A DNA stretch of 64,000 nt from positions 62,001 to 126,000 of the forward strand of contig CAJXYU010000004.1 of NCBI GenBank assembly GCA_913063155.1, in the 5' to 3' direction. The notes beneath the pieces were generated by a model that saw only the letters and a program-made list of their open reading frames with translations, was not told the DNA's origin and did no database searches. How positions within the stretch are numbered: the stretch's first letter is position 1; each line of letters opens with the position of its first letter. A program made the position numbers and the translations under genes. This document shows positions 1 through 64,000 of this stretch, piece by piece. The stretch is from an uncultured Desulfovibrio sp. Lineage in GTDB: Bacteria; Desulfobacterota; Desulfovibrionia; Desulfovibrionales; Desulfovibrionaceae.

Positions 1-264
1 AAAGGCCTTGCCCACCTGCTGCCCCACACAACCGCCTACGGCGGCAAAAATGTTCGGGTCACGTTTCAGATACACGCCGATGCGCCCCAATTCCGTATAC
101 ACCTTCTGTTCGGGCTTTTCCCGAACACTGCATGTATTCAAAATGTACACCTGTGCCTCCTCTTCCGGGGCCTGTTCCCATCCCCTGCTTTCCAAAGCGG
201 CGGTCAGCCACTGGGAATCGTGCACGTTCATCTGGCAACCAAACGTCATTATATGAAACTTCAT
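1..264 (-). CDS. miaB: tRNA-2-methylthio-N6-dimethylallyladenosine synthase MiaB, N-terminal 88 residues (partial)
   Basis: The reverse strand reads from an ATG at 264 to the window edge, so only the first 88 residues are present. They form the N-terminal methylthiotransferase domain, with Cys10 (FGCQMN), Cys45 (NTCSVRE) and Cys79 (GGCVGQ), the three ligands of the auxiliary [4Fe-4S] cluster in the MiaB/RimO/MtaB family. The FGCQMN and NTCSVRE forms favour MiaB, which adds a methylthio group to i6A37 of tRNAs reading UNN codons. The radical-SAM and TRAM domains lie outside the window. It sits 84 bases downstream of the APS-kinase-like gene on the same strand and may be read through from it. 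Confidence 0.93.
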   Translation of the reverse strand, partial: MKFHIMTFGCQMNVHDSQWLTAALESRGWEQAPEEEAQVYILNTCSVREKPEQKVYTELGRIGVYLKRDPNIFAAVGGCVGQQVGKAF

Positions 265-348
265 CAATTCAAACCTTGATTTTTAAATACAGGCGCCGAT
301 GCGCCAAATGGAATGACAAAAGGAACTCGCCGCTCGGGCAGAGGCAAG

Positions 349-924
349 TTAAGCGTTGTCGAGCCAAGTGTCCAGAAAGGCGATGACGATTCGACAGGTT
401 TCATCCAGGCTCAAGCCGGTATTGTCCACCGTCAGCTCGGCATTCGCTTCCTCAAAAGGGACATCCACGCCGATCACTTCTCCGAGTCCTGCGAATTGTT
501 CACCTGTTTCCCTGCGTTTCAAGGCCTTTTCATACATATCGGCCATGACCAGCCCTGCCGGGCGAGCCTTTTCCCGTCGCATGGCCTCCAGGAGTTCGCA
601 TTTGATCATGATCTCGGCAAATCGTTCGATACGCTTACGGGCAGCATTGCGCATGGCCGCCTTATGGGCCGAAGCATCCATGAGTACAACCTTTCCCCGG
701 GCCACCAGTTCGACCGCCTCGTCAATAAACATTGAATATGCCTTGGCACGCTCCTCCGCAGTATATTGCGGGTTCGGAAAGTACTTCCTACGACGCTTAT
801 CCATCTCGTGACAGAGCACATCATACCCGGCAGCCTGGCAATATTCGAAGGCACACCGCGCCACAGAACTCTTACCGCTTCCGGGCAGGCCCACAAACCA
901 GATGGCGCATCCAGGCACGGTCAC
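349..924 (-). CDS. APS-kinase-like P-loop kinase, substrate uncertain
   Basis: A 191-residue protein of the adenylylsulfate kinase (CysC) fold. The Walker A motif GLPGSGKSS spans residues 12-20. The GTG start at 924 overlaps the upstream TGA as GTGA; an in-frame TTG at 951 is possible but would overlap further. In CysC the APS-binding region carries a DGDxxR motif; here the equivalent stretch reads HEMDKRRR, and the expected Asn/Phe/Ile substrate contacts are not obvious. The ATP-binding half is therefore conserved while the substrate site has diverged. It could phosphorylate a different sulfated or nucleotide-linked metabolite. It is the third gene of a kinase operon (PfkB, APH-fold, this gene). 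Confidence 0.75.
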   Translation of the reverse strand: MTVPGCAIWFVGLPGSGKSSVARCAFEYCQAAGYDVLCHEMDKRRRKYFPNPQYTAEERAKAYSMFIDEAVELVARGKVVLMDASAHKAAMRNAARKRIERFAEIMIKCELLEAMRREKARPAGLVMADMYEKALKRRETGEQFAGLGEVIGVDVPFEEANAELTVDNTGLSLDETCRIVIAFLDTWLDNA

Positions 925-2003
925 TCCATATATTTGTTGATGTTCCGCCAATCAAACACTTCTTCTTCAAGAATGTTCTCCATGAACCGAAAAAGACCGA
1001 AGCGCACACCATCCGCATGGTCCGGGTACCATTCCGGAGACGCTATGACCAGGCAGCGGAACACAAAAAACGGGGCGATGACCTTAAGCACCTCCTCGTC
1101 CCCGGTGACTTCAAGATACTCCGAGAAATAAGCCAGGTAGAGCTGCTCGAATTTCCCGGCCAACTTACCATGTTTGGGAAGGCTCCAAAGCAGATAGTTG
1201 ACGGCCATGGTGCACAGGTCACCACCCGGCTCGCCCCACTCGCCCCGGCTGCGGTCCAGTACGGAAAACCCGCCTTCCTCTGTCACCAGTACGTTCCAGG
1301 GATGAAAGTCGCCATGCACGGCAGAAAGCCTGTGGGCATACCCCCGCAACTTCCAACGCCAGTCTATGAGACGCTTTTCCAACGCTGAAAAACCGTCGTC
1401 AGGGTACAAGGGGTACGGATGTGGGTAGGCTTCGTCAATCAGCCCCAGAATGCACTCGCTGGAGCCTATAAGGTTGCGGATTCGACGATAATAAAGATCG
1501 GGGTCGTTCAACTTTTTTGAATGGACTCGGGACAGCCAACGGGCGAATTCCCTGGCAAGATGCTCGTCTTCACCCCGGAACTCTCCTGTACGGATACGCT
1601 CCAAATCCAGAAAATAATCATGTCCTTGCAGCTTTTCATTGACGATGAAGAACTCCACGGGCTCTTCGATGGGAATCAATGAGCCGGACCTGTCAATATA
1701 CCCGAGCCCAAGGGGGTGCACGTGTTTCTCCATGCGTCCGGAAGTCTCGAACTGAAACAGGAGAATTGCAGCCCGGTCCCAATAGAACTGGTGCCCGTAT
1801 TTGTCCCCTTTCATAGTGGAAAGCACGGCCTCCCGCTCCACACCATTCACCAAATAACGAACGAGCAGGGGTTTTCCATAGCCGAAGCTCTTCATCCCCT
1901 GCTCGTCCAGATTTCCGATGTCACCGGCAGTCAGCAGTTCAGCCGACGGACCGTACACATGCTTGAGGTACCTGTCGAGGTCCTGCCTTGTCAGATTGAT
2001 CAT
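921..2003 (-). CDS. APH-fold (aminoglycoside/choline kinase-like) phosphotransferase
   Basis: A 360-residue protein with the bilobal phosphotransferase signature. The catalytic loop HGDFHPWNVLV lies at about residues 230-240, and a downstream VLDRSRGEWGEPGGD (about 248-262) stands where the metal-binding Asp motif belongs. The ATG at 2003 is preceded by a GGGAGG ribosome site, which makes it a better start than upstream in-frame codons that would run into the PfkB gene. The family phosphorylates small hydroxyl or amine substrates; a resistance role is not implied. The gene is 29 bases after the PfkB kinase and overlaps the APS-kinase-like gene by four bases, so the three are probably cotranslated. 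The substrate is unknown. Confidence 0.8.
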   Translation of the reverse strand: MINLTRQDLDRYLKHVYGPSAELLTAGDIGNLDEQGMKSFGYGKPLLVRYLVNGVEREAVLSTMKGDKYGHQFYWDRAAILLFQFETSGRMEKHVHPLGLGYIDRSGSLIPIEEPVEFFIVNEKLQGHDYFLDLERIRTGEFRGEDEHLAREFARWLSRVHSKKLNDPDLYYRRIRNLIGSSECILGLIDEAYPHPYPLYPDDGFSALEKRLIDWRWKLRGYAHRLSAVHGDFHPWNVLVTEEGGFSVLDRSRGEWGEPGGDLCTMAVNYLLWSLPKHGKLAGKFEQLYLAYFSEYLEVTGDEEVLKVIAPFFVFRCLVIASPEWYPDHADGVRFGLFRFMENILEEEVFDWRNINKYME

Positions 2004-2032
2004 CCAGCCCTCCCACAAAGGAGAGCCCGGCC

Positions 2033-2968
2033 TTAATTCAGGGGGCCGTAGTTCTCCTCGTAACGTTTCAGGAACTCGTTCCAGGTAAAACAATGCTCCT
2101 GTGTGCCCTTTTTCTCAATGGAATACGCAGCAGCCACTGCGCCCATTTTACAGGCGGTCTCGATATTCCTGCCCAAACAATACCCCTTGAGCAGCCCTGC
2201 CCTGAAGGCGTCCCCAGCGCCGGTGGGATCCACCACCTGGCCGACCTGGACCGCCGGAACCTCCATCTGACTGCCGTTGCAGTTGATGACGCAGCCGTGC
2301 TCGCCCAAAGTGGTGACACACATGTCCACCCTATCAAGGATTTCCTCCTTGGTGTAGCCCGTATCATTCATAATCATCTGCAATTCGTAGTCGTTGGTGA
2401 TCAGAACATGGGCTCCTTCCAGGCATTGCTTCAGCTTTTCGCCGCCCAGGGTGGTGATCTGCTGCCCCGGATCGAAGATGAACCTGATGCCGTTTTCCCG
2501 GTAATACTTGGGATGGTTCACCATATCCTCCACATTGCCCGGAGAAATAATACCAAGGGTATTATTTTTGTCCAAAGAGGACATGTCATATCCACTGGAA
2601 TGGCGCATGGCGCCGGGGTTGAACCCGGTGATCTGATTGTCGGACATATCAGTGGTAATATAGGCGCCAGCGGTATGCTCATGCTCTATGGTGCGGATGC
2701 CTTCCACGGGAAGTTCATGTTTTTGCAGCCATTCGTCATAAAGCGCGAAATCCTTGCCCACCTGACTGAGAATAATAGGCTTCTCCTCAAGAAGCGCCAT
2801 GGTGTAAGCAATATTTCCGGCGGTGCCGCCGAACTTCTCATCCAGCCCATTGACGACAAAGCAAACATTCAGAATATGAATCTTGTCTGCGAGAATATGG
2901 TCGGAGAATTTTCCGGGGAAGGTCATAATGCGGTCAAACGCAAGGGACCCTGTAATGTAGACTTTCAC
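2033..2968 (-). CDS. PfkB-family carbohydrate/nucleoside kinase (adenosine-kinase-like)
   Basis: A 311-residue ribokinase-superfamily enzyme. It has GGTAGN at residues 47-52 (substrate-side glycine motif) and the PfkB signature DPTGAGDAF at 247-255, with Asp253 the expected catalytic base. The start is GTG at 2968, behind a strong GGAGGT site six bases away. Overall form (NPGAM, DPGQQ, TNDYE motifs) resembles bacterial adenosine kinase-like members, but sugar kinases look alike at this level. It is the promoter-proximal gene of a three-kinase operon with a sigma-70-type promoter at about 3002-3030. Adenosine salvage is an inference. Confidence 0.85.
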   Translation of the reverse strand: MKVYITGSLAFDRIMTFPGKFSDHILADKIHILNVCFVVNGLDEKFGGTAGNIAYTMALLEEKPIILSQVGKDFALYDEWLQKHELPVEGIRTIEHEHTAGAYITTDMSDNQITGFNPGAMRHSSGYDMSSLDKNNTLGIISPGNVEDMVNHPKYYRENGIRFIFDPGQQITTLGGEKLKQCLEGAHVLITNDYELQMIMNDTGYTKEEILDRVDMCVTTLGEHGCVINCNGSQMEVPAVQVGQVVDPTGAGDAFRAGLLKGYCLGRNIETACKMGAVAAAYSIEKKGTQEHCFTWNEFLKRYEENYGPLN

Positions 2969-3001
2969 TGATGGACCTCCAAAATATCTATAGAGGACGC
3001 G

Positions 3002-3030
3002 AGGGTAAAGGCCTACATCAAGCTTGTCAA
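3002..3030 (-). promoter_or_regulatory. Sigma-70-type promoter of the three-kinase operon
   Basis: On the reverse strand a perfect TTGACA (3030-3025) is separated by 17 bases from TACCCT (3007-3002), a weak -10. The predicted start lies about 27 bases before the GTG of the PfkB gene, leaving room for the GGAGGT site. Confidence 0.45.
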
Positions 3031-3054
3031 ACCCCTTGCGAACTATTTACCGCC

Positions 3055-3369
3055 CTATCGGGTCTCTTCGCCGATCCAGGACAGGAACTCGGGGTTTCCG
3101 TCCACGACCGGCAGGGCGACAATGCACGGCACTTCGTAACTGTGCAGTTCCTTGACAAAAGGAATTACGGAATCCAGCAGATCTTCCCTTGTTTTGGCGA
3201 TCATGACTACTTCGCTGGCCGATTCAACCTTTCCCTCCCACCAAAACATTGACCGCATCCCAGGCAGGATGTTCACGCAGGCAACCAACCTTTCCTTTAC
3301 GAGAGCCGCCCCGACCTTTTCCGCCTCTTCCATGGTTTCGAACGTCAGATACAGCACTAATTCCGACAT
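3055..3369 (-). CDS. cutA: Divalent-cation tolerance protein CutA
   Basis: A 104-residue protein matching the small trimeric CutA1 family in length and layout. It has an N-terminal beta strand, ERLVACVNILPGMRSMFWWEGKVE in the middle, and a C-terminal HSYEVPCIVALPV segment with the conserved EVP. The ATG at 3369 follows an AGGAGG site; in-frame sequence further upstream lacks one. CutA was linked genetically to copper tolerance, but its biochemical role remains unsettled. It is divergent from nth across about 135 bases and followed by the promoter region of the kinase operon. Confidence 0.9.
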   Translation of the reverse strand: MSELVLYLTFETMEEAEKVGAALVKERLVACVNILPGMRSMFWWEGKVESASEVVMIAKTREDLLDSVIPFVKELHSYEVPCIVALPVVDGNPEFLSWIGEETR

Positions 3370-3504
3370 ACCATCATCCTCCTGTCGAAAGTTTCCCACT
3401 TTGCCCCAATTGTACCTGAACGCCCAGGTTATGCAATGCCGCAACCGCTCTTGAGACTCACGCCAAGCAATGGTACCCAGAAGGGCCTAAAAACAGGAGA
3501 GAAC

Positions 3505-5898
<2,394 letters not shown>

Positions 5899-5911
<13 letters not shown>

Positions 5912-7302
5912 CCAGGGGTGGGGCACCCCTGACCATCCTCATCCTCTGAAACGGTGTGAATATCGTGCAGCTTTTGGGCGCTTTCGAGCAATGTGAGGTT
6001 GGACGGGCTTTTCTGGATATCGTCCCACATGCCGCCAAACAAGGCGTCGATGAACAGGAAACGCGATTTGAATACATCTCCGGTTTTCCCCCCTCCTTCA
6101 CTGTTGACCACGGCTATGATCTCGGCAATCCGAATCTCTTCCAATGCCCGGGCGGGAGCGTAAACCTCGCACTGTACGCTATCCGTGCGTACGGTCAGCC
6201 CGGCGGTGCACATGACTTCAAACAAATCCGAGACCAGGGGAATGGGGGCCATAAGGCGATCGGAGATCTCCTCCACCGACGGAAGCGGCTCCCCGCTGTA
6301 GAACCGCTTGGCCAGAAATGTCATCATGATCACCGCTATTTTCTGACGCTCCAGGGCGCTGGCCGTCCCGAAGAAACGTTGTTTCACAAACGAATTGACG
6401 TTCTGCCAGGCGTAGCTGGCCTCGCTCCCCAAAAGGACGACGACCCAACTGATATATATCCACATGAGCAGCAACGGAAATTGGGCGAAACTGCCGTATA
6501 TGGCGTTGTACTTGGCCGCGCCGATCTGCCAGTTGATATAGACCCACTGGGCGAACTGCCACAATGTTCCACCCACTGCGCCACCGATGACGGCGCTGGT
6601 GAGTTTGACGCTGGTATTGGGAATGAAGGCATACATGAAGCCGAAGGCGAAGATGATCAACGCCAAGGGAGCCGCTTTGAGAATGAGCGCCTCCATGTAG
6701 CCGATGGCCGAAACGCTCAAAAGCCCTTGGATGATCTCCTGTTTTTGCAGACTGACGTTGAAACTGGAAGCCACCAGCAGAACAATCGGACAAATGAAGA
6801 TGACCGGGAAAAAGTCTGCCACCTTACGCCAGGCAGTCCTGCCCCGTTGCACGCTCCAAATCGTGTTGAAGGCCTTTTCAATGGTGCCGATCAGGGAAAA
6901 TACCGTAAACAACAACGTCGCGATACCGATCCATCCGAGAGTCTGTACGTTCGTGCGGTCAATGTACTGAATGATCTTGTCAGCCACGTCAGCATTGCCG
7001 GTGGTCATTCGCAAGATAACCGTCCGAATGAACTGGGTATTCTGCAGCCCGAACCCCTTGGAAATGGAAAAGGCCACGGCAAGAAAAGGCACGATGGACA
7101 GGATGGTGGTAAAAGTCAGCGCCGCCGCACGTATGATGCACTGATCCTTGAAGAAGCCATGAAAAACCAAATATCCCCAGCGCGCCATCCCCTTGAGCAG
7201 ACGCAATACCATTGGAATATCCGGAGTATCCCGTACCCAGATATCTCGAGAGAACTGCTTTCGTAAGTACTCAGATTTATTTCTGATAACAGCTGGTGTC
7301 AT
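5899..7302 (-). CDS. YihY/BrkB-family inner-membrane protein with C-terminal winged-helix-like region
   Basis: A 467-residue polytopic protein of the YihY/virulence factor BrkB (formerly mis-named RNase BN) family. Family signatures include RAAALTFTTILSIVPFLAV, the SLIGTIEKAFNTIW segment and the last transmembrane stretch FPLLLMWIYISWVVVLLGSE. About six membrane helices can be read between residues 50 and 290. The C-terminal third is soluble, with a LPSVEEISDRLMAPIPLVSDLFEVMCTAG helix-turn-helix-like pattern found in many long family members. Function is unknown. It converges with the YdcF-like gene and follows the AsmA gene by 43 bases on the same strand. Confidence 0.88.
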
Positions 7303-7345
7303 ACTATTCCGCCTTTTTCTCCCACGTTAAAAGCCTTTTCAGCCG

Positions 7346-10300
7346 CTAGAAAAACAAATCCCTGAGAAACCGCAATGATTTCTCCGGAATATTAATGATG
7401 TTCCGCAAGGTGTCAGTGACGATCTTTCCTTTGGGCACATGCACTTCCGGATCCAGAAGGTTGCCGAAAATACGAACGGTAACACTTGGCACCGCCGCAA
7501 AATCCGCCTTGAAGCTCAGATCAATACTTCTTTCGGATGGATTGAAGCCGCCGCTCCCCGAGCCGGTCATGAGCGGGCTGCTCAACTTGAATTCCTTCAT
7601 TTCAAAATAGCCTTTGGTCACCACCCATTTTGAGTCGACTTTTGAAAAAGACGTCCGTTGCCTGCTTGGATCAGTGACTCCTCTCTCGATCTGACGGGGC
7701 GTGAGTTTCGTATCCCAGTTCATGAACTTGTAGGATCCACTGCCAATGGAAACATCAATGCCGCCGTTGAGATTGGCCAGGATATCAGCATCCGTCCTGC
7801 CTTGGGAGGCAAGACTTATCTCCATATCCGTGGTCCCTCGGACATACTCCCTGCCGGCCAAATCTTCCAGCATGGGTCCCGCCTCGAATCCGTGTAAAGA
7901 AAGATTGAGCGAGGTTTCCAGAGTTTTTTCATGGACCATACCATTCAAAGCCCCTTTCAAAGTGCCACCATAAAACCAACCATCCAAATCGCTGACATGC
8001 ATCTTTCCGTCTCTGGCTTCGACGACACCACTCAAGTCCTGAACTTTGAGATCCTGCAGTATGAACTCTTCGATCCACACCGAACCGCTGACAGTGAGCC
8101 ACTTGAGAAACTCCACGGGCATTTCCACGGGCGGGGTCTTTTCATCGACACCGGCGCGAAGCTTTTTCAAATCCACCTCCCTGTCCGGAGTCAGGTAACG
8201 GTCCAAATCGACTCGGCCAAACTTCAACGCCACCGTAAAATCGGGCGGATTCTGAATCCCGGCACCGATTTTTCCTGTAATGGTCGTATCATCCATTTGC
8301 GCCTGGAGGTCGGAAAGGGAAAGCCGCGAGTCAGCATATTTGAAGTCGGCATGTGCAGTCAGAAAGTCGAAAACGGTTTCATCCTCCATCTCATGAACAT
8401 CGACGCCGAATTTCCTGATCACGGCCTCCGGATTAAACCCGTAGAGTGAAAAATGCCCACCGGCGACGCGTTGTTTCTCCAAGGGGTTGTCGGCAGACAA
8501 AGAAAATTTCAAGGTGGAGTTCAACGCTTTGACTTCAACGCCCTTCATGGCCAGATGCTTCATATTCGGGGTGAAACTCGCCCGGCCTTTGGCCATGACC
8601 TTTTCATCCTGTCCAGGGAACAGCCAGCCGAGACTTTCATACGTCCAGTCTCCTCCAGATGAGGCAACAGTATCAAGTGTCTCATCAATGAGCAGGGGGC
8701 CCCGCCAAGATACCGATGCGCCGTATGCAGACTCTTTCTGGTTCACAGCAGCAGCGGAATCAACCATGAATGCATACCCTTTTTTCACCCGTGTCTCCGG
8801 CTTCGCATGCAACGTGAACTGCAGTTTGTCCAACTCAATACGTTTGTTCCACTTCTGAAGCCGGGCCGTTGTCGAAGGTGAACTCAATCTAACCTCCAGA
8901 GCCATGTTTCGCAGGGCGGTAATGGATCGCATCGTGGCAGGACAGGAAATCTGGTTCAACAACAGTGATACATCCAAATCCGCAGGGCCCGCCAAATTCC
9001 CCCACTCGCCTTTGGCGAAGGAAATCGAACCAAGCTTGCACGAACGCAGCTTTGCCTTGAGGGAAGCCCACAACCTGGGAGCATCCAGCCGGCGATCAAT
9101 GTTCAGGGAAAGATTGGCATCTACCAAGCCTTCATAGACGCCTCCTTTGGCCGAAGCTGTTATCTTTCCCCGCTCTGCCGAAAGCAAAGCCTTCACGTTC
9201 GCATAGGTCATATCCATAGCCTTGAACTCCTGCACCCCAAGACTGCCGGAAGCTTGCAACCGCCCCCAAAAGGGCAGGGAAAAATCGTCCCAGATGAATG
9301 GAGTACCGGTTTCAAAAAGCGGCAAGTAGCGATCCAGGTCAAAGCGGGAGGCGGCAAAAGTGAAGCTGACCGTGGGCGAAGCATAATCAACAAGCCGGGC
9401 CGAGCCTGTGAGCCGTGTCTCATCCAGGCGCATGTCAATATCGTCAAGTTCCAAAGCGTCCGATGTGGCGTTGAAGGAAAAAGCGGCTTTTGCCTTGGTC
9501 AGCCCCTTGACCTTGTCGAGAGGTCTTTTGACTGCAAGCTTTTTCAAAATAGCCATGGGAGAAAACATTTCAGTCTCTACCCGTCCCGACACCGTCCACC
9601 GGCTCAAGATATCGTCGAGTTCAATATGCCCGCTGACATCCACATTAAAAAAACGAAAATGCATGTTGTCCAGAAGGAGGGCATCGTCTGCAGCATCGTA
9701 TTCCAAATCGGAGACCAGCCGAAGTTTCTCACCCTCTGGCAGCCCATCTCCCTGAATGAGCACTTCGACTGAAGTCTGTTCAAACATACTGCTCCGCGAA
9801 AAGATGTTGGTATTCAAAATTCCGGAGACGAACATCTCCATTTTGAGATTGCCCCGAACGCGCTCAAAGACTCCGGAAACGCTGAACCCGGCAGCCTCAC
9901 CGGGAATGAACGCTCCTATGCTCGCGGACAAACCATGCAAACGGATATTTTCGTCAAGCTTGCCGTCATCAAAAGTCAGAACAGCATCCTTGACGGAAAC
10001 TCCTTCTATGAAGATTTTTTTGAAGTAGGAGAAAATCGGAATTTCCGACGCAGAGCCCCCTCCCCGATAATAATTCCAGTTGACTGTTGCGTCGGCGTTA
10101 CGGATCAACCGGACATTCATACCGTCAATGAGGATTTCACTGACAACCAACTCTCTGAAAAACAAAGGGAGTACTCGCACCCCAAGGGAGACCTCCCGGC
10201 AGGAGATATATGGTTTGTCCCCAAAACCGGGTTCATTGACTACCGTGATGTCATAGGCGCGCAACCCGAACCAGGGATATATGGTGACATCCAGGTCACC

Positions 10301-10477
10301 GTGCAACGTCACTTCACGACCTGTAATCTGGGTAAGACTCTGCTGCAGATCCTTCCTGAATTGTGGAGAATCCACATAATGTGAGGCCCACATGAGCCCG
10401 GCCACAGCGGTCATGATCAAAAGCCCCAGGAGGCTCGTTAATATCGTCAGTAATTTCTTCAGCATAGTGATTGGCAT
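7346..10477 (-). CDS. AsmA-family protein
   Basis: A 1043-residue protein with a single N-terminal transmembrane helix (LLTILTSLLGLLIMTAVAGL, about residues 8-27). A long beta-rich periplasmic body follows; its start, FRKDLQQSLTQITGREVTLHGDLDV, is the classic AsmA N-terminal domain. The C-terminal part (TDADILANLNGGIDVSIGSGSYKF onward) matches the AsmA C-terminal repeat. The family includes bridge-like proteins implicated in phospholipid transport to the outer membrane. Two starts are possible, ATG 10477 or ATG 10465; neither has a good ribosome site. It is divergent from the sigma-54 MinD operon. Confidence 0.9.
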   Translation of the reverse strand: MPITMLKKLLTILTSLLGLLIMTAVAGLMWASHYVDSPQFRKDLQQSLTQITGREVTLHGDLDVTIYPWFGLRAYDITVVNEPGFGDKPYISCREVSLGVRVLPLFFRELVVSEILIDGMNVRLIRNADATVNWNYYRGGGSASEIPIFSYFKKIFIEGVSVKDAVLTFDDGKLDENIRLHGLSASIGAFIPGEAAGFSVSGVFERVRGNLKMEMFVSGILNTNIFSRSSMFEQTSVEVLIQGDGLPEGEKLRLVSDLEYDAADDALLLDNMHFRFFNVDVSGHIELDDILSRWTVSGRVETEMFSPMAILKKLAVKRPLDKVKGLTKAKAAFSFNATSDALELDDIDMRLDETRLTGSARLVDYASPTVSFTFAASRFDLDRYLPLFETGTPFIWDDFSLPFWGRLQASGSLGVQEFKAMDMTYANVKALLSAERGKITASAKGGVYEGLVDANLSLNIDRRLDAPRLWASLKAKLRSCKLGSISFAKGEWGNLAGPADLDVSLLLNQISCPATMRSITALRNMALEVRLSSPSTTARLQKWNKRIELDKLQFTLHAKPETRVKKGYAFMVDSAAAVNQKESAYGASVSWRGPLLIDETLDTVASSGGDWTYESLGWLFPGQDEKVMAKGRASFTPNMKHLAMKGVEVKALNSTLKFSLSADNPLEKQRVAGGHFSLYGFNPEAVIRKFGVDVHEMEDETVFDFLTAHADFKYADSRLSLSDLQAQMDDTTITGKIGAGIQNPPDFTVALKFGRVDLDRYLTPDREVDLKKLRAGVDEKTPPVEMPVEFLKWLTVSGSVWIEEFILQDLKVQDLSGVVEARDGKMHVSDLDGWFYGGTLKGALNGMVHEKTLETSLNLSLHGFEAGPMLEDLAGREYVRGTTDMEISLASQGRTDADILANLNGGIDVSIGSGSYKFMNWDTKLTPRQIERGVTDPSRQRTSFSKVDSKWVVTKGYFEMKEFKLSSPLMTGSGSGGFNPSERSIDLSFKADFAAVPSVTVRIFGNLLDPEVHVPKGKIVTDTLRNIINIPEKSLRFLRDLFF

Positions 10478-10588
10478 TACTCTATTGAGGGAGGACCTGA
10501 TTCAAAAACTCCCGGTACTCGTCCTACGGAATATAAACAATCCATCCCAGACAGGGTGTACATATAGCTTTTCCAAACAATGATAAAC

Positions 10589-10655
10589 TGTTGAAACAAG
10601 AGCTCAGAATTAGCCTGCCCTCACGTCAACTGACGCAGAATACGCCGGAACCGGC
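10589..10655 (+). promoter_or_regulatory. Candidate enhancer (upstream activating) sites for a sigma-54 activator
   Basis: Three short inverted repeats lie 45-110 bases upstream of the -24/-12 element. They are TGTT-GA-AACA at 10589-10598, CGTCA-AC-TGACG at 10624-10635 and GCCGG-AA-CCGGC at 10644-10655. Bacterial enhancer-binding proteins bind dyads at about this distance. Which repeat is used, if any, cannot be told from sequence, and no sigma-54 activator gene is in the window. Confidence 0.35.
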
Positions 10656-10698
10656 CTTTCGCCCAGAGTCAATACCTTATTTTTATTACATATTGTCT

Positions 10699-10714
10699 TG
10701 GCACACCCATTGCT
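10699..10714 (+). promoter_or_regulatory. Sigma-54 (RpoN) promoter of the MinD/ferredoxin operon
   Basis: The sequence TGGCACACCCATTGCT matches the consensus TGGCAC-N5-TTGCW with exact spacing, GG at 10700-10701 and GC at 10712-10713. The predicted transcription start is near 10725, followed by GGAGG at 10731-10735 and the ATG at 10742. The match, the position and the operon type agree with the reported sigma-54 control of the D. vulgaris orange-protein operons. Confidence 0.85.
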
Positions 10715-10741
10715 TCACAAAAGTCAAAAAGGAGGTTTCAT

Positions 10742-10981
10742 ATGTACGACAATCAATATCGCAATGGTTCCGGCAATGGAAGGCGTAATGGAATGTGCCG
10801 TTTCGGAAGTGGTGCTCGAGGCATGGGCGGCCGATTCGGTTGCCGCCAGGGATACGGCCCGGGCATGGGCCGCAATGTCGGGTTCCAGATGGATGATCGG
10901 CAGCAGTTGCAAACCAGACTGGAGGCTCTTGAGGCGGAAACCGAAATGATCAGACAGCAGTTGAAAAAGACTGAAAGGTAA
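10742..10981 (+). CDS. Small Gly/Arg/Met-rich protein with C-terminal coiled coil (DUF5320-like)
   Basis: A 79-residue protein. Residues 1-45 are low complexity, rich in Gly, Arg, Asn and Met, with two cysteines (19 and 34). Residues 50-79 (DDRQQLQTRLEALEAE and after) form a short charged coiled coil. This layout resembles DUF5320-type proteins often encoded beside MinD/Mrp ATPases and NifX/NifB-like orange proteins in anaerobes. GGAGG lies seven bases before the ATG. It is the first gene behind the sigma-54 promoter and two bases from the next gene. A role as a partner or metal-cluster handler is an inference. Confidence 0.8.
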   Translation: MYDNQYRNGSGNGRRNGMCRFGSGARGMGGRFGCRQGYGPGMGRNVGFQMDDRQQLQTRLEALEAETEMIRQQLKKTER

Positions 10982-10983
10982 AA

Positions 10984-11862
10984 ATGCAGATAGCTATTGC
11001 AAGCGGCAAGGGAGGGACGGGCAAAACGACTGTGGCCACCAACCTTGCCGTTCATTTCAGCAGACAGGGTAAAAAGGTTACATTCATCGATTGCGATGTG
11101 GAAGAGCCTAATGCCCATTTTTTCCTGAATCCGAATTGGCATGACGAACGAAATGAATTTGTCCCGGTTCCCAAAATTGACAGCGCCAAATGTCTTGGCA
11201 GCGAGTGTCGGAAATGTATCGACCTCTGTCGGTTCAAGGCCTTGATCTGGATGGTGGACTCCGTACTGGAATTCCCGGAACTTTGCCACGGTTGCGCTCT
11301 GTGCGAACTGGCCTGTCCCGCGGGGGCCATTCAAGAAGCCACACGGCCCCTCGGAATTTCCCGGCTGGGAAAAACCGACTCCATTTCGCTTTACAGCGGT
11401 CTTTTACGTATCGGCGAGGCCATGGCCCCGCCTCTCATAAAAAAAGTGAAGCAACGCGCCATAACGGAACAAAATGAGCATGACGTACGAATCATCGACT
11501 GCCCTCCGGGTGCAACCTGCCCCGTGGTGGAAGCCCTTGAAGATTCCGATGCGGCAGTGCTGGTGACTGAGCCGACTCCGTTCGGACTACACGACCTGAA
11601 GATCGCCGTGGAACTCTTGAGAAAGGTACGCATACCCTTCGGGGTGGTCATCAACAGAGCCGGCATGGGTGATGACCGTGTCCAGAACTACCTGGAGAAC
11701 GAGAATATATCCTTGCTGGGAACACTTCCCCACAGCCTGGAAGCGGCAAATGCCTACTCCAAAGGCTCCTTGCTCATCAACCAAGTCCAAGGATACGCCT
11801 TATCGATCGCGGATATAGCCGGAAACATTCACACTCTGGCAGCTTCTGAGAGCAAATCATGA
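10984..11862 (+). CDS. MinD-superfamily P-loop ATPase with inserted ferredoxin domain (first copy)
   Basis: A 292-residue protein with a deviant Walker A KGGTGKTT (residues 9-16). A ferredoxin insert follows, with ligands Cys70/75/78/82 and Cys101/104/107/111, consistent with two [4Fe-4S] clusters; the first motif has C-x4-C instead of C-x2-C. The MinD fold resumes after it, with IDCPPGATCPV as the switch region. Such proteins (D. vulgaris DVU2103/DVU2104 type) are found in anaerobes and belong to the orange-protein complex. The stop overlaps the next start as ATGA. Iron-sulfur or heterometal cluster assembly is the likely general role, but the substrate is unproven. Confidence 0.9.
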   Translation: MQIAIASGKGGTGKTTVATNLAVHFSRQGKKVTFIDCDVEEPNAHFFLNPNWHDERNEFVPVPKIDSAKCLGSECRKCIDLCRFKALIWMVDSVLEFPELCHGCALCELACPAGAIQEATRPLGISRLGKTDSISLYSGLLRIGEAMAPPLIKKVKQRAITEQNEHDVRIIDCPPGATCPVVEALEDSDAAVLVTEPTPFGLHDLKIAVELLRKVRIPFGVVINRAGMGDDRVQNYLENENISLLGTLPHSLEAANAYSKGSLLINQVQGYALSIADIAGNIHTLAASESKS

Positions 11863-12728
11863 AACAAGTCGTCGTCATAAGTGGAAAGGGAGGAACCGGA
11901 AAAACCTCCATCACGGCTGCACTGGCCGGAGTCGGCCCCCAAAAAGTCATTGCGGACTGTGACGTGGACGCCGCCGACCTGCATCTGATCCTGGACCCGA
12001 AAGTGAAACTCCGTGAAGACTTTTACAGCGGTCAAACTGCAACCATCAACACGGAACATTGTATTGAGTGCGGACAATGCGCAGAGCAATGCCGTTTCAA
12101 TGCAATTTCAGTCTCATTTGAAATCGTTAAAGAAAAATGTGAAGGCTGCGGCCTGTGTGAATTCATTTGTCCCACCCAAGCCGTCAGCATGACCGACCGC
12201 AAATGTGGGCACCGCTTTGTCTCCAATACCCGATTTGGAACCATGGTGCATGCCGCCCTTGGCATAGGAGAAGAGAACTCCGGAAAACTGGTGACAGCAG
12301 TCCGCAAGACAGCCCGTGAGCTTGCCGAGGCCGAAAAGGCGAAGCTGGTACTGGTGGACGGTTCTCCCGGCATAGGCTGCCCGGTCATAGCTTCCCTGAC
12401 GGACATTGATTTCTGTATTCTGGTGGCCGAGCCCACGGTTTCAGCCGTGCATGACCTCAAGCGTGTCCATGAGCTTGCCCGTCATTTCGAGGTTCCCTGC
12501 ACGGCTATTTTGAACAAATGCGGCATCAATGAGTCTTTGGAAAATGAAATCAGGAAGTACTGTCGGGAAAATGAAATCCTCATCTTGGGGGAATTTCCCT
12601 ACGACACCACATTCTCGCAGGCGCAGATCCATGGCAAAACCGTTGCTGAATTTGCGCCAGACACCTTCGGCCCTACGGTTCGTAATATATGGAGTAGAAT
12701 GGCGAAAACCTTGGAACTACCGGACTGA
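11859..12728 (+). CDS. MinD-superfamily P-loop ATPase with inserted ferredoxin domain (second copy)
   Basis: A 289-residue paralogue of the preceding gene. Walker A is KGGTGKTS at residues 10-17. The ferredoxin insert has canonical C-x2-C-x2-C-x3-C sets at Cys68/71/74/78 and Cys94/97/100/104, and VDGSPGIGCPV marks the switch. The two paralogues are cotranslated through an ATGA overlap and probably form a heterodimer, as MinD-type ATPases dimerise around ATP. The insert differs from the first copy in having regular spacing in both motifs. It is followed four bases later by a Cys-rich protein gene. Confidence 0.9.
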   Translation: MKQVVVISGKGGTGKTSITAALAGVGPQKVIADCDVDAADLHLILDPKVKLREDFYSGQTATINTEHCIECGQCAEQCRFNAISVSFEIVKEKCEGCGLCEFICPTQAVSMTDRKCGHRFVSNTRFGTMVHAALGIGEENSGKLVTAVRKTARELAEAEKAKLVLVDGSPGIGCPVIASLTDIDFCILVAEPTVSAVHDLKRVHELARHFEVPCTAILNKCGINESLENEIRKYCRENEILILGEFPYDTTFSQAQIHGKTVAEFAPDTFGPTVRNIWSRMAKTLELPD

Positions 12729-12732
12729 CGAT

Positions 12733-13098
12733 ATGGAAAAAATACTGATCATCGGCTGCAAAAATACAATGGATGACGTTTGCATCGCTTGTTCCCGCTG
12801 CTTGGTCGGCTTCAACCGAAGAGAAGGAGCTTTTGAGGAGTACAAGAAAGCGGATGCCGAACTTATAGGCCTTCTGGGCTGCGGAGGATGTCCTGGAGCC
12901 GGAATTGCCCCTCGCCTAGCGCAGGTAAAGCTCTGGAACGCCCCCATGAAAGAGAAGCCAACAAGAATCCATCTGGCTCCGTGTATCGCTTCCCATTGTC
13001 CTTACAAGGAGGATATCATAGAAAAAATCAAGAAACTTTCCGGAATCGATGTGGTAACAGGAACACATCCATACCTTCCCGAAAAAATTTTCGCATAA
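12733..13098 (+). CDS. CGGC-type cysteine-rich protein
   Basis: A 121-residue protein starting at the ATG at 12733. Eight cysteines occur: Cys9, a C-x2-C-x2-C set at 17/20/23, Cys50 and Cys53 in GCGGCPGAG, and Cys84 and Cys89 in LAPCIASHCP. The CGGCPG signature and the later HLAPC...HCP motif match the small CGGC-domain proteins of anaerobes, thought to bind metal but not characterised. It ends the sigma-54 operon. Its ribosome site is poor, so it may depend on translation of the ATPase gene four bases upstream. Confidence 0.8.
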   Translation: MEKILIIGCKNTMDDVCIACSRCLVGFNRREGAFEEYKKADAELIGLLGCGGCPGAGIAPRLAQVKLWNAPMKEKPTRIHLAPCIASHCPYKEDIIEKIKKLSGIDVVTGTHPYLPEKIFA

Positions 13099-13100
13099 AA

Positions 13101-13126
13101 AAGGGGAGCTCCCAGGAGCTCCCCTT
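13101..13126 (-). terminator. Rho-independent terminator after lpxI
   Basis: A perfect 12-base stem (AAGGGGAGCTCC / GGAGCTCCCCTT) with a CA loop. On the reverse strand it is followed by a run of T residues (13102-13097 region), which suits termination of the lpx operon. On the plus strand only TTCTC follows, so it would end the MinD operon less efficiently. Confidence 0.85.
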
Positions 13127-13155
13127 CTCATTCACTATTTCCAATATTTTCAAAA

Positions 13156-13986
13156 TCACCCAAGATCATCCTGCGTCAAGCCAATGATGCTGATGCCGGC
13201 CTTGTCGGCTATGCGGACTGCTTCCTCCCGGTCAAAAAAAAGACTTTTACCCGCCTCGTAGGCAAGACAGGTTCCTTCTTCTTCGACCATGGTCTGGATG
13301 GTATCGACGCCAATGCTCGGCAAGTCGATCCGTTCCTCCTGGCCTGGTTTAAAGACCTTGACGATAACGGAGCCTTTTCCGCCATATCGGCAACCGCGCC
13401 TGATGGTTTCGTCCGTGCCTTCCAAAGCCTCCACAGCGGCAACTATTCCCTCACGGACAACGATGCACTGACCGATGTCCATGCGGCCAAGCTCCTTAGC
13501 CAGCTTCCAGCCGAAACGAATATCCTCCATTTCCCGCTCATCCGGCTCCCTGGAGGTGAGCACTCCTTTGCAGGAAAGCAGTTCAGGGACGAGTTCATGC
13601 GCCGGAGCGATCAGCATTCCCTCTGACTCGAATTCCTCGGCCAGGGCATTGAGGAGAGTCGAGTCTCCCTTGTCCTTGCGTTTGAACACAAGTTTCATGG
13701 CACGCATGTCCAAATGACGGACATCCATGATCTTGGGCTTGTTGATGGTCCCGGCCATGATGACCCGCTCCACTCCGTTCTCCTTGAAGAACTTGATGAG
13801 CTTGTTCAACTTGCCAAGCTTGAGTTCCATCCAAACGTCGGCATGTGAGGCTACATCCATGTTGGTGTGGCCCGAGAACCCGGCTACCACGAGCTTATGC
13901 CCATTGGCCTTGACTCCTTGGGCCACCAGCACGGGGAACTGTCTGCCGCCGGCCACCAAGCCTATGGTCATTGGCTGTTCCGACAT
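13156..13986 (-). CDS. lpxI: UDP-2,3-diacylglucosamine pyrophosphatase LpxI
   Basis: A 276-residue DUF1009 protein. LpxI hydrolyses UDP-2,3-diacylglucosamine to lipid X in the cytosol and replaces LpxH in many alpha- and deltaproteobacteria. Family marks are the N-terminal TIGLVAGGRQFPVLV (residues 7-21), NGVERVIMAGTINKP, and the C-terminal EALEGTDETIRRG with the catalytic-domain Asp. It is last in the lpxD-fabZ-lpxA-lpxI run, six bases after lpxA, and ends at a strong terminator. The context fully agrees with lipid A synthesis. Confidence 0.93.
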   Translation of the reverse strand: MSEQPMTIGLVAGGRQFPVLVAQGVKANGHKLVVAGFSGHTNMDVASHADVWMELKLGKLNKLIKFFKENGVERVIMAGTINKPKIMDVRHLDMRAMKLVFKRKDKGDSTLLNALAEEFESEGMLIAPAHELVPELLSCKGVLTSREPDEREMEDIRFGWKLAKELGRMDIGQCIVVREGIVAAVEALEGTDETIRRGCRYGGKGSVIVKVFKPGQEERIDLPSIGVDTIQTMVEEEGTCLAYEAGKSLFFDREEAVRIADKAGISIIGLTQDDLG

Positions 13987-13991
13987 GTGCG

Positions 13992-14801
13992 CTAATCTTG
14001 CTCGTGACCGTTCTTGTGCGCAGCAGGAGTCACGCCGTTCTTGCTTTCGCGGATAAACGTCACAAGATTCATGACTTCCGGGAATGAGCTGAATTCATCC
14101 TCCACCTGCTCAAGGGAAGCTTGTTTGGTCAAGCCGGAACGGAAGATGATCTTGTAAGCCTTTTTCAAAGCCTTGCATGCATCGGAAGAAAAACCGTTCC
14201 GACGCAGACCAATGAGATTCGGGCCATAAAGCGCCCCTCGTACGCCATGTGCCAGCATGTACGGAGGTACATCCTGCTTATATCCGCTGGCGCCGCCAAG
14301 GAAAGCGTAATCACCGATTTTGACGAACTGCTGTACTGCGGACATACCGCTGATGATGACCCTGTCGCCCACTTCCACGTGACCGGCAAGGTTTACCGAG
14401 TTGGCCATGATCACGTTGTCGCCGATGATGCAGTCGTGAGCGACATGGGCATAAGCCATAAAAAGGCAATTGGAGCCTACGACGGTCTCGGAATGGCCTT
14501 GCAGCGTGCCTCTATGAATGGTCACGCTCTCACGAATGCTGTTGTTGTCCCCCAATCGCAACCATGTCTCTTCGCCTTTATAGGCGACATGCTGAGGGTT
14601 ACCGCCAATACAGGCATGGGAGTGGATATGGTTTCCGGCTCCCATTTCCGTATACTGCTTCACTATGGAAAACGGCTCCAGAGTAGTTCCGTCACCAATT
14701 TTGGTATTCGCTTCCACGACACAATAGGGACCGATGTTGAGGTTGTCCCCCAATTCGGCCTTGGAATCGATGATTGCCGTGGGATGGATATTGGATGCCA
14801 C
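13992..14801 (-). CDS. lpxA: UDP-N-acetylglucosamine acyltransferase LpxA
   Basis: A 269-residue left-handed beta-helix acyltransferase carrying out the first step of lipid A synthesis. Hexapeptide repeats start at residue 5 ([17 protein letters not shown]), with [21 protein letters not shown] containing the catalytic-His region typical of LpxA (GxxPQ). The C-terminal helical domain follows [19 protein letters not shown]. The start is GTG at 14801, sharing its first base with the fabZ TAG stop (TAGTG), which implies coupling. Confidence 0.96.
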
Positions 14802-15262
14802 TACATATCCCCTTTTGCAGCGATGGACGCAGTGAATTCGCCTTCAGCGACGACCTGGCCGTCAACTTCGGCCACACCGCGCATGCGCCAGATATTCATT
14901 TTATGTTTGGTATAATACACATTGAGAACCAGCTGATCACCAGGGACAACCGGTTTCCTGAACTTGACCTTGTTCATGCCTGCAAAAAGAAACACACGGT
15001 CTCCCAAAGGCTCATCCAAGGTACGCATGACAAAAAGGCCACCGGTCTGGGCAAGGGCTTCGAGGATGAGAACTCCCGGCATGACCGGAAGGCCTGGGAA
15101 ATGTCCTTGGAAAAAACCTTCATTGAAGGTGACGTTTTTGTAGGCCTTCAGCATGACTCCGGGTTCGAACTCAAGCACTCTGTCTACAAGCAGAAAAGGA
15201 TACCTATGTGGCAACAGGTCCAGAATCCGCCTGATATCCATGACTTCAACAGCATCACTCAT
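14801..15262 (-). CDS. fabZ: 3-hydroxyacyl-[acyl-carrier-protein] dehydratase FabZ
   Basis: A 153-residue hotdog-fold enzyme dehydrating 3-hydroxyacyl-ACP in fatty acid synthesis. The active-site His lies in [13 protein letters not shown], and the partner Glu in [11 protein letters not shown]. The start at 15262 overlaps the lpxD stop by eight bases; an open frame continues upstream antisense-like through lpxD but is not coding. FabZ competes with LpxA/LpxD for 3-hydroxyacyl-ACP, and its place between lpxD and lpxA is the classic arrangement. Confidence 0.95.
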
Positions 15263-16295
15263 TGATATCCCCTGTTGTTTTCTCCAGGTTGGCAAACTGC
15301 TTTTCAAGCTTCTTAACTCTCTTGAAAAGCTCCGGCAACTTCGGTGCGCAGACTCCCATGGCCTTGAGAAACGTGGCGTAAGGCATACTCGGAGACCCTC
15401 CAAGCTTGCTGCCCTCAGGAATCGTTCCGGAAATGCCACATTGTGCTCCAGCCATGGAATTGGAGCCGATCTTGACGTTGTCCGCCACACCGGCCTGTCC
15501 GCCGAGAATGACGTTGTCACCAATTTCCGTGCTGCCGCCAACGCCCACTTGACCCACAAGAAGGCAATTCTGGCCCACTTGGACGTTATGGCCGATCTGA
15601 ACAAGATTGTCGATCTTCGTGCCACGGCCTATTCGCGTGACGTCAAGAGCCGCACGGTCAATGGCGGTATTCGCACCGACCTCGACATTGGTTTCTATGG
15701 CAACCGTTCCGATCTGGGGAATTTTCATATGACCGAAAGACGTCTGTGCGTAGCCGTATCCGTCAGCACCAATAACGGCTCCAGGCTGAAGGATGACATT
15801 GTCTCCGATTGCAACTCCACCCATGACAACGACATTGGGATAAAGTATGCAATCATCACCGATCTTGGCGCCCTCACCGACATAACATCCAGGGAAGACT
15901 ACAGAATCGTCACCGATGATGGCATCTGCCCCAATGAATGCGAACGGGTATATAACAGCACTCTCAGAGACGAGTGCGCTCTCATGAATATATGCAAGGT
16001 GGCTGGTATTTTCCAAGCACCCCTGCGGTTTTTCAAAAAGCTGCACAACCCGGGCAAGGTCAAGATAAACGTTTTCGCTTATTAAAGACTGTGCGGCTTT
16101 ATCAGCATGCGCTGCACTGGTAATGATACAGCTTGCCTTGGTGGTCTCCAGCAGGTGAGCGTATTTGGGGTTGACCAAAAAAGAAATTTCACCGGGGCAC
16201 GCTTTCTCAAGCGTGTTGACCCCGGTGATTTCAATATCTTTGCCAGTGTATTCAAGGCCCAACTGCTGTGCAATCGAGCTTAACATCAACGGCAT
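15255..16295 (-). CDS. lpxD: UDP-3-O-acylglucosamine N-acyltransferase LpxD
   Basis: A 346-residue protein. The N-terminal uridine-binding domain ([21 protein letters not shown], about 24-44) is followed by a long run of hexapeptide repeats from about residue 100 to 290. The catalytic-His region is in [20 protein letters not shown]. The C-terminal part ([24 protein letters not shown]) forms the usual trimeric coiled helix. It adds the second 3-hydroxyacyl chain in lipid A synthesis. It lies three bases after the skp-like gene. Confidence 0.96.
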
Positions 16296-16298
16296 AAT

Positions 16299-16817
16299 CT
16301 ACTTCTTATTTTTCCAGGCGTTATTGAGTTCTTTGATGATGCTCGGAGTCACATCGGCAGATTTGGAGACAAACGGCATCTGGGTTTTGTTGAAGATGGC
16401 GGTGTAACCGTTCTTGGTGCCATAGTCTTCAATCACTTTACCAAGTGTTTCAAAAACCGGATTGGTGAGTGCATTCTGCTTTTCTTTCAGTTCGGTTCCA
16501 GCCCTTTTCTGATCTTCATTGAAACGGAACATCCGTTCACGGATCTTGCGGTCCAATTCCTCAAGAGCTTCCGGCTTCAACATGGTTTTCTGTTTTTCAC
16601 GTTGAACCTGCATATCCTTGATGGCTTTTCGTTCGGAAAGCAGCTTTTCCTGGAGCTCTTTCTTGATTGCAAGCCCCTTCTGAGCAGCACTTTTACCCGG
16701 CTCGGATTTAAGAAGCACCTCGGGTACGTTGACGAAACCGAACTTTTGCGCCGCAAAGGCGGAAGTGGCGGACAAAACGATGGCAATAGCCGTTATCAGT
16801 ATAATTCTTTTCATCAT
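16299..16817 (-). CDS. skp: OmpH/Skp-family periplasmic chaperone
   Basis: A 172-residue protein with a signal peptide (KRIILITAIAIVLSATSAFAA, cleaved near residue 23). It opens with the family's FGFVNVPEVLLKSEPGK and has a long charged coiled-coil arm (about 45-120) shaped like the Skp tentacles. Skp holds unfolded outer-membrane proteins in the periplasm and delivers them to BamA. Tandem ATGs at 16817 and 16814 follow AGGAG; the second has the better spacing. It sits between bamA and lpxD, as in E. coli. Confidence 0.9.
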   Translation of the reverse strand: MMKRIILITAIAIVLSATSAFAAQKFGFVNVPEVLLKSEPGKSAAQKGLAIKKELQEKLLSERKAIKDMQVQREKQKTMLKPEALEELDRKIRERMFRFNEDQKRAGTELKEKQNALTNPVFETLGKVIEDYGTKNGYTAIFNKTQMPFVSKSADVTPSIIKELNNAWKNKK

Positions 16818-16822
16818 TACTC

Positions 16823-19552
16823 CTAGAATTGTTTACCGACCATGAAGTCTACTGACTGTTGTTTACTGTCATGCAACTCATCAAAACCATATCCATAACT
16901 TATACTCAACGGGCCGATGGGAGAATTCCATCGAACCTCAGCTCCAGCACTCTTATAAAGTCCCAGAGAAGGCGCTCCCTCTTCATACCGATCAACACCA
17001 TCAAACCAGAATTCGCCTTCTTTCCAAACGTTACCCATATCAACGAAAGGAACCAGGTTAATACCATATTCATCACTGACAGGAACGATCAACTCCAGGT
17101 TGGAATAGAAGACCTTGTCACCGCCAATGCCGTCGCTGTCAACATCGCCATCATGCTCCTGCGCCTTGATCTTATACTTGGAATAACCGCGAACGGTTCC
17201 AGGCCCGCCAATTTTAAAGCGTTGGCCGGAGGGGATTTCGTCACCCCCGAAATTCTCATGCACAAAACCGGCATAGCCTTTCACGTGAAATACGGAATTG
17301 CCGAACAGGTTATGGTAGTAATCCGCACTGGTGGTATATTTGATATAATCATCCGATCCACCAAGCAGGCCACCGCCGTAGGCGATTCCTCCCGTCCACT
17401 TATAGCCGGCTGAGGGATTGCGATATCTGTTACGTGTGTCGCGTGTCAAACTAACGCCCAAACTACTATTAAGGTTGTAGCCTGCGTCATCTTTGATGTC
17501 GGAGTCTGCATCATTATCAATATCATAAATGTGATAATATTCAATATTATAGGTTGCTTTTATTCTGGTGTGATTGCCCAGCGGATAATACGCAGAAGCA
17601 GATGCACCGGGGCCAGACCGGATGAAGTCATCATATTCAGTTTTCTTATGATAAACGTTGAACCCAAGTCCAAGATCACTGTCATTCACCATCGGGTTCA
17701 AGAAATTGAAATCAAGCGCGGTTTTCTCGGAACCAACGATACCCGCAAGACTTGTGCTGTACCCCCTACCGAAAAGGTTGCTTTCCGAGATATTCGCACC
17801 AATATACGGGCCATCAAACGTCGAGTAGCCAACTCCGCCCCCGAGCTGCCCGGTGGGCTTTTCCTTGACCTGCACCAACAAGTCCATCTCATCCGGATTC
17901 CCGGTCTGGACAGGGGTGACGTTCACTTTTTCAAAGTATCCCAAGTTGTCAAGAGCTCTGGCGGAAGCATTCATTTTTTTTCCACTGAATTCATCTCCAT
18001 CAGCAAGACGCATCTTTCTGAGGATGACATTGTCTCTTGTAGTGATGTTTCCTTCCAAAAGAACCCGTCGAATATGAACCTTTTGATGCTTGGTGATGGT
18101 GAATTCCACATCGACAATCTTGGTTTCAGGGTCGTCGTTCAACTTCATGGCCACATCAGCATAGGCATAGCCATAGTTGTTGTAATATGAAGTCAGGTTC
18201 TTAACATCTTCCTGAGCGATGGATCTGTTGAAATAGTCGTCTTCTTTGCCCAAGTCGTCCGACTTGGTGATTTCAGCCAACTTTTCAGGCCCTTCAATCA
18301 GGTCGCCCTTGAAAATAACCTTCCCCATTTTATAACGGTCACCTTCATAGACCCTGAAAATGACGGTGATGCCGTCATCTTTGACTTCGACCTCCGCACG
18401 GCCGACCTTGGCGTCAATGAAACCATGGTTATGATAGTAAGCCATGATCGCGGCGGCATCGCGCTCCAGATACTCCTCCTTGAGCACTCCACCACCGAAC
18501 ACAATGCTCAGGAAACCGTGCTCCTGCAAGGCCAACTCGTCCTTAATATCATCAGGATCAAGCTGTTTGGCGCCATCAATGATAACTTCTTCGATGTAAA
18601 GCTTCTCGCCTTCCTCGATGACGAAATTCAAACGGGCCTGCCCGTTATCACCCGATTCAATCTCATGGGTGACTTTGGCTTTGTAGTAGCCCTCCTTGCG
18701 GTACATTTCACGGATGAGCTTTATGTCATCGGCCAACACCTTGGGGTTGATGACTCCACCCTTTTTCGTGGATACGGACTCAATGATGTCCTCACTGTCG
18801 ATAGCATCGGAACCAATTACGCTGATGGCTTGGATCCGAGGTTTTTCGACAACTTCAAACGTGACTTTCTTGCCGCCGGAGACATCATCCACCATGACTT
18901 TGACATCGTCGAAATAGCCAAGATCATAGATACTTTTCAACGCCTCGTTTATGGATTTCGCGGTCATCAGATCGCCCTTGGCAAGGGGGAGGCGCATAAG
19001 AACGACTTCCTTATCAAGGACTTTGGAGCCGCTGACATCAATTTCGGCAATGACATCCTGGCGCAACAGGCCGGTGCGCATCTTCTGCACCAATTCATCC
19101 ACGGCGGGCAGAAGGTTGATGAGCCCGTCACGGGATACAGTGACCTTTTTGGCCTCTTCCTTACCAAAGGCGTCCACAATTCGTGCATCGATGGTCAGCG
19201 TTTCCCCGATCTGATTGAAAGTCCCGTATATGGAAAAGCCGGAACCAAGCATCAGTGCAGCTTCACGCGCATTCCGATCCGTAATCTTTGTCAGCCCCTT
19301 TTCCTGCGCCAACTTGGACACGTCGGTCTGTGGAACTACGTCAAACCCCGCTTCCAGGAGCTTGTCAGACAAAAGTTCCGGTAAACTTTCCTTGAGATAG
19401 GCAAGGTCGTCACCGGCATAAATTTCAAAAGGCAAAACAGCGACCTTCACATCCTGATCCACAGGAGCAGAAAACGCATTGGCGGCAAAAGAAGCCACGA
19501 GGAAGAAAGAGAGGAAAGCCACTCGTAAAGAGCGAACACTAGTGCGCAGCAT
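16823..19552 (-). CDS. bamA: Outer-membrane assembly factor BamA with an extra N-terminal domain
   Basis: A 909-residue Omp85 protein. A signal peptide (to about Ala29) is followed by a domain not part of classical BamA (about 36-160), starting VKVAVLPFEIYAGDD and resembling the TolB-N/FlgO-type fold. POTRA repeats run from about 165, and a C-terminal barrel ends in Phe. Start 19552 has AGGAG six bases away and overlaps lolD by 14 bases; an earlier ATG (19576) lacks a site. BamA inserts beta-barrel proteins into the outer membrane. The neighbours (skp, lpxD, lolD) fit. Confidence 0.94.
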   Translation of the reverse strand: MLRTSVRSLRVAFLSFFLVASFAANAFSAPVDQDVKVAVLPFEIYAGDDLAYLKESLPELLSDKLLEAGFDVVPQTDVSKLAQEKGLTKITDRNAREAALMLGSGFSIYGTFNQIGETLTIDARIVDAFGKEEAKKVTVSRDGLINLLPAVDELVQKMRTGLLRQDVIAEIDVSGSKVLDKEVVLMRLPLAKGDLMTAKSINEALKSIYDLGYFDDVKVMVDDVSGGKKVTFEVVEKPRIQAISVIGSDAIDSEDIIESVSTKKGGVINPKVLADDIKLIREMYRKEGYYKAKVTHEIESGDNGQARLNFVIEEGEKLYIEEVIIDGAKQLDPDDIKDELALQEHGFLSIVFGGGVLKEEYLERDAAAIMAYYHNHGFIDAKVGRAEVEVKDDGITVIFRVYEGDRYKMGKVIFKGDLIEGPEKLAEITKSDDLGKEDDYFNRSIAQEDVKNLTSYYNNYGYAYADVAMKLNDDPETKIVDVEFTITKHQKVHIRRVLLEGNITTRDNVILRKMRLADGDEFSGKKMNASARALDNLGYFEKVNVTPVQTGNPDEMDLLVQVKEKPTGQLGGGVGYSTFDGPYIGANISESNLFGRGYSTSLAGIVGSEKTALDFNFLNPMVNDSDLGLGFNVYHKKTEYDDFIRSGPGASASAYYPLGNHTRIKATYNIEYYHIYDIDNDADSDIKDDAGYNLNSSLGVSLTRDTRNRYRNPSAGYKWTGGIAYGGGLLGGSDDYIKYTTSADYYHNLFGNSVFHVKGYAGFVHENFGGDEIPSGQRFKIGGPGTVRGYSKYKIKAQEHDGDVDSDGIGGDKVFYSNLELIVPVSDEYGINLVPFVDMGNVWKEGEFWFDGVDRYEEGAPSLGLYKSAGAEVRWNSPIGPLSISYGYGFDELHDSKQQSVDFMVGKQF

Positions 19553-20225
19553 ACAGTTCTCCTGAACGCAATTCATAACGTCTCTGCATCATGTTGGCCA
19601 AATCAGTATTATGAGTCACAACGACCAAAGTCGTTCCCAAGTCTTTATTCAGGGACACCAGCAGATCGCCAACCATATGCCCGGTATTTTCATCCAAGCT
19701 TCCGGTCGGTTCATCCGCCAATATCACTTTGGGCTTCATCAATATTGCACGAGCAATGGCGGCGCGCTGCCGCTCCCCCCCCGAAAGGGTCGTCACTCGA
19801 TGCTTTTTCCTATGGGAAAGGCTAACCCGATCCAAAGCCTCTTCGGCGAGGACAAAAGCCTTCCCTTTTCCCACGCCGCTGACCAAAGCAGGCATGGCTA
19901 CATTTTCAATGGTCGAGAATTCAGACAACAAATGATGAAACTGAAAAACAAAACCTATCTCGTTATTGCGAAGGCCGGCCCTCTGCTTTTTGTCCATACC
20001 TGAAATTTCTTCACCATTGAACATGACACTCCCTGAAGAAATCGAATCCAAGGTGCCCATGATGTGCAGCAGCGTGGTTTTCCCGGAACCGGAGGCTCCA
20101 TAGATGGCTATGGCCTCAGCAGGTTCCACGACCAAGTCAACATTATTGAGGACATGCACCACTTCCGTGGGACCAGCAAACTCTTTCCCGACAGAGGCAA
20201 GCCTGTATACGGCCTCACTACTCAT
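19539..20225 (-). CDS. lolD: Lipoprotein-releasing ABC transporter ATP-binding protein LolD
   Basis: A 228-residue ABC ATPase. It has Walker A GASGSGKTTLL, Q-loop GFVFQFHHLL, signature LSGGERQRAAIARAIL and Walker B VILADEPTGSLDE. The QFHHLL(x)EFS pattern and the downstream GDLLVSLNKDLGTTLVVVTH are characteristic of LolD. It powers release of lipoproteins from the inner membrane to LolA. The ATG at 20225 overlaps the lolC stop (ATGAGTAG), so lolC and lolD are coupled. Confidence 0.94.
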   Translation of the reverse strand: MSSEAVYRLASVGKEFAGPTEVVHVLNNVDLVVEPAEAIAIYGASGSGKTTLLHIMGTLDSISSGSVMFNGEEISGMDKKQRAGLRNNEIGFVFQFHHLLSEFSTIENVAMPALVSGVGKGKAFVLAEEALDRVSLSHRKKHRVTTLSGGERQRAAIARAILMKPKVILADEPTGSLDENTGHMVGDLLVSLNKDLGTTLVVVTHNTDLANMMQRRYELRSGELYAAH

Positions 20226-21447
20226 AACGCAAGGCCTCACTGGGATTGAGTGACGCAGCCCTCCGGGCCGGATATATGGTAGCTAAAAAACACAATAAAA
20301 GAGCGGCAACGCCAATGATGCTCAAATCAAACGAATCAAGCCTGATAGGCAGATAGTCGGTAGGATAAACATTGGCAGGCAATTTTATAAACTGGTACTT
20401 CTTCAAAAGCAGGCTGACGGGAACACCGAGACCATAGCCCAAAACGGTTCCCACCAAACCAATGAGGGTTCCCTGAAGCATGAATATCCGCCTGATACTC
20501 CGTTCTTCAGCTCCCAATGACATCAATATCGCTATATCCTTGGTTTTCTGCATCACCAGCATGACCAACGTATTCACAATGCTGAAAGACCCGACCAGAA
20601 CAATCATGACGAGAATAATGAACATGGCTGTCTTTTCCAACTCCAATGCCGCGAAAAGATTAGCGTTCATCTCCTTCCAATTCCGCACGACAAGACCGAA
20701 GGCGCCGATCTTCTCCTTGAGCAGTTCACTCACTTCGTCTGCTTTCAACGGGTCGGCAACCCTGACTTCAAGGCCGGAAACGAAATCTTTTCCGTATCCC
20801 AGCAATTTCCGTCCATCCGCCAAGCTCACATATCCCAAGGTCGAATCATACTCGAACATACCGGTTCTGAAGATGCCCGCCACCCTGAAAATGCTCACTT
20901 TCGGCTGGTAACCGGCAGCGGTTTTACGCCCGGACGGAGACAGCAAATGCACTTGCGCTCCCACTGTCAGCCCGAGGCGCTTGGCCATCTGATAACCTAT
21001 GATCACTCCCGGCGGAGCGCCTTCGATGTCCATGTCGTCAAGACTGCCCGATACGATATCATCTTTGAGGCTGAGCACATTTCCGGCGGTCTTCGGGTCG
21101 ATGCCGCGAAGCACAACTCCCTTCACTCCGGTCCTGGTCGACAGCATCACTTCTGAATAGAGAAACGGGGCTACCCCCACCACTCCCGGCACTTCTTTCG
21201 TCTGTTCGACCAGCTCATTATAGTCCTTTAAACCACTACGTAACGATGAGACCAGAATATGGGCGTTGACGCCCAGAATCTTTTCACGCAAATCCGTGGA
21301 AAACCCGTTCATGACGCCCAGAACGACAATAAGGGCTCCAACTCCGATGGCTACGCCGAACACTGCAAACAGTGATATCAGCGAAATAAAGGACTGCTTG
21401 CGAAGAGCGAACAGATACCTGAATGCCACAAACGTTTCAAACTTCAT
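20218..21447 (-). CDS. lolC: Lipoprotein-releasing system permease LolC/LolE
   Basis: A 409-residue MacB/FtsX-type permease with four membrane helices: one near residues 22-48 (ISLFAVFGVAIGVGALIVVLGVMNGF) and three between about 270 and 400. A large periplasmic domain lies between. The N-terminal FETFVAFRYL and C-terminal YPARRAASLNPSEALRYE match LolC/LolE. Only one permease gene occurs here, so the transporter is probably a LolFD-type homodimer, common outside gammaproteobacteria. The start has a CGGAG site. Confidence 0.92.
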   Translation of the reverse strand: MKFETFVAFRYLFALRKQSFISLISLFAVFGVAIGVGALIVVLGVMNGFSTDLREKILGVNAHILVSSLRSGLKDYNELVEQTKEVPGVVGVAPFLYSEVMLSTRTGVKGVVLRGIDPKTAGNVLSLKDDIVSGSLDDMDIEGAPPGVIIGYQMAKRLGLTVGAQVHLLSPSGRKTAAGYQPKVSIFRVAGIFRTGMFEYDSTLGYVSLADGRKLLGYGKDFVSGLEVRVADPLKADEVSELLKEKIGAFGLVVRNWKEMNANLFAALELEKTAMFIILVMIVLVGSFSIVNTLVMLVMQKTKDIAILMSLGAEERSIRRIFMLQGTLIGLVGTVLGYGLGVPVSLLLKKYQFIKLPANVYPTDYLPIRLDSFDLSIIGVAALLLCFLATIYPARRAASLNPSEALRYE

Positions 21448-21486
21448 AATGCTCCGCGGTACTTGCGGTTTTTCAACTCAAAATCG

Positions 21487-23070
21487 CTAAGCCTCGGGAC
21501 GCAGCAACGGGAAGAGGATGACTTCCCGGATGGAAGCACTGTCCGTCAGCAACATGACCAGACGGTCAATGCCGACGCCCTGTCCTGCCGCCGGAGGCAT
21601 GCCGTATTCCAAGGCACGAACGTAGTCTTCATCCATGAAGTGCGCCTCCTCGTCTCCGGCTTCCTTTTCAGCCACCTGGTCTTCAAAACGGCCCCGCTGG
21701 TCCACAGGGTCATTCAATTCGGAGAACGCGTTGGCCATCTCACGGCCTGTCATGAACAGTTCAAAACGGTCCGTGATATCCGGATTCTCCTCATTCCTAC
21801 GAGAAAGCGGAGAGATATCCGTGGGGTAATGATAAATGAAATGGGGCTGAATCAGCTTGGGCTCCACCTTGATATCAAAGAGTTTGGCCTGAAGCTTGCC
21901 CAGCTTTTCGCCTTCCACGACCTTTTCGCCGGACTGTTTCACCAATTCCTTACACTTCTCATAATCGGTGTAGATTTCGGAGGGAATTCCGCCGATCTTT
22001 TCCAGAGACTCGTGAAAAGACATGCGGGTCCAGGCGCCAATGGAAAGATCGATGGTTTCGCCCTGGTACGGGACTTTGGTGTTGCCGGTGACGCGCTCCG
22101 CAATCCTGGAGAACATCTCCTCGGTCAAGTCCATAAGGTCCTCGAAATTGGCGTAGGCCCAGTAGAACTCCAGCATGGTAAACTCGGGGTTATGCTGGGT
22201 GGAAGTGCCTTCGTTACGAAAATTTCGGTTGATTTCGTAGACGCGCTCAAAACCGCCCACCAGCAACCGCTTGAGGTAAAGCTCTGGTGCAATACGCATA
22301 TAGAGCTTCATGTCCAAAGCGTTGTGATGCGTTTCAAATGGCTTGGCTGTTGCGCCGCCGGGAATGGGTTGCATCATGGGAGTCTCCACTTCCATGAACC
22401 CCTTTTCATCGAGGAAGTTGCGCAACTCGCGGACAATGGCGGTCCTCGCCTGGAATATTTCCTTGGTGCGAGGTGTAACGATCAGATCTACATAACGCTG
22501 GCGGTACCGAAGCTCGACATCCTTAAGGCCGTGATACTTTTCGGGAAGCGGACGGAGGGACTTGGTGATGAGTTTGAACACTTCGGCCTGCATGGTCAGT
22601 TCGCCGGTCTTGGTTCGGAACAAACGGCCGGTCACGCCTACGATATCGCCGATATCGGTCTTTTTAAACAGAGTATAGGCTTCGGGGCCAAGATCTTCGC
22701 GGGCACAAAATATCTGAATTTTGCCGCTACGATCCTGAAGATGAAAAAAAGTGGCTTTCCCAAAAGAGCGAAACGCCACGACTCGACCGGCAACAGAAAA
22801 GTTTTCTTCCACCCCTTCCAAGGCTTCGCCGTCCATTTCCTCATAAGTGGCGAGAATGTCGCCCACATGAGTTTCCTGACGGAAGTCATTCGGGTAGAGA
22901 TGAACGTTTTCGTCAAGCAAAACACAGGCTTTCTCTACCCTGGTCTTAATGACCTGGTTGAGTTCGTCCTTAGCCTGCAGGGCTTCCAGCATGGGCATGA
23001 ACTTTTGGGCATGCTCGGACTTGGTAGCCAGCTTGATCTTCTTTTTCTTTTTATTCTGATTATTTGACAA
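21487..23070 (-). CDS. lysS: Lysyl-tRNA synthetase (class II)
   Basis: A 527-residue class IIb synthetase. The OB-fold anticodon-binding domain includes VAGRVVAFRSFGKATFFHLQD. Motif 1 is around FLDEKGFMEVETPMM, motif 2 at RVYEINRNFRNEGTSTQHNPEFTM, and motif 3 near GVGIDRLVMLL. A lysine-rich N-terminal tail (KKKKKIK) precedes it. The start is a TTG at 23070 behind AAGGA; no ATG gives the complete OB domain. It heads the operon leading into lolC, bamA and lpx genes. Confidence 0.96.
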   Translation of the reverse strand: MSNNQNKKKKKIKLATKSEHAQKFMPMLEALQAKDELNQVIKTRVEKACVLLDENVHLYPNDFRQETHVGDILATYEEMDGEALEGVEENFSVAGRVVAFRSFGKATFFHLQDRSGKIQIFCAREDLGPEAYTLFKKTDIGDIVGVTGRLFRTKTGELTMQAEVFKLITKSLRPLPEKYHGLKDVELRYRQRYVDLIVTPRTKEIFQARTAIVRELRNFLDEKGFMEVETPMMQPIPGGATAKPFETHHNALDMKLYMRIAPELYLKRLLVGGFERVYEINRNFRNEGTSTQHNPEFTMLEFYWAYANFEDLMDLTEEMFSRIAERVTGNTKVPYQGETIDLSIGAWTRMSFHESLEKIGGIPSEIYTDYEKCKELVKQSGEKVVEGEKLGKLQAKLFDIKVEPKLIQPHFIYHYPTDISPLSRRNEENPDITDRFELFMTGREMANAFSELNDPVDQRGRFEDQVAEKEAGDEEAHFMDEDYVRALEYGMPPAAGQGVGIDRLVMLLTDSASIREVILFPLLRPEA

Positions 23071-23122
23071 CTTTTTTATCCTTGAAACACGAAAAGTCTA
23101 GAAAAACACAAGAGACGTTGAT

Positions 23123-23151
23123 TCCGTAAGCCAAATCCGCAGCGCAGTCAA
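23123..23151 (-). promoter_or_regulatory. Possible sigma-70 promoter of the lysS-lol-bam-lpx operon
   Basis: On the reverse strand TTGACT (23151-23146) is followed after 17 bases by TACGGA (23128-23123), a poor -10. The predicted start would be about 45 bases upstream of the lysS TTG. The -35 and the spacing are good; the -10 is the weak point. Confidence 0.3.
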
Positions 23152-23216
23152 GAAATACAGAACATTACCGCCTCGTCCCCCTGTCGAAAATATTAAAAAA
23201 AAATCATTTTTTCTGC

Positions 23217-23245
23217 TTGACGGGCAAAATGGATTTGCCTAAATA
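23217..23245 (+). promoter_or_regulatory. Promoter of tRNA-Asn
   Basis: TTGACG at 23217-23222 and TAAATA at 23240-23245 are spaced by 17 bases. A GC-rich stretch (CTCGCGCCGAGAGCGC) follows, and the tRNA starts about 23 bases later. The -35 is strong and the -10 moderate. Confidence 0.5.
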
Positions 23246-23274
23246 CTCTTCTCGCGCCGAGAGCGCAACCTTGT

Positions 23275-23350
23275 TCCCCAGTGGCTCAATCGGCAGAGCG
23301 GGTGACTGTTAATCACTAGGTTCGCGGTTCAAGTCCGTGCTGGGGAGCCA
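23275..23350 (+). tRNA. tRNA-Asn (GTT)
   Basis: A 76-base cloverleaf with the CCA encoded. The acceptor stem TCCCCAG pairs with CTGGGGA, and the discriminator is G. The anticodon stem GGTGA/TCACT holds the loop CTGTTAA with anticodon GTT at 23308-23310. The T loop GGTTCAAGTCC is regular. It has its own promoter upstream and a hairpin terminator downstream. Confidence 0.96.
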
Positions 23351-23360
23351 AGAAATTCCA

Positions 23361-23388
23361 AGGCTTTCAGGATTATCCTGAAAGCCTT
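23361..23388 (+). terminator. Terminator after tRNA-Asn
   Basis: A 12-base stem (AGGCTTTCAGGA / TCCTGAAAGCCT) with a TTA loop is followed by TTTT. It lies between the tRNA and the convergent histidine kinase gene and may serve both directions. Confidence 0.85.
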
Positions 23389-23389
23389 T

Positions 23390-24499
23390 TCATTTGCTGA
23401 GCCCCGCTCTCCGTCGCTGGAGCCCGCTTGGGAAAAACAAGGTCACTGTTGTCCCACCAGCCTTGTTGGACTCAATGGTCACTCTGCCCCCATGCTCGCG
23501 CATAATCCGCTCAACCTTGCACAGCCCCATGCCCACCCCCACAGATTTGGTGCTGAAAAAAGGGTCGAACAGGAACTCCTTGTGCACCGTATCAATACCA
23601 GCTCCATCGTCGGCAACGGTAACGGAAACACCGAAGTCTCCCTCCGTCGCCCGCATGGCTATGGCAGCGCGCCCTTCTCTCATAAAATCATGGGAATTGG
23701 AAAAAAGCTCTTTGAACGCCATGGCCAATGCCGCAGCATCGGCCTGAATAATGACGTCAAGTTCGCCGAATTCGAACTCAACCTCCTCTGCGCCTCTCTC
23801 CCGAGCCTGCCGCCACTGATATGCCACATCCTCCAACAGGGTGAGCAGTTGCACCTCGGATACGGATATTCCGGACAAGGCCGTATACTCAGCCACGGAC
23901 TCCACAATGCAGGCCAATCTGTTCGTGTTCTCCTCGATACCGTCAAAGAATTCAGCCAGCCCTCTGTCAGACGTCTTGCGTCGCAACAGACCGGAAAATC
24001 CGCTGATAACCATCAATGGATTGCGTATCTGATGCGCCACTCCCTCAGAAAGCTGCCTCAGGCGCTCTGCATGTTTCTGATGCAACTTTGCGTTTTCCGA
24101 GACAATACTCATTTCCCGGTCATGCATTTCACGGATACGTGTGTTGTCCACAACGGAGAGCATGTATCCGAAGGCCTTATCGTATTCGGTAAGGATTGTT
24201 TTGGTCATAGTCAGATAGAGCCGTGTCCCGTCATTACGGTTGAAAACCACGTCCACGGGACCATCCTCCTTCTCCTCCTTGAAGCATCCAACGAATCTTC
24301 TGAACTCCTTACCTCCTTCAAAACAGGAAAATATCTTTTGCACAGTCATATCCAGGCATTCATTGCGACTTGAACCCAACAGCCTGACCGCTGCCTCATT
24401 GGTGGCGTACATATCTCCATCCACATTGAAAATCATCATTGCGCCGGAAAGCCCTTCAAGCAACTTCTGAAAATATGGCGACTTGGTATACAGCAGCAT
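23390..24499 (-). CDS. PAS-domain sensor histidine kinase (orphan)
   Basis: A 369-residue protein. An N-terminal PAS domain (about 12-130, with GAMMIFNVDGDMYATNEAAVRLLG) is followed by a dimerisation helix carrying the H-box EGVAHQIRNPLMVISGF. The HATPase domain has KELFSNSHDF (N-box), DDGAGID (G1), FDPFFSTK (F) and GMGLCKVERIM (G2). No transmembrane segment is seen, so it is probably cytosolic. The ATG at 24499 has a GGGGA site; longer in-frame starts (24535, 24595) lack one. No response regulator is adjacent, so its partner is unknown. Confidence 0.88.
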   Translation of the reverse strand: MLLYTKSPYFQKLLEGLSGAMMIFNVDGDMYATNEAAVRLLGSSRNECLDMTVQKIFSCFEGGKEFRRFVGCFKEEKEDGPVDVVFNRNDGTRLYLTMTKTILTEYDKAFGYMLSVVDNTRIREMHDREMSIVSENAKLHQKHAERLRQLSEGVAHQIRNPLMVISGFSGLLRRKTSDRGLAEFFDGIEENTNRLACIVESVAEYTALSGISVSEVQLLTLLEDVAYQWRQARERGAEEVEFEFGELDVIIQADAAALAMAFKELFSNSHDFMREGRAAIAMRATEGDFGVSVTVADDGAGIDTVHKEFLFDPFFSTKSVGVGMGLCKVERIMREHGGRVTIESNKAGGTTVTLFFPSGLQRRRAGLSK

Positions 24500-24657
24500 T
24501 CGTTCCCCGTTCCCCGAGTAGAGTTTAAAATACATCACGCAACAGTCAGAATATCTTATCCATGTTACATTTTCATGTGGCCTCCCCCGGAACACTTTGC
24601 TTTTGCTGACGTTTCAGGTAATCCTGCGTTATTATGACCATAAAGGATATATAACGA

Positions 24658-26334
24658 ATGACGTTCTCCCTTCTGGCAGGCCTCATGGGAGGCCTCGGAC
24701 TTTTTCTTCTCGGCATGCGCCTGATGACCGCTGGACTACGCAAGGCGGCTGGCTCTGCCCTGCGCCACATCCTCAGAACATGGACCAGAACCCCGACAAG
24801 GGGCATCATGTCGGGCTTCTTCATCACCGCGCTGGTTCAGTCGTCCAGTGCGGTCACCGTTGCAGCCATTGGCTTCGTGAACGCAGGCCTCATCAACCTG
24901 CAGCAATCCATCGGCGTCATCTTCGGCAGCAATATCGGCACCACCATCACCGGCTGGTTGGTGGCCGCTGTAGGCTTCAACGTCAAGATCAAGGCGCTGG
25001 CGCTACCGCTGATCGGGACCGGGGCCGTTCTGCGACTTACCGGAGGCAACACCAGACGTACACCGCTGGGAGACACCATTACCGGTTTCGGCCTCTTTTT
25101 TCTCGGCATAGGAGTACTCAAGGACTCCTTTCAACACATCCAGCCCTTCATCGACTTGGGCAGCATGACCTCCGACGGCGCCGCCTGCGCTCTCATATTC
25201 CTGTGCGTTGGTTTTCTGCTGACCTTTCTCATGCAAAGTTCAAGCGCGGCAATGGCCATCGTACTCACCGCAGCCGTCTCGGGCATCATGGGCATCGAAT
25301 GCGCAGCCGCGGCCGTCATAGGCACCAATATAGGCACTACATCCACCGCAGCCCTGTCGGTCATCGGCGCAACAAACAACGCCAAAAAGGTGGCGGCGGC
25401 GCACATCTTCTTCAACTTGGGAACCGGGCTGGTGGCCCTGATCCTTCTGCCTTTACTCATAAGCCTGATCGTAGGTTTCGAACACATGTTCAGCGCCACG
25501 CCGTCACCGGCATTGACGCTTGCCGTATTTCACACCATCTTCAACATTCTCGGAGTGTTGATGATTACACCGTTCACCAGGCAGCTGGTCAAACAACTGG
25601 ACAGGAAAATAGGAACAGGAGTTCCGGAGGCGGCCAAGCCCCGCTATCTGGACAGCAATATCCTCAAAACCCCAAGCCTTGCCTTGGATGCGCTTTTCCT
25701 TGAGTTGGGACGTCTGGGCGAAATGTCCAGGCTCATGGCCCAAAAAGCCATTGCCTCCAATTACCGCTACTCGGAACTCCTCAAGGACATGACCGCCAAC
25801 GAAGGGCTCATCACCGCGATAAGAAAATTCTGCACCAAACTACAGAAGGAGGACCTGTCCGACGAGGTGGCGGAAAAGCTGCCCGAGGTTCTGCGGGTGG
25901 TCCAGTATTACCGCAGCATGATGGAAGTAATTCACATGGTCTCCCGCGAACACGTGACCCTGAATCACATTCTGCCCGGCGACGTGGACGACTCCGTCTA
26001 TACTTTCAAAATATTTGTGAAAGACCTGCTGAACGTAGCACACACCCCGTGCAGCCCGGAATTCGAAAGCATAGAATTCATGGAAGAGAAGCTCACGGAA
26101 GTCTACCACAAACTCAAGGCCGACATCCTTGACGCGGGCGCCAAGGGCCGCATAGACATTGAGCACATGGTGGAGCTTCTCGAATACTATTCGAAGACCA
26201 AACGATTGGTGAAGCAGGCGGTCAAAGCCGCAGTCCACTGGGCCGACATGCGTGACATTTCGGAAACATGCCGGTTTGCAGCCGAAAATAACGACTACAC
26301 TTGGAAACTCCCAGAAGCACCGGAGAATCAATGA
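24658..26334 (+). CDS. Na+/phosphate cotransporter family protein with C-terminal PhoU-like domain
   Basis: A 558-residue membrane protein of the NptA/SLC34-related (YjbB) family. It carries the family's duplicated motifs ALVQSSSAVTVA (about 60-71) and FLMQSSSAAMAIV (about 193-205), and the paired GSNIGTT and GTNIGTT segments. About eight to nine helices span residues 1-310. The remaining 240 residues form a helical PhoU-like domain. Phosphate import or efflux is the usual role. The start has AAGGA, and the stop overlaps the next gene as ATGA. Confidence 0.9.
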   Translation: MTFSLLAGLMGGLGLFLLGMRLMTAGLRKAAGSALRHILRTWTRTPTRGIMSGFFITALVQSSSAVTVAAIGFVNAGLINLQQSIGVIFGSNIGTTITGWLVAAVGFNVKIKALALPLIGTGAVLRLTGGNTRRTPLGDTITGFGLFFLGIGVLKDSFQHIQPFIDLGSMTSDGAACALIFLCVGFLLTFLMQSSSAAMAIVLTAAVSGIMGIECAAAAVIGTNIGTTSTAALSVIGATNNAKKVAAAHIFFNLGTGLVALILLPLLISLIVGFEHMFSATPSPALTLAVFHTIFNILGVLMITPFTRQLVKQLDRKIGTGVPEAAKPRYLDSNILKTPSLALDALFLELGRLGEMSRLMAQKAIASNYRYSELLKDMTANEGLITAIRKFCTKLQKEDLSDEVAEKLPEVLRVVQYYRSMMEVIHMVSREHVTLNHILPGDVDDSVYTFKIFVKDLLNVAHTPCSPEFESIEFMEEKLTEVYHKLKADILDAGAKGRIDIEHMVELLEYYSKTKRLVKQAVKAAVHWADMRDISETCRFAAENNDYTWKLPEAPENQ

Positions 26335-27386
26335 GCACCAAAAAGCGTATCATAGCGGCACTGTGCGCCCTGGTGGCCCTGGCGGCCATATCCGCGGCCA
26401 TCAAACTCGTCATTCTCAAAGAGGATGAACCTACCCCCGAACACCGTGAAGCAGTCGCCCCGCCCAAGGAAGGCGCTCCCGACTGGGTCACAAATGGTCA
26501 AAAAACAAAACCGGACTATTCGGCTGCAGACATGTCAGCCAAAAACGCCACGAAAGTTGTGGAGGAAGAGCCCGAGAGAACTCCCGAGCCCACGGCAAAG
26601 GATACCCCGAAGGTCGTCAAGGAAGATGAAGTCTTCACCTTCGCGTTTGTGGACAGCCTGGCCCGATATGTGACCAAACGCTTCGAGCCGGGCCGCGACG
26701 GCAAGGCGCCACGAACAACCACTTCCTTCCGCAGCCTGAACACTTATTACAGCCGCAATTTCGACGGCATCGAGGTTGAACAAAACGATGTGAAGGAAAG
26801 CCGCAACCGCATCATCGACTATGCCTTCACCCCGGCCTCCATTCAAGCTCTGTACTCACTCTATGCGGACTTGTTTGTGGAGCAGTTGGCCGACAGCACC
26901 TCCCAACAAATCAACAATGATGAACGCACCCTGACCCGCGACGAAATGTCCGACCTGTTCAGGCTCAACGCCGGCGTGCTCTCCCGCACTGCCTCAATTT
27001 TTTCGGCCATTGCCGATAATCCCGACCTTTCCAAGCTGACTGCCCAGTACATCCAAGCCGTGCGCGCCGTGGAACGCGCCAATGTCCGTTTCCAGGAGTC
27101 GCTGACATCCAGCATTTCCAAGCAGGAAAAATCTGAAACCGGGGCGACCCTGAAGCAGACCATCACGGAACGCGAACGTGTCCGCTCCAGAATCATCGCC
27201 ACCATCAAAAAGCAATGCAGAAAATGCCCGGACGATGAAATGTTCTACATTGCCCTTTGGGCTTACCGGCGCACCCTGGGGAATCCCAAGCAGCTTCCGG
27301 CCTTTGCCGCTGCTTCGGAGAGCCTGCAGGACCTTTCCAAACGATTTGAGAAAAAAGCCGACGAATTATTACAACCACTGCAGTAA
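26331..27386 (+). CDS. Unknown membrane-anchored periplasmic protein
   Basis: A 351-residue protein not assigned to a family. An N-terminal hydrophobic helix (IIAALCALVALAAISAAIKLVIL, about 6-28) is followed by a Pro/Glu/Lys-rich linker (30-100) and an alpha-helical body. The body ends with a C-x2-C (CRKC) near residue 303. It is cotranslated with the Na/Pi transporter (ATGA) and followed by a terminator, so the two may act together in phosphate handling; nothing in its sequence shows this directly. Confidence 0.8.
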   Translation: MSTKKRIIAALCALVALAAISAAIKLVILKEDEPTPEHREAVAPPKEGAPDWVTNGQKTKPDYSAADMSAKNATKVVEEEPERTPEPTAKDTPKVVKEDEVFTFAFVDSLARYVTKRFEPGRDGKAPRTTTSFRSLNTYYSRNFDGIEVEQNDVKESRNRIIDYAFTPASIQALYSLYADLFVEQLADSTSQQINNDERTLTRDEMSDLFRLNAGVLSRTASIFSAIADNPDLSKLTAQYIQAVRAVERANVRFQESLTSSISKQEKSETGATLKQTITERERVRSRIIATIKKQCRKCPDDEMFYIALWAYRRTLGNPKQLPAFAAASESLQDLSKRFEKKADELLQPLQ

Positions 27387-27405
27387 CCGCTCTGGAACAC
27401 GAACG

Positions 27406-27438
27406 AAAAGGCACTTAGAAAAAGTGCCTTTTTTTTAT
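27406..27438 (+). terminator. Terminator of the Na/Pi transporter operon
   Basis: An 11-base stem (AAAAGGCACTT / AAGTGCCTTTT) with an AGAAA loop runs into a T tract. Confidence 0.9.
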
Positions 27439-27447
27439 CCTTAAACC

Positions 27448-27474
27448 TAAAGAAAAGCTAAGATCATCCGATAA
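27448..27474 (+). promoter_or_regulatory. Sigma-28 (FliA)-type promoter of the SprA-like gene
   Basis: TAAAGAAA at 27448-27455 and TCCGATAA at 27467-27474 are separated by 11 bases. The FliA consensus is TAAAGTTT-N11-GCCGATAA, so the -10 matches 7 of 8 and the -35 core TAAAG is complete. The predicted start near 27482 leaves a leader containing AAGGA before the ATG at 27498. fliA itself is at 49670. Confidence 0.65.
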
Positions 27475-27497
27475 GACATTCGTAAAAGGATAAATTT

Positions 27498-28247
27498 ATG
27501 ATCGGCTCCATCAACAGTTTTTCCGCCTCTCTGGCAGGCACCCTGTTCGACAGCTTGCAGCAACTGCATTGCGGCCAGCAGATTATGCCTATCACCAAGA
27601 GTTCAGGGCAACCAGACGCGCAGCGGGAAAAGAAAGAGGAGCAAAGTTCGGCCGACAGCACCCCCGCTCGGCTTCAGCAAAACTCTTCGCTTGCCAAGAC
27701 TTCGAAATCCACAAATGAGGACTCCACACTCAAGGATTACAAGGATCTTTCTCTCAAGCAGCAGCAGGAAGTCACTGAACTGCAACAGCGCGAGCAGGAA
27801 GTCCGTGCTCACGAACAGGCCCACATCGCCGCGGCCGGCGGTCACGTCAACGGCGGAGCTTCCTACTCCTATCAGACCGGCCCGGACGGCCGCCAGTATG
27901 TTTCGGGTGGCTCTGTCGACATCGACACTTCCCCTGTCCCCGGGGATCCGGAAGCCACCGAGGAAAAAGCCAGAACCGTCCGCCGCGCAGCCATGGCGCC
28001 CGCCAATCCGTCCGCCCAGGACCAGAAGGTGGCCGGCCAAGCCGCCGCCATGGAAACGCAGGCACGGATGGACCAGCTGAAGCAGGAGCAGGAAGAAGAA
28101 AAAGAGACGGAAAAACAGGTCGAGAAACCACAAAATTCCCTGCAGGCCACTCCGGCACAGGAACGCATGGTCCACACGGCCATAACCGCCTATCGCGATG
28201 CCCAGTCGCCGGTTTCTCAGCACCCCGTTTTCTCAAGCTTCATGTAG
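27498..28247 (+). CDS. SprA-related putative metalloprotease
   Basis: A 249-residue protein of the SprA-related (CJM1_0395-type) family. The family hallmark is a zinc-protease-like VRAHEQAHIAAAGGHVNGGASY at about 96-117, with HEQAH in the HExxH position. It is followed by GPDGRQYVSGGSVDID and KARTVRRAAMAPANPS. The N-terminal 90 residues and the C-terminal 60 are low complexity (Lys/Glu/Gln). No signal peptide is seen. The gene stands alone between terminators and has a sigma-28-like promoter, which suggests a flagellum-linked function; proteolytic activity is not proven. Confidence 0.82.
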   Translation: MIGSINSFSASLAGTLFDSLQQLHCGQQIMPITKSSGQPDAQREKKEEQSSADSTPARLQQNSSLAKTSKSTNEDSTLKDYKDLSLKQQQEVTELQQREQEVRAHEQAHIAAAGGHVNGGASYSYQTGPDGRQYVSGGSVDIDTSPVPGDPEATEEKARTVRRAAMAPANPSAQDQKVAGQAAAMETQARMDQLKQEQEEEKETEKQVEKPQNSLQATPAQERMVHTAITAYRDAQSPVSQHPVFSSFM

Positions 28248-28410
28248 GCACTCACCACACGGCATAAAGCGTCCCAACCTGTTGACGCATTTCTAGAGCG
28301 CACATACACTGTATGCCGCGTCAACATTTGGTGACCAAACGAAAAAAACGACTGCCACATCCCTACGAGGTATAGATCGACATGAAATTTTTGAAGAAGA
28401 AAAAGAAAAA

Positions 28411-28432
28411 CCCGGCAACCTTCGTTGCCGGG
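28411..28432 (-). terminator. Terminator after tRNA-Lys
   Basis: A stem CCCGGCAAC/GTTGCCGGG with a CTTC loop. On the reverse strand TTTTTCTTTTT follows directly, so it terminates the tRNA-Lys transcript. The 28248-28410 stretch beyond it shows no convincing gene. Confidence 0.88.
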
Positions 28433-28443
28433 CTTACTTTCGC

Positions 28444-28519
28444 TGGTGGGTCACCAAGGAATCGAACCTTGAACCTCCGGATTAAGAGTCCGCTGCTCTG
28501 CCAATTGAGCTAGTGACCC
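28444..28519 (-). tRNA. tRNA-Lys (CTT)
   Basis: A 76-base reverse-strand cloverleaf with encoded CCA (28446-28444). The acceptor stem GGGTCAC/GTGACCC is perfect. The anticodon loop CTCTTAA gives anticodon CTT, reading AAG. The first pair of the anticodon stem is G27-G43, a mismatch; the other four pairs are sound. A TTGACA promoter lies upstream and a strong terminator downstream. Confidence 0.95.
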
Positions 28520-28558
28520 GCGGTGCGGCTGGAGTGTTTCCCCCTGCTGCGGAAAGAG

Positions 28559-28587
28559 TTTCTACGCTCCAGCACTCTAGCTGTCAA
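28559..28587 (-). promoter_or_regulatory. Promoter of tRNA-Lys
   Basis: On the reverse strand a perfect TTGACA (28587-28582), a 17-base spacer and TAGAAA (28564-28559) precede the tRNA by about 40 bases. Confidence 0.65.
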
Positions 28588-28620
28588 CAAGAAAAACAAA
28601 AAAAATCCACTTTTTTCCAT

Positions 28621-30465
28621 ATGCTTAAAAAAACAACCGGATTCTTCTTGGTACTCGCGGGATTCCTGCTGATGTCCGTTCATATGGCGAACGCCCAATT
28701 TCACGCACAGGAACTCCCCATGCAACAGAAATGGGGACTCTACAGCGTAGATTCCCAACAATACAACCTGGATTGCGATCTCCTGGCCGTGCTCACCATA
28801 AGCATTGAAAAAGGCTGGCATACCTATGCCCATACACCCGGCGAGTTGGGGAAACCCTCGACTCTCCTGATCGAACTCAATGGCGCATCCCTGCCTGTCT
28901 ACTATCCCGAAGGGACCAGAAAAAAAGACACTTTCAACCCGGATGTCACGGTCAATGTCTACGAAGACAGGGCCAGGCTCTATGTCCCCATCCCCAAAGG
29001 AACCGGCATTCCGTTCACGCTTCTCGGCAATCTCGAGTTGCTGCTCTGTTCAGACTCAGCTTGCCTGCCTGCCCAGATTGAAATCCCCTTCTATTCAGGC
29101 CCAACTCCCCCCCAGAAGCTTCAGAAAGCATCCAGCCTGTCATGGTGGCCTGAATTCCTGAAAATCACCAAAGCCATGCCCTTTGGGGAAAAAACACCAA
29201 CTTCACAACTCGCCCCTGTCACGACCACCGGAGAAATCAAATGGGACTTCTCTCCAGTCTATGCCCAGCCCTCGCTGGAAGTGAGCGGCCTTATCACCGC
29301 CATCTTCCTGGGGCTGCTTGCCGGACTCATTCTCAACGCAATGCCCTGCGTCCTGCCAGTGATAAGCCTGAAACTGAGCAGCGTCTTGGCGACCTGCTCC
29401 TTTGAAAACGAGTGTAACCGCAGGAAGGTCTTCCGCACCCACAACATACTCTTTTCCCTGGGCATCATGACCTGGTTTGTCGCCCTAGCCGTCCTGTTGG
29501 CCGTCACTGGCCAGGCATGGGGCGAAATCTTCCAACAATCCTGGATGATCATGACCCTCACGGCCATCGTCTTCGCTTTGAGTTTGAGCCTCTTCGGACT
29601 CTACTCCCTGCCCGTCATCGACCTGAAGTTCGATCAAGGCACCGGCAATCCCAAGGTGCAGGCATATTTCACAGGCCTGCTGGCAACACTGCTGGCAACA
29701 CCGTGCAGTGGACCGTTCCTGGGCGGTGTTTTGGGATGGGCCCTGACACAGCCGCCGGCAGTCATCATGACCGTGTTTCTGAGTATCGGCCTGGGAATGA
29801 CCACTCCCTATCTGCTCCTGATTGTTTTCCCCGACTTGGTGCGTTTCCTGCCAAAACCCGGTCCATGGGTACAGATGGTGGAAAAAATCGTGGCCTTTTT
29901 TCTGGCGGGCACTTGCATCTACCTCATCAACATTCTGCCCGACACTCTTGTCCTGCCCACGCTCATTCTCGTATGGCTGACGGTCCCCGCAGCCTGGCTG
30001 TGGGGCAAGGCAGGCCCCGAACTTCCCGCCGCAAAGCGCTGGACCTTCAGGCTGGCGGGCCTGCTTCTTTTCGCCGGAGCGCTTGCATGGACCACCATGC
30101 CCGAGAAAAGGGATTTTCATTGGGTGAACTTTGAAGCGGCCGATGTGGCCAAACAGTTGGGACAGACGCCCATGCTTATCGACTTCACGGCCGATTGGTG
30201 TCCCACCTGCAAGGTTCTGGAGCGTACAGTGCTGACCGAAGAGAATCTGGCCAAATGGCAAGAGAAGTACGACATAACCTTTGTGCGTGTAGACCTGACC
30301 GAAAACAATCCAGAGGGAGAAAAGCTGCTTCACGCCCTGGGCAGCCGCAGCATTCCGGTGGCCGCATTCATCGGCCTGGGCGAAAACGCCAGAAGGCCCA
30401 TAGTTCTTCGCGACATCTTCACGGCGTCGCAGCTTGAAAACTTGTTGAAATCGTATAAGAAATAG
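28621..30465 (+). CDS. dsbD: Thiol:disulfide interchange protein DsbD
   Basis: A 615-residue protein with three DsbD domains. After a signal peptide (ending near MANAQ), the periplasmic alpha domain carries CSDSAC. The beta domain has eight or so helices, with its cysteine pair in NAMPCVLPVISLKL and LATPCSGPFLGG. The gamma thioredoxin domain has DWCPTCK near the C terminus. It carries electrons from cytosolic thioredoxin to periplasmic substrates, including cytochrome c maturation proteins. No Shine-Dalgarno sequence precedes the ATG at 28621; the region is A/T-rich. It is followed 27 bases later by the alcohol dehydrogenase gene. Confidence 0.93.
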   Translation: MLKKTTGFFLVLAGFLLMSVHMANAQFHAQELPMQQKWGLYSVDSQQYNLDCDLLAVLTISIEKGWHTYAHTPGELGKPSTLLIELNGASLPVYYPEGTRKKDTFNPDVTVNVYEDRARLYVPIPKGTGIPFTLLGNLELLLCSDSACLPAQIEIPFYSGPTPPQKLQKASSLSWWPEFLKITKAMPFGEKTPTSQLAPVTTTGEIKWDFSPVYAQPSLEVSGLITAIFLGLLAGLILNAMPCVLPVISLKLSSVLATCSFENECNRRKVFRTHNILFSLGIMTWFVALAVLLAVTGQAWGEIFQQSWMIMTLTAIVFALSLSLFGLYSLPVIDLKFDQGTGNPKVQAYFTGLLATLLATPCSGPFLGGVLGWALTQPPAVIMTVFLSIGLGMTTPYLLLIVFPDLVRFLPKPGPWVQMVEKIVAFFLAGTCIYLINILPDTLVLPTLILVWLTVPAAWLWGKAGPELPAAKRWTFRLAGLLLFAGALAWTTMPEKRDFHWVNFEAADVAKQLGQTPMLIDFTADWCPTCKVLERTVLTEENLAKWQEKYDITFVRVDLTENNPEGEKLLHALGSRSIPVAAFIGLGENARRPIVLRDIFTASQLENLLKSYKK

Positions 30466-30492
30466 CCATCACACAGCAAACAGGGAGACTTC

Positions 30493-31683
30493 ATGCTTCA
30501 TTTTGATCACTATATGCCCACCCGCATCATATTCGGGCCGGGCAAACTGGAGGAACTCGGCAAAACGCCGTTCCTACCCAAAGGCAAAAACGCCATGGTC
30601 GTCATCGGCGAATCCGGCATCATGCTCCAGCAGGGCTACCTGGCCCGCGTGCAAGGCTATCTTTCCGAACACGGAGTACGTTCCATTGTCTTTGACAAGA
30701 TAAAGCCCAACCCGGAGTCGGATTCCGTGGAAGAGGCCACGCGCATTTGCCGCGAAAAGAAAGTGGACTTCATTGTCGGCCTGGGCGGAGGCTCCACCAT
30801 CGACGCGGCTAAGGCCATAGCCCTGCTGGCCACCAACGAAGGCGAGCTGTGGGACTATGTTGCCTCAGGAACCGGAAAGAACAAGACCGCAGCCAATGCG
30901 GCGCTTCCAATAGTGGCGATCCCCACCACCGCCGGAACCGGTTCCGAGGTAACTCCAGGATCCGTCATCACCAAAACCGGCTCCGCGGAAAAGATCGGCA
31001 TCCGCCATGAATCCATGTACCCGGCCATTGCCTTGGTGGACCCGACCCTGATGATGTCCATGCCCCCCTTCCTGACCGCATGCACCGGCATGGACGCCTT
31101 TTTTCACGCTGTGGAATCGTACCTGTCCACTGTGCGTTCGCCCAATTCGGACCTGTTGGCGCTGGAGGCCATTCACCTTATCTGTCACTATCTGCCTCGC
31201 GCTGTCGAAGAGGGCTCGGATGAGGAATCCAGGATTGCCTTGGCCTGGGCCAGCACCGCAGCGGGGCTGAGCCTTTCCCAAGCCGTGGCTATTTCCCAAC
31301 ACTCCATGGAACACGCCCTGTCGGCGTTCTACCCCGAACTGCCACACGGTGCGGGGCTGACCATGCTCGCCAAGGCCTATTTCACCTTCATGACAGAAAG
31401 GGATCTGGAGCGCCTCGGCGACCTGACCATGGCCATGGCCGACTCCATCGGTCTTGATTTGCCCGAAGATCAACTCACAGAGGCTTTTGTGCCCATTCTG
31501 GAAGAATTCATCCGGTCCATTGGACTGAGAGACTTGAAGCTTTCGGACTATGGTATGAAACGGGAAGACATTCCCGCACTCACGGAAACCGCCTTCCAAA
31601 CCATGGGACGACTTTTTGAAATCACCCCGACTGAAATGACGGCGGAAGATGTGAACACAATTTTCGAAAAAGCGTTCGAGTAA
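30493..31683 (+). CDS. Iron-containing alcohol dehydrogenase
   Basis: A 396-residue group III alcohol dehydrogenase. The NAD(P)-binding region is VGLGGGSTIDAAKAIALL (about 95-112), followed by PTTAGTGSEVTP. Metal ligands are the Asp and His of GMDAFFHAVESYLS, the His of ISQHSMEHALSAFY and the His of LPHGAGL. Sulfate reducers use such enzymes to oxidise ethanol or other primary alcohols with electrons passed to sulfate. It has an AGGGAG site and ends at a strong terminator. The precise substrate is not predictable. Confidence 0.92.
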   Translation: MLHFDHYMPTRIIFGPGKLEELGKTPFLPKGKNAMVVIGESGIMLQQGYLARVQGYLSEHGVRSIVFDKIKPNPESDSVEEATRICREKKVDFIVGLGGGSTIDAAKAIALLATNEGELWDYVASGTGKNKTAANAALPIVAIPTTAGTGSEVTPGSVITKTGSAEKIGIRHESMYPAIALVDPTLMMSMPPFLTACTGMDAFFHAVESYLSTVRSPNSDLLALEAIHLICHYLPRAVEEGSDEESRIALAWASTAAGLSLSQAVAISQHSMEHALSAFYPELPHGAGLTMLAKAYFTFMTERDLERLGDLTMAMADSIGLDLPEDQLTEAFVPILEEFIRSIGLRDLKLSDYGMKREDIPALTETAFQTMGRLFEITPTEMTAEDVNTIFEKAFE

Positions 31684-31700
31684 CTCCGGAACATCCGTCC

Positions 31701-31736
31701 AAAACCGGGCTTTCCAAGGAAAGCCCGGTTTTCTTT
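31701..31736 (+). terminator. Terminator after the alcohol dehydrogenase gene
   Basis: A 15-base perfect stem (AAAACCGGGCTTTCC / GGAAAGCCCGGTTTT) with an AA loop is followed by CTTTT. Confidence 0.92.
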
Positions 31737-31821
31737 TGCCATTTGTCACACCTACGCAATCTTCATTATTGCAATAGAGATACATCTGAACTACTGGTAC
31801 CCTCATAATCAAGGAGGATAT

Positions 31822-32409
31822 ATGGGAGATTGGGTTGCTGGGCTGAACAGCCTCGATATCTTTTTTATCGTCTGCGCCTTACTGGGCGGCATTCCCATCA
31901 TCATCAGATTCATCATGATGTTCATAGGGGCAGACTTCGCCGGAGACGAACTTCTGGATGCCGATTTCGACTCGGTGGACGGTGGTGCAGACTTCGACCC
32001 CGACGCCAGTCTTCGCTTCATCTCATTGCATGGCCTGACGTCATTTCTCATGATGTTCGGCCTTGTAGGCTATGCCCTCTACCGCCAAAGTCAGGTGGGC
32101 GCGGCCTTCTCCCTCATCGGCGGCACCATGGCCGGCTTCGTGAGTTTCTGGGTCATCGCCAAAATATTCAAGCTCATCGCCAGCCTGCAAAGCAGCGGCA
32201 CGATGAACATATCCAAGACCATCGGCTGCGAAGGCCAAGTCTATCTGACAATTCCGCCCAACGATACGGGACAGGTCACCATCCAGGTGGACAACCGCCT
32301 GCGCGAGTTCAGTGCCTCCGCGGAAGACAACGAGGAGATCAAGACCGGCACACGGATCCAAGTGGTTCGGATCAGTGGGAATATTCTGATCGTCAAACCG
32401 ATTCAATAA
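31822..32409 (+). CDS. NfeD-like membrane protein with C-terminal OB fold
   Basis: A 195-residue protein. The first membrane helix (about 12-36) is followed by an acidic loop rich in Asp (40-63), two more helices (about 70-115) and a C-terminal OB-like domain (GCEGQVYLTIPPNDTGQVTIQVDNR onward). This is the NfeD/YuaF layout that accompanies flotillins in membrane microdomains. It has AGGAGG six bases from the ATG and lies 13 bases from the flotillin gene. Confidence 0.85.
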   Translation: MGDWVAGLNSLDIFFIVCALLGGIPIIIRFIMMFIGADFAGDELLDADFDSVDGGADFDPDASLRFISLHGLTSFLMMFGLVGYALYRQSQVGAAFSLIGGTMAGFVSFWVIAKIFKLIASLQSSGTMNISKTIGCEGQVYLTIPPNDTGQVTIQVDNRLREFSASAEDNEEIKTGTRIQVVRISGNILIVKPIQ

Positions 32410-32422
32410 TTCAGGAGAACTC

Positions 32423-33994
32423 ATGTACTACGAGATTTCATCCATTGGAATCTGGGCAATCCCCATCGTGGCATTCATCATTCTTGTGGTCGCCACTCTG
32501 GGATTCCTCGCCACACGTTACAAACGCTGCCCGTCGGACATGATCCTTGTCGTCTACGGTAAGGTGGGCAAAGGCCAGTCCGCACGATGCATTCATGGCG
32601 GCGGCACCATTATCTGGCCCCTGATTCAGGATTTCGCCTACCAGAGCCTGACGCCCATGACCATCAGCATTCCGCTGCAGAAGGCTCTTTCCCTGCAAAA
32701 CATCCGCATCAACGTGCCCAGCACGTTCACCGTGGGTATCAGCACCGACCCGGCCATCATGAACAACGCAGCGGAAAGGCTGCTCAACCTGGCGCAGGAA
32801 GAAATCGAGGAAATGGCCAAGGAGATCATCTTCGGTCAGCTCCGCCTCACGGTCGCCTCCCTGACCATCGAGCAAATCAACCAGGACCGGGAAAGTTTCC
32901 TGGAATCCGTACGCCACAACGTGTCCCCCGAACTGAACAAGATCGGCCTGTACCTGATCAACGTGAACATAACGGACATTACCGACGAGTCCGGCTACAT
33001 CGACAGCATCGGCAAGAAAGCGGCGGCTGAAGCCATCAACCAAGCCAAGGTCGACGTTGCCGAACAGGACAAGATGGGGGCAATAGGTGAAGCCGAAGCC
33101 ACCAAGGAAAAACAGATCAGGGTGGCTGAGCATCTGGCTCAATCCGAAAAAGGCCAGAAGCACGCCGAAGCCGACAAACGCATTTTTGTGCAACAACAGG
33201 AATCCACTGCATCCATCGGTGAAGCAGAGGCCAACCGTCAGATGGCCATCAAGGTGGCGGAAAACCTGGCCGAAGCGGCAAAGGGCAAAAAACACGCCGA
33301 AGCGGACCAACGTATCTACGTACAGGAGCAGGAAGCCCAGGCCGTAGCCGGAGAAAACAAGTCCAAGGCCACCATCGCAGACGCCGAGGCGGAACTCGCC
33401 GTCAAGCAGGCCGAGGCCAAACGCCAAGGCGAAGTCGCCAAACGCGAAGCGGAAGCCGAGATTCAAAAAGCCCAGTACAAGGCTGAGGCGGAACGCCTGA
33501 GAGCCGAGGAAGTGGCCCGCCAGGAAGTGGAAAAGACCAAGGTCGAAATAGCAGCAGAGGCAGAGGCGGAACGTATCCGCAGGGAGGCCAAGGGTAAGGC
33601 CGACGCCACCCTCATGCGTTACGAAGCCGAGGCAAAGGGTGTGAAGCAGATCCTTGAGGGCAAGGCCGAAGGTTATCGAGCCCTGGTGGAAAGCAGCGGC
33701 GGCGACACAAAGGCAGCAGCCACCCTGCTGCTCCTGGAGAAGATCGAAAACATCGTCGAAACCCAGGTGGAAGCCATCAAAAACCTCAAAATCGACAAGA
33801 TCACGGTTTGGGACGGCGGCAATGGCGACGGCTCTTCCACCGCCAATTTCATGTCCAACATGGTCAAAAGCCTGCCCCCTCTGCAGGAGTTGACCAAGAT
33901 GGCCGGGCTGGAACTACCCGAGTTCCTCGGCAAGATGACCGAAGAGGCTACATCGCAAAAAACCATGGATTTGACGGACGAAGTCAAAAAGTAA
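32423..33994 (+). CDS. Flotillin-family protein (FloT/YqiK-like)
   Basis: A 523-residue protein. One N-terminal membrane hairpin (about 8-30) is followed by the SPFH domain (VYGKVGKGQSARCIHGGGT to NVNITDITDESGYI, about 45-195) and a long Ala/Glu/Lys coiled coil (200-420) typical of flotillins. Residues 221-308 contain a 44-residue unit twice in tandem. The C terminus (KITVWDGG region) matches flotillins. It probably oligomerises in lipid-ordered membrane patches with the NfeD-like partner. It has AGGAGA before the ATG and is followed by a terminator. Confidence 0.92.
   Translation: MYYEISSIGIWAIPIVAFIILVVATLGFLATRYKRCPSDMILVVYGKVGKGQSARCIHGGGTIIWPLIQDFAYQSLTPMTISIPLQKALSLQNIRINVPSTFTVGISTDPAIMNNAAERLLNLAQEEIEEMAKEIIFGQLRLTVASLTIEQINQDRESFLESVRHNVSPELNKIGLYLINVNITDITDESGYIDSIGKKAAAEAINQAKVDVAEQDKMGAIGEAEATKEKQIRVAEHLAQSEKGQKHAEADKRIFVQQQESTASIGEAEANRQMAIKVAENLAEAAKGKKHAEADQRIYVQEQEAQAVAGENKSKATIADAEAELAVKQAEAKRQGEVAKREAEAEIQKAQYKAEAERLRAEEVARQEVEKTKVEIAAEAEAERIRREAKGKADATLMRYEAEAKGVKQILEGKAEGYRALVESSGGDTKAAATLLLLEKIENIVETQVEAIKNLKIDKITVWDGGNGDGSSTANFMSNMVKSLPPLQELTKMAGLELPEFLGKMTEEATSQKTMDLTDEVKK
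33083..33346 (+). repeat. Tandem repeat of 132 bases within the flotillin gene
   Basis: Two adjacent 44-residue units start at 33083 and 33215. Each reads IGEAEA, then KVAE or RVAE with HLA or NLA, then KG-x-KHAEAD-x-RI-x-VQ-x-QE. The copies agree at most hydrophobic and charged coiled-coil positions. The DNA copies differ at many third positions, so the duplication is old and kept by selection on protein. Confidence 0.85.
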
Positions 33995-33998
33995 ACAA

Positions 33999-34024
33999 AA
34001 AGGGCTCCCCATGGGGAGCCCTTT
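33999..34024. terminator. Bidirectional terminator between flotillin and M24 peptidase genes
   Basis: A perfect 12-base stem (AAAGGGCTCCCC / GGGGAGCCCTTT) with an AT loop sits between convergent genes, preceded by AAAAA and followed by TTT. Confidence 0.85.
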
Positions 34025-35248
34025 CTACTCGACGCAAACGATGTCGAAGGCGTCGCCTGTGATACTCCTGGCGCCGCTCTCCGTGATCTCGAAGGTATTC
34101 TCCACTCCGACCATGCCGACCCCCTCGATGCCCACCTTGGGCTCCAGGGCCAACACCATGCCCGCTTCAAGAGGCTGAGCAAACTTTCGGGCTATGGCCG
34201 GGTACTCATCCACAGTAAGGCCGATACCATGCCCCAGAAACGGCACCTTGTTATGGCCAAGCCCCATAAAGCCCTCGGCCAAGCCGTTCTTTTCCGCTTC
34301 CACCATGCAATGCAAATAAAGCTCTTCCGGAGTCATGCCGGGCTTGGCCATAACCGCCATACGGTTTTGGATTTCCATACAAAAATCATGCGCCTTGCGC
34401 ACAGTGACCGGGATGGATGATTTCGGACCGGCCCAATAAACCTGGGTCTTGTCGGTCTGATAGCCCTCAAGCCCAAAACCAATGTCCAGAGCCAGAGGCT
34501 CACCTTGCCGCCACACTTTTCCGGCATACCCCATAAGGGGAACAGCGGGATGCTCGCCCCGCACTCCCAACGGTCCATTGAAACTGCTGGGATAATTGCC
34601 CGAATCTCCGGCTGCCACATGGCCGAGGAAAATCTCCTCCCCATAAGCCTGCATACGCAACATCCCCTGATGGCCGTTTTCAAAAAAAACGTCCCAACAG
34701 GCATGGGAAATGGTGCGTTCGGACATGCCCGGCTCAATGCGTGAAGGAATGAGGTCATGCAGGCTGCGATGGTGGCGTTCCCCGCACTGACGTAGAATTC
34801 GCAGTTCCCACTCTGACTTGACTGCACGCGTCAGGGCCAAGGCATGGTCTCCGGGCACAAACTCATGATCCTTGAGTTTGGAGGCCAGCAGCATGCCCAA
34901 CTGCCAAGTCAGACCGTTCATGATGGCCGCAACCTCTTTTGTGAAAGGGCACCCGGCATCTGCGGCAAGTCCCGGCATCTCCGAATAGGATTTGAACAAA
35001 ACAATATTCCTGAGCCCGGACTCCAGTCTCGCCCGTTCGATCCCCTTGCGGACCATGAGCACAGGCTCGCCTTCCAATGGCAGCCACAAAACACCCTGCC
35101 CCATGGTGCCAGTCAAATAGTATATGTTCAGCCTGGAAAAGACGAGCAGCCCCCCGGCTCCCGGGACGATATTCTGGAGATGCCGACGGCAAACATCGTG
35201 GCGGCGCTGCAATTCTTCCTGCGGGATCTGTGCAAGAGATTCGAACAT
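34025..35248 (-). CDS. M24-family metallopeptidase (Xaa-Pro aminopeptidase-like)
   Basis: A 407-residue protein with a creatinase-type N-terminal domain (SRLNIYYLTGTMGQGVLWLP) and a pita-bread C-terminal domain. Metal-site motifs are LALDIGFGLEGYQTDKTQ (two Asp positions), GHGIGLTVDEYPAI (His), LEPKVGI (Glu) and VGVENTFEIT (Glu). The family includes prolidase and aminopeptidase P. The ATG at 35248 has AAGGAG six bases away; an in-frame extension to 35272 does not. It is monocistronic and divergent from the CoA-binding gene. Confidence 0.88.
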   Translation of the reverse strand: MFESLAQIPQEELQRRHDVCRRHLQNIVPGAGGLLVFSRLNIYYLTGTMGQGVLWLPLEGEPVLMVRKGIERARLESGLRNIVLFKSYSEMPGLAADAGCPFTKEVAAIMNGLTWQLGMLLASKLKDHEFVPGDHALALTRAVKSEWELRILRQCGERHHRSLHDLIPSRIEPGMSERTISHACWDVFFENGHQGMLRMQAYGEEIFLGHVAAGDSGNYPSSFNGPLGVRGEHPAVPLMGYAGKVWRQGEPLALDIGFGLEGYQTDKTQVYWAGPKSSIPVTVRKAHDFCMEIQNRMAVMAKPGMTPEELYLHCMVEAEKNGLAEGFMGLGHNKVPFLGHGIGLTVDEYPAIARKFAQPLEAGMVLALEPKVGIEGVGMVGVENTFEITESGARSITGDAFDIVCVE

Positions 35249-35331
35249 CCAAAACTCCTTGTATCTCGGCACTAGGCAACCGTTTTTATTTCCTGTAAAC
35301 CTTCTTCAGAAAAGCAAGGAAGGAAACACAC

Positions 35332-35751
35332 ATGCTCGTGAATGAAAAAGAGCTAGCCGCCCTGTTACGGGAGGTCAAGTCAATCGCCATCATCGGTGCA
35401 TCCGACAAACCGGGCCGACCGGTGGACGGCATCGGACGTGCGCTCATCGAGCGGGGCTTCGACGTCATCCCCGTACACCCCAAACGCAAGAATATCTGGG
35501 GACTGCCCACCTACGCATCCGTCAAGGACATCCCCGAACCTGTCGACTGCGTGGACCTGTTCCGGGCCCCCCAGTGGTGCGCGGAGCACGCACGGGAAGT
35601 CCTTGAAATGCCCACCCTGCCCAAAATTTTCTGGATGCAATCCGGTGTCACCAGCGCAGAGGCATGTGAAATTCTTGCCGAGCACGACATTCTGGTCATC
35701 GAAGACCGCTGCCTCATGGTGGACGTCAGCAGGCTGGGTATCAGACGATGA
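35332..35751 (+). CDS. CoA-binding domain protein (YccU-like)
   Basis: A 139-residue single-domain Rossmann protein. SIAIIGASDKPGRPVDGIGRAL at about 17-38, VIPVHPKRKNIWGLPTYASV and the C-terminal VIEDRCLMVD match the YccU/CoA-binding family related to succinyl-CoA synthetase alpha. Its function is unknown. The stop overlaps the next gene as ATGA, making a three-gene unit with the YkgJ-type and J-domain genes. Confidence 0.87.
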   Translation: MLVNEKELAALLREVKSIAIIGASDKPGRPVDGIGRALIERGFDVIPVHPKRKNIWGLPTYASVKDIPEPVDCVDLFRAPQWCAEHAREVLEMPTLPKIFWMQSGVTSAEACEILAEHDILVIEDRCLMVDVSRLGIRR

Positions 35752-36188
35752 GCATCAAAGCCTTTGAGTGTCGCATGTGCGGCCACTGCTGCCACGGCGA
35801 GGGCGGCATCATCATGTCCGAAAAGGACAGAGAGCGTCTGGCCGAACATCTGGGCATATCGGTACAAGCACTTATCGAGGAATATTCCGAGGAACGCAAC
35901 GGCAAGCTCAGCCTGCGCACCGGCGACGACGGCTACTGTGTCTTCTTCAGGGAAGGTTGTGGCGTCCATCCCGGCAGGCCCGACATTTGCCGCGCCTGGC
36001 CCTTCTTCCGGGGCAACCTCATCGACGCCATGAGCTGGGAAATGATCCAGGAATACTGTCCGGGGATTGCCCCCGAAGCCGGGCACGCGGAGTTCGTGCG
36101 CCAGGGAAAGCAATATTTGCGCGAAGAGAACCTTTTGCGCTATGATCCTGAAATTGATCCCAATGCTCTCATAACCGATGAAGACTAG
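35748..36188 (+). CDS. YkgJ-family cysteine cluster protein
   Basis: A 146-residue protein with CRMCGHCCHGEGG at residues 8-20 and a second cluster CGVHPGRPDICRAWPFF at about 71-87. This Cys pattern defines the YkgJ (Fe-S or zinc cluster) family of unknown function, widespread in sulfate reducers. It is translationally coupled to the CoA-binding gene. The J-domain gene starts just after or within its end. Confidence 0.87.
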   Translation: MSIKAFECRMCGHCCHGEGGIIMSEKDRERLAEHLGISVQALIEEYSEERNGKLSLRTGDDGYCVFFREGCGVHPGRPDICRAWPFFRGNLIDAMSWEMIQEYCPGIAPEAGHAEFVRQGKQYLREENLLRYDPEIDPNALITDED

Positions 36189-36198
36189 AAACGGCGCG

Positions 36199-36984
36199 AT
36201 GAACGTTCAGGAATGCTTTCGTATACTCCGGCTCAACAAGGGGGCCAATCTCGACGAGGTGAAATCCGCCTATCGGCAACTGGCCTTCAAATACCATCCC
36301 GATCTCAATTCCAGCCCTGGTGCAGCCAATAAATTCCGCGAGATCAACGAAGCATACGTCATCATCAAAGACACCCTCGCCGCCGGCCCGCAGAAAGCTG
36401 AATACAAGGCTCCGCCCAAAGGAGAAAAACCCAAGGCAAAACCCAAGCAGGGAGCTCACGAATACGCAAAACAACAAAGCCGAGCCAGGCAGGACGCCAA
36501 AGCACACTACAAGGAATCCACAAGGGCGCGCTCGCAAAAATTTTACTACAAGGAAGAAGAGGTTCTCCAGGACCTCTTGAATGACCCGTTTGCCCGCAAG
36601 GTTTTTGAAGACATCTACAGCCAGATCAGGAAGAAAAACCCCAATTACAAAGGGCCGGTGGGTCTCAAGGAACGCAAACTTTCCCTGCAATGGGGAGACA
36701 AAAAGCTTCATTTTGACCTTACCAAGGGAGTCACGGGCAGCATCAAATCCTGGCTCAAAGGCACCATGGACTATGAGCAGACCGTCTATTTCCCGGGGCA
36801 TACACTTATGCCCGGCCGCAAAGTCAGGATCACCGTTGAACAGAAATTCTCCAAAGGGCCAAAAACCATAGAGGTCATCCTCCCCCAGGACTTCGTGATT
36901 GGCCGCCCCATCAGGCTCAAAGGACTCGGCAGACGCTTGGGCCCGCTTAAAGGCGACCTCCTTCTGCGCATTCTCCCCAAATAG
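36199..36984 (+). CDS. J-domain protein lacking the zinc-finger region
   Basis: A 261-residue protein with an N-terminal J domain: [20 protein letters not shown], then [13 protein letters not shown] with the HPD triad essential for DnaK stimulation. A basic Lys/Gln-rich linker (about 70-115) replaces the Gly/Phe and zinc-finger parts. The C-terminal region (about 155-261) is DnaJ-CTD-like, ending [12 protein letters not shown]. An in-frame ATG at 36178 would add seven residues and overlap the previous gene; neither start has a clear ribosome site. It differs from the canonical dnaJ at 39-40 kb and is probably a specialised co-chaperone. Confidence 0.82.
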
Positions 36985-37105
36985 CAACCACAGCCCTCTC
37001 TCGTTCCTCAAAGGAACACCTTTTATTTTTTTCCGACAACGCCCTTGTTTTCCGTCCGTTTTTTTACTAGTCGCTAAGATAACGAGATCCCAAGGAGGGC
37101 TACAT

Positions 37106-37747
37106 ATGCTTGCGATTTTTGAATATAACGCAGGGAACCAGACCAGTGTGAAACGGGCGCTGGATCATCTCGGCATCCCGAATGAAATCACCAACGCCCC
37201 GGAAAAACTCGACAAGGCTGAAGGTATTATCTTTCCCGGGGTGGGCGCTGCAGGGCAGGCTATGGACGAACTCCAATCCGGCGGACTGGATGAAATCCTC
37301 AAGGGCCTCATCTGGCAGGAAAAGCCTTTGCTCGGTATCTGTGTGGGCTGCCAAATCCTTTTAGATTACAGCGAAGAAAACAATACCAAAGCGCTCGGCG
37401 TCATTCATGGCGAATGCAGACTCTTCAACCCATCCTGGGTAGATTACGAAAATACTCCAATCCGCGTCCCGCATATGGGGTGGAACACAGTGGATCTCAA
37501 GCAGGAGTGTGCCCTTTTCGCAGGCATTGAGCCCGAAGCCGACTTCTACTTCGTGCACAGCTATTTCCCGGCTCCTTGCGAGGAGCATGTCATCGCTACC
37601 ACCCGCTACGGCAGGGACTTCTGTTCCGTGCATGGACGCGAAGGCTTATGGGCGGTCCAATTCCACCCGGAAAAAAGCGGCAGACCCGGCCTCAAGCTTC
37701 TACAGAACTTCTACCACCACTGTCAGGAGGCCTCCCATGCTGAGTAA
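37106..37747 (+). CDS. hisH: Imidazole glycerol phosphate synthase subunit HisH
   Basis: A 213-residue class I glutamine amidotransferase that supplies ammonia to HisF. The nucleophile Cys lies in [17 protein letters not shown], and the His-Glu pair in VQFHPEKS. The oxyanion/GVG region is [16 protein letters not shown] precedes the ATG at 37106; in-frame sequence upstream of it overlaps the J-domain gene and is not coding. The end overlaps hisF by 11 bases, consistent with a 1:1 complex. Confidence 0.95.
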
Positions 37748-38516
37748 ACGGATCATCCCGTGCCTGGATGTACGTAACGGCAAGCTCACCAAAGGCGTCA
37801 AATTCAAAGGCAATGTGGATATTGGCGACCCTGTCGAAACCGCCAAAAAATACTATGAGGAAGGTGCTGACGAAATCGTTTTCTACGATATCACCGCTTC
37901 AGCCGAAGCTCGCGGCATTTTCCTGGATGTGGTGGAAAAGGTCGCGTCCCAAATATTCATCCCCTTTTCGGTCGGCGGCGGCATTAATACCGTCAAGGAC
38001 ATGCGTGACGTGTTGCTGGCCGGAGCGGAAAAAGTCTCAGTGAACTCCGGTGCGGTCAAGAACCCGGATATCATCAGCGAAGGAGCGACCCAGTTCGGTT
38101 CCCAATGCGTCGTCCTGGGTATGGATGTCAAACGTGTGGAAAAATCGGAAAAAATCCCCTCCGGTTTCGAGATCGTCATCCATGGCGGCCGCAAATACAT
38201 GGGCATTGATGCCCTGGAATGGGCCAAGACGGGTGAAGCCCTTGGCGCCGGTGAGATATGTCTCAACTCCATTGATGCGGACGGAACCAAGGATGGATAC
38301 GACCTGGAACTGACCAGACTCGTCTCCGAAGCAGTACATATCCCGGTCATTGCATCCGGTGGCGCCGGACACCCCTCGCACATGGTGGACGCCGTAAGCA
38401 AAGGGAAAGCGTCCGCCGCCCTCATCGCCTCCATAGTGCACTACGGCGAATGGGACATTCCAGCCATCAAGAAATATATGACCAACAAAGGTGTGGTCAC
38501 CCGAAACATCTGGTAA
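37737..38516 (+). CDS. hisF: Imidazole glycerol phosphate synthase subunit HisF
   Basis: A 259-residue (beta-alpha)8 barrel cyclase of histidine synthesis. The catalytic Asp of strand 1 is in [11 protein letters not shown], the phosphate-binding GGGI in [10 protein letters not shown], the second catalytic Asp region in [14 protein letters not shown], and the second phosphate site in VIASGGAG. Length is normal. It shares 11 bases with hisH and ends at a bidirectional terminator. No other his gene lies in the window. Confidence 0.96.
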
Positions 38517-38517
38517 C

Positions 38518-38549
38518 AAAAAGCCCGGTTCAAATGAACCGGGCTTTTT
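38518..38549. terminator. Bidirectional terminator between hisF and moaC
   Basis: A perfect 15-base stem (AAAAAGCCCGGTTCA / TGAACCGGGCTTTTT) with an AA loop between convergent genes; T tracts occur on both strands. Confidence 0.93.
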
Positions 38550-38568
38550 GCTCTTCTTCCATCAGCAG

Positions 38569-39053
38569 CTATTCATTTCTGAATTCGCCGCTTTTACCAC
38601 CGCTCTTGTAGACCAGCCTGCAGTCCGTAATGAGAATGTCCTTCTGAACCGCCTTGCACATGTCATAGATGGTTGCGGCAGCCACCTGTGCAGCTACCAA
38701 GGCTTCCATTTCCACCCCGGTCTTGCCGGTGGTACGCACTTCGGCTTCGATTCCGATGGTCGATGCAACCTGATCCACCTGAAAACGAATATCCACGTAG
38801 CTGATGGGCAACGGATGGCACATAGGAATCAAGTCATGCGTTCTCTTGGCTGCTTGGATCCCCGCGATCTTGGCTGTGGTCAAGACGTCACCCTTGGGCA
38901 GCGCATTCTCCAAGAGATTGGAAAGAGTTTCTGCGGAAAGACGAACTACGGCCTTGACGATAGCAGTCCGTTTGCTGTCGCCCTTGGAAGAAACATCCAC
39001 CATCCGGGCATTGCCATCATCATCCATATGGGAAAAGCCGTGTTTGTCCGTCA

Positions 39054-39054
<1 letters not shown>
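38569..39054 (-). CDS. moaC: Cyclic pyranopterin monophosphate synthase MoaC
   Basis: A 161-residue enzyme of molybdenum cofactor synthesis. Family motifs are [18 protein letters not shown] at the N terminus, [10 protein letters not shown] with the conserved Cys-His, and [25 protein letters not shown]. Molybdo- or tungsto-enzymes such as formate dehydrogenase are normal in sulfate reducers. Its ATG overlaps the dnaJ stop by one base (TAATG), so its translation seems tied to dnaJ. Confidence 0.96.
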
Positions 39055-40172
<1,118 letters not shown>

Positions 40173-40406
40173 CTATTCAGATTCGACGTTTTCGTCTCTG
40201 ACGATGACGACCTCGTCCATTTCTACATCCGGATAGATCTTGCCGGCTGCGATTTCGCGCAAGGCAATGACGTTCTCCTTGTTCTTGGCATTCACGAGCG
40301 GCTCGTATCCTTCACGGTACTGCTTGACCCGCTTGATGGCCATCTGGGTAATGAGAAAACGGTTGCCCACTTTTGCCAAACAATCTTCAACTGTGATTCT
40401 AGCCAT
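40173..40406 (-). CDS. rpoZ: RNA polymerase omega subunit
   Basis: A 77-residue protein with the omega signature [19 protein letters not shown], followed by KRVKQYREG and [17 protein letters not shown]. Omega helps fold and assemble beta-prime and binds (p)ppGpp with it in proteobacteria. AAGGAG precedes the ATG. It lies between the DUF4340 gene and dnaJ, tightly spaced. Confidence 0.95.
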
Positions 40407-40439
40407 TTATTAACTCCTTTGCTGAAAGATCCCGTACAC

Positions 40440-41780
40440 TTACTGAACACGAGAGGTTGGAAACAACCCCTGGAGATCCTTCATCAATTGATTGGATACC
40501 GGATAATAAAGTTCACCGCCGTTTTTGAGCCAACTCTGCCCTTCCGGCAAGGCTGGATCAGAAAAAAAGGTCAGTGACGCCACCTTCCCCCCTTCCGAAT
40601 CAGTAAAATCACAACTCATCGTCCAGCTTGCGCTTTCAGGAAGAGTCTTAAGGGGAAGCGCTTCAAACTTCAATTCATTAAATCGCCAAAGCGACATGTC
40701 AATGCCTGCCAGCTGTTTTTCCGTATCGCCGACAAACCAGCCGCCGGATTTTTTGTTGGCAAGAAAAACCTGATTCCCGGACATAACCCTGATGGACGCA
40801 ACCTTGCCGATATCCAATTCGACGACCCTGCGCCCCTGCAACTCGAACGGGGTCTTGAACAATTGGCGAACACTCTCCACATCAAACCGAAAGACACCTT
40901 CCTGATAAGTAGAAGTGGCCAAATACCCTGCTCCAGGGGACGGATCTCTGTAGAGATCCAGCCGCAAGGCCTGCCCGGCCTTTCCATCAAGCCAGACATT
41001 AATGAAGGCTTCCGGGTCATTGCCGGCGGTCACATCGCTGGGTAAAAACGCATCAGCCCTGAGCGCCGCCAACATGAGAAGATAAAGCTTCACCTCCGCA
41101 TTGGCGGCGTCTTTTCCCTCCAGGTATGCGGGCAATTCGAACTTAAAGCCATCATCGGTCCTGGCCACGGTCCAACCGCCGGCATACTTCTGGGCAAGCT
41201 GCAACTTGACCGCCTTGGAAGCATCAAAAGGCAAAACTCGCTTGTCGTAATAGTAAACAGCAGACTTTTCCGCTGTGTTCAGGGCATTCTTCGAAACACG
41301 GTACAGCTTTTCCGGGGCCGAGGACAACCACACCCAAGAATGATTGCTCCCAGGCCGCCGTCCCAAGACGACTTCAACACTCTTTGCCGACTCGCCGGAT
41401 TTACCTTGAGGGGTGACGGTTACATGAACGTCAATATGTTCAAAGCCGACATCGTTCGGACTGCGGTGGCTGTAACTCACCACAGTGTCGATGGGAATCA
41501 GGTTCGACAGGGTGGCCAACAGGAAATAAACCTTCTCCTCATTGGCAACAACACGCGTTTCCTCGCTCTTACGCTCAACCACGGCCCAATGCTCTTCGCC
41601 GCGCTCAAGACGGAACTCCTCCTTATTCCCTTTGACATGGATCATCCTGACGGCATCAGGCTTAAGACCAAAGGGAACAACAGAACCATTCATACCCCCC
41701 CTGTTGTCGAGGTGTATGAAAAGCCCGGCTCCTAAGGCGAGGAAGATAAAAAAGGATATATATATGAATTTTTTTTTCAC
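40440..41780 (-). CDS. DUF4340-domain envelope protein
   Basis: A 446-residue protein with an N-terminal membrane anchor (FIYISFFIFLALGAGLFIHL, about 5-24) and a large outer domain of beta-rich DUF4340 repeats. The GTG at 41780 has GGAGAG seven bases upstream; the ATG at 41801 lacks a site. In gliding and anaerobic bacteria DUF4340 proteins often accompany GldG/ABC transport genes, but none is here. It is followed 33 bases later by rpoZ. Function is unknown. Confidence 0.82.
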   Translation of the reverse strand: MKKKFIYISFFIFLALGAGLFIHLDNRGGMNGSVVPFGLKPDAVRMIHVKGNKEEFRLERGEEHWAVVERKSEETRVVANEEKVYFLLATLSNLIPIDTVVSYSHRSPNDVGFEHIDVHVTVTPQGKSGESAKSVEVVLGRRPGSNHSWVWLSSAPEKLYRVSKNALNTAEKSAVYYYDKRVLPFDASKAVKLQLAQKYAGGWTVARTDDGFKFELPAYLEGKDAANAEVKLYLLMLAALRADAFLPSDVTAGNDPEAFINVWLDGKAGQALRLDLYRDPSPGAGYLATSTYQEGVFRFDVESVRQLFKTPFELQGRRVVELDIGKVASIRVMSGNQVFLANKKSGGWFVGDTEKQLAGIDMSLWRFNELKFEALPLKTLPESASWTMSCDFTDSEGGKVASLTFFSDPALPEGQSWLKNGGELYYPVSNQLMKDLQGLFPTSRVQ

Positions 41781-41956
41781 ACCCGCTCTCCATCCTGTCA
41801 TCTGCCAAAAAAAAGACCCCGACCCCGGGGTGGCAAACGGGTAGAGCCTACAGACAAGATGCTTTCAATAGCTTTCCCGTACTTGCAAGTCAAGCTGTAA
41901 TAAACTAAGTCCACCTTCGGATTTGTTACTTTTGCCACTCTGGAGAAAAAAAAACA

Positions 41957-42706
41957 ATGGGTTCATGGGGCAAGCTCACATTTGCACAAAAAACATGCGT
42001 TTCCCTGACGGGTAAACTCATGCAAGCTACCGATATGGTTTGGGATGGCGCACGAATAGGGATGGCCGTTTCCGGAGGAGTCGACAGCTTCGTCATGCTG
42101 CAGATTATGCTGATCCGGCAAGCAATCATGCCATTTCCGGTGGAACTCATGGTTCTACACGTCAATCCGGGATTCGACCAATACAGTCATATCCCGCTCT
42201 CCCAATGGTGCGCCGACCATGGAGTTCCCGCCCACATCGAACTCACCGACTATGGCCCTCGAGGGCACTCTGAGGAAAACAGAAAAAAATCCGCATGTTT
42301 CTATTGTAGCCGTCTACGGCGAAAGCGCCTTTTTGAACTGTGCGGTCAGTACGATCTGACCCACTTGGCCTTCGGGCACAATGCTGACGACAACGTAGTG
42401 ACCTATTTCATGAACATGCTCCAGAACGGCAGGGCCGAAGGCATCTCGCCGTCCGAAGGATTCTTCGGTGGAAAGCTGCAGGTGATCAGACCCACCCTTC
42501 TTTTAGAAAAAAAGGTGGTCAAAGCCGCAGCCAGACAGTGGAAACTTCCTATTTGGGAGAACATCTGCCCTTCCAACGGGATAACGAAACGAGACGACAT
42601 TCACGAATGGCTTAAAACTTCCTGGAAAGGGAATAAGCGCATAAAAAACAACATATTCAATGCCATTTCCAGGCAACAGGTTGACTTGACAAGAAAAAAA
42701 GTCTAG
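41957..42706 (+). CDS. TtcA-like PP-loop ATPase (tRNA thiolation family)
   Basis: A 249-residue PP-loop protein. The pyrophosphate-binding SGGVDSFVML lies at about 39-48, and a CFYCSRLRRKRLFELC motif at about 114-129 resembles the central C-x2-C of TtcA-type Fe-S tRNA thiolases. FGHNADDNVVTYFMNMLQNG is the second family motif. TtcA makes 2-thiocytidine at tRNA position 32. Its short length and sequence differ from E. coli TtcA, so the target base is uncertain. The stop overlaps the promoter of the downstream peptidase gene. Confidence 0.82.
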   Translation: MGSWGKLTFAQKTCVSLTGKLMQATDMVWDGARIGMAVSGGVDSFVMLQIMLIRQAIMPFPVELMVLHVNPGFDQYSHIPLSQWCADHGVPAHIELTDYGPRGHSEENRKKSACFYCSRLRRKRLFELCGQYDLTHLAFGHNADDNVVTYFMNMLQNGRAEGISPSEGFFGGKLQVIRPTLLLEKKVVKAAARQWKLPIWENICPSNGITKRDDIHEWLKTSWKGNKRIKNNIFNAISRQQVDLTRKKV

Positions 42707-42709
42707 AAT
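42681..42709 (+). promoter_or_regulatory. Sigma-70 promoter of the M23 peptidase gene
   Basis: TTGACT at 42681-42686 and TAGAAT at 42704-42709 are separated by 17 bases; each hexamer matches 5 of 6. It lies over the last codons and stop (42704-42706) of the TtcA-like gene and gives a leader of about 55 bases. Confidence 0.6.
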
Positions 42710-42770
42710 AATTCAAACGTATCAGTACAAATTCAACAAACTAAAATACTTTTAACTCTGTGAAATAATT

Positions 42771-43676
42771 ATGCTATCTCGAAAATACCATATAGTTGTG
42801 TTCAAAGACAAGCAGGGCTCTTGTCGCAAACTCCAACTGCGCGGGTGGGTGATTTTCACCCTCTTTTTTTTGATGATAGCGCTTGGCGCCGGCAATGTCA
42901 TACTCTGGAATGAATATATACACCATTCGCAGTTGGAAAAGAATCTGGGAATGGCCGAAAAGACCGTACAAGAACAAAAAACACAACTCCTGAGCCTTTC
43001 ACAGAAAATAAATGCATTACAGAAAAGCCTTTCCCGGATTCATGATTTTGATTCCAAACTGAGGGTAATGATCAACCTGGACCAGGGGGCTGGCCAGACT
43101 ACATCTCCTAAAGGCGGCTCCAACAACGAAAACTTTTCGGAGAGCTACCTTCCTCTTTACAGGCAGGAATTGCTAGCCAGGAAGATGCACGACTTCCTGC
43201 ACCAGTTGAATGTCGAAGCACGCCTGGAAGAAGTAAGACAGCAGGAGATTGTTCATCGGCTCAAAAACAACCAGGACATTCTTGAAGCCACACCTTCCAT
43301 CTGGCCCACGACCGGCTGGGTAACGTCACCATTCGCATGGCGAACTTCTCCGTTCACAGGAAAGCGTGAATTCCACAAGGGAATCGACATTTCGGCTCCC
43401 CGCGGCACGCCCATCTACGCCCCTGCCCGCGGCAAGGTCGAATTGGCAGGCAGGGACGGCTCCTATGGCCTGAGTGTCAGACTACAACACAATACGTCCC
43501 TGACCACCCGCTATGGCCATATGCATCGCGTCGCGGTCAAGGCAGGCCAGACAGTCACCCGTGGAGAGCTGATCGGCTATGTAGGAAATACCGGCCGAAG
43601 CACCGGTCCGCACCTGCACTACGAAGTCCGCCTGAACGGCGTGCCTGTCAATCCGAAACGATACATTCTGAACTAA
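42771..43676 (+). CDS. M23-family (LytM-type) peptidoglycan endopeptidase
   Basis: A 301-residue membrane-anchored protein. A transmembrane helix (about 24-46) is followed by a coiled coil (50-95) and a helical linker. The C-terminal LytM domain has zinc ligands in FHKGIDIS (His, Asp) and HLHYEV (HxH). The complete motif set predicts active endopeptidase on cross-linked peptidoglycan rather than an EnvC/NlpD-like activator. It stands between its own promoter and a strong terminator, just upstream of the flagellar operon. Confidence 0.9.
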   Translation: MLSRKYHIVVFKDKQGSCRKLQLRGWVIFTLFFLMIALGAGNVILWNEYIHHSQLEKNLGMAEKTVQEQKTQLLSLSQKINALQKSLSRIHDFDSKLRVMINLDQGAGQTTSPKGGSNNENFSESYLPLYRQELLARKMHDFLHQLNVEARLEEVRQQEIVHRLKNNQDILEATPSIWPTTGWVTSPFAWRTSPFTGKREFHKGIDISAPRGTPIYAPARGKVELAGRDGSYGLSVRLQHNTSLTTRYGHMHRVAVKAGQTVTRGELIGYVGNTGRSTGPHLHYEVRLNGVPVNPKRYILN

Positions 43677-43689
43677 TCAGATGACTCCA

Positions 43690-43728
43690 GAAAGCGCCCT
43701 TTTGGAATTCCAAAAGGGCGCTTTCTGT
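43690..43728 (+). terminator. Terminator between the M23 peptidase gene and fliR
   Basis: An 18-base perfect dyad (GAAAGCGCCCTTTTGGAA and its complement) with no extra loop bases, followed by TGTTAT. Very stable, with a short T tract. Confidence 0.75.
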
Positions 43729-43790
43729 TATAAACGAAAGACCTGTTGACCTCTTTAGCGAACTGGTTCACCTTTTGCTAAGGGCTTTCT

Positions 43791-44576
43791 ATGGACATTT
43801 TCAATTTCAACCCGGACGAACTTTTGAGCTTCTACCTGACTCTGTTCCGAGTCAGCGTCGTGCTTTTTCTGCTTCCATTTTATGGTGGCAAATCAATACC
43901 GACCGCGGTCAAGGCGGTCCTGACACTCGTCCTTTCCTTCGCACTTTGGCCGCATTTATCTTTCCCCGGAGAACTTTTCCCGGCCAATCCATGGGGCATT
44001 ATGATCATGCTGCTCGGCGAAGCCGCGTTGGGACTTACTCTAGGGATGATGGTCAGAATACTTTTTTCAGCTGTCCAGACCGGCGGTCACATCATCGGTT
44101 TCCAAATGGGCTTTGCCATGGTCAACGTCGTGGACCCTTTGACCGGCGTCAGTGAAGCTGTCACTGCACACTTCCTCTATATGTGCACCATGCTGACTTT
44201 CCTGGTTTTGAATGGCCATCTTTACCTTTTGCAGGCACTATCACAAAGCTTCGAGTATGTTCCGCCCGGCCAATTCTTCATCAACTCCTACATTGCGGGT
44301 CAAGTATTCACGTTCAGCAAACAACTCTTCACCCTGGCAATAAAAATAGCCGCTCCTGTCATGGCTGCTGTCTTTCTGGTAGACCTATCACTCGCGCTCA
44401 TAGCCAAGGCCGCCCCGCAAATGCATGTCCTGGTAGTGGGTTTCCCGGTCAAAATTGCAGTGGGCTTTCTCTTTCTGGGCAGCCTGTTTGAAATCCTTGC
44501 CATGCATGTAGCCGAATTCATCAAGGGAATGGGCCCCCTGTTCCTGAACCTTCTCAAGGCGATCGGTGCACACTAG
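43791..44576 (+). CDS. fliR: Flagellar biosynthetic protein FliR
   Basis: A 261-residue inner-membrane protein of the flagellar type III export gate, working with FliP and FliQ. About six hydrophobic segments can be read. Family motifs include LPFYGGKSIPTAVKAVLTL, ETAALGLTLGMMVR-like GEAALGLTLGMMVRILFSA, GGHIIGFQMGFAMVNVVDP and the C-terminal VVGFPVKIAVGFLFLG. AAGGGC precedes the ATG. It opens an eleven-gene operon; flhB follows nine bases later. Confidence 0.95.
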   Translation: MDIFNFNPDELLSFYLTLFRVSVVLFLLPFYGGKSIPTAVKAVLTLVLSFALWPHLSFPGELFPANPWGIMIMLLGEAALGLTLGMMVRILFSAVQTGGHIIGFQMGFAMVNVVDPLTGVSEAVTAHFLYMCTMLTFLVLNGHLYLLQALSQSFEYVPPGQFFINSYIAGQVFTFSKQLFTLAIKIAAPVMAAVFLVDLSLALIAKAAPQMHVLVVGFPVKIAVGFLFLGSLFEILAMHVAEFIKGMGPLFLNLLKAIGAH

Positions 44577-44585
44577 GAATTTCCC

Positions 44586-45644
44586 ATGGCAAAAGATCCG
44601 AGTAAAACAGAGAAAGCAACTTCCAAGCGACGAAAAAAAACACGGGATAAAGGACAGGTCGCCAAGGGTGAAGAAATCCAAAAGGTAACAACGCTCCTGG
44701 CCGGAGTGCTCGCGTTGCGGTATTTGATCGGCTACCTGTACGAAAACATTTCAAAAATTTACAAATGGGCATTTACCGACGCTTTTGACATCTCCATCAA
44801 CACCGGCACGGCATACATGCTTTTCGTCATGCAAACGAAAAACATTGCCAAGCTGGTTTTGCCCATCATGCTTCTTTTGGCGTTCATCGCCTTCCTGACC
44901 ATGCGACTCCAGGTCGGAGGTGTCTGGACATTCAAACCCCTCAAGCCCAAATTCAAGCAACTTTTTAATATCCTGGCGGGCCTGAAAAAACTCATGATCA
45001 GCCCGGAAGCGCTCATCAGGCTAGGGAAAAGCGTTCTACAGGCTGCCGCGGTCGGCTTTGCCCCGTATATCGTGCTCAAGCAGGAATACCATAATCTACT
45101 TCCGCTTTTTTATGCCAACACTCACGGCATAGCCACCTACATCCTCTCCGTCGGCTACAAAATGGTCATCTATGCCCTCATCCCCATGACTCTCATCGCC
45201 ATCGCCGACCTTTGGTACAAATTCTGGAAATTCGAAGAAGATTTGAAAATGACCAAAGACGAGGTAAAGGACGAACGCAAACAGGCCGAGGGCGACCCTC
45301 AAATCAAAGCTCAACAGCAAAAGAAAGTCATGGAATTCATGGTCAAACGCATGATGCAGGATGTCCCCAAAGCTGACGTCGTCATCACCAACCCCACGCA
45401 TATTGCCATAGCCATCATGTACAACGCCTTGGAAGCCCCGGCGCCGCTGGTGTTGGCAAAGGGTGCGGGCCCCATCGCCCAAAAAATCAAGGAAATCGCC
45501 AAAGAACACAAAATCCCCATCAAGGAAAACAAGCCTCTGGCACAGGCTTTGTATAAACAGGTTGAAATTGGGGAGATGATCCCGGAGGAACTGTATCAGG
45601 CAGTGGCCGCCATCCTTGCAAACCTTGATAAATTCAGGAGATAA
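44586..45644 (+). CDS. flhB: Flagellar biosynthetic protein FlhB
   Basis: A 352-residue export-gate and substrate-switch protein. It has four membrane helices (about 38-60, 88-110, 148-165, 188-210) and a cytoplasmic domain. The autocleavage site NPTH is at residues 269-272, directly after VPKADVVIT. The N-terminal KTEKATSKRRKKTRDKGQV is typical. Cleavage at Asn-Pro changes export from rod-hook to filament substrates. It is followed by a 59-base gap and flhA. Confidence 0.96.
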   Translation: MAKDPSKTEKATSKRRKKTRDKGQVAKGEEIQKVTTLLAGVLALRYLIGYLYENISKIYKWAFTDAFDISINTGTAYMLFVMQTKNIAKLVLPIMLLLAFIAFLTMRLQVGGVWTFKPLKPKFKQLFNILAGLKKLMISPEALIRLGKSVLQAAAVGFAPYIVLKQEYHNLLPLFYANTHGIATYILSVGYKMVIYALIPMTLIAIADLWYKFWKFEEDLKMTKDEVKDERKQAEGDPQIKAQQQKKVMEFMVKRMMQDVPKADVVITNPTHIAIAIMYNALEAPAPLVLAKGAGPIAQKIKEIAKEHKIPIKENKPLAQALYKQVEIGEMIPEELYQAVAAILANLDKFRR

Positions 45645-45703
45645 GCAAGTACCGGCACCTCCGGTTGAACAATACGAACAACGTCCCGTGAGGTGTCAAA
45701 AAT

Positions 45704-47809
45704 ATGTCCAATAAAGCTGCAGCCTCGGACATCTTCAAACTCGATTACAGCAAATTCGCGAAGCAAGGGGACGTGCTCCTGGCCGCAGGTGTCGTGGTCA
45801 TTCTCTTCGTGATGCTCATTCCGCTTCCCACCCTGTTCATCGACTTCATGCTCACGGTGAGCATTTCCCTGGGACTGGTCGTCCTCATCACGGCCATGTT
45901 CATGCAGTCCCCTCTTGAATTCTCCATCTTCCCATCATTGCTGCTGGTCACCACCATGCTGCGGCTTGCACTGAACGTGGCCACAACCCGTGCAATCCTG
46001 TTGCATGGAGACGAAGGCACCAGTGCGGCGGGGTCGGTCATCCAAAGTTTCGGTGAATTCGTCGTCGGCGGTAACTACGTCATTGGTATCGTCATCTTCA
46101 TGATCCTGTTCATTCTGAACAAGACCGTCATCGTCCAAGGTACCACCCGTATCGCGGAAGTGGCCGCCCGCTTCACACTGGATTCCCTGCCGGGTAAACA
46201 GATGGCGGTCGAAGCCGACCTCAATGCAGGCCTCATCGATGAAGAGGAAGCCAAGGCGCAACGTGAACGCATCCGGCAGGAAGCCGATTTCTACGGCGCC
46301 ATGGATGGTGCGGGTAAGTTCGTTTCCGGGGACGTCAATGCGGGCCTCATGATTACCGCCATCAACATCATCGGCGGCTTCCTGATCGGTGTTCTGCAAA
46401 AAGACATGAATTGGATGGACGCCGCCCAAACCTACACCCTGCTGACCATTGGTGATGGTTTGGTGGCCACCATCCCCTCCCTGATCATTTCGACTTCCGC
46501 CGGTATCATTGTTTCCCGTGCGGCGGCAGAAGCGAAGATGGGTGAGGAATTCATCGGCCAGTTGACCTTCCACCACCGAGCTCTGCGGCTGGTTGCCTGC
46601 ATCCTGCTGATATTCGCCATCGTGCCGGGCATGCCCACCCTGCCTTTCATGACCTTGGCCGCAATCTGTTACGGTGTCAGCCAGCTCTCCAAAAAGCAAC
46701 ACGAATCCATGGCGGGACACTCCGCAACGGATGCAGCGGAAGCGGAAGTCCCCACGCTGGACACCCCCGAAGAGGTTCAGGCGCTGCTGCCCCTCGACCA
46801 GCTCGAATTGGAAGTCGGTTACGGGCTCATCCCCTTGGTGGACGAAGAACAGAACGGCAACCTGCTGTCCCGCATCCGCTCCATCAGACGCCAGTTCGCT
46901 CTGGATATGGGAGTGGTCATCCCCTCACTGCACCTGCGGGACAACCTGCAGCTCAAGCCCGGCGAATACCGCGTGCTTATCAAGGGCAACTCCGTGGCCC
47001 AGGCCGAACTGCTCATCGATCACTATCTGGCTATGGACCCGGGAGACGCCAAACACCATATCGACGGCGTCGAAACAGTCGAGCCCGCGTTCAACCTCCC
47101 TGCTGTCTGGATTCCCGAAGCGCAAAAGGAAGAAGCCATGCTCGCCGGCTACACCGTGGTCGATCCGGCAACCGTGGTGGCAACGCACCTCACCGAAGTG
47201 TTCCGCCGCAATCTGCACGAATTCCTGGGCCGCCAGGAAGTGCAGGAACTGTTGGACAACCTGGAGAAACGCGCTCCCAAAGCCGTGGAAAGCCTTGTGC
47301 CGGGCGTCCTCTCCCTCGGCGCGGTTCAGAAGGTTTTCCAAGGCTTGGTCCAGGAAAACGTCTCCATCCGCGACCTGCTCACCATCGTGGAAACCCTGGC
47401 GGACTACGGCGTGGCCACCCAGGACCCGACACAGTTGGTGGAGTATGTACGTTCCCGCATGGGCCGCACCATCGTCAAGCCATACCTTGGCGAGGAGAAC
47501 AACCTGCCCATCATCACTTTGCACCCCAAAGTCGACGAAACTCTGACACAGGGGCTGCGGCCGGCCGAGCAAGGCGGCTACCTTGCTCTGGAGCCGGGCC
47601 TGGCGCAAAGAATTATTCAAAAAATAAATGAGACGGTTGACAACGCCTTCGTCGCTGATGGACAACCCGTGCTCCTGACGACGCCGCAGCTGAGACCTCA
47701 TTTGGCGCAGCTGTTGCAAAGGTTTATCCCGACATTGCCTATCCTGTCCCAGGCGGAAATTCCGGCTGACATTCGAATCCAATCCCTGGCAATGGTAGAG
47801 GTACAGTAG
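45704..47809 (+). CDS. flhA: Flagellar biosynthesis protein FlhA
   Basis: A 701-residue protein. The N-terminal eight-helix membrane domain (about 22-325) includes the conserved FHIPEP-family stretch RIAEVAARFTLDSLPGKQMAVEADLNAG. The large cytoplasmic domain that docks export substrates and chaperones runs from about 345 to the end. It forms the nonameric export platform. GAGGTG lies eight bases before the ATG. It precedes flhF by five bases. Confidence 0.97.
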   Translation: MSNKAAASDIFKLDYSKFAKQGDVLLAAGVVVILFVMLIPLPTLFIDFMLTVSISLGLVVLITAMFMQSPLEFSIFPSLLLVTTMLRLALNVATTRAILLHGDEGTSAAGSVIQSFGEFVVGGNYVIGIVIFMILFILNKTVIVQGTTRIAEVAARFTLDSLPGKQMAVEADLNAGLIDEEEAKAQRERIRQEADFYGAMDGAGKFVSGDVNAGLMITAINIIGGFLIGVLQKDMNWMDAAQTYTLLTIGDGLVATIPSLIISTSAGIIVSRAAAEAKMGEEFIGQLTFHHRALRLVACILLIFAIVPGMPTLPFMTLAAICYGVSQLSKKQHESMAGHSATDAAEAEVPTLDTPEEVQALLPLDQLELEVGYGLIPLVDEEQNGNLLSRIRSIRRQFALDMGVVIPSLHLRDNLQLKPGEYRVLIKGNSVAQAELLIDHYLAMDPGDAKHHIDGVETVEPAFNLPAVWIPEAQKEEAMLAGYTVVDPATVVATHLTEVFRRNLHEFLGRQEVQELLDNLEKRAPKAVESLVPGVLSLGAVQKVFQGLVQENVSIRDLLTIVETLADYGVATQDPTQLVEYVRSRMGRTIVKPYLGEENNLPIITLHPKVDETLTQGLRPAEQGGYLALEPGLAQRIIQKINETVDNAFVADGQPVLLTTPQLRPHLAQLLQRFIPTLPILSQAEIPADIRIQSLAMVEVQ

Positions 47810-47814
47810 CAGCC

Positions 47815-48882
47815 ATGAGAATGAAGACCTTCAGAGCACCTTCCCAAACTGAGGCCTACGCCTTGATCAAGGCGGACCTTGGTGAGGATGCGGTCATCCT
47901 TTCCAACAAAATGGTATCCGACAACGGCTCCAAATGCTGCGAGATCGTAGCGGCCATCGATGAAATACAGCAGACGGAGGCAAAGGAGCCGACCCGCGAC
48001 ATCATCATCGACGATGCCCTGAAGGAGAGCGTTGGCTGGAAGCACGAATGGGGGCAAATCAAAGGGCACCTCATGGCCCTGCTCAAGCCTCAAATGAACC
48101 TGCAAAGTCTCTCACCGCGCCAACAACTGGCCATGGAATACCTGGAACGGGAAGGTGTCGACAACGATGTCCTGCTGAACGTTTTCTACAAGTTGCGCGA
48201 CAACAGCAATCTGTCCATCCTGCGCGTGCTGGAGAAAATGGCTTCTGTAAAACCCCTTGGGGCGGACACGTGGAACAGAAAAATGCATGCCTTTGCGGGT
48301 CCGCACGGTTCAGGCAAAACCTCTGCTCTCATCAGAACGGCACTGCGCGAAAAAGCCAAAAACCAGGACATGTCCATCTGCCTGGTCGCCGCAGACGGGA
48401 ACAAAGGCAAGGGACGTTTGGTCCTCAAGCATTATACGGAACTCTCCGGCCTGGCCTATCGCGAACTCATTACCCATGAGGACGTCGCGGAACTCAGACG
48501 GGAGGCGGGAAAGTTCGACATGATTTTCATTGATCTCCCTGGAATGTCGGTCAATAACAAGCTTGAAGACTGGCTTCTCGCACATGGAATGGAAGGTTGG
48601 AATGATCTGGCCATCCACTTGGTGCTCAACCCTTATTACAGCTCTGAGCAATACCAGGTTTTTGCAGAGAGATATAAATCTTCAAAGCTTGCAAGCGTTA
48701 TCTGGACGAAACTCGATGAAGCCTGTACATTTGGGGCAATCTTGAACATGGCGTGCTCAAGCGGATTGCCAGTATCGGCATTGTCTTACGGTTCAGGTTT
48801 GAAAAACAGCATCACGCCCGCCACTAAGGAAATGCTCTGGCGCATGCTTTTCATGCGGCAGTTGCCCGGCTGCGAAAACTAA
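47815..48882 (+). CDS. flhF: FlhF-type SRP-family GTPase with altered switch motifs
   Basis: A 355-residue protein in the flhF position. The N-terminal MRMKTFRAPSQTEAYALIKADLG is diagnostic of FlhF, and an NG domain begins near 95. The P-loop is GPHGSGKTS (162-170) and G4 TKLDE is intact (298-302). However the DTYR-type G2 motif is replaced by ADGNKGKG (193-200) and the DTAGR G3 by DLPGM (240-244). FlhF fixes the site of polar flagella. GTP binding seems possible; hydrolysis may be impaired. Confidence 0.9.
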   Translation: MRMKTFRAPSQTEAYALIKADLGEDAVILSNKMVSDNGSKCCEIVAAIDEIQQTEAKEPTRDIIIDDALKESVGWKHEWGQIKGHLMALLKPQMNLQSLSPRQQLAMEYLEREGVDNDVLLNVFYKLRDNSNLSILRVLEKMASVKPLGADTWNRKMHAFAGPHGSGKTSALIRTALREKAKNQDMSICLVAADGNKGKGRLVLKHYTELSGLAYRELITHEDVAELRREAGKFDMIFIDLPGMSVNNKLEDWLLAHGMEGWNDLAIHLVLNPYYSSEQYQVFAERYKSSKLASVIWTKLDEACTFGAILNMACSSGLPVSALSYGSGLKNSITPATKEMLWRMLFMRQLPGCEN

Positions 48883-48900
48883 AGGAGGCCTTTAGCCGCC

Positions 48901-49728
48901 ATGACTTCCCGTTTCCCAATGGTTCTATCCGTCACCTCCGGCAAGGGGGGCGTGGGCAAGACCAACATCTCCGTCAACCTGGCTTACGCTTTCTCCCAGA
49001 TGGGCAAGAAGGTCGTACTTCTCGACGCCGACCTCGGCCTGGCCAATGTTGACGTCATTCTGGGCATGGCCCCGAAATATAATCTTTTCCATTTGTTCCA
49101 TGAAGACATGACCCTGGACAAGGTCCTGTTTGAAACACCTTACGGCTTTCGCATCCTGCCAGCCTCTTCCGGCGTAAGCGAGATGGTCAGCCTGGACAAG
49201 GGTCAAAAACTGGACCTGCTCGACGCCATGGACGCCATGGACGAGGAAATAGACTACCTCATCGTGGATACGGGAGCAGGCATCAATGACAATGTTCTGT
49301 ATTTCAATCTGGCCGTACAGGAAAGGCTGGTGGTGCTGACCCCTGAGCCGACTTCCCTGACCGACGCCTATGCGCTCATCAAAGTACTCAAACTTTATCA
49401 TGGGGTTGAGCGTTTCAGGATACTTGTTAATATGGTGAAGGACCAGAAATCAGCCAAGGAAGCCTACATCAAGCTCGCCAATGCGTGCGACCACTTCCTT
49501 GGCGGCGTATCCTTGGATCTTGTGGGATTCATCCCTCAGGACCCGCAGGTACGCAAATCCGTCATTGCGCAGGTACCTTTCTGCCATGGCGCACCGGATA
49601 GTCCGGCAAGCTTGGGACTCATGCAGGCCGCCCAAAAGGTGAGCACCTGGAAACCGACGACTGCGACTGATGGCAATATTAAGTTCTTCTGGAAAAAGCT
49701 CCTCTTCCAAGAGCGGTCCGTGGCATGA
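48901..49728 (+). CDS. flhG: FlhG/FleN MinD-like flagellar number regulator
   Basis: A 275-residue MinD-type ATPase. The deviant Walker A is KGGVGKT (15-21), with DADLGLANVDVILG and DTGAGINDNVLYF as the switch regions. It lacks the DQAG-like N-terminal helix extension seen in some FlhG proteins. FlhG restrains flagellar number through FlhF and, in some species, transcription. AGGAGG precedes the ATG by 12 bases. Its last 59 bases overlap fliA in another frame. Confidence 0.94.
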   Translation: MTSRFPMVLSVTSGKGGVGKTNISVNLAYAFSQMGKKVVLLDADLGLANVDVILGMAPKYNLFHLFHEDMTLDKVLFETPYGFRILPASSGVSEMVSLDKGQKLDLLDAMDAMDEEIDYLIVDTGAGINDNVLYFNLAVQERLVVLTPEPTSLTDAYALIKVLKLYHGVERFRILVNMVKDQKSAKEAYIKLANACDHFLGGVSLDLVGFIPQDPQVRKSVIAQVPFCHGAPDSPASLGLMQAAQKVSTWKPTTATDGNIKFFWKKLLFQERSVA

Positions 49729-50455
49729 TCTGGAGTCGGGCGCCAAGGCATGGGGCGATTTCTCGCCTCGTGACCGGGAAAACATCGTCCGCCATTATGC
49801 TCCGAAGATCAGGATCCTCGCACTGCGAATGAAGGCCAAGTTGCCTCACACTGTCGAACTCAACGAATTGATCAGTGCAGGCAGTCTTGGGCTGCTCGAT
49901 GCTTTGGGCAAGTTCAATCCGGCTCTGAAGATAAAATTCGAAACCTACTCCGAAAGCAGGATCAAAGGCGCCATGCTCGACGAGCTACGCCGTATGGACT
50001 GGTTTTCCCGGGGACTGCGCCAAAAGGTCAAAGTCCTGGAAGACGCCATGCGCCAGATCGAGCATGAGACCGGCATGACGCCGACGGCGGAACAGTTGGA
50101 AAAACATACGGGAATGTCCCAAAAGGAAGTGCAACAAGGGCTTGAGGCGCTTCAGAACCAGATGTGCGTCAGCATCGATGCTTTTCATGAAAATCTGTTG
50201 ACCAAAGGTGATCGGCAGGACGACGAGCCGTTCCAATCGACCGCCTTCCATGAATTGGTTGACAAAGTAGCCCATCTCATTGAGGAATTGACCCCAAGGG
50301 AAAAATTGGTAATATCTCTCTATTATGGCGAGGAACTGAATATGAAGGAAGTCGCCGAAGTCATGGATATTACCGAGGGACGAGTTTCTCAGCTCCACTC
50401 GCAGGCCTTGATCAAACTGAGGAAAAATTTTAAGGCCCGTTATGAAAATGAGTAA
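49670..50455 (+). CDS. fliA: RNA polymerase sigma factor FliA (sigma-28)
   Basis: A 261-residue sigma-28 factor. Region 2 includes NIVRHYAPKIRILALRMKAK, ELNELISAGSLGLLDALGKF and KFETYSESRIKGAMLDELRRMDW. Region 3 has MRQIEHETGMTPTAEQLEKHTGMS. Region 4 has LTPREKLVISLYYGEELNMKEVAEVMDITEGRVSQLHSQAL. It controls late flagellar and chemotaxis genes. No usable start lies after the flhG stop, so the ATG at 49670 gives a 59-base overlap. A matching promoter is at 27448. Confidence 0.95.
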   Translation: MAILSSSGKSSSSKSGPWHDLESGAKAWGDFSPRDRENIVRHYAPKIRILALRMKAKLPHTVELNELISAGSLGLLDALGKFNPALKIKFETYSESRIKGAMLDELRRMDWFSRGLRQKVKVLEDAMRQIEHETGMTPTAEQLEKHTGMSQKEVQQGLEALQNQMCVSIDAFHENLLTKGDRQDDEPFQSTAFHELVDKVAHLIEELTPREKLVISLYYGEELNMKEVAEVMDITEGRVSQLHSQALIKLRKNFKARYENE

Positions 50456-50477
50456 AAATCAGTAAAAGGAGACATAT

Positions 50478-50858
50478 ATGCCCGCTGATACTAGCATGCG
50501 CATCCTTGTGGTCGACGATTTTTCCACCATGCGCAAGATCGTCAAAAACATCCTGCGACAGCTCGGCTTCACCAACATAGTCGAGGCCGATGATGGAACC
50601 ACGGCATGGGATGTTCTGAACAAGGACAACATCGACTTCATTGTTTCCGACTGGAACATGCCCAAAATGTCCGGCATCGAACTGCTGCGTAAAGTTCGCG
50701 ACAGTGAAGAATATGCGGATATTCCTTTCCTGATGGTTACTGCGGAAGCACAACAGGAAAACATCATTGAGGCTGTACAGGCAAAAGTTTCCAACTATAT
50801 CGTGAAGCCTTTCACGCCGGAAACACTGAGCCAGAAAATCGAAAAGATTTTCCAATAA
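50478..50858 (+). CDS. cheY: CheY-type response regulator
   Basis: A 126-residue single receiver domain. The acid pocket is Asp13-Asp14, the phosphorylation site Asp58 (VSDWNMPKMSG), the switch Thr88 and the conserved Lys110 (YIVKPF). The sequence is very close to CheY of polar flagellates in style (TMRKIVKNILRQLGF). CheY-P binds the flagellar switch FliM. AGGAGA precedes the ATG. Its place between fliA and fliL points to flagellar control. Confidence 0.93.
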   Translation: MPADTSMRILVVDDFSTMRKIVKNILRQLGFTNIVEADDGTTAWDVLNKDNIDFIVSDWNMPKMSGIELLRKVRDSEEYADIPFLMVTAEAQQENIIEAVQAKVSNYIVKPFTPETLSQKIEKIFQ

Positions 50859-50891
50859 CTCGCGGCTTGCCCGCGTAAGGCGTAACAACAT

Positions 50892-51623
50892 ATGGTTCTG
50901 CTCGTCCCGGACGGTCCAGATGAGATTGCGGAAGACTCCGCTGAGAACTCCATGGAACCGTCCGGGCAGCCCAAGGCCCAACTGGATGACAGCGAGGCCA
51001 GCAGAGCGACACAAAAGGTTGATCTGGACCTTGATGACGCCCCGTTTCTTGAGGACGAGGAAGAGGAGGAAGTGGAACTAGAGGAGGCTCCTGAAGCTGA
51101 GTCTCCCCCAGAAGAACCTAAAGAGAAAAAAGAACTCCCGGCCATTTTCAAGAACAAGCTGTTCTACATGGCTATCGTCATTGTCGCGCTGCTCGTCGTC
51201 ATTGCCTTTCTCCTTTTCAGCCGCCCCGAAGCCCCCTCTCCTCCGCCCCAACCCGAACCTGAACCGGTCGAACAACCGCAGGTGGAGCCCGTACCCGAAC
51301 CCGAACCGGAAGTCCCCGGTGAAATCCTGCTCAGGCTCGATCCCTTCCTCATCGAACAGAAAGATGAAAAAGGCGCCATCCGCTTCCTGGAAGTGCGGTT
51401 GGTGCTGAATACGACGGATGAAGCCCTTGCCCGTCAGTTCAAGCAGGAAACCTTCACCGTCCGGAATGCTCTGTACTATTACTTGAAGAATAAGGATTTA
51501 CAGTTTTTATCCGATAAGAAGAATGCGGAGAAACTGAAACAGGAGCTTCTTGCTGTCGTGAACCAGTACATGGGGTTCGGTCAGTTCAAGACCCTGCTGT
51601 TTGAACAATACCTTGTGAGGTGA
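50892..51623 (+). CDS. fliL: FliL-like flagellar basal-body-associated protein with acidic N-terminal extension
   Basis: A 243-residue protein. Residues 1-80 are a very acidic, disordered cytoplasmic tail (six consecutive Glu/Asp around 55-60). A transmembrane helix spans about 91-110, then a Pro/Glu linker (112-143), and the periplasmic FliL domain (EILLRLDPFLIEQ to the end). Typical FliL is about 155-180 residues with a short N terminus, so the extension is unusual. FliL supports stator function. Confidence 0.87.
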   Translation: MVLLVPDGPDEIAEDSAENSMEPSGQPKAQLDDSEASRATQKVDLDLDDAPFLEDEEEEEVELEEAPEAESPPEEPKEKKELPAIFKNKLFYMAIVIVALLVVIAFLLFSRPEAPSPPPQPEPEPVEQPQVEPVPEPEPEVPGEILLRLDPFLIEQKDEKGAIRFLEVRLVLNTTDEALARQFKQETFTVRNALYYYLKNKDLQFLSDKKNAEKLKQELLAVVNQYMGFGQFKTLLFEQYLVR

Positions 51624-51626
51624 GCC

Positions 51627-51959
51627 ATGGTGGGCTCCAGTCCACTAGACCTTCCGGTCCTCATATCGCAGCTGCATCATGTGCAGAAGATCGCCAATGC
51701 CGAACTGGTGAAGTCCGACATTCAGAAGCAGATCTTTGCGCCCATGCTGGCAGAGCATCTTCGCAAACAAGGCAAGGAACAAGTCCAGAGCATCGACAAA
51801 AAGGAAAAGGCCGAAGCTGTCGACCGTGACGGTTCAAACAAACAGAAGCAGGAATTCCAATCCAGGAAGAAAAAGGAAGAAGAAAGCCAACTCTCGGAGG
51901 AGACCACGACCTCCAACGCCTCTCCATGGGCCGGCAATATAATCAACGTCAAGATCTGA
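51627..51959 (+). CDS. Small charged flagellar-operon protein of unknown function
   Basis: A 110-residue protein. The first 45 residues (LDLPVLISQLHHVQKIANAE and after) are helical; the rest is rich in Lys, Glu, Gln and Ser and probably disordered. There is no membrane segment or Cys. GAGGTGAGCC precedes the ATG, three bases after fliL. It may be a component specific to flagellar operons of this lineage; no family was recognised. Confidence 0.75.
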   Translation: MVGSSPLDLPVLISQLHHVQKIANAELVKSDIQKQIFAPMLAEHLRKQGKEQVQSIDKKEKAEAVDRDGSNKQKQEFQSRKKKEEESQLSEETTTSNASPWAGNIINVKI

Positions 51960-52036
51960 CAGCCATCACTCATTGATTTCTCCTGTGAAAACAGGCAAAA
52001 ATAGGCTCGGTTGTACTTCTAACCAAGCAGGAGACC

Positions 52037-52444
52037 ATGTCTACCGCATTGCTCGTTTTTTTTTCCATAACTGAGATAGCCCTGCTGTGTATCATCGTGC
52101 TGTTTTTCGTACGTCTGCGCAAATCCGAGGCGCTTCTTTCGCAGGTACAGGCCAAACAGGAGGAATTCATCAACCGCCTGCACTTCAACGCCCAACTGGA
52201 GAACCAGATGGTGGCCACCTTCGAACAACGTCAATCCGAACTGGCCGAACTCAACGATCAGCTTGAAGACAGGATCAAGAAGCTCAAAAAACTCATGCGT
52301 CAAGCTGACGAATATTCCAAATCGCCTCAGTTCCTGAGACAGATTGTCCTCGACGGGCATAGGGCCGGAAAATCCCCAGCTGTGCTTGCGCGCAAGTCCG
52401 GGTTGAGCCTGGATGAGGTGGAACTCATCATCGGACGCGGTTAG
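52037..52444 (+). CDS. DUF2802-like membrane-anchored coiled-coil protein
   Basis: A 135-residue protein. An N-terminal membrane helix (LLVFFSITEIALLCIIVLFFV, about 5-25) is followed by a coiled coil (28-85) and a small C-terminal helix-turn-helix-like end, AGKSPAVLARKSGLSLDEVELIIG. This matches the DUF2802 layout seen in flagellar loci of proteobacteria. AGGAGACC precedes the ATG. The next gene starts directly after its stop. Confidence 0.78.
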   Translation: MSTALLVFFSITEIALLCIIVLFFVRLRKSEALLSQVQAKQEEFINRLHFNAQLENQMVATFEQRQSELAELNDQLEDRIKKLKKLMRQADEYSKSPQFLRQIVLDGHRAGKSPAVLARKSGLSLDEVELIIGRG

Positions 52445-53293
52445 GTGACGTCATTGAAAATTCGACAGGGTAAATCCTCATTGGGCGGTTGGGGGGCCGG
52501 AAACCAGGAGCGAGCGGAGGCCTTCAGAAGAACCCATCATGTCGGACAAAAAGTACATGGCCGCCTGATCCGCTGGGAAGGCCCTGGACTCGCCTGGGTC
52601 AATATCGGGAATCAACCTCTCTTGGCCCAGATCCAGTCCCGCCCGGCTCATGGCGCGCGTCTCACCTTCATCATCAAGAAGCTGAAACCGGAAATCATGC
52701 TCAAGGAAATTTTCGGAGGAAGCCAGGCCGGCCTGCCTGTCTTCGATCTCATCAAGGATTTCACCGCACTTCGGGCCGAGTTTGAGGCTGCCGGCGCCTC
52801 GATATGGTCTACCTTTTCAGCGGGGAATAACGAATCGGTCAACCGACAATCCTTCTTTGAAAAGCTGAAGAACGACGAAGACACAGCACTGGCGTTTCAA
52901 GCTGTGACGGCTAGCGCCGCACGTATCAACTCGTTTCTGGCGTCCAATGAGACCTTTTTCTATTGGCCTTGGATGCAGCCCGGAGGAAGAAGCCAAGCCG
53001 CCGTTGTTCGACGCAAACCGCAAGACGATTCGCCGGACATGTCTTTCTTTGAAATGACCAATGAATTTGAGTCGGCCAACTTCGGATTAGTACAGATCAA
53101 CACCCTTTACCGTCACCCTACTGTTGGATACCGGATCCTGGCCCAAATCCTCCCTCATGCGGGCTCCATCAAGAGGCGCTTGACGCCGCTGCCGTTCCCC
53201 GGGAATCTGGAGGTAAACTGCATCGGCCTTGAGCGCCTGCCGGCCAACAAACACGGTGGTATCCTTTCCGAACTCCTACTGTCTTCGTCATAA
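52445..53293 (+). CDS. Flagellar-operon protein of unknown function with beta-barrel-like core
   Basis: A 282-residue protein starting at GTG 52445, immediately after the previous stop. Residues 30-85 (VGQKVHGRLIRWEGPGLAWVNI and following LAQIQSRP...LTFIIKKL) look like a small beta barrel of the kind found near FliK C-terminal or PilZ-type proteins. The remainder is mixed alpha/beta without recognised motifs. No signal or membrane segment. It ends the operon at a terminator. Its role is unknown. Confidence 0.72.
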   Translation: MTSLKIRQGKSSLGGWGAGNQERAEAFRRTHHVGQKVHGRLIRWEGPGLAWVNIGNQPLLAQIQSRPAHGARLTFIIKKLKPEIMLKEIFGGSQAGLPVFDLIKDFTALRAEFEAAGASIWSTFSAGNNESVNRQSFFEKLKNDEDTALAFQAVTASAARINSFLASNETFFYWPWMQPGGRSQAAVVRRKPQDDSPDMSFFEMTNEFESANFGLVQINTLYRHPTVGYRILAQILPHAGSIKRRLTPLPFPGNLEVNCIGLERLPANKHGGILSELLLSSS

Positions 53294-53298
53294 AAAAA

Positions 53299-53320
53299 GC
53301 CCGCTGCAAGGCGGGCTTTC
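53299..53320. terminator. Terminator of the flagellar operon (bidirectional with lpxC)
   Basis: A GCCCGC/GCGGGC core extended by AAA/TTT with a six-base loop, between convergent genes; seven A residues precede and TTTCTGCTC follows. Confidence 0.8.
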
Positions 53321-53349
53321 TGCTCAAACCAATAAGTAGCGGAAAGTTA

Positions 53350-54282
53350 TTACGCAACGCTAGGAATAACACCCAGCCCATTCATGGAGGCTTCCTCCAT
53401 TTCTTCTGCAACCTTTGTCTTTGCGGGTTCCAGGACCAGCTCTTCCAGATACATATCCCTATTGGCGTCGATATACCGCAGGAACTCGTTGTTCATGGCA
53501 TGACCGGAGGCGAATACTTCAAAATGCCCCATAATGGGTTGCCCCATGATGGCCATGTCTCCCACGAAATCGAGAAGCTTATGGCGGACAAATTCATCCT
53601 TGAAACGCAATCCTTCGGCATTGAGGATTCCGTACTCGTCCAGAACGACGGCGTTGTCCAAAGATCCGCCAAGCGCCAACCCATTGGCATGCAAATAGTC
53701 GACTTCCTTGAGGAAACCAAAAGTGCGTGCTTTGGCGACTTCTTTTGCAAATGTGCCGGGAGTCACTTCCATCACCATGCGTTGGCGACCGATGAAAGGA
53801 TGAGCGAAATCAATGGTGTAATCGATACGGAAACCGGTATAGGGACGAGCCTTGATGAACTTGCCATCCTGCTCGAAATTGACGGGCTTTTTAAAAGAAA
53901 GGATCTTGCTGGGTTTATTGAGCTGACGAACACCGGCCTGCTTGAGCAAATACACGAACGGCGCTGCACTGCCGTCCATGATGGGTAGTTCGTCTCCGTC
54001 AACTTCTATATGGATATTGTCGATGCCCATTCCCCGCACTGCAGCCAGAAGATGCTCTACCGTGGCAACGGTATCCTTACCGGTGCCGATGGTGGTGGCA
54101 AGACCGGTTTCAACCACCAGATTAGGCTTTGGGCTGATGAAGGATGATCCGGAACCGTTACGAACCGAAAAAAGCATACCTGTATCTTCTGACGCGGGCC
54201 GCAAGGTCATTTCCACCTGTTTCCCGCTGTGGAGTCCAATGCCGGTGCAACGGACAGTCTTATGAATCGTGGTTTGTAGCAT
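53350..54282 (-). CDS. lpxC: UDP-3-O-acyl-N-acetylglucosamine deacetylase LpxC
   Basis: A 310-residue zinc deacetylase catalysing the committed step of lipid A synthesis. It opens with QTTIHKTVRCTGIGLHSGK. Zinc ligands are the His of VATVEHLLAAVRGMGIDN and the His and Asp of FVRHKLLDFVGDMA. The general-base Glu is in the VEHLLAA-ELPIMDGSAAPFV region, and the C-terminal SGHAMNNEF carries the catalytic His. GGAGGA precedes the ATG. It is monocistronic, separate from the other lpx genes, and has a sigma-54-type promoter 20 bases upstream. Confidence 0.96.
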   Translation of the reverse strand: MLQTTIHKTVRCTGIGLHSGKQVEMTLRPASEDTGMLFSVRNGSGSSFISPKPNLVVETGLATTIGTGKDTVATVEHLLAAVRGMGIDNIHIEVDGDELPIMDGSAAPFVYLLKQAGVRQLNKPSKILSFKKPVNFEQDGKFIKARPYTGFRIDYTIDFAHPFIGRQRMVMEVTPGTFAKEVAKARTFGFLKEVDYLHANGLALGGSLDNAVVLDEYGILNAEGLRFKDEFVRHKLLDFVGDMAIMGQPIMGHFEVFASGHAMNNEFLRYIDANRDMYLEELVLEPAKTKVAEEMEEASMNGLGVIPSVA

Positions 54283-54312
54283 TATTCCTCCGCTTGAAAG
54301 TCACTCTCACCT

Positions 54313-54328
54313 AGCAAAAACGGTGCCA
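54313..54328 (-). promoter_or_regulatory. Sigma-54 (RpoN) promoter of lpxC
   Basis: Reverse-strand TGGCACCGTTTTTGCT (54328-54313) fits TGGCAC-N5-TTGCW with exact GG/GC spacing. Predicted start is near 54302, leaving a 19-20 base leader with GGAGG before the ATG at 54282. An AGACT-N5-AGTCT dyad at 54380-54394 is a candidate activator site about 55-70 bases upstream of the -24 element. Confidence 0.78.
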
Positions 54329-54379
54329 CAAACAAAAAATACGATAACCACTTGATTTTCATAAAATAAAAAAAATTCT

Positions 54380-54394
54380 AGACTTTTTCAGTCT
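54380..54394 (-). promoter_or_regulatory. Candidate activator dyad upstream of the lpxC promoter
   Basis: AGACT-TTTTC-AGTCT is a perfect 5-base inverted repeat in an A/T-rich stretch, at a distance usual for enhancer-binding proteins. Short dyads arise by chance in such DNA. The rest of 54283-54461 shows no gene. Confidence 0.3.
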
Positions 54395-54461
54395 TGTTGT
54401 ATTTCCGCAAAGCGTTGTGTTTTTTCAACAACATCCGCCGACATTTGTTGCATTTCTGCGA

Positions 54462-55322
54462 TTATATTTTTTGTGCAACTGCGATTCGATCATGCCCGGA
54501 CAGGTCCTTACGTACGACAATCCCTGCCAATTCGGTATCATATTGATGCAGTATTTTTTTCACGCCTTCGCCCTGTCGCCACCCGAATTCAAAAAACAGC
54601 TTTCCGCCACTTCGGAGCATATCGACAATTCGAGGCAAAAATTCACGAATGTGATCCAAACCGTCCTCACCGCTCGTCAGGGCCATCTTCGGTTCAAAAT
54701 TACGCACCTCTTCCGAGACTTCGAAATATTCCTCTTCGGTAACGTAAGGAGGGTTGGAGACGACCAAATCAAAACACCACTTCTTGGACAAAGGCCGGCA
54801 AAAATCCGCATGCACAAACTGCACTCTGTCTGCCACCCCGTGTCTGTCGGCGTTCTCCCGGGCAATGGCGAGGGCATCACGGCTCAAATCCACAGCAACG
54901 CCCTTTGCCCTGGGGAACACATGAGCCAAGGTCACGGCCAAAATACCGGATCCTGTTCCCAAATCGGCAAAAACGAACTCATCCTCACTCGCATACTCCG
55001 CCTCGCAAAATTCAATGATATGCTCGGTTTCAGGCCTTGGGACGAGCACACCCGGACCTACCTTGAAGTCAAGACCATAAAACTCCCTGTTTCCAACGAG
55101 ATAGGCCACAGGCTCTCCCTGTTCCCGGCGATAAACGAGCTTTTCATACAAAACCGCCTCCTCCGAAGAGAGGAGACGGTCTCCATTCAAAAGCACATTT
55201 ATACGCGAACAATTCAGCACATGTGCAAGCAGCACTTCCGCCGAAAGCTTGGGGGAGTCCACACCGCTCTTTTCAAGCACGCCTCCGGCGAACTTGAGAC
55301 ACTGTCTGACAGTGGGCTCCAC
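54462..55322 (-). CDS. prmC: Peptide chain release factor N5-glutamine methyltransferase PrmC
   Basis: A 286-residue enzyme methylating the GGQ glutamine of release factors. The N-terminal helical domain is followed by the SAM site VFADLGTGSGILAVTLA and the catalytic FDLVVSNPPYVTEEEY. The GTG at 55322 gives the normal family length and has a GGGA-type site; an earlier GTG (55367) would overlap prfA by 32 bases. It directly follows its substrate gene prfA, the standard order. Confidence 0.95.
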   Translation of the reverse strand: MEPTVRQCLKFAGGVLEKSGVDSPKLSAEVLLAHVLNCSRINVLLNGDRLLSSEEAVLYEKLVYRREQGEPVAYLVGNREFYGLDFKVGPGVLVPRPETEHIIEFCEAEYASEDEFVFADLGTGSGILAVTLAHVFPRAKGVAVDLSRDALAIARENADRHGVADRVQFVHADFCRPLSKKWCFDLVVSNPPYVTEEEYFEVSEEVRNFEPKMALTSGEDGLDHIREFLPRIVDMLRSGGKLFFEFGWRQGEGVKKILHQYDTELAGIVVRKDLSGHDRIAVAQKI

Positions 55323-55335
55323 GGAATTTCCCGAC

Positions 55336-56406
55336 CTAATTTTCAGCCTGTAGCTTGAGCGCTTCACTCTGGTAATGACTGATGAGAGAATCCACCAACT
55401 CGCTCATATCGCCTTCCATGACTTGATCCAGCTTGTACAAAGTCAGGTTGATGCGGTGATCAGTCACGCGGCCTTGAGGGAAGTTGTAGGTACGAATACG
55501 CTCGGAACGATCGCCGGAGCCGACTTGGCTGCGGCGGGTTGCATCCTCTTCGGCCTTGGCCTTTTCCTGCTCATGCTGCAGCAATCTGGAGCGCAGGACC
55601 TTGAGTGCCTTGGCCTTGTTCTTGTGTTGAGACTTCTCGTCCTGGCAGGAAACGACCACACCGGTGGGAATGTGGGTGACGCGCACGGCGGAGTCCGTGG
55701 TGTTGACGGACTGTCCGCCCGGTCCAGAGGCACGGAAGACATCGATACGCAAATCCTCAGTGCGGATATCGATATCCACTTCTTCGGCCTCGGCCATAAT
55801 GGCCACTGTAACGGCGGAAGTATGAATACGCCCTTGAGACTCGGTGGCGGGCACGCGCTGGACACGATGAGTGCCGGACTCATATTTGAGTTTGCTGTAG
55901 ACTTTTTCGCCGGAAATGGAGGCAATGATTTCCTTAAATCCCCCGGTGCCGGTGTCACTGGCGCTCAGAACTTCCACCTTCCATTTGGTGGCTTCGGCAA
56001 AGCGGGTGTACATGCGGAACAAGTCGGCAGCAAAAAGCGCGGCCTCTTCCCCGCCGGTGCCGGCACGGATTTCCAGAATGATGTTCTTCTCATCCATGGG
56101 ATCCTTGGGAAGGAGCAGTATTTTGAGTTCTTCCTCCAGCCTTGGAAGCTCCGACTCGAGAGATTCGATCTCGGCCTTGGCCATTTCGCGGATCTCTTCG
56201 TCGTCATCCTTGAGCATCTCGCGGTTATCTTCCAAGTCCTGCCTGTATTTCTTGTATGTGCGGTACACACTGACGATCTCACCGAGCTCAGCATGGGATT
56301 TGCTGACCTTGGTATAGCGCTTCTGATCGTTGAAAATCTCGGGAGCGGCCAACTCCTTTTCAAGGTCGAGATATGTCTGTTCAATATCTTCCAACTTGCC
56401 AAACAT
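55336..56406 (-). CDS. prfA: Peptide chain release factor 1
   Basis: A 356-residue RF1. The PAT-type codon-recognition region is near residues 185-195, and the catalytic loop [18 protein letters not shown] is at about 228-245. The C-terminal [23 protein letters not shown] is canonical. It terminates translation at UAG and UAA. GAGGAG lies six bases before the ATG. It follows the DUF1385 gene by three bases and is coupled in an operon rpmE-DUF1385-prfA-prmC. Confidence 0.97.
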
Positions 56407-56409
56407 ATA

Positions 56410-57354
56410 TTACTCCTCGGCTTTTACAGCACCCTGAAGTGCGGCGATGGCGACTTCAATCTGCTCGTCGTCAGGTTCTTTGGTGGTCAGCAACTGCATC
56501 ATAAGGCCGGGCCAGCACATGATTCGACACAGAATGTTCTTGTTGAACTTCCCGGCGAACTTGATCATCTCAAAGGCTATATTGCTGATGGGAACCATCA
56601 GCAGCAACTTCACACCGACGATGTACAGATGTTTGTAAATGAAATGTTGCGGAGAATAAAAGGTCAACAACCAGGGTACCAGAAAAGAATACAGCAAAAT
56701 ACTTACCGTCAGCACAAACAGCAGGAACGCTGTACCGCACCTGGGGTGCAGACGGCTGTATCCCCGGCTGGTTCCGGGCGCAAGCCGCTCCCCTTCTTCA
56801 TAGGCCCAGATGACCTTATGCTCGGCCCCATGATACTGAAAAACCCGACGGATATCGGGAATAAAGGAAATGGTTCCGATATACGCCACGAAGATGATCA
56901 TCTTGAAGACGCCGTCCCAAGCGTGAAAGCTGAGGGAGTCCACATCGCCCGCATAACCCAGCCACTCCATGACCACGGAAATGAAATGCGGCAATACCAC
57001 GAAAAGTCCCAAGGCCGCTCCGATTGCTATGCACAGGGTCAGGACAAGATGGAAGGTGTTCAATTCGCCGGCTTCAGGGTCTTCCTCCACCGCCACGGTG
57101 GCAGAATGATTAAGAGCCTTGATGCCGTTGACCATGGTTTCCATGAGGACTGGAAAGCCGCGCAGAAAAGGTTTGCGAAACATGGCCCAGGTGGAAAAGG
57201 AAAACCACGGACGGACCTCGACGGAAATCTCCCCGTCAGGCTTGCGGACGGCAATGGCCAACTTGTTGCGGGCTCGCATCATGACGCCCTCGATGACCGC
57301 CTGGCCGCCCACCGTCTGCGGGGCTGCTAACATAAGGATATCGCGAATCTTCAA
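56410..57354 (-). CDS. DUF1385 integral membrane protein
   Basis: A protein of about 314 residues. It begins with the family's VGGQAVIEGVMMRARNKLAIAVRK and has RFSIFKRP-like SFSTWAMFRKPFLRG, followed by four or five membrane helices. FQYHGAEHKVIWAYEEG and SRLHPRCGTAFLLFVL are conserved motifs. The chosen start is TTG 57354, behind GAGGT; ATG 57333 lacks a site but is a fair alternative. The family often lies between rpmE and prfA, suggesting a link to translation or envelope stress. Function is unknown. Confidence 0.88.
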   Translation of the reverse strand: MKIRDILMLAAPQTVGGQAVIEGVMMRARNKLAIAVRKPDGEISVEVRPWFSFSTWAMFRKPFLRGFPVLMETMVNGIKALNHSATVAVEEDPEAGELNTFHLVLTLCIAIGAALGLFVVLPHFISVVMEWLGYAGDVDSLSFHAWDGVFKMIIFVAYIGTISFIPDIRRVFQYHGAEHKVIWAYEEGERLAPGTSRGYSRLHPRCGTAFLLFVLTVSILLYSFLVPWLLTFYSPQHFIYKHLYIVGVKLLLMVPISNIAFEMIKFAGKFNKNILCRIMCWPGLMMQLLTTKEPDDEQIEVAIAALQGAVKAEE

Positions 57355-57462
57355 GAAGGTAACCTCGGTTGGAGAACAAGCGCTTGGCTCGCATGGGATT
57401 TTTGTTGGTCGAACACCTAGAGATTTAAGGATTCCGACTAAAAAGTAAACCCCGCCCTGAAA

Positions 57463-57500
57463 ACAATATGCCTCCGCCGGCAGCGGCGGAGGCATATTGT
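57463..57500 (-). terminator. Hairpin after rpmE
   Basis: A perfect 16-base stem (ACAATATGCCTCCGCC and complement) with a six-base loop. On the reverse strand only TTTTC follows, so it may be an attenuator or partial terminator between rpmE and the DUF1385 gene. Confidence 0.7.
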
Positions 57501-57519
57501 CTCGAAAAAACCGAAATAC

Positions 57520-57747
57520 CTATTCAGCGGTAGAGTTCTGCCCTTCGAACTTCGCGTACTTCTTGCGGAAACGATCAATGCGGCCAGCGGTGTCAACAAA
57601 ACGCTGTTTCCCGGTGTAGAACGGGTGGCAATTGGCGCAAATTTCCACATTGACTTCTTCGCCCTTGGTGGACTTCAACGTGGATTCGTAGCCGCAGTGA
57701 CAACGTACGGTGGCATCGAACAACTTGGGATGAATATCTTTTTTCAT
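57520..57747 (-). CDS. rpmE: Ribosomal protein L31 (zinc-binding form)
   Basis: A 75-residue L31 of the C+ type, with zinc ligands CHCGYES (Cys16 and Cys18) and CANCHPF (Cys37 and Cys40). The N-terminal [16 protein letters not shown] and the C-terminal [13 protein letters not shown] are typical. In many bacteria this form is replaced by a zinc-free paralogue under zinc starvation. AGGAGAACG precedes the ATG. Confidence 0.97.
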
Positions 57748-57784
57748 GACGTTCTCCTGTCATATTAATTTCGTGGAACATGGA

Positions 57785-57813
57785 CTGATACTCGACAATC
57801 CCACGCTTGGCAA
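57785..57813 (-). promoter_or_regulatory. Likely promoter of rpmE
   Basis: Reverse-strand TTGCCA (57813-57808), 17 bases, then TATCAG (57790-57785); predicted leader of about 30 bases. Confidence 0.4.
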
Positions 57814-57870
57814 GCAAAAACATGACACTCCCCTAAAGAACGCCACAACTATTCCTTGCGATCAAAAAAA

Positions 57871-57892
57871 GGCGGAAGCAATAGCTTCCGCC
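57871..57892 (-). terminator. Terminator of dsrC
   Basis: A nine-base stem (GGCGGAAGC / GCTTCCGCC) with an AATA loop, followed on the reverse strand by seven T residues, 24 bases after the dsrC stop. Confidence 0.93.
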
Positions 57893-57915
57893 TCGCTTTT
57901 CCAACAGCTTGCGAA

Positions 57916-58233
57916 CTAAACGCAGCCGGTCGGCTTGGGCAGGCCGGCCATTTTGCAGGCTCCCTTGCCCGGTCCGGACGGGAACAGTTCGTAAATCTGC
58001 TTCAACTTGAAGCCGGTCACCTTGGACAGGATACGAACCATCGGAGCAATGCCGTTCTTTTTGTAATAGTCCTGCAGGAAGTCGATGACTTTCTGGTGAT
58101 CATCGGTCAGTTCCTTGATACCTTCGGAGTCCTTCACATAATCGACCCACTCGGGGCTCCAAGAGTCAAACTGAAGCAGGAAACCGTCTTCATCAACTTC
58201 AAATTGCTTGCCCTGGAATTCGACAACTGCCAT
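57916..58233 (-). CDS. dsrC: Dissimilatory sulfite reductase-associated sulfur carrier DsrC
   Basis: A 105-residue DsrC/TusE-family protein. The C-terminal arm has both redox cysteines, Cys93 (GACKMAG) and Cys104 (penultimate, in LPKPTGCV), which distinguishes true DsrC from TusE (one Cys). DsrC receives sulfur from DsrAB as a trisulfide, later reduced by DsrMKJOP. AGGAGG lies six bases before the ATG; in-frame sequence upstream is noncoding. It is monocistronic with a strong promoter, structured leader and terminator, as expected for a very abundant protein. Confidence 0.97.
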   Translation of the reverse strand: MAVVEFQGKQFEVDEDGFLLQFDSWSPEWVDYVKDSEGIKELTDDHQKVIDFLQDYYKKNGIAPMVRILSKVTGFKLKQIYELFPSGPGKGACKMAGLPKPTGCV

Positions 58234-58273
58234 TTGATTCCTCCTGTTACGGAATAGGGATACTTTCAAAACG

Positions 58274-58341
58274 GGTTTCAAACGATGAAACCGACATTAT
58301 CCATAAAACAGCTATCCGCTGTTCATGCTCTTGTTGAGAGC
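58274..58341 (-). promoter_or_regulatory. Structured 5-prime leader of dsrC: three hairpins
   Basis: Three inverted repeats lie in the predicted 120-base leader. They are GCTCT-N5-AGAGC (58341-58327), AACAGC-N5-GCTGTT (58323-58307) and GGTTTCA-N5-TGAAACC (58292-58274). None is followed by a T tract, so they look like stabilising or regulatory structures rather than terminators. Confidence 0.5.
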
Positions 58342-58363
58342 CCCTGAGAAACTCAGATGGGCG

Positions 58364-58393
58364 ACCATACTTGCACACAGCCGGATTTGTCAA
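58364..58393 (-). promoter_or_regulatory. Sigma-70 promoter of dsrC
   Basis: Reverse-strand TTGACA (58393-58388, perfect), 18-base spacer, TATGGT (58369-58364). Predicted start near 58357, about 124 bases before the ATG. Confidence 0.6.
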
Positions 58394-58461
58394 CCACGGC
58401 GCTTACAGCATCCTTTTCAACGGGGCATCCCCCCCGTAGCGAACATCCAAACAACCATCCG

Positions 58462-60192
58462 TTATTCCAAGAGTTCCTGATAATGCTCCAACGCATACCC
58501 CAGTCCCGGAGCAAGCTTCAGCGCCGCGCCGAGATAGTCGAGGGCCTCTTCCCTGTTACCCATGTACTTATGACACAATCCAAGATTGGCAAGATCTTCC
58601 GGAGATCCGCTGTCAATGTTCAATGATTGCTGAAAATCTTCAGCAGCGGCATCATAGCGCCCCGACTTGAAATGCGCCACGCCGCGCAGGTTGAAGAATT
58701 CCTTGACCTCGGCGTCAAGGCTGACAGCCCGGTTCAGGTGCCCTATCAGGGCATCCCAATCAGCGTCGTCCTGCAAAGACATGGAATAGGCGCGGTAAAA
58801 AGCGGCCAAAGCGCGCTCCTCGTCGGCAGGTTGTAAAGGCTCGGCCTCTTCGAACATGAGCCCGGCAAAGACGGCATCCTGCATGCGCAAAGCCAACAAC
58901 CCCCTGAAAAAGGGAACGAAATACGCGTTCGGATATACCTCCTCAAGCACGTCAAGACCTCCAAGCGCTTCATCGAACGAAGCTTCCTCGGCCAAAATAC
59001 GGCCCACGAAAAGGCCGATGCTGCGGTTCGGGGTGCGCTCGCGAAAATCAAATCCGGGCACAAAGTTGTAGTTGGCGGTGACACCAAGTTCCGGATGGCT
59101 GGTGTCCACGCTGTACGCAGAAAACCCTATCTCCTGCAGTCCGCTGGCAAATGACTTGAGTTCGTTAAGAATATTTGCGTCTTTCACACTCGGCAGGGTA
59201 TCCATCGCCACAACCGCCCCCCGCCCCAGCCAAGCCGTCTGGTCCAGGGAAGTAAACTTGGAAAGGCCGGAGGCCTCATAAACCCGGCTGGTTTCGAAAT
59301 CACCGGCCAGTTGGGCCACCTCTGTCAACGCCCGAATGGCGGCCTTCACCGGAGAAGCGGCGGTCCCGGCGGTAAAAACAATTTCGCTCAACCCCGGAAA
59401 GGTCCTCTTGTCCCAGGCAATGGCTCCAACCGTGGGAACCGGAAAACCCAGGCTGAAGTCCTTCAGGATAAGGGTAATGCCGTTATCCCGGAAGCATCCG
59501 ACCAGTCGCCGGAACACCGGATCGTCGCTGGAGTCCAAGTCGATGGTGGGCAATTCCGGCTGCTCCCGGTCGATGAGCGCGCAGACATGACGCTCAACCA
59601 ATTCACAACCGCCTTGAAAAATGGATTCCTCAAAAGTATTCCCAGCTGATGATCCATTGAATTCATTCAATTTCTTGAACCAATCCAACGGCGCATACTC
59701 CTCCTGCTCCGTGACCAGACTGAATGCGGGGTGAAACTTCCAACGCACCAAGTTCATGAGCTTCTCGGCCTGCTCCACGGAAAGCTCTTCGTCCACGGAC
59801 TGCATGATTCTGGAAATACTCATGAGCCGGCCGGGCCATTTAGCCTTTGCTTCGCTCCAGGTGAGTTCGGTGAAATTGTCTCTCTCGCCCCAGAAGCTGA
59901 AATAGCTGAAGCGTTCCACCAGTTCCATGAGCGCCGAGGCTTCTGCCTGTTCGGGAGAAGCGCCCTTGCCCATCTGTTTGCGGGTGGGCATGATCTCGGC
60001 CGCACGAGGGCCACATTTGCTCACGAAAACCGGAATGCCGAGCCTTCCGGTATCGACCCGGTCGGTCTCAGCCAAAACGCCGTCACACCGGGACTCAAGC
60101 AATGCCTTGACACGCCTGACGGTTTCCACCGGGTCGGACGCCTTGTCCTGGTCCTCAGTATACGCCTTGCAACAATCTTGCAGCTTGATCAT
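58462..60192 (-). CDS. YcaO-domain protein with C-terminal TPR repeats
   Basis: A 576-residue protein. The YcaO core (about 60-410) has the ATP/Mg site: GKG (75-77), S86-x3-E90-x2-E93-R94, and E197-x2-E200-R201; RALTEVAQ near 290 is the third element. The ATP residues seem intact. Three or more TPR helices fill about 425-576. YcaO enzymes activate peptide backbones with ATP to make azolines, thioamides or amidines; a Pro-rich C terminus typical of azoline formation is missing. No precursor peptide or TfuA was seen. It starts one base after the methyltransferase stop; dsrC is 228 bases downstream. Confidence 0.88.
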   Translation of the reverse strand: MIKLQDCCKAYTEDQDKASDPVETVRRVKALLESRCDGVLAETDRVDTGRLGIPVFVSKCGPRAAEIMPTRKQMGKGASPEQAEASALMELVERFSYFSFWGERDNFTELTWSEAKAKWPGRLMSISRIMQSVDEELSVEQAEKLMNLVRWKFHPAFSLVTEQEEYAPLDWFKKLNEFNGSSAGNTFEESIFQGGCELVERHVCALIDREQPELPTIDLDSSDDPVFRRLVGCFRDNGITLILKDFSLGFPVPTVGAIAWDKRTFPGLSEIVFTAGTAASPVKAAIRALTEVAQLAGDFETSRVYEASGLSKFTSLDQTAWLGRGAVVAMDTLPSVKDANILNELKSFASGLQEIGFSAYSVDTSHPELGVTANYNFVPGFDFRERTPNRSIGLFVGRILAEEASFDEALGGLDVLEEVYPNAYFVPFFRGLLALRMQDAVFAGLMFEEAEPLQPADEERALAAFYRAYSMSLQDDADWDALIGHLNRAVSLDAEVKEFFNLRGVAHFKSGRYDAAAEDFQQSLNIDSGSPEDLANLGLCHKYMGNREEALDYLGAALKLAPGLGYALEHYQELLE

Positions 60193-60912
60193 CTAGGCCC
60201 TTCTCATTCTGAACAAATTAATGGACTGTTCCTCGCCGGACTCCTTGTCCGTGAAACAGAAATTCTTGCGCATCATGGAGAATGTATCCTTGGCCCTGTT
60301 GAAAAAAGCCCTTCCCTCGCGCTTCTGATCCATGGCCAAGATGACTTCAGCCCCCGGTTTGTCCGCCAGATGTTCGGCAAGGAAATCCGCCAACGGCTCA
60401 TAAGTCCGCTCGTTGTAAAGCACCTCGCACCCGATGACATGGTCATAGGTCCTTCCGAGATTGTCCTCGGTGAAATCCGCCTTGAGAATGGAGATGCCTT
60501 CACCGACATTGTTCTTGAGCGCATTGATGCGGGCGAACAGCAATGCGTCGTCTTCGATGTCCGTAATGGTCACCCTGAAGCCGCGCTTGGCGGCCACCAG
60601 GCCGATGACCGCCACTCCCGCTCCGATCTCCAGGAGTTCATCCTTCTCCTTGAACGGAAACTGATGGAGAAAAAAGCCGAGGAACAGACAGGAAGGCCAG
60701 ATCTTCGCCCACAGCGGCAGGTCCACTCCTTTTCCCGGCTTAGCCTGGGCCACAAGCTTGTCGATGTATTTCGGCATATCATTGATCTGCAAAATCTCCA
60801 GAGCGATATCCCCGATGGTCACCTTTTCGAATTTCACTTCGCCAAACTTTTCCCGGGCCAACTCCATGAGCTTTTCAATGGGTTGGTCCAGATCATACCG
60901 GATCTCAGACAA
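60193..60912 (-). CDS. Class I SAM-dependent methyltransferase (lysine-methyltransferase-like)
   Basis: A 239-residue protein with motif I LLEIGAGVAVIGLVAA at about 93-108, acidic motif II TDIEDDAL (116-123) and post-motif GCEVLYNERTYEPL, where the VLY pattern resembles METTL21/Nnt1-type protein methyltransferases. PLWAKIWPSCLFLG (66-79) is also seen in that group, which favours a protein substrate. The start is TTG 60912 behind GGAGG at seven bases. It abuts the YcaO gene with no gap. Confidence 0.83.
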   Translation of the reverse strand: MSEIRYDLDQPIEKLMELAREKFGEVKFEKVTIGDIALEILQINDMPKYIDKLVAQAKPGKGVDLPLWAKIWPSCLFLGFFLHQFPFKEKDELLEIGAGVAVIGLVAAKRGFRVTITDIEDDALLFARINALKNNVGEGISILKADFTEDNLGRTYDHVIGCEVLYNERTYEPLADFLAEHLADKPGAEVILAMDQKREGRAFFNRAKDTFSMMRKNFCFTDKESGEEQSINLFRMRRA

Positions 60913-60957
60913 CTCACTTCCTCCAAATATAAGGATACGACTCGCGAGAATACGCGA

Positions 60958-61665
60958 CTAATGATCGATTTTGTTGATTCTTTCCAATACCCACAGAGCT
61001 TCGGAGTTCTGATCTTCCCTGCTGAACTCCCAGGCATTCCGTTCATTGACCTGCCGCTCGCCGGATGCGCCCCGGCGCAGGGAGGCGTCAAAAAAGACAG
61101 TCACTTCTGTTCTGCCGTTTTCCGTACGCAGATCCATGACCTTTGCATCAAGAAGCATAATTTCTGAACGCGCAGCGCTTCCGGCTCCCGAATCCCGCAT
61201 CAGATCCCCCAACAGTCCGGGCTCAATGAACGGGGCAACCGTTTCCCAGTTTCCGGAGTCCCTGGCTTCCTGAAAACGGCTGTAAAAAAGTTTAGCGCCT
61301 TCCAGAAACTCGGCTTCGTCAAAGCCGTCCGGAGACATGCGCCGAGCCGGCTGACCGGGCCGCTCCCCCGAATCACTCAGCATATCCCACATGGCTCGGG
61401 CCTGCTCATGTCTGTTCTGTGGAGGCGTAGGAGTCGAGCGTTCCCGCTTATTCTTCCCCCTGTCATCCAGCTGCTCGTCGTGGGGATCGGACCACCTGCC
61501 GGAACGCCGCCTGATAATCCTGAAAACCAGAAATACGACCACGCCCAAAAGAATCATGTCCAAAAAACGTGTTCCGCCGGACGCTCCGTCTGCCGCCACG
61601 GCAGTGCCTGCGGATGTGATAAACATCAAGAACGTGGAAATGAACAACTTGGTGAATACTTTCAT
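60958..61665 (-). CDS. Tim44-like domain protein
   Basis: A 235-residue protein with a signal peptide (LFISTFLMFITSAGTAVAA, cleaved near 25), one membrane helix (about 34-52, followed by FRIIRRR) and a basic linker. A C-terminal Tim44-like domain (about 105-235) begins FLEGAKLFYSRFQEARDSGNWE and includes ATGx-like EIMLLDAKVMDL and VTVFFDASLRR. The family has a cone-shaped fold binding lipids or unfolded protein. Bacterial members are poorly understood. It lies 45 bases before the methyltransferase gene. Confidence 0.83.
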   Translation of the reverse strand: MKVFTKLFISTFLMFITSAGTAVAADGASGGTRFLDMILLGVVVFLVFRIIRRRSGRWSDPHDEQLDDRGKNKRERSTPTPPQNRHEQARAMWDMLSDSGERPGQPARRMSPDGFDEAEFLEGAKLFYSRFQEARDSGNWETVAPFIEPGLLGDLMRDSGAGSAARSEIMLLDAKVMDLRTENGRTEVTVFFDASLRRGASGERQVNERNAWEFSREDQNSEALWVLERINKIDH

Positions 61666-61718
61666 GACATACCTGTTTTCACACCTTTCAAATCAGCAGG
61701 ACAAAGTCGGCATGGTCG

Positions 61719-62117
61719 CTACGAGATGATCTCCAAATCACGCAGAATAGCCAGAAGAGAGTCCACTTCTATGGGCTTGGGCAGATATGCGTTCACGCCG
61801 CCCTTGTAGTACGCCTTGACCACGGTGGTGGGATCGTTCAGGGCCGTCACCATGATGACTTTGGCTTCTTCGGAAGGCTTGACGCCCTGCTGCTTCTCGA
61901 TTTCACGAATTTCTTTGAGGGCTTGGTGCCCGTCCTTATGGGGCATCATAATGTCGAGACAGACGAGATCGTAAGGCTGCCCGGCCTCAAAGGCCGCCTG
62001 AAACATATTGACGCACTCGACGCCGTCCACGGCGGCGTCGCACTGCCCGTAATCGGCCAGCAACGTCGTCAAAAGCTTTCTGCTCGCGAACTCATCTTCC
62101 ACAACAAGTATCTTCAT
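61719..62117 (-). CDS. Single-domain response regulator
   Basis: A 132-residue CheY-like receiver. The acid pocket is Glu7-Asp8-Glu9, the phosphorylation site Asp55 (CLDIMMPHKDG), the switch Thr91 and the Lys114 of LPKPI. No output domain. GGGGGAGCC precedes the ATG. It leads a minus-strand run with the Tim44-like, methyltransferase and YcaO genes. A kinase is not adjacent; the orphan PAS kinase at 24 kb is one candidate, without direct evidence. Confidence 0.9.
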   Translation of the reverse strand: MKILVVEDEFASRKLLTTLLADYGQCDAAVDGVECVNMFQAAFEAGQPYDLVCLDIMMPHKDGHQALKEIREIEKQQGVKPSEEAKVIMVTALNDPTTVVKAYYKGGVNAYLPKPIEVDSLLAILRDLEIIS

Positions 62118-62301
62118 GGCTCCCCCATAAAAGTGGGCACTTTTTACCTGATAACTGTAATCACCTCAACAGACAAATGCAAACGGGAATTCCCTAGGGC
62201 AACGCCAGGGACGGAAAGGCCGTATTTCTTGCCAGGACAACGGAACAAACGTAAAAGAAGACCTCAATCAGTTACAAAACTTGAGCAAAATATTCAAAAT
62301 C

Positions 62302-62631
62302 ATGATAAACAACTCCTTTTTTTCCAACTTCGGTGCAGGACTCCAGGATTTTTTCAGCCGGCCGGAATGGCGGTTATGGCCCTTCGGCCCCGGCTATGGC
62401 GACACGATCCTGCCGGCCATCGCCAGACTCCTGTTCGCGGCAGCGATTCTTGGCGTCATTCTTCTGTTCCTACGCTTCCTTTTCGGCCCGGGCGGCATCT
62501 GGCGCGACAAGGAGCTTGAAGCCGAAGCCGAGCAGGAGCGTCTGGCCGAGATCAGCGAGCTAAAGGAACAGCTTGCACGCAAAGAGATTTCCGAACTGGA
62601 ATACAGAACCAGAATGAGGGGTTTGAAGTAA
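62302..62631 (+). CDS. Small membrane protein with SHOCT-like C terminus
   Basis: A 109-residue protein with one transmembrane helix (LFAAAILGVILLFLRFLF, about 42-59). A charged C-terminal helix pair ends ELKEQLARKEISELEYRTRMRGL, very like the SHOCT motif (short C-terminal oligomerisation domain). The start is uncertain: ATG 62302 or TTG 62281, neither with a ribosome site. The stop overlaps the HD-domain start (TAATG). Confidence 0.7.
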   Translation: MINNSFFSNFGAGLQDFFSRPEWRLWPFGPGYGDTILPAIARLLFAAAILGVILLFLRFLFGPGGIWRDKELEAEAEQERLAEISELKEQLARKEISELEYRTRMRGLK

Positions 62632-63407
62632 TGGAACTCTCTCTCGACGACCATCGGGAACGGCTCACTTCCTTCGCCTGTTCCTTTTTGGGGGAATCCG
62701 AAAAAGACGATTACAGCATCCAACTCAAAATCGACCACACAATGCGGGTTCTCGACAATGCGGCAGTCATCTGCGAATCCACCGACATGGATAATGCGTC
62801 CAAACAGGCCGCGCTATTGGGCGCTCTGTATCACGACGTCGGGCGTTTCCCGCAATATCACCGATACAAGACATTCAACGACAGCATATCCGTCAACCAC
62901 GCCCTTCTGGGAGTCAAGGCGCTCATTTCGCACCGCTTCCTGGCAGGCCTTCCCCCTGCGATGAAAAGGACGGTTTACGGGGCCGTCCGCATGCACAACA
63001 TGAAGGTGATCCCCCCAAATACCCCACCGGAATTGGCCACTGTCTGCAACATTGTCCGGGACAGCGACAAACTCGACATTTTTCTGGTGATGCTCAGCCA
63101 CCTGGACCTGAAAAATCCCAATCGTACCGTTGTGATGGACGCCAAACCGGATCCCGAGAAATTTACCCCGGCCCTGCTGGAAGAACTCATGCGCGGCGAA
63201 ATCGCGGATTACCGCAAAATTACCTGGACCAATGATTTCAAATTACTTATCGCCGGATGGGCATTTGACCTCAACTTCTCAAAATCATATGCTATTTTGA
63301 AATCAAAAGGCTACATCAATCAAATATTCGACTCTTTGCCCAAGAAAGAGGTTTTCAAGAAACTCCGGCATAAAATTGAAGTTCATGTAGAGAAACAAAT
63401 AATATAA
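62631..63407 (+). CDS. HD-domain protein (putative phosphohydrolase)
   Basis: A 258-residue protein with the HD signature. His36 (IDHTMRVLDNA), then YHDVGRFPQYHRY (His69, Asp70 region) and a later IVRDSDKLDIF Asp give the H...HD...D metal set. The family hydrolyses phosphate esters, often nucleotides. No GYP motif is seen, so it is not a c-di-GMP phosphodiesterase of the HD-GYP type. It is coupled to the small membrane protein gene. Confidence 0.87.
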   Translation: MELSLDDHRERLTSFACSFLGESEKDDYSIQLKIDHTMRVLDNAAVICESTDMDNASKQAALLGALYHDVGRFPQYHRYKTFNDSISVNHALLGVKALISHRFLAGLPPAMKRTVYGAVRMHNMKVIPPNTPPELATVCNIVRDSDKLDIFLVMLSHLDLKNPNRTVVMDAKPDPEKFTPALLEELMRGEIADYRKITWTNDFKLLIAGWAFDLNFSKSYAILKSKGYINQIFDSLPKKEVFKKLRHKIEVHVEKQII

Positions 63408-63434
63408 CTGACTTGTAAGTGTTTTTCCCGAAGA

Positions 63435-64000
63435 ATGGCTCAAAATACTCAAAGAGCGATGCGTAACGATATATCCAAAACCAGCCCAGCCTACGGCTCT
63501 TTCAAACATGTTGTCATCCTTACGGATGTCGAGGTGCATGCGCGCCGTGATGGGGAAACCATCAAACGGTTCGGTGCGGACATCATCAAGATATTCAACT
63601 CGGGAACGGAAGCTATAGACTACCTGTCCGAGTTTTCCGTGGACCTTGTGCTCTGCGACAGTTCATTGAGTGACATGAGCGGTATCAAATTCACTCAGTT
63701 GGTTCGTAAAAACATGAGCCGCAAGCCGCTGCCCATCATCATGGTCACATTGGAAAACAAGAAGGACCATGTATTGGACGCCATCGCTTCCGGATGCATA
63801 GGTTACGTTCTACGCCCCTATTCCCTGGAGACCTTCGAAAAATACCTGACCCTGGCTCGCCAGCTCGACAACTACCCCGAAATTGAAGAACTGGAGCTCC
63901 AGGAAGCCAAGGACATGGTGAGCCGCGGCGACTTCGACGACGCGATCGAAGCCTTTGAGGAGCTCATCTCTTATCAAGATGAAGCCCAGAAATATTACGA
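63435..64000 (+). CDS. Receiver-domain protein with TPR region (partial, 3-prime end beyond window)
   Basis: At least 188 residues from ATG 63435 to the window end, with no stop. A receiver domain (about 24-140) has Asp31 and Glu33 in the acid pocket, the phosphorylation site Asp75 (LVLCDSSLSDMSG) and Thr105. The conserved switch Lys is replaced by Arg127 (YVLRPYS). A TPR-like helix pair follows (EAKDMVSRGDFDDAIEAFEEL). A second ATG at 63459 is possible. Such receiver-TPR proteins are common in deltaproteobacteria; partners are unknown. Confidence 0.82.
   Translation, partial: MAQNTQRAMRNDISKTSPAYGSFKHVVILTDVEVHARRDGETIKRFGADIIKIFNSGTEAIDYLSEFSVDLVLCDSSLSDMSGIKFTQLVRKNMSRKPLPIIMVTLENKKDHVLDAIASGCIGYVLRPYSLETFEKYLTLARQLDNYPEIEELELQEAKDMVSRGDFDDAIEAFEELISYQDEAQKYY

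Follow-up and report, generated by a model that had tools for sequence, protein, structure and literature searches.

The orange-protein (ORP) complex is described as specific to anaerobes, its job as unsettled and a role in cell division as only putative (PMC6345978, in the available part of that paper). In Desulfovibrio vulgaris both orp operons are reported to be regulated by a cognate activator (PMC3897727), and MrpORP transfers Fe-S clusters to apo-Orp3-Orp4-Orp8 in vitro (PMC6345978). The comparisons made here with D. vulgaris Hildenborough (DVU2103-2105, DVU2106 and DVU2107-2109) draw on the published descriptions, as far as the accessible parts of these go (PMC3897727, PMC4641369, PMC6345978).

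The window, a 64,000-nucleotide stretch (C4:62001-126000) of the 4.3-Mb genome of an uncultured Desulfovibrio sp., carries an operon of four plus-strand ORFs, which encode in order a small Gly/Arg protein, two MinD-type ATPases (MinD1 and MinD2) and a CGGC protein. This operon is probably the relocated orp2 half of an ORP system, still under the sigma-54 activator located at orp1, with a CGGC protein, putatively a metal-cluster protein, added. In common with orp1/orp2 of D. vulgaris, as published, are the two ATPases of MinD type (two [4Fe-4S] motifs per protein), a sigma-54 promoter, a GAFTDA activator with palindromic sites, one of them at the activator gene, and the presence of ORP and MrpORP within the same predicted regulon. 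The two systems differ in that the operons are unlinked here and divergent in D. vulgaris, and in that the window operon has an extra CGGC gene, while the ribbon-type small Fe-S protein was not found.

The window operon and its ATPases

The first gene (10742-10981) specifies a 79-aa Gly/Arg protein with two cysteines and a short, coiled-coil-like C-terminal end. It is followed by MinD1 (10984-11862; 292 aa), MinD2 (11859-12728; 289 aa), and a 121-aa CGGC-domain protein with eight cysteines (12733-13098; PF08821, E 1e-27). As the first two genes are 2 bp apart, MinD1 and MinD2 overlap by 4 bp, and the CGGC gene follows after another 4 bp, the four genes are likely to share one transcript. Pfam identifies the flanking genes as a divergent AsmA, as the earlier note had it, and a convergent LpxI. 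In the space that separates CGGC from the convergent LpxI gene is a hairpin (13101-13126; -22.1 kcal/mol, z -4.85) that may be a terminator; it was not among the output of a simple terminator scan. ORFs, cysteine counts and Pfam matches all agree with the four-gene parts list first proposed for this locus. Upstream, the proposed exact-spacing promoter is borne out by a -24/-12 element on the plus strand, TTGGCACACCCATTGCT (10698-10714), which matches all 13 specified consensus positions. Neither strand of the window has another 13/13 match (the runner-up reaches 12/13), and the exact pattern occurs once.

Both ATPases combine a MinD/ParA-type P-loop with a Fer4 match in Pfam, each carrying a 2x[4Fe-4S]-type ferredoxin insert; MinD1 is Orp3/Orp4-like. 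When 10 sequences of each paralogue, the window's included, are aligned, all eight insert cysteines prove invariant, both in MinD1 (C70/75/78/82/101/104/107/111) and in MinD2 (C68/71/74/78/94/97/100/104). The two proteins are 34% identical, and their description as paralogues with eight-cysteine inserts is confirmed. Identity with the cell-division MinD (TIGR01968) was rejected, the equivalog scores being 50 and 34 bits against a cut-off of 212.9. Separately, a further cysteine is invariant in both paralogues seven residues past an invariant Asp (C179 and C174; window 11497-11520 and 12357-12380), at a position that may correspond to the cluster ligand Cys132 of the nitrogenase Fe protein.

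A search of the genome revealed no close homologues of these ATPases elsewhere in it, and none beside an orp locus, where their presence would have spoken against the earlier proposal. The next match to MinD1 beyond the pair itself is MrpORP (E 7.7e-8 over 46 residues). MinD2 matches occur in 58 of 60 genomes (its own and 59 relatives), two in each, which equals one pair per genome, and in a family sample only one genome in 106 (G164) holds two MinD2-type genes.

The distant orp1 half and gene order among relatives

A whole-genome search with PF02579 returned seven matches, three of which fall in a run on contig C1 with the order HypA-HypB-activator-NX166-ORP-MrpORP. The activator, two PF02579 genes (one of them ORP-like) and MrpORP occupy C1:262.5-266.2 kb. 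MrpORP scores 534.5 bits against the NCBIfam profile NF041136 (cut-off 450), the Orp8-like ORP scores 82.6 bits against PF02579 (cut-off 26.3), and NX166 lies barely above the same cut-off (26.6 bits against 26.3). The activator possesses PAS, sigma-54 interaction and Fis-type HTH domains, the HTH match being under its cut-off. Its sequence includes the GAFTDA motif, a variant listed for DVU2106 in a table of PMC4641369, the available part of that paper. Both the orange protein and the DVU2106-type activator are thus present, on contig C1, and the observation that no orange-protein gene lies beside the operon holds for the neighbourhood and fails for the genome. Two further features of this locus were observed: the PAS region of the activator (L008 10839-12182) contains several cysteines (CDGSCALKECIDC) and is a possible metal or redox sensor; and a NapH-like membrane ferredoxin gene (L008 7381-8400) lies downstream of MrpORP, as it does in three relatives (L072, L073 and L074).

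Layouts were compared among relatives in loci fetched around the MinD pair or around MrpORP. In nine type A relatives (those with a fused MrpORP) the system is unsplit (G061, G122, G103, G094, G040, G041, G038, G056 and G037). NX166 and ORP lie upstream of MinD1-MinD2, MrpORP follows within 0.4 kb of MinD2, and the activator is upstream in seven. These clusters have in common with the window's genome a homologous MinD pair (MinD2 54-61% identical), NX166, ORP and MrpORP, but form one cluster, with MrpORP next past MinD2 and no CGGC gene beside the pair. The full order HypA-HypB-EBP-NX166-ORP-MinD1-MinD2-MrpORP, complete in five of the nine, is the sum of the two split halves.

The split layout was examined in 20 genomes from five genera of the family. 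The MinD pair adjoins AsmA in all 20 and LpxI in 19 (in G082 the contig ends), and the activator, NX166, ORP and MrpORP lie at a separate place in every one; the orp1 loci fetched from these genomes revealed no further MinD pair. On a MinD2 tree of 43 rows, all 20 split rows fall on one side of a branch with support of 97/95, which recurs in 97% of 200 bootstrap trees, and a single change of layout suffices. This clade, together with the common AsmA/LpxI site, argues for a single relocation that split the ORP cluster in an ancestor. The MinD pair and the promoter uphold the proposed likeness to a sigma-54-driven orp2 operon. Further orp2 features are the ORP and MrpORP found in the genome and, by sequence only, a GAFTDA activator with palindromes upstream of both operons.

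A third, divergent layout occurs in G074, where MinD2-MinD1 face an activator-NX166-ORP arm. This D. vulgaris-like arrangement (L188 7460-14776) has a CGGC gene within its orp1 arm, and its Mrp and ORP-like C-terminal domain match as separate stretches. Type B systems of the window's genus have more distant ATPases, 42-48% identical to the window's MinD2, and Mrp matches that stop before the ORP domain; each of the 13 loci fetched has an ORP gene immediately upstream. In a sample of 36 genomes of the genus, five hold the split type A pair and 30 are type B by identity; in G014 (81% complete) MrpORP is present and no MinD pair was found. None of the 36 holds both types, which therefore seem mutually exclusive within the genus, suggesting replacement of the whole system. 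The loci concerned are L008 8537-12182, L072-L076 and type B loci such as L066, L078 and L090.

Predicted operators of the orp1-located activator

Six genomes of the genus have a 15-bp palindrome (GGCGNANNNTNCGCC-like) immediately next to the start codon of the activator gene, a position that would fit repression of the activator by itself; negative self-control is reported for DVU2106 (PMC3897727, available part). Upstream of the orp1 sigma-54 promoter the palindrome occurs in two copies, 30-31 bp apart, in five of the six, and as one clear and one weak copy in the sixth (G031). An operator profile was built from 17 sites at orp1 and activator loci, with none from orp2, and then run over the orp2 loci. 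In 17 of the 20 split loci it ranked first at the orp2 promoter: nothing in the 11-64 kb of the locus scored higher than a site in the 250 bp that precede the orp2 sigma-54 element. In the remaining three, the best site there ranked fifth, third and second. With 200 column-permuted profiles, such first ranks numbered 0.3 of 20 on average and 9 at most, and two profiles reached 5 or more. The 20 split genomes share descent and do not count as independent.

In the window itself, the candidate operator GACGCAGAATACGCC (10632-10646) is the best of 63,986 positions, at 17.25 bits against 13.84 for the next, and lies 61 bp upstream of the GG of the sigma-54 promoter. A weak second operator-like site (10601-10615; 9.1 bits, rank 13 in the window) lies 31 bp upstream of the first, a spacing that resembles the 30-31 bp at orp1. 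The distance from operator centre to promoter GG is 59-62 bp in the five split members of the genus, compared with 62-64 and 93-94 bp at orp1, and beyond the genus it varies from 60 to 106 bp. Genome-wide, the bare operator consensus has 57 matches and the reversed pattern 47, so the argument rests on position and conservation, not on rarity. The D. vulgaris orp2 activator site is placed at -88 from the start site in the accessible part of PMC3897727, and the candidate operator in the window is estimated at about -86; an IHF site between operator and promoter, as expected from D. vulgaris, was sought in the window, with nothing found beyond chance. Comparative motif reconstruction has been reported for activators of the Desulfovibrionales (PMC4641369, in part), and so the operator may already be on record for some relatives.

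Considered together, orp1 and the window operon look co-regulated, as members of the same predicted activator regulon, and control of the window operon in trans by the distant activator is predicted. With ORP, MrpORP and a GAFTDA activator in the genome, and operator data that place the operon in the predicted regulon, the suggestion of a module that functions in the absence of an orange protein is not supported. Nor is the idea that the CGGC protein stands in as cluster acceptor or donor, since a candidate acceptor (ORP) and a candidate donor (MrpORP) are both encoded. What survives of the proposed rewired metal-cluster module is an orp2-like operon with a CGGC gene; we read the rewiring as a half that has moved, not as a replacement of the orange protein. 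At the level of sequence comparison, the gene content, the relocation, its single clade and the operator with its spacing are all in evidence.

The CGGC protein and the small proteins beside the MinD pair

The CGGC protein matches PF08821 at 96.9 bits (cut-off 27) and contains the CGGC motif. Its structure model is a confident Rossmann-like fold, which showed no clear relative among the solved structures compared. The protein can be aligned from end to end with nine relatives, of which four belong to split operons (68-77% identical) and five are encoded 1.3-1.9 kb behind type B pairs (64-68% identical). Residues invariant in a nine-sequence cross-phylum alignment include C9, C17, C23, C50, C53, C89 and H112; compared with the PF08821 family, the pair-linked members share the additional C20 and C84, which are not invariant across phyla. 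Among the papers searched, none was by its title a study of CGGC proteins, which have apparently not been studied so far.

Of the 20 split genomes, 15 have the CGGC gene directly behind MinD2; none of the nine unsplit ones does, and there MrpORP takes that place. The CGGC gene is missing from the operon in five split genomes (G206, G148, G065, G130 and G071), a distribution that on the MinD2 tree fits an early gain followed by two losses, although the tree of the CGGC protein is too weak to prove this. All five genus genomes with the split type A pair, the window's included, keep the gene in the operon; its absence from near relatives, which would have counted against the earlier note, was not observed, and its standing as an operon member is supported in the genus. 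Among 159 genomes sampled from the family, 106 have a MinD2-type ATPase (E<=1e-60), 60 have a CGGC gene and 56 have both; in these 56 the gene lies behind MinD2 within 100 bp in 12 and within 2 kb in five more; a place within 2 kb is estimated to arise by chance, for a single gene, in roughly one genome in 1000. Across many phyla, 8 of 80 named pair loci contain a CGGC gene, six of them within 5 kb. These proximity counts indicate that the association of the CGGC protein with the MinD pair is genuine yet optional.

The CGGC gene could also be a bystander that travelled with the relocated operon and has no functional tie to it. The five split genomes whose operon lacks it, and the 39 of 56 family genomes with both genes in which no CGGC gene lies within 2 kb of MinD2, lean that way, but we consider this rather unlikely given the 17 of 56 in which it does lie within 2 kb downstream, its occurrence in the orp1 arm of G074 and next to type B clusters, which are organised differently, and the eight cross-phylum loci, in seven of which it is on the same strand as the pair. 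The most likely role of the CGGC protein is to bind a metal or an Fe-S cluster as an accessory to the MinD pair. More tentatively, the protein may be an unrecognised but recurrent component of ORP-type MinD systems across anaerobes, a cysteine-rich, Rossmann-like carrier of metal or clusters that acts directly with the pair and took the operon position of MrpORP here after the split, a reading to which we give somewhat less than even weight.

The 79-aa protein resembles DUF5320 (PF17253) below the cut-off (14.8 bits against 27), a family whose cut-off a protein from a relative's cluster (L054) passes with 78.2 bits. The small Gly/Arg protein is not conserved among the 20 split genomes: in 14, the interval from promoter to MinD1 contains a Gly/Arg ORF preceded by a ribosome site, and no such ORF was found in the other six, which include G023 and G017, the closest two in MinD2 identity. 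In 34 of 80 named loci from many phyla, a Gly/Arg protein that ends in a six-cysteine ribbon is encoded close to the pair (for example, L054 7251-7487), and a ribbon protein of the pattern CxCPxCG...PCxxxxCPxCG precedes MinD1 in four of nine unsplit relatives. This ribbon-type small Fe-S protein may be Orp5, which is called homologous to a [2Fe-2S] protein in the available part of PMC6345978. No match to it was found in 19 of the 20 split genomes, including that of the window (G000), for which 150 of 178 first-look candidates were scored; in G078 it is encoded on a contig other than those of its two orp loci.

It has therefore to be asked whether the CGGC and Gly/Arg proteins replaced a lost small [2Fe-2S] protein of the Orp5/SIP type. 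The distribution of the ribbon protein and the reported homology of Orp5 are in keeping with such a replacement, which is nevertheless unlikely: five of the nine unsplit relatives have neither the ribbon protein nor CGGC in the locus, equating DVU2105 with the ribbon protein is a matter of inference, and five loci (L061, L095, L107, L125 and L156) hold both proteins, so that the two are not alternatives in general. That the operon has left the ORP system altogether, to form an independent MinD/CGGC module under a new regulator, is very improbable: it contains no PF02579 gene and has CGGC in the post-MinD2 place of MrpORP, but the orp1 loci fetched from the split genomes yielded no pair of their own and the orp1-derived profile peaks at the orp2 promoter in most of them.

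For a relocated orp2 half, the following mechanism can be proposed. The activator would bind palindromes that precede each of the two sigma-54 promoters by about 60 bp and so switch on the two unlinked operons, orp1 and the window operon, together. MrpORP would load [4Fe-4S] clusters into the MinD1/MinD2 pair, which, so fed, would handle clusters under nucleotide gating, and whose ATPase cycle may serve to assemble or position an ORP-type metal-sulfide complex. The CGGC protein would be an added carrier or scaffold for this cluster handling.

The natural split, combined with the conserved operator, provides an independent test of which ORP genes belong together, and the split loci propose a site for the activator across 20 genomes. 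The split operon also points to the CGGC protein as a possible ORP partner.
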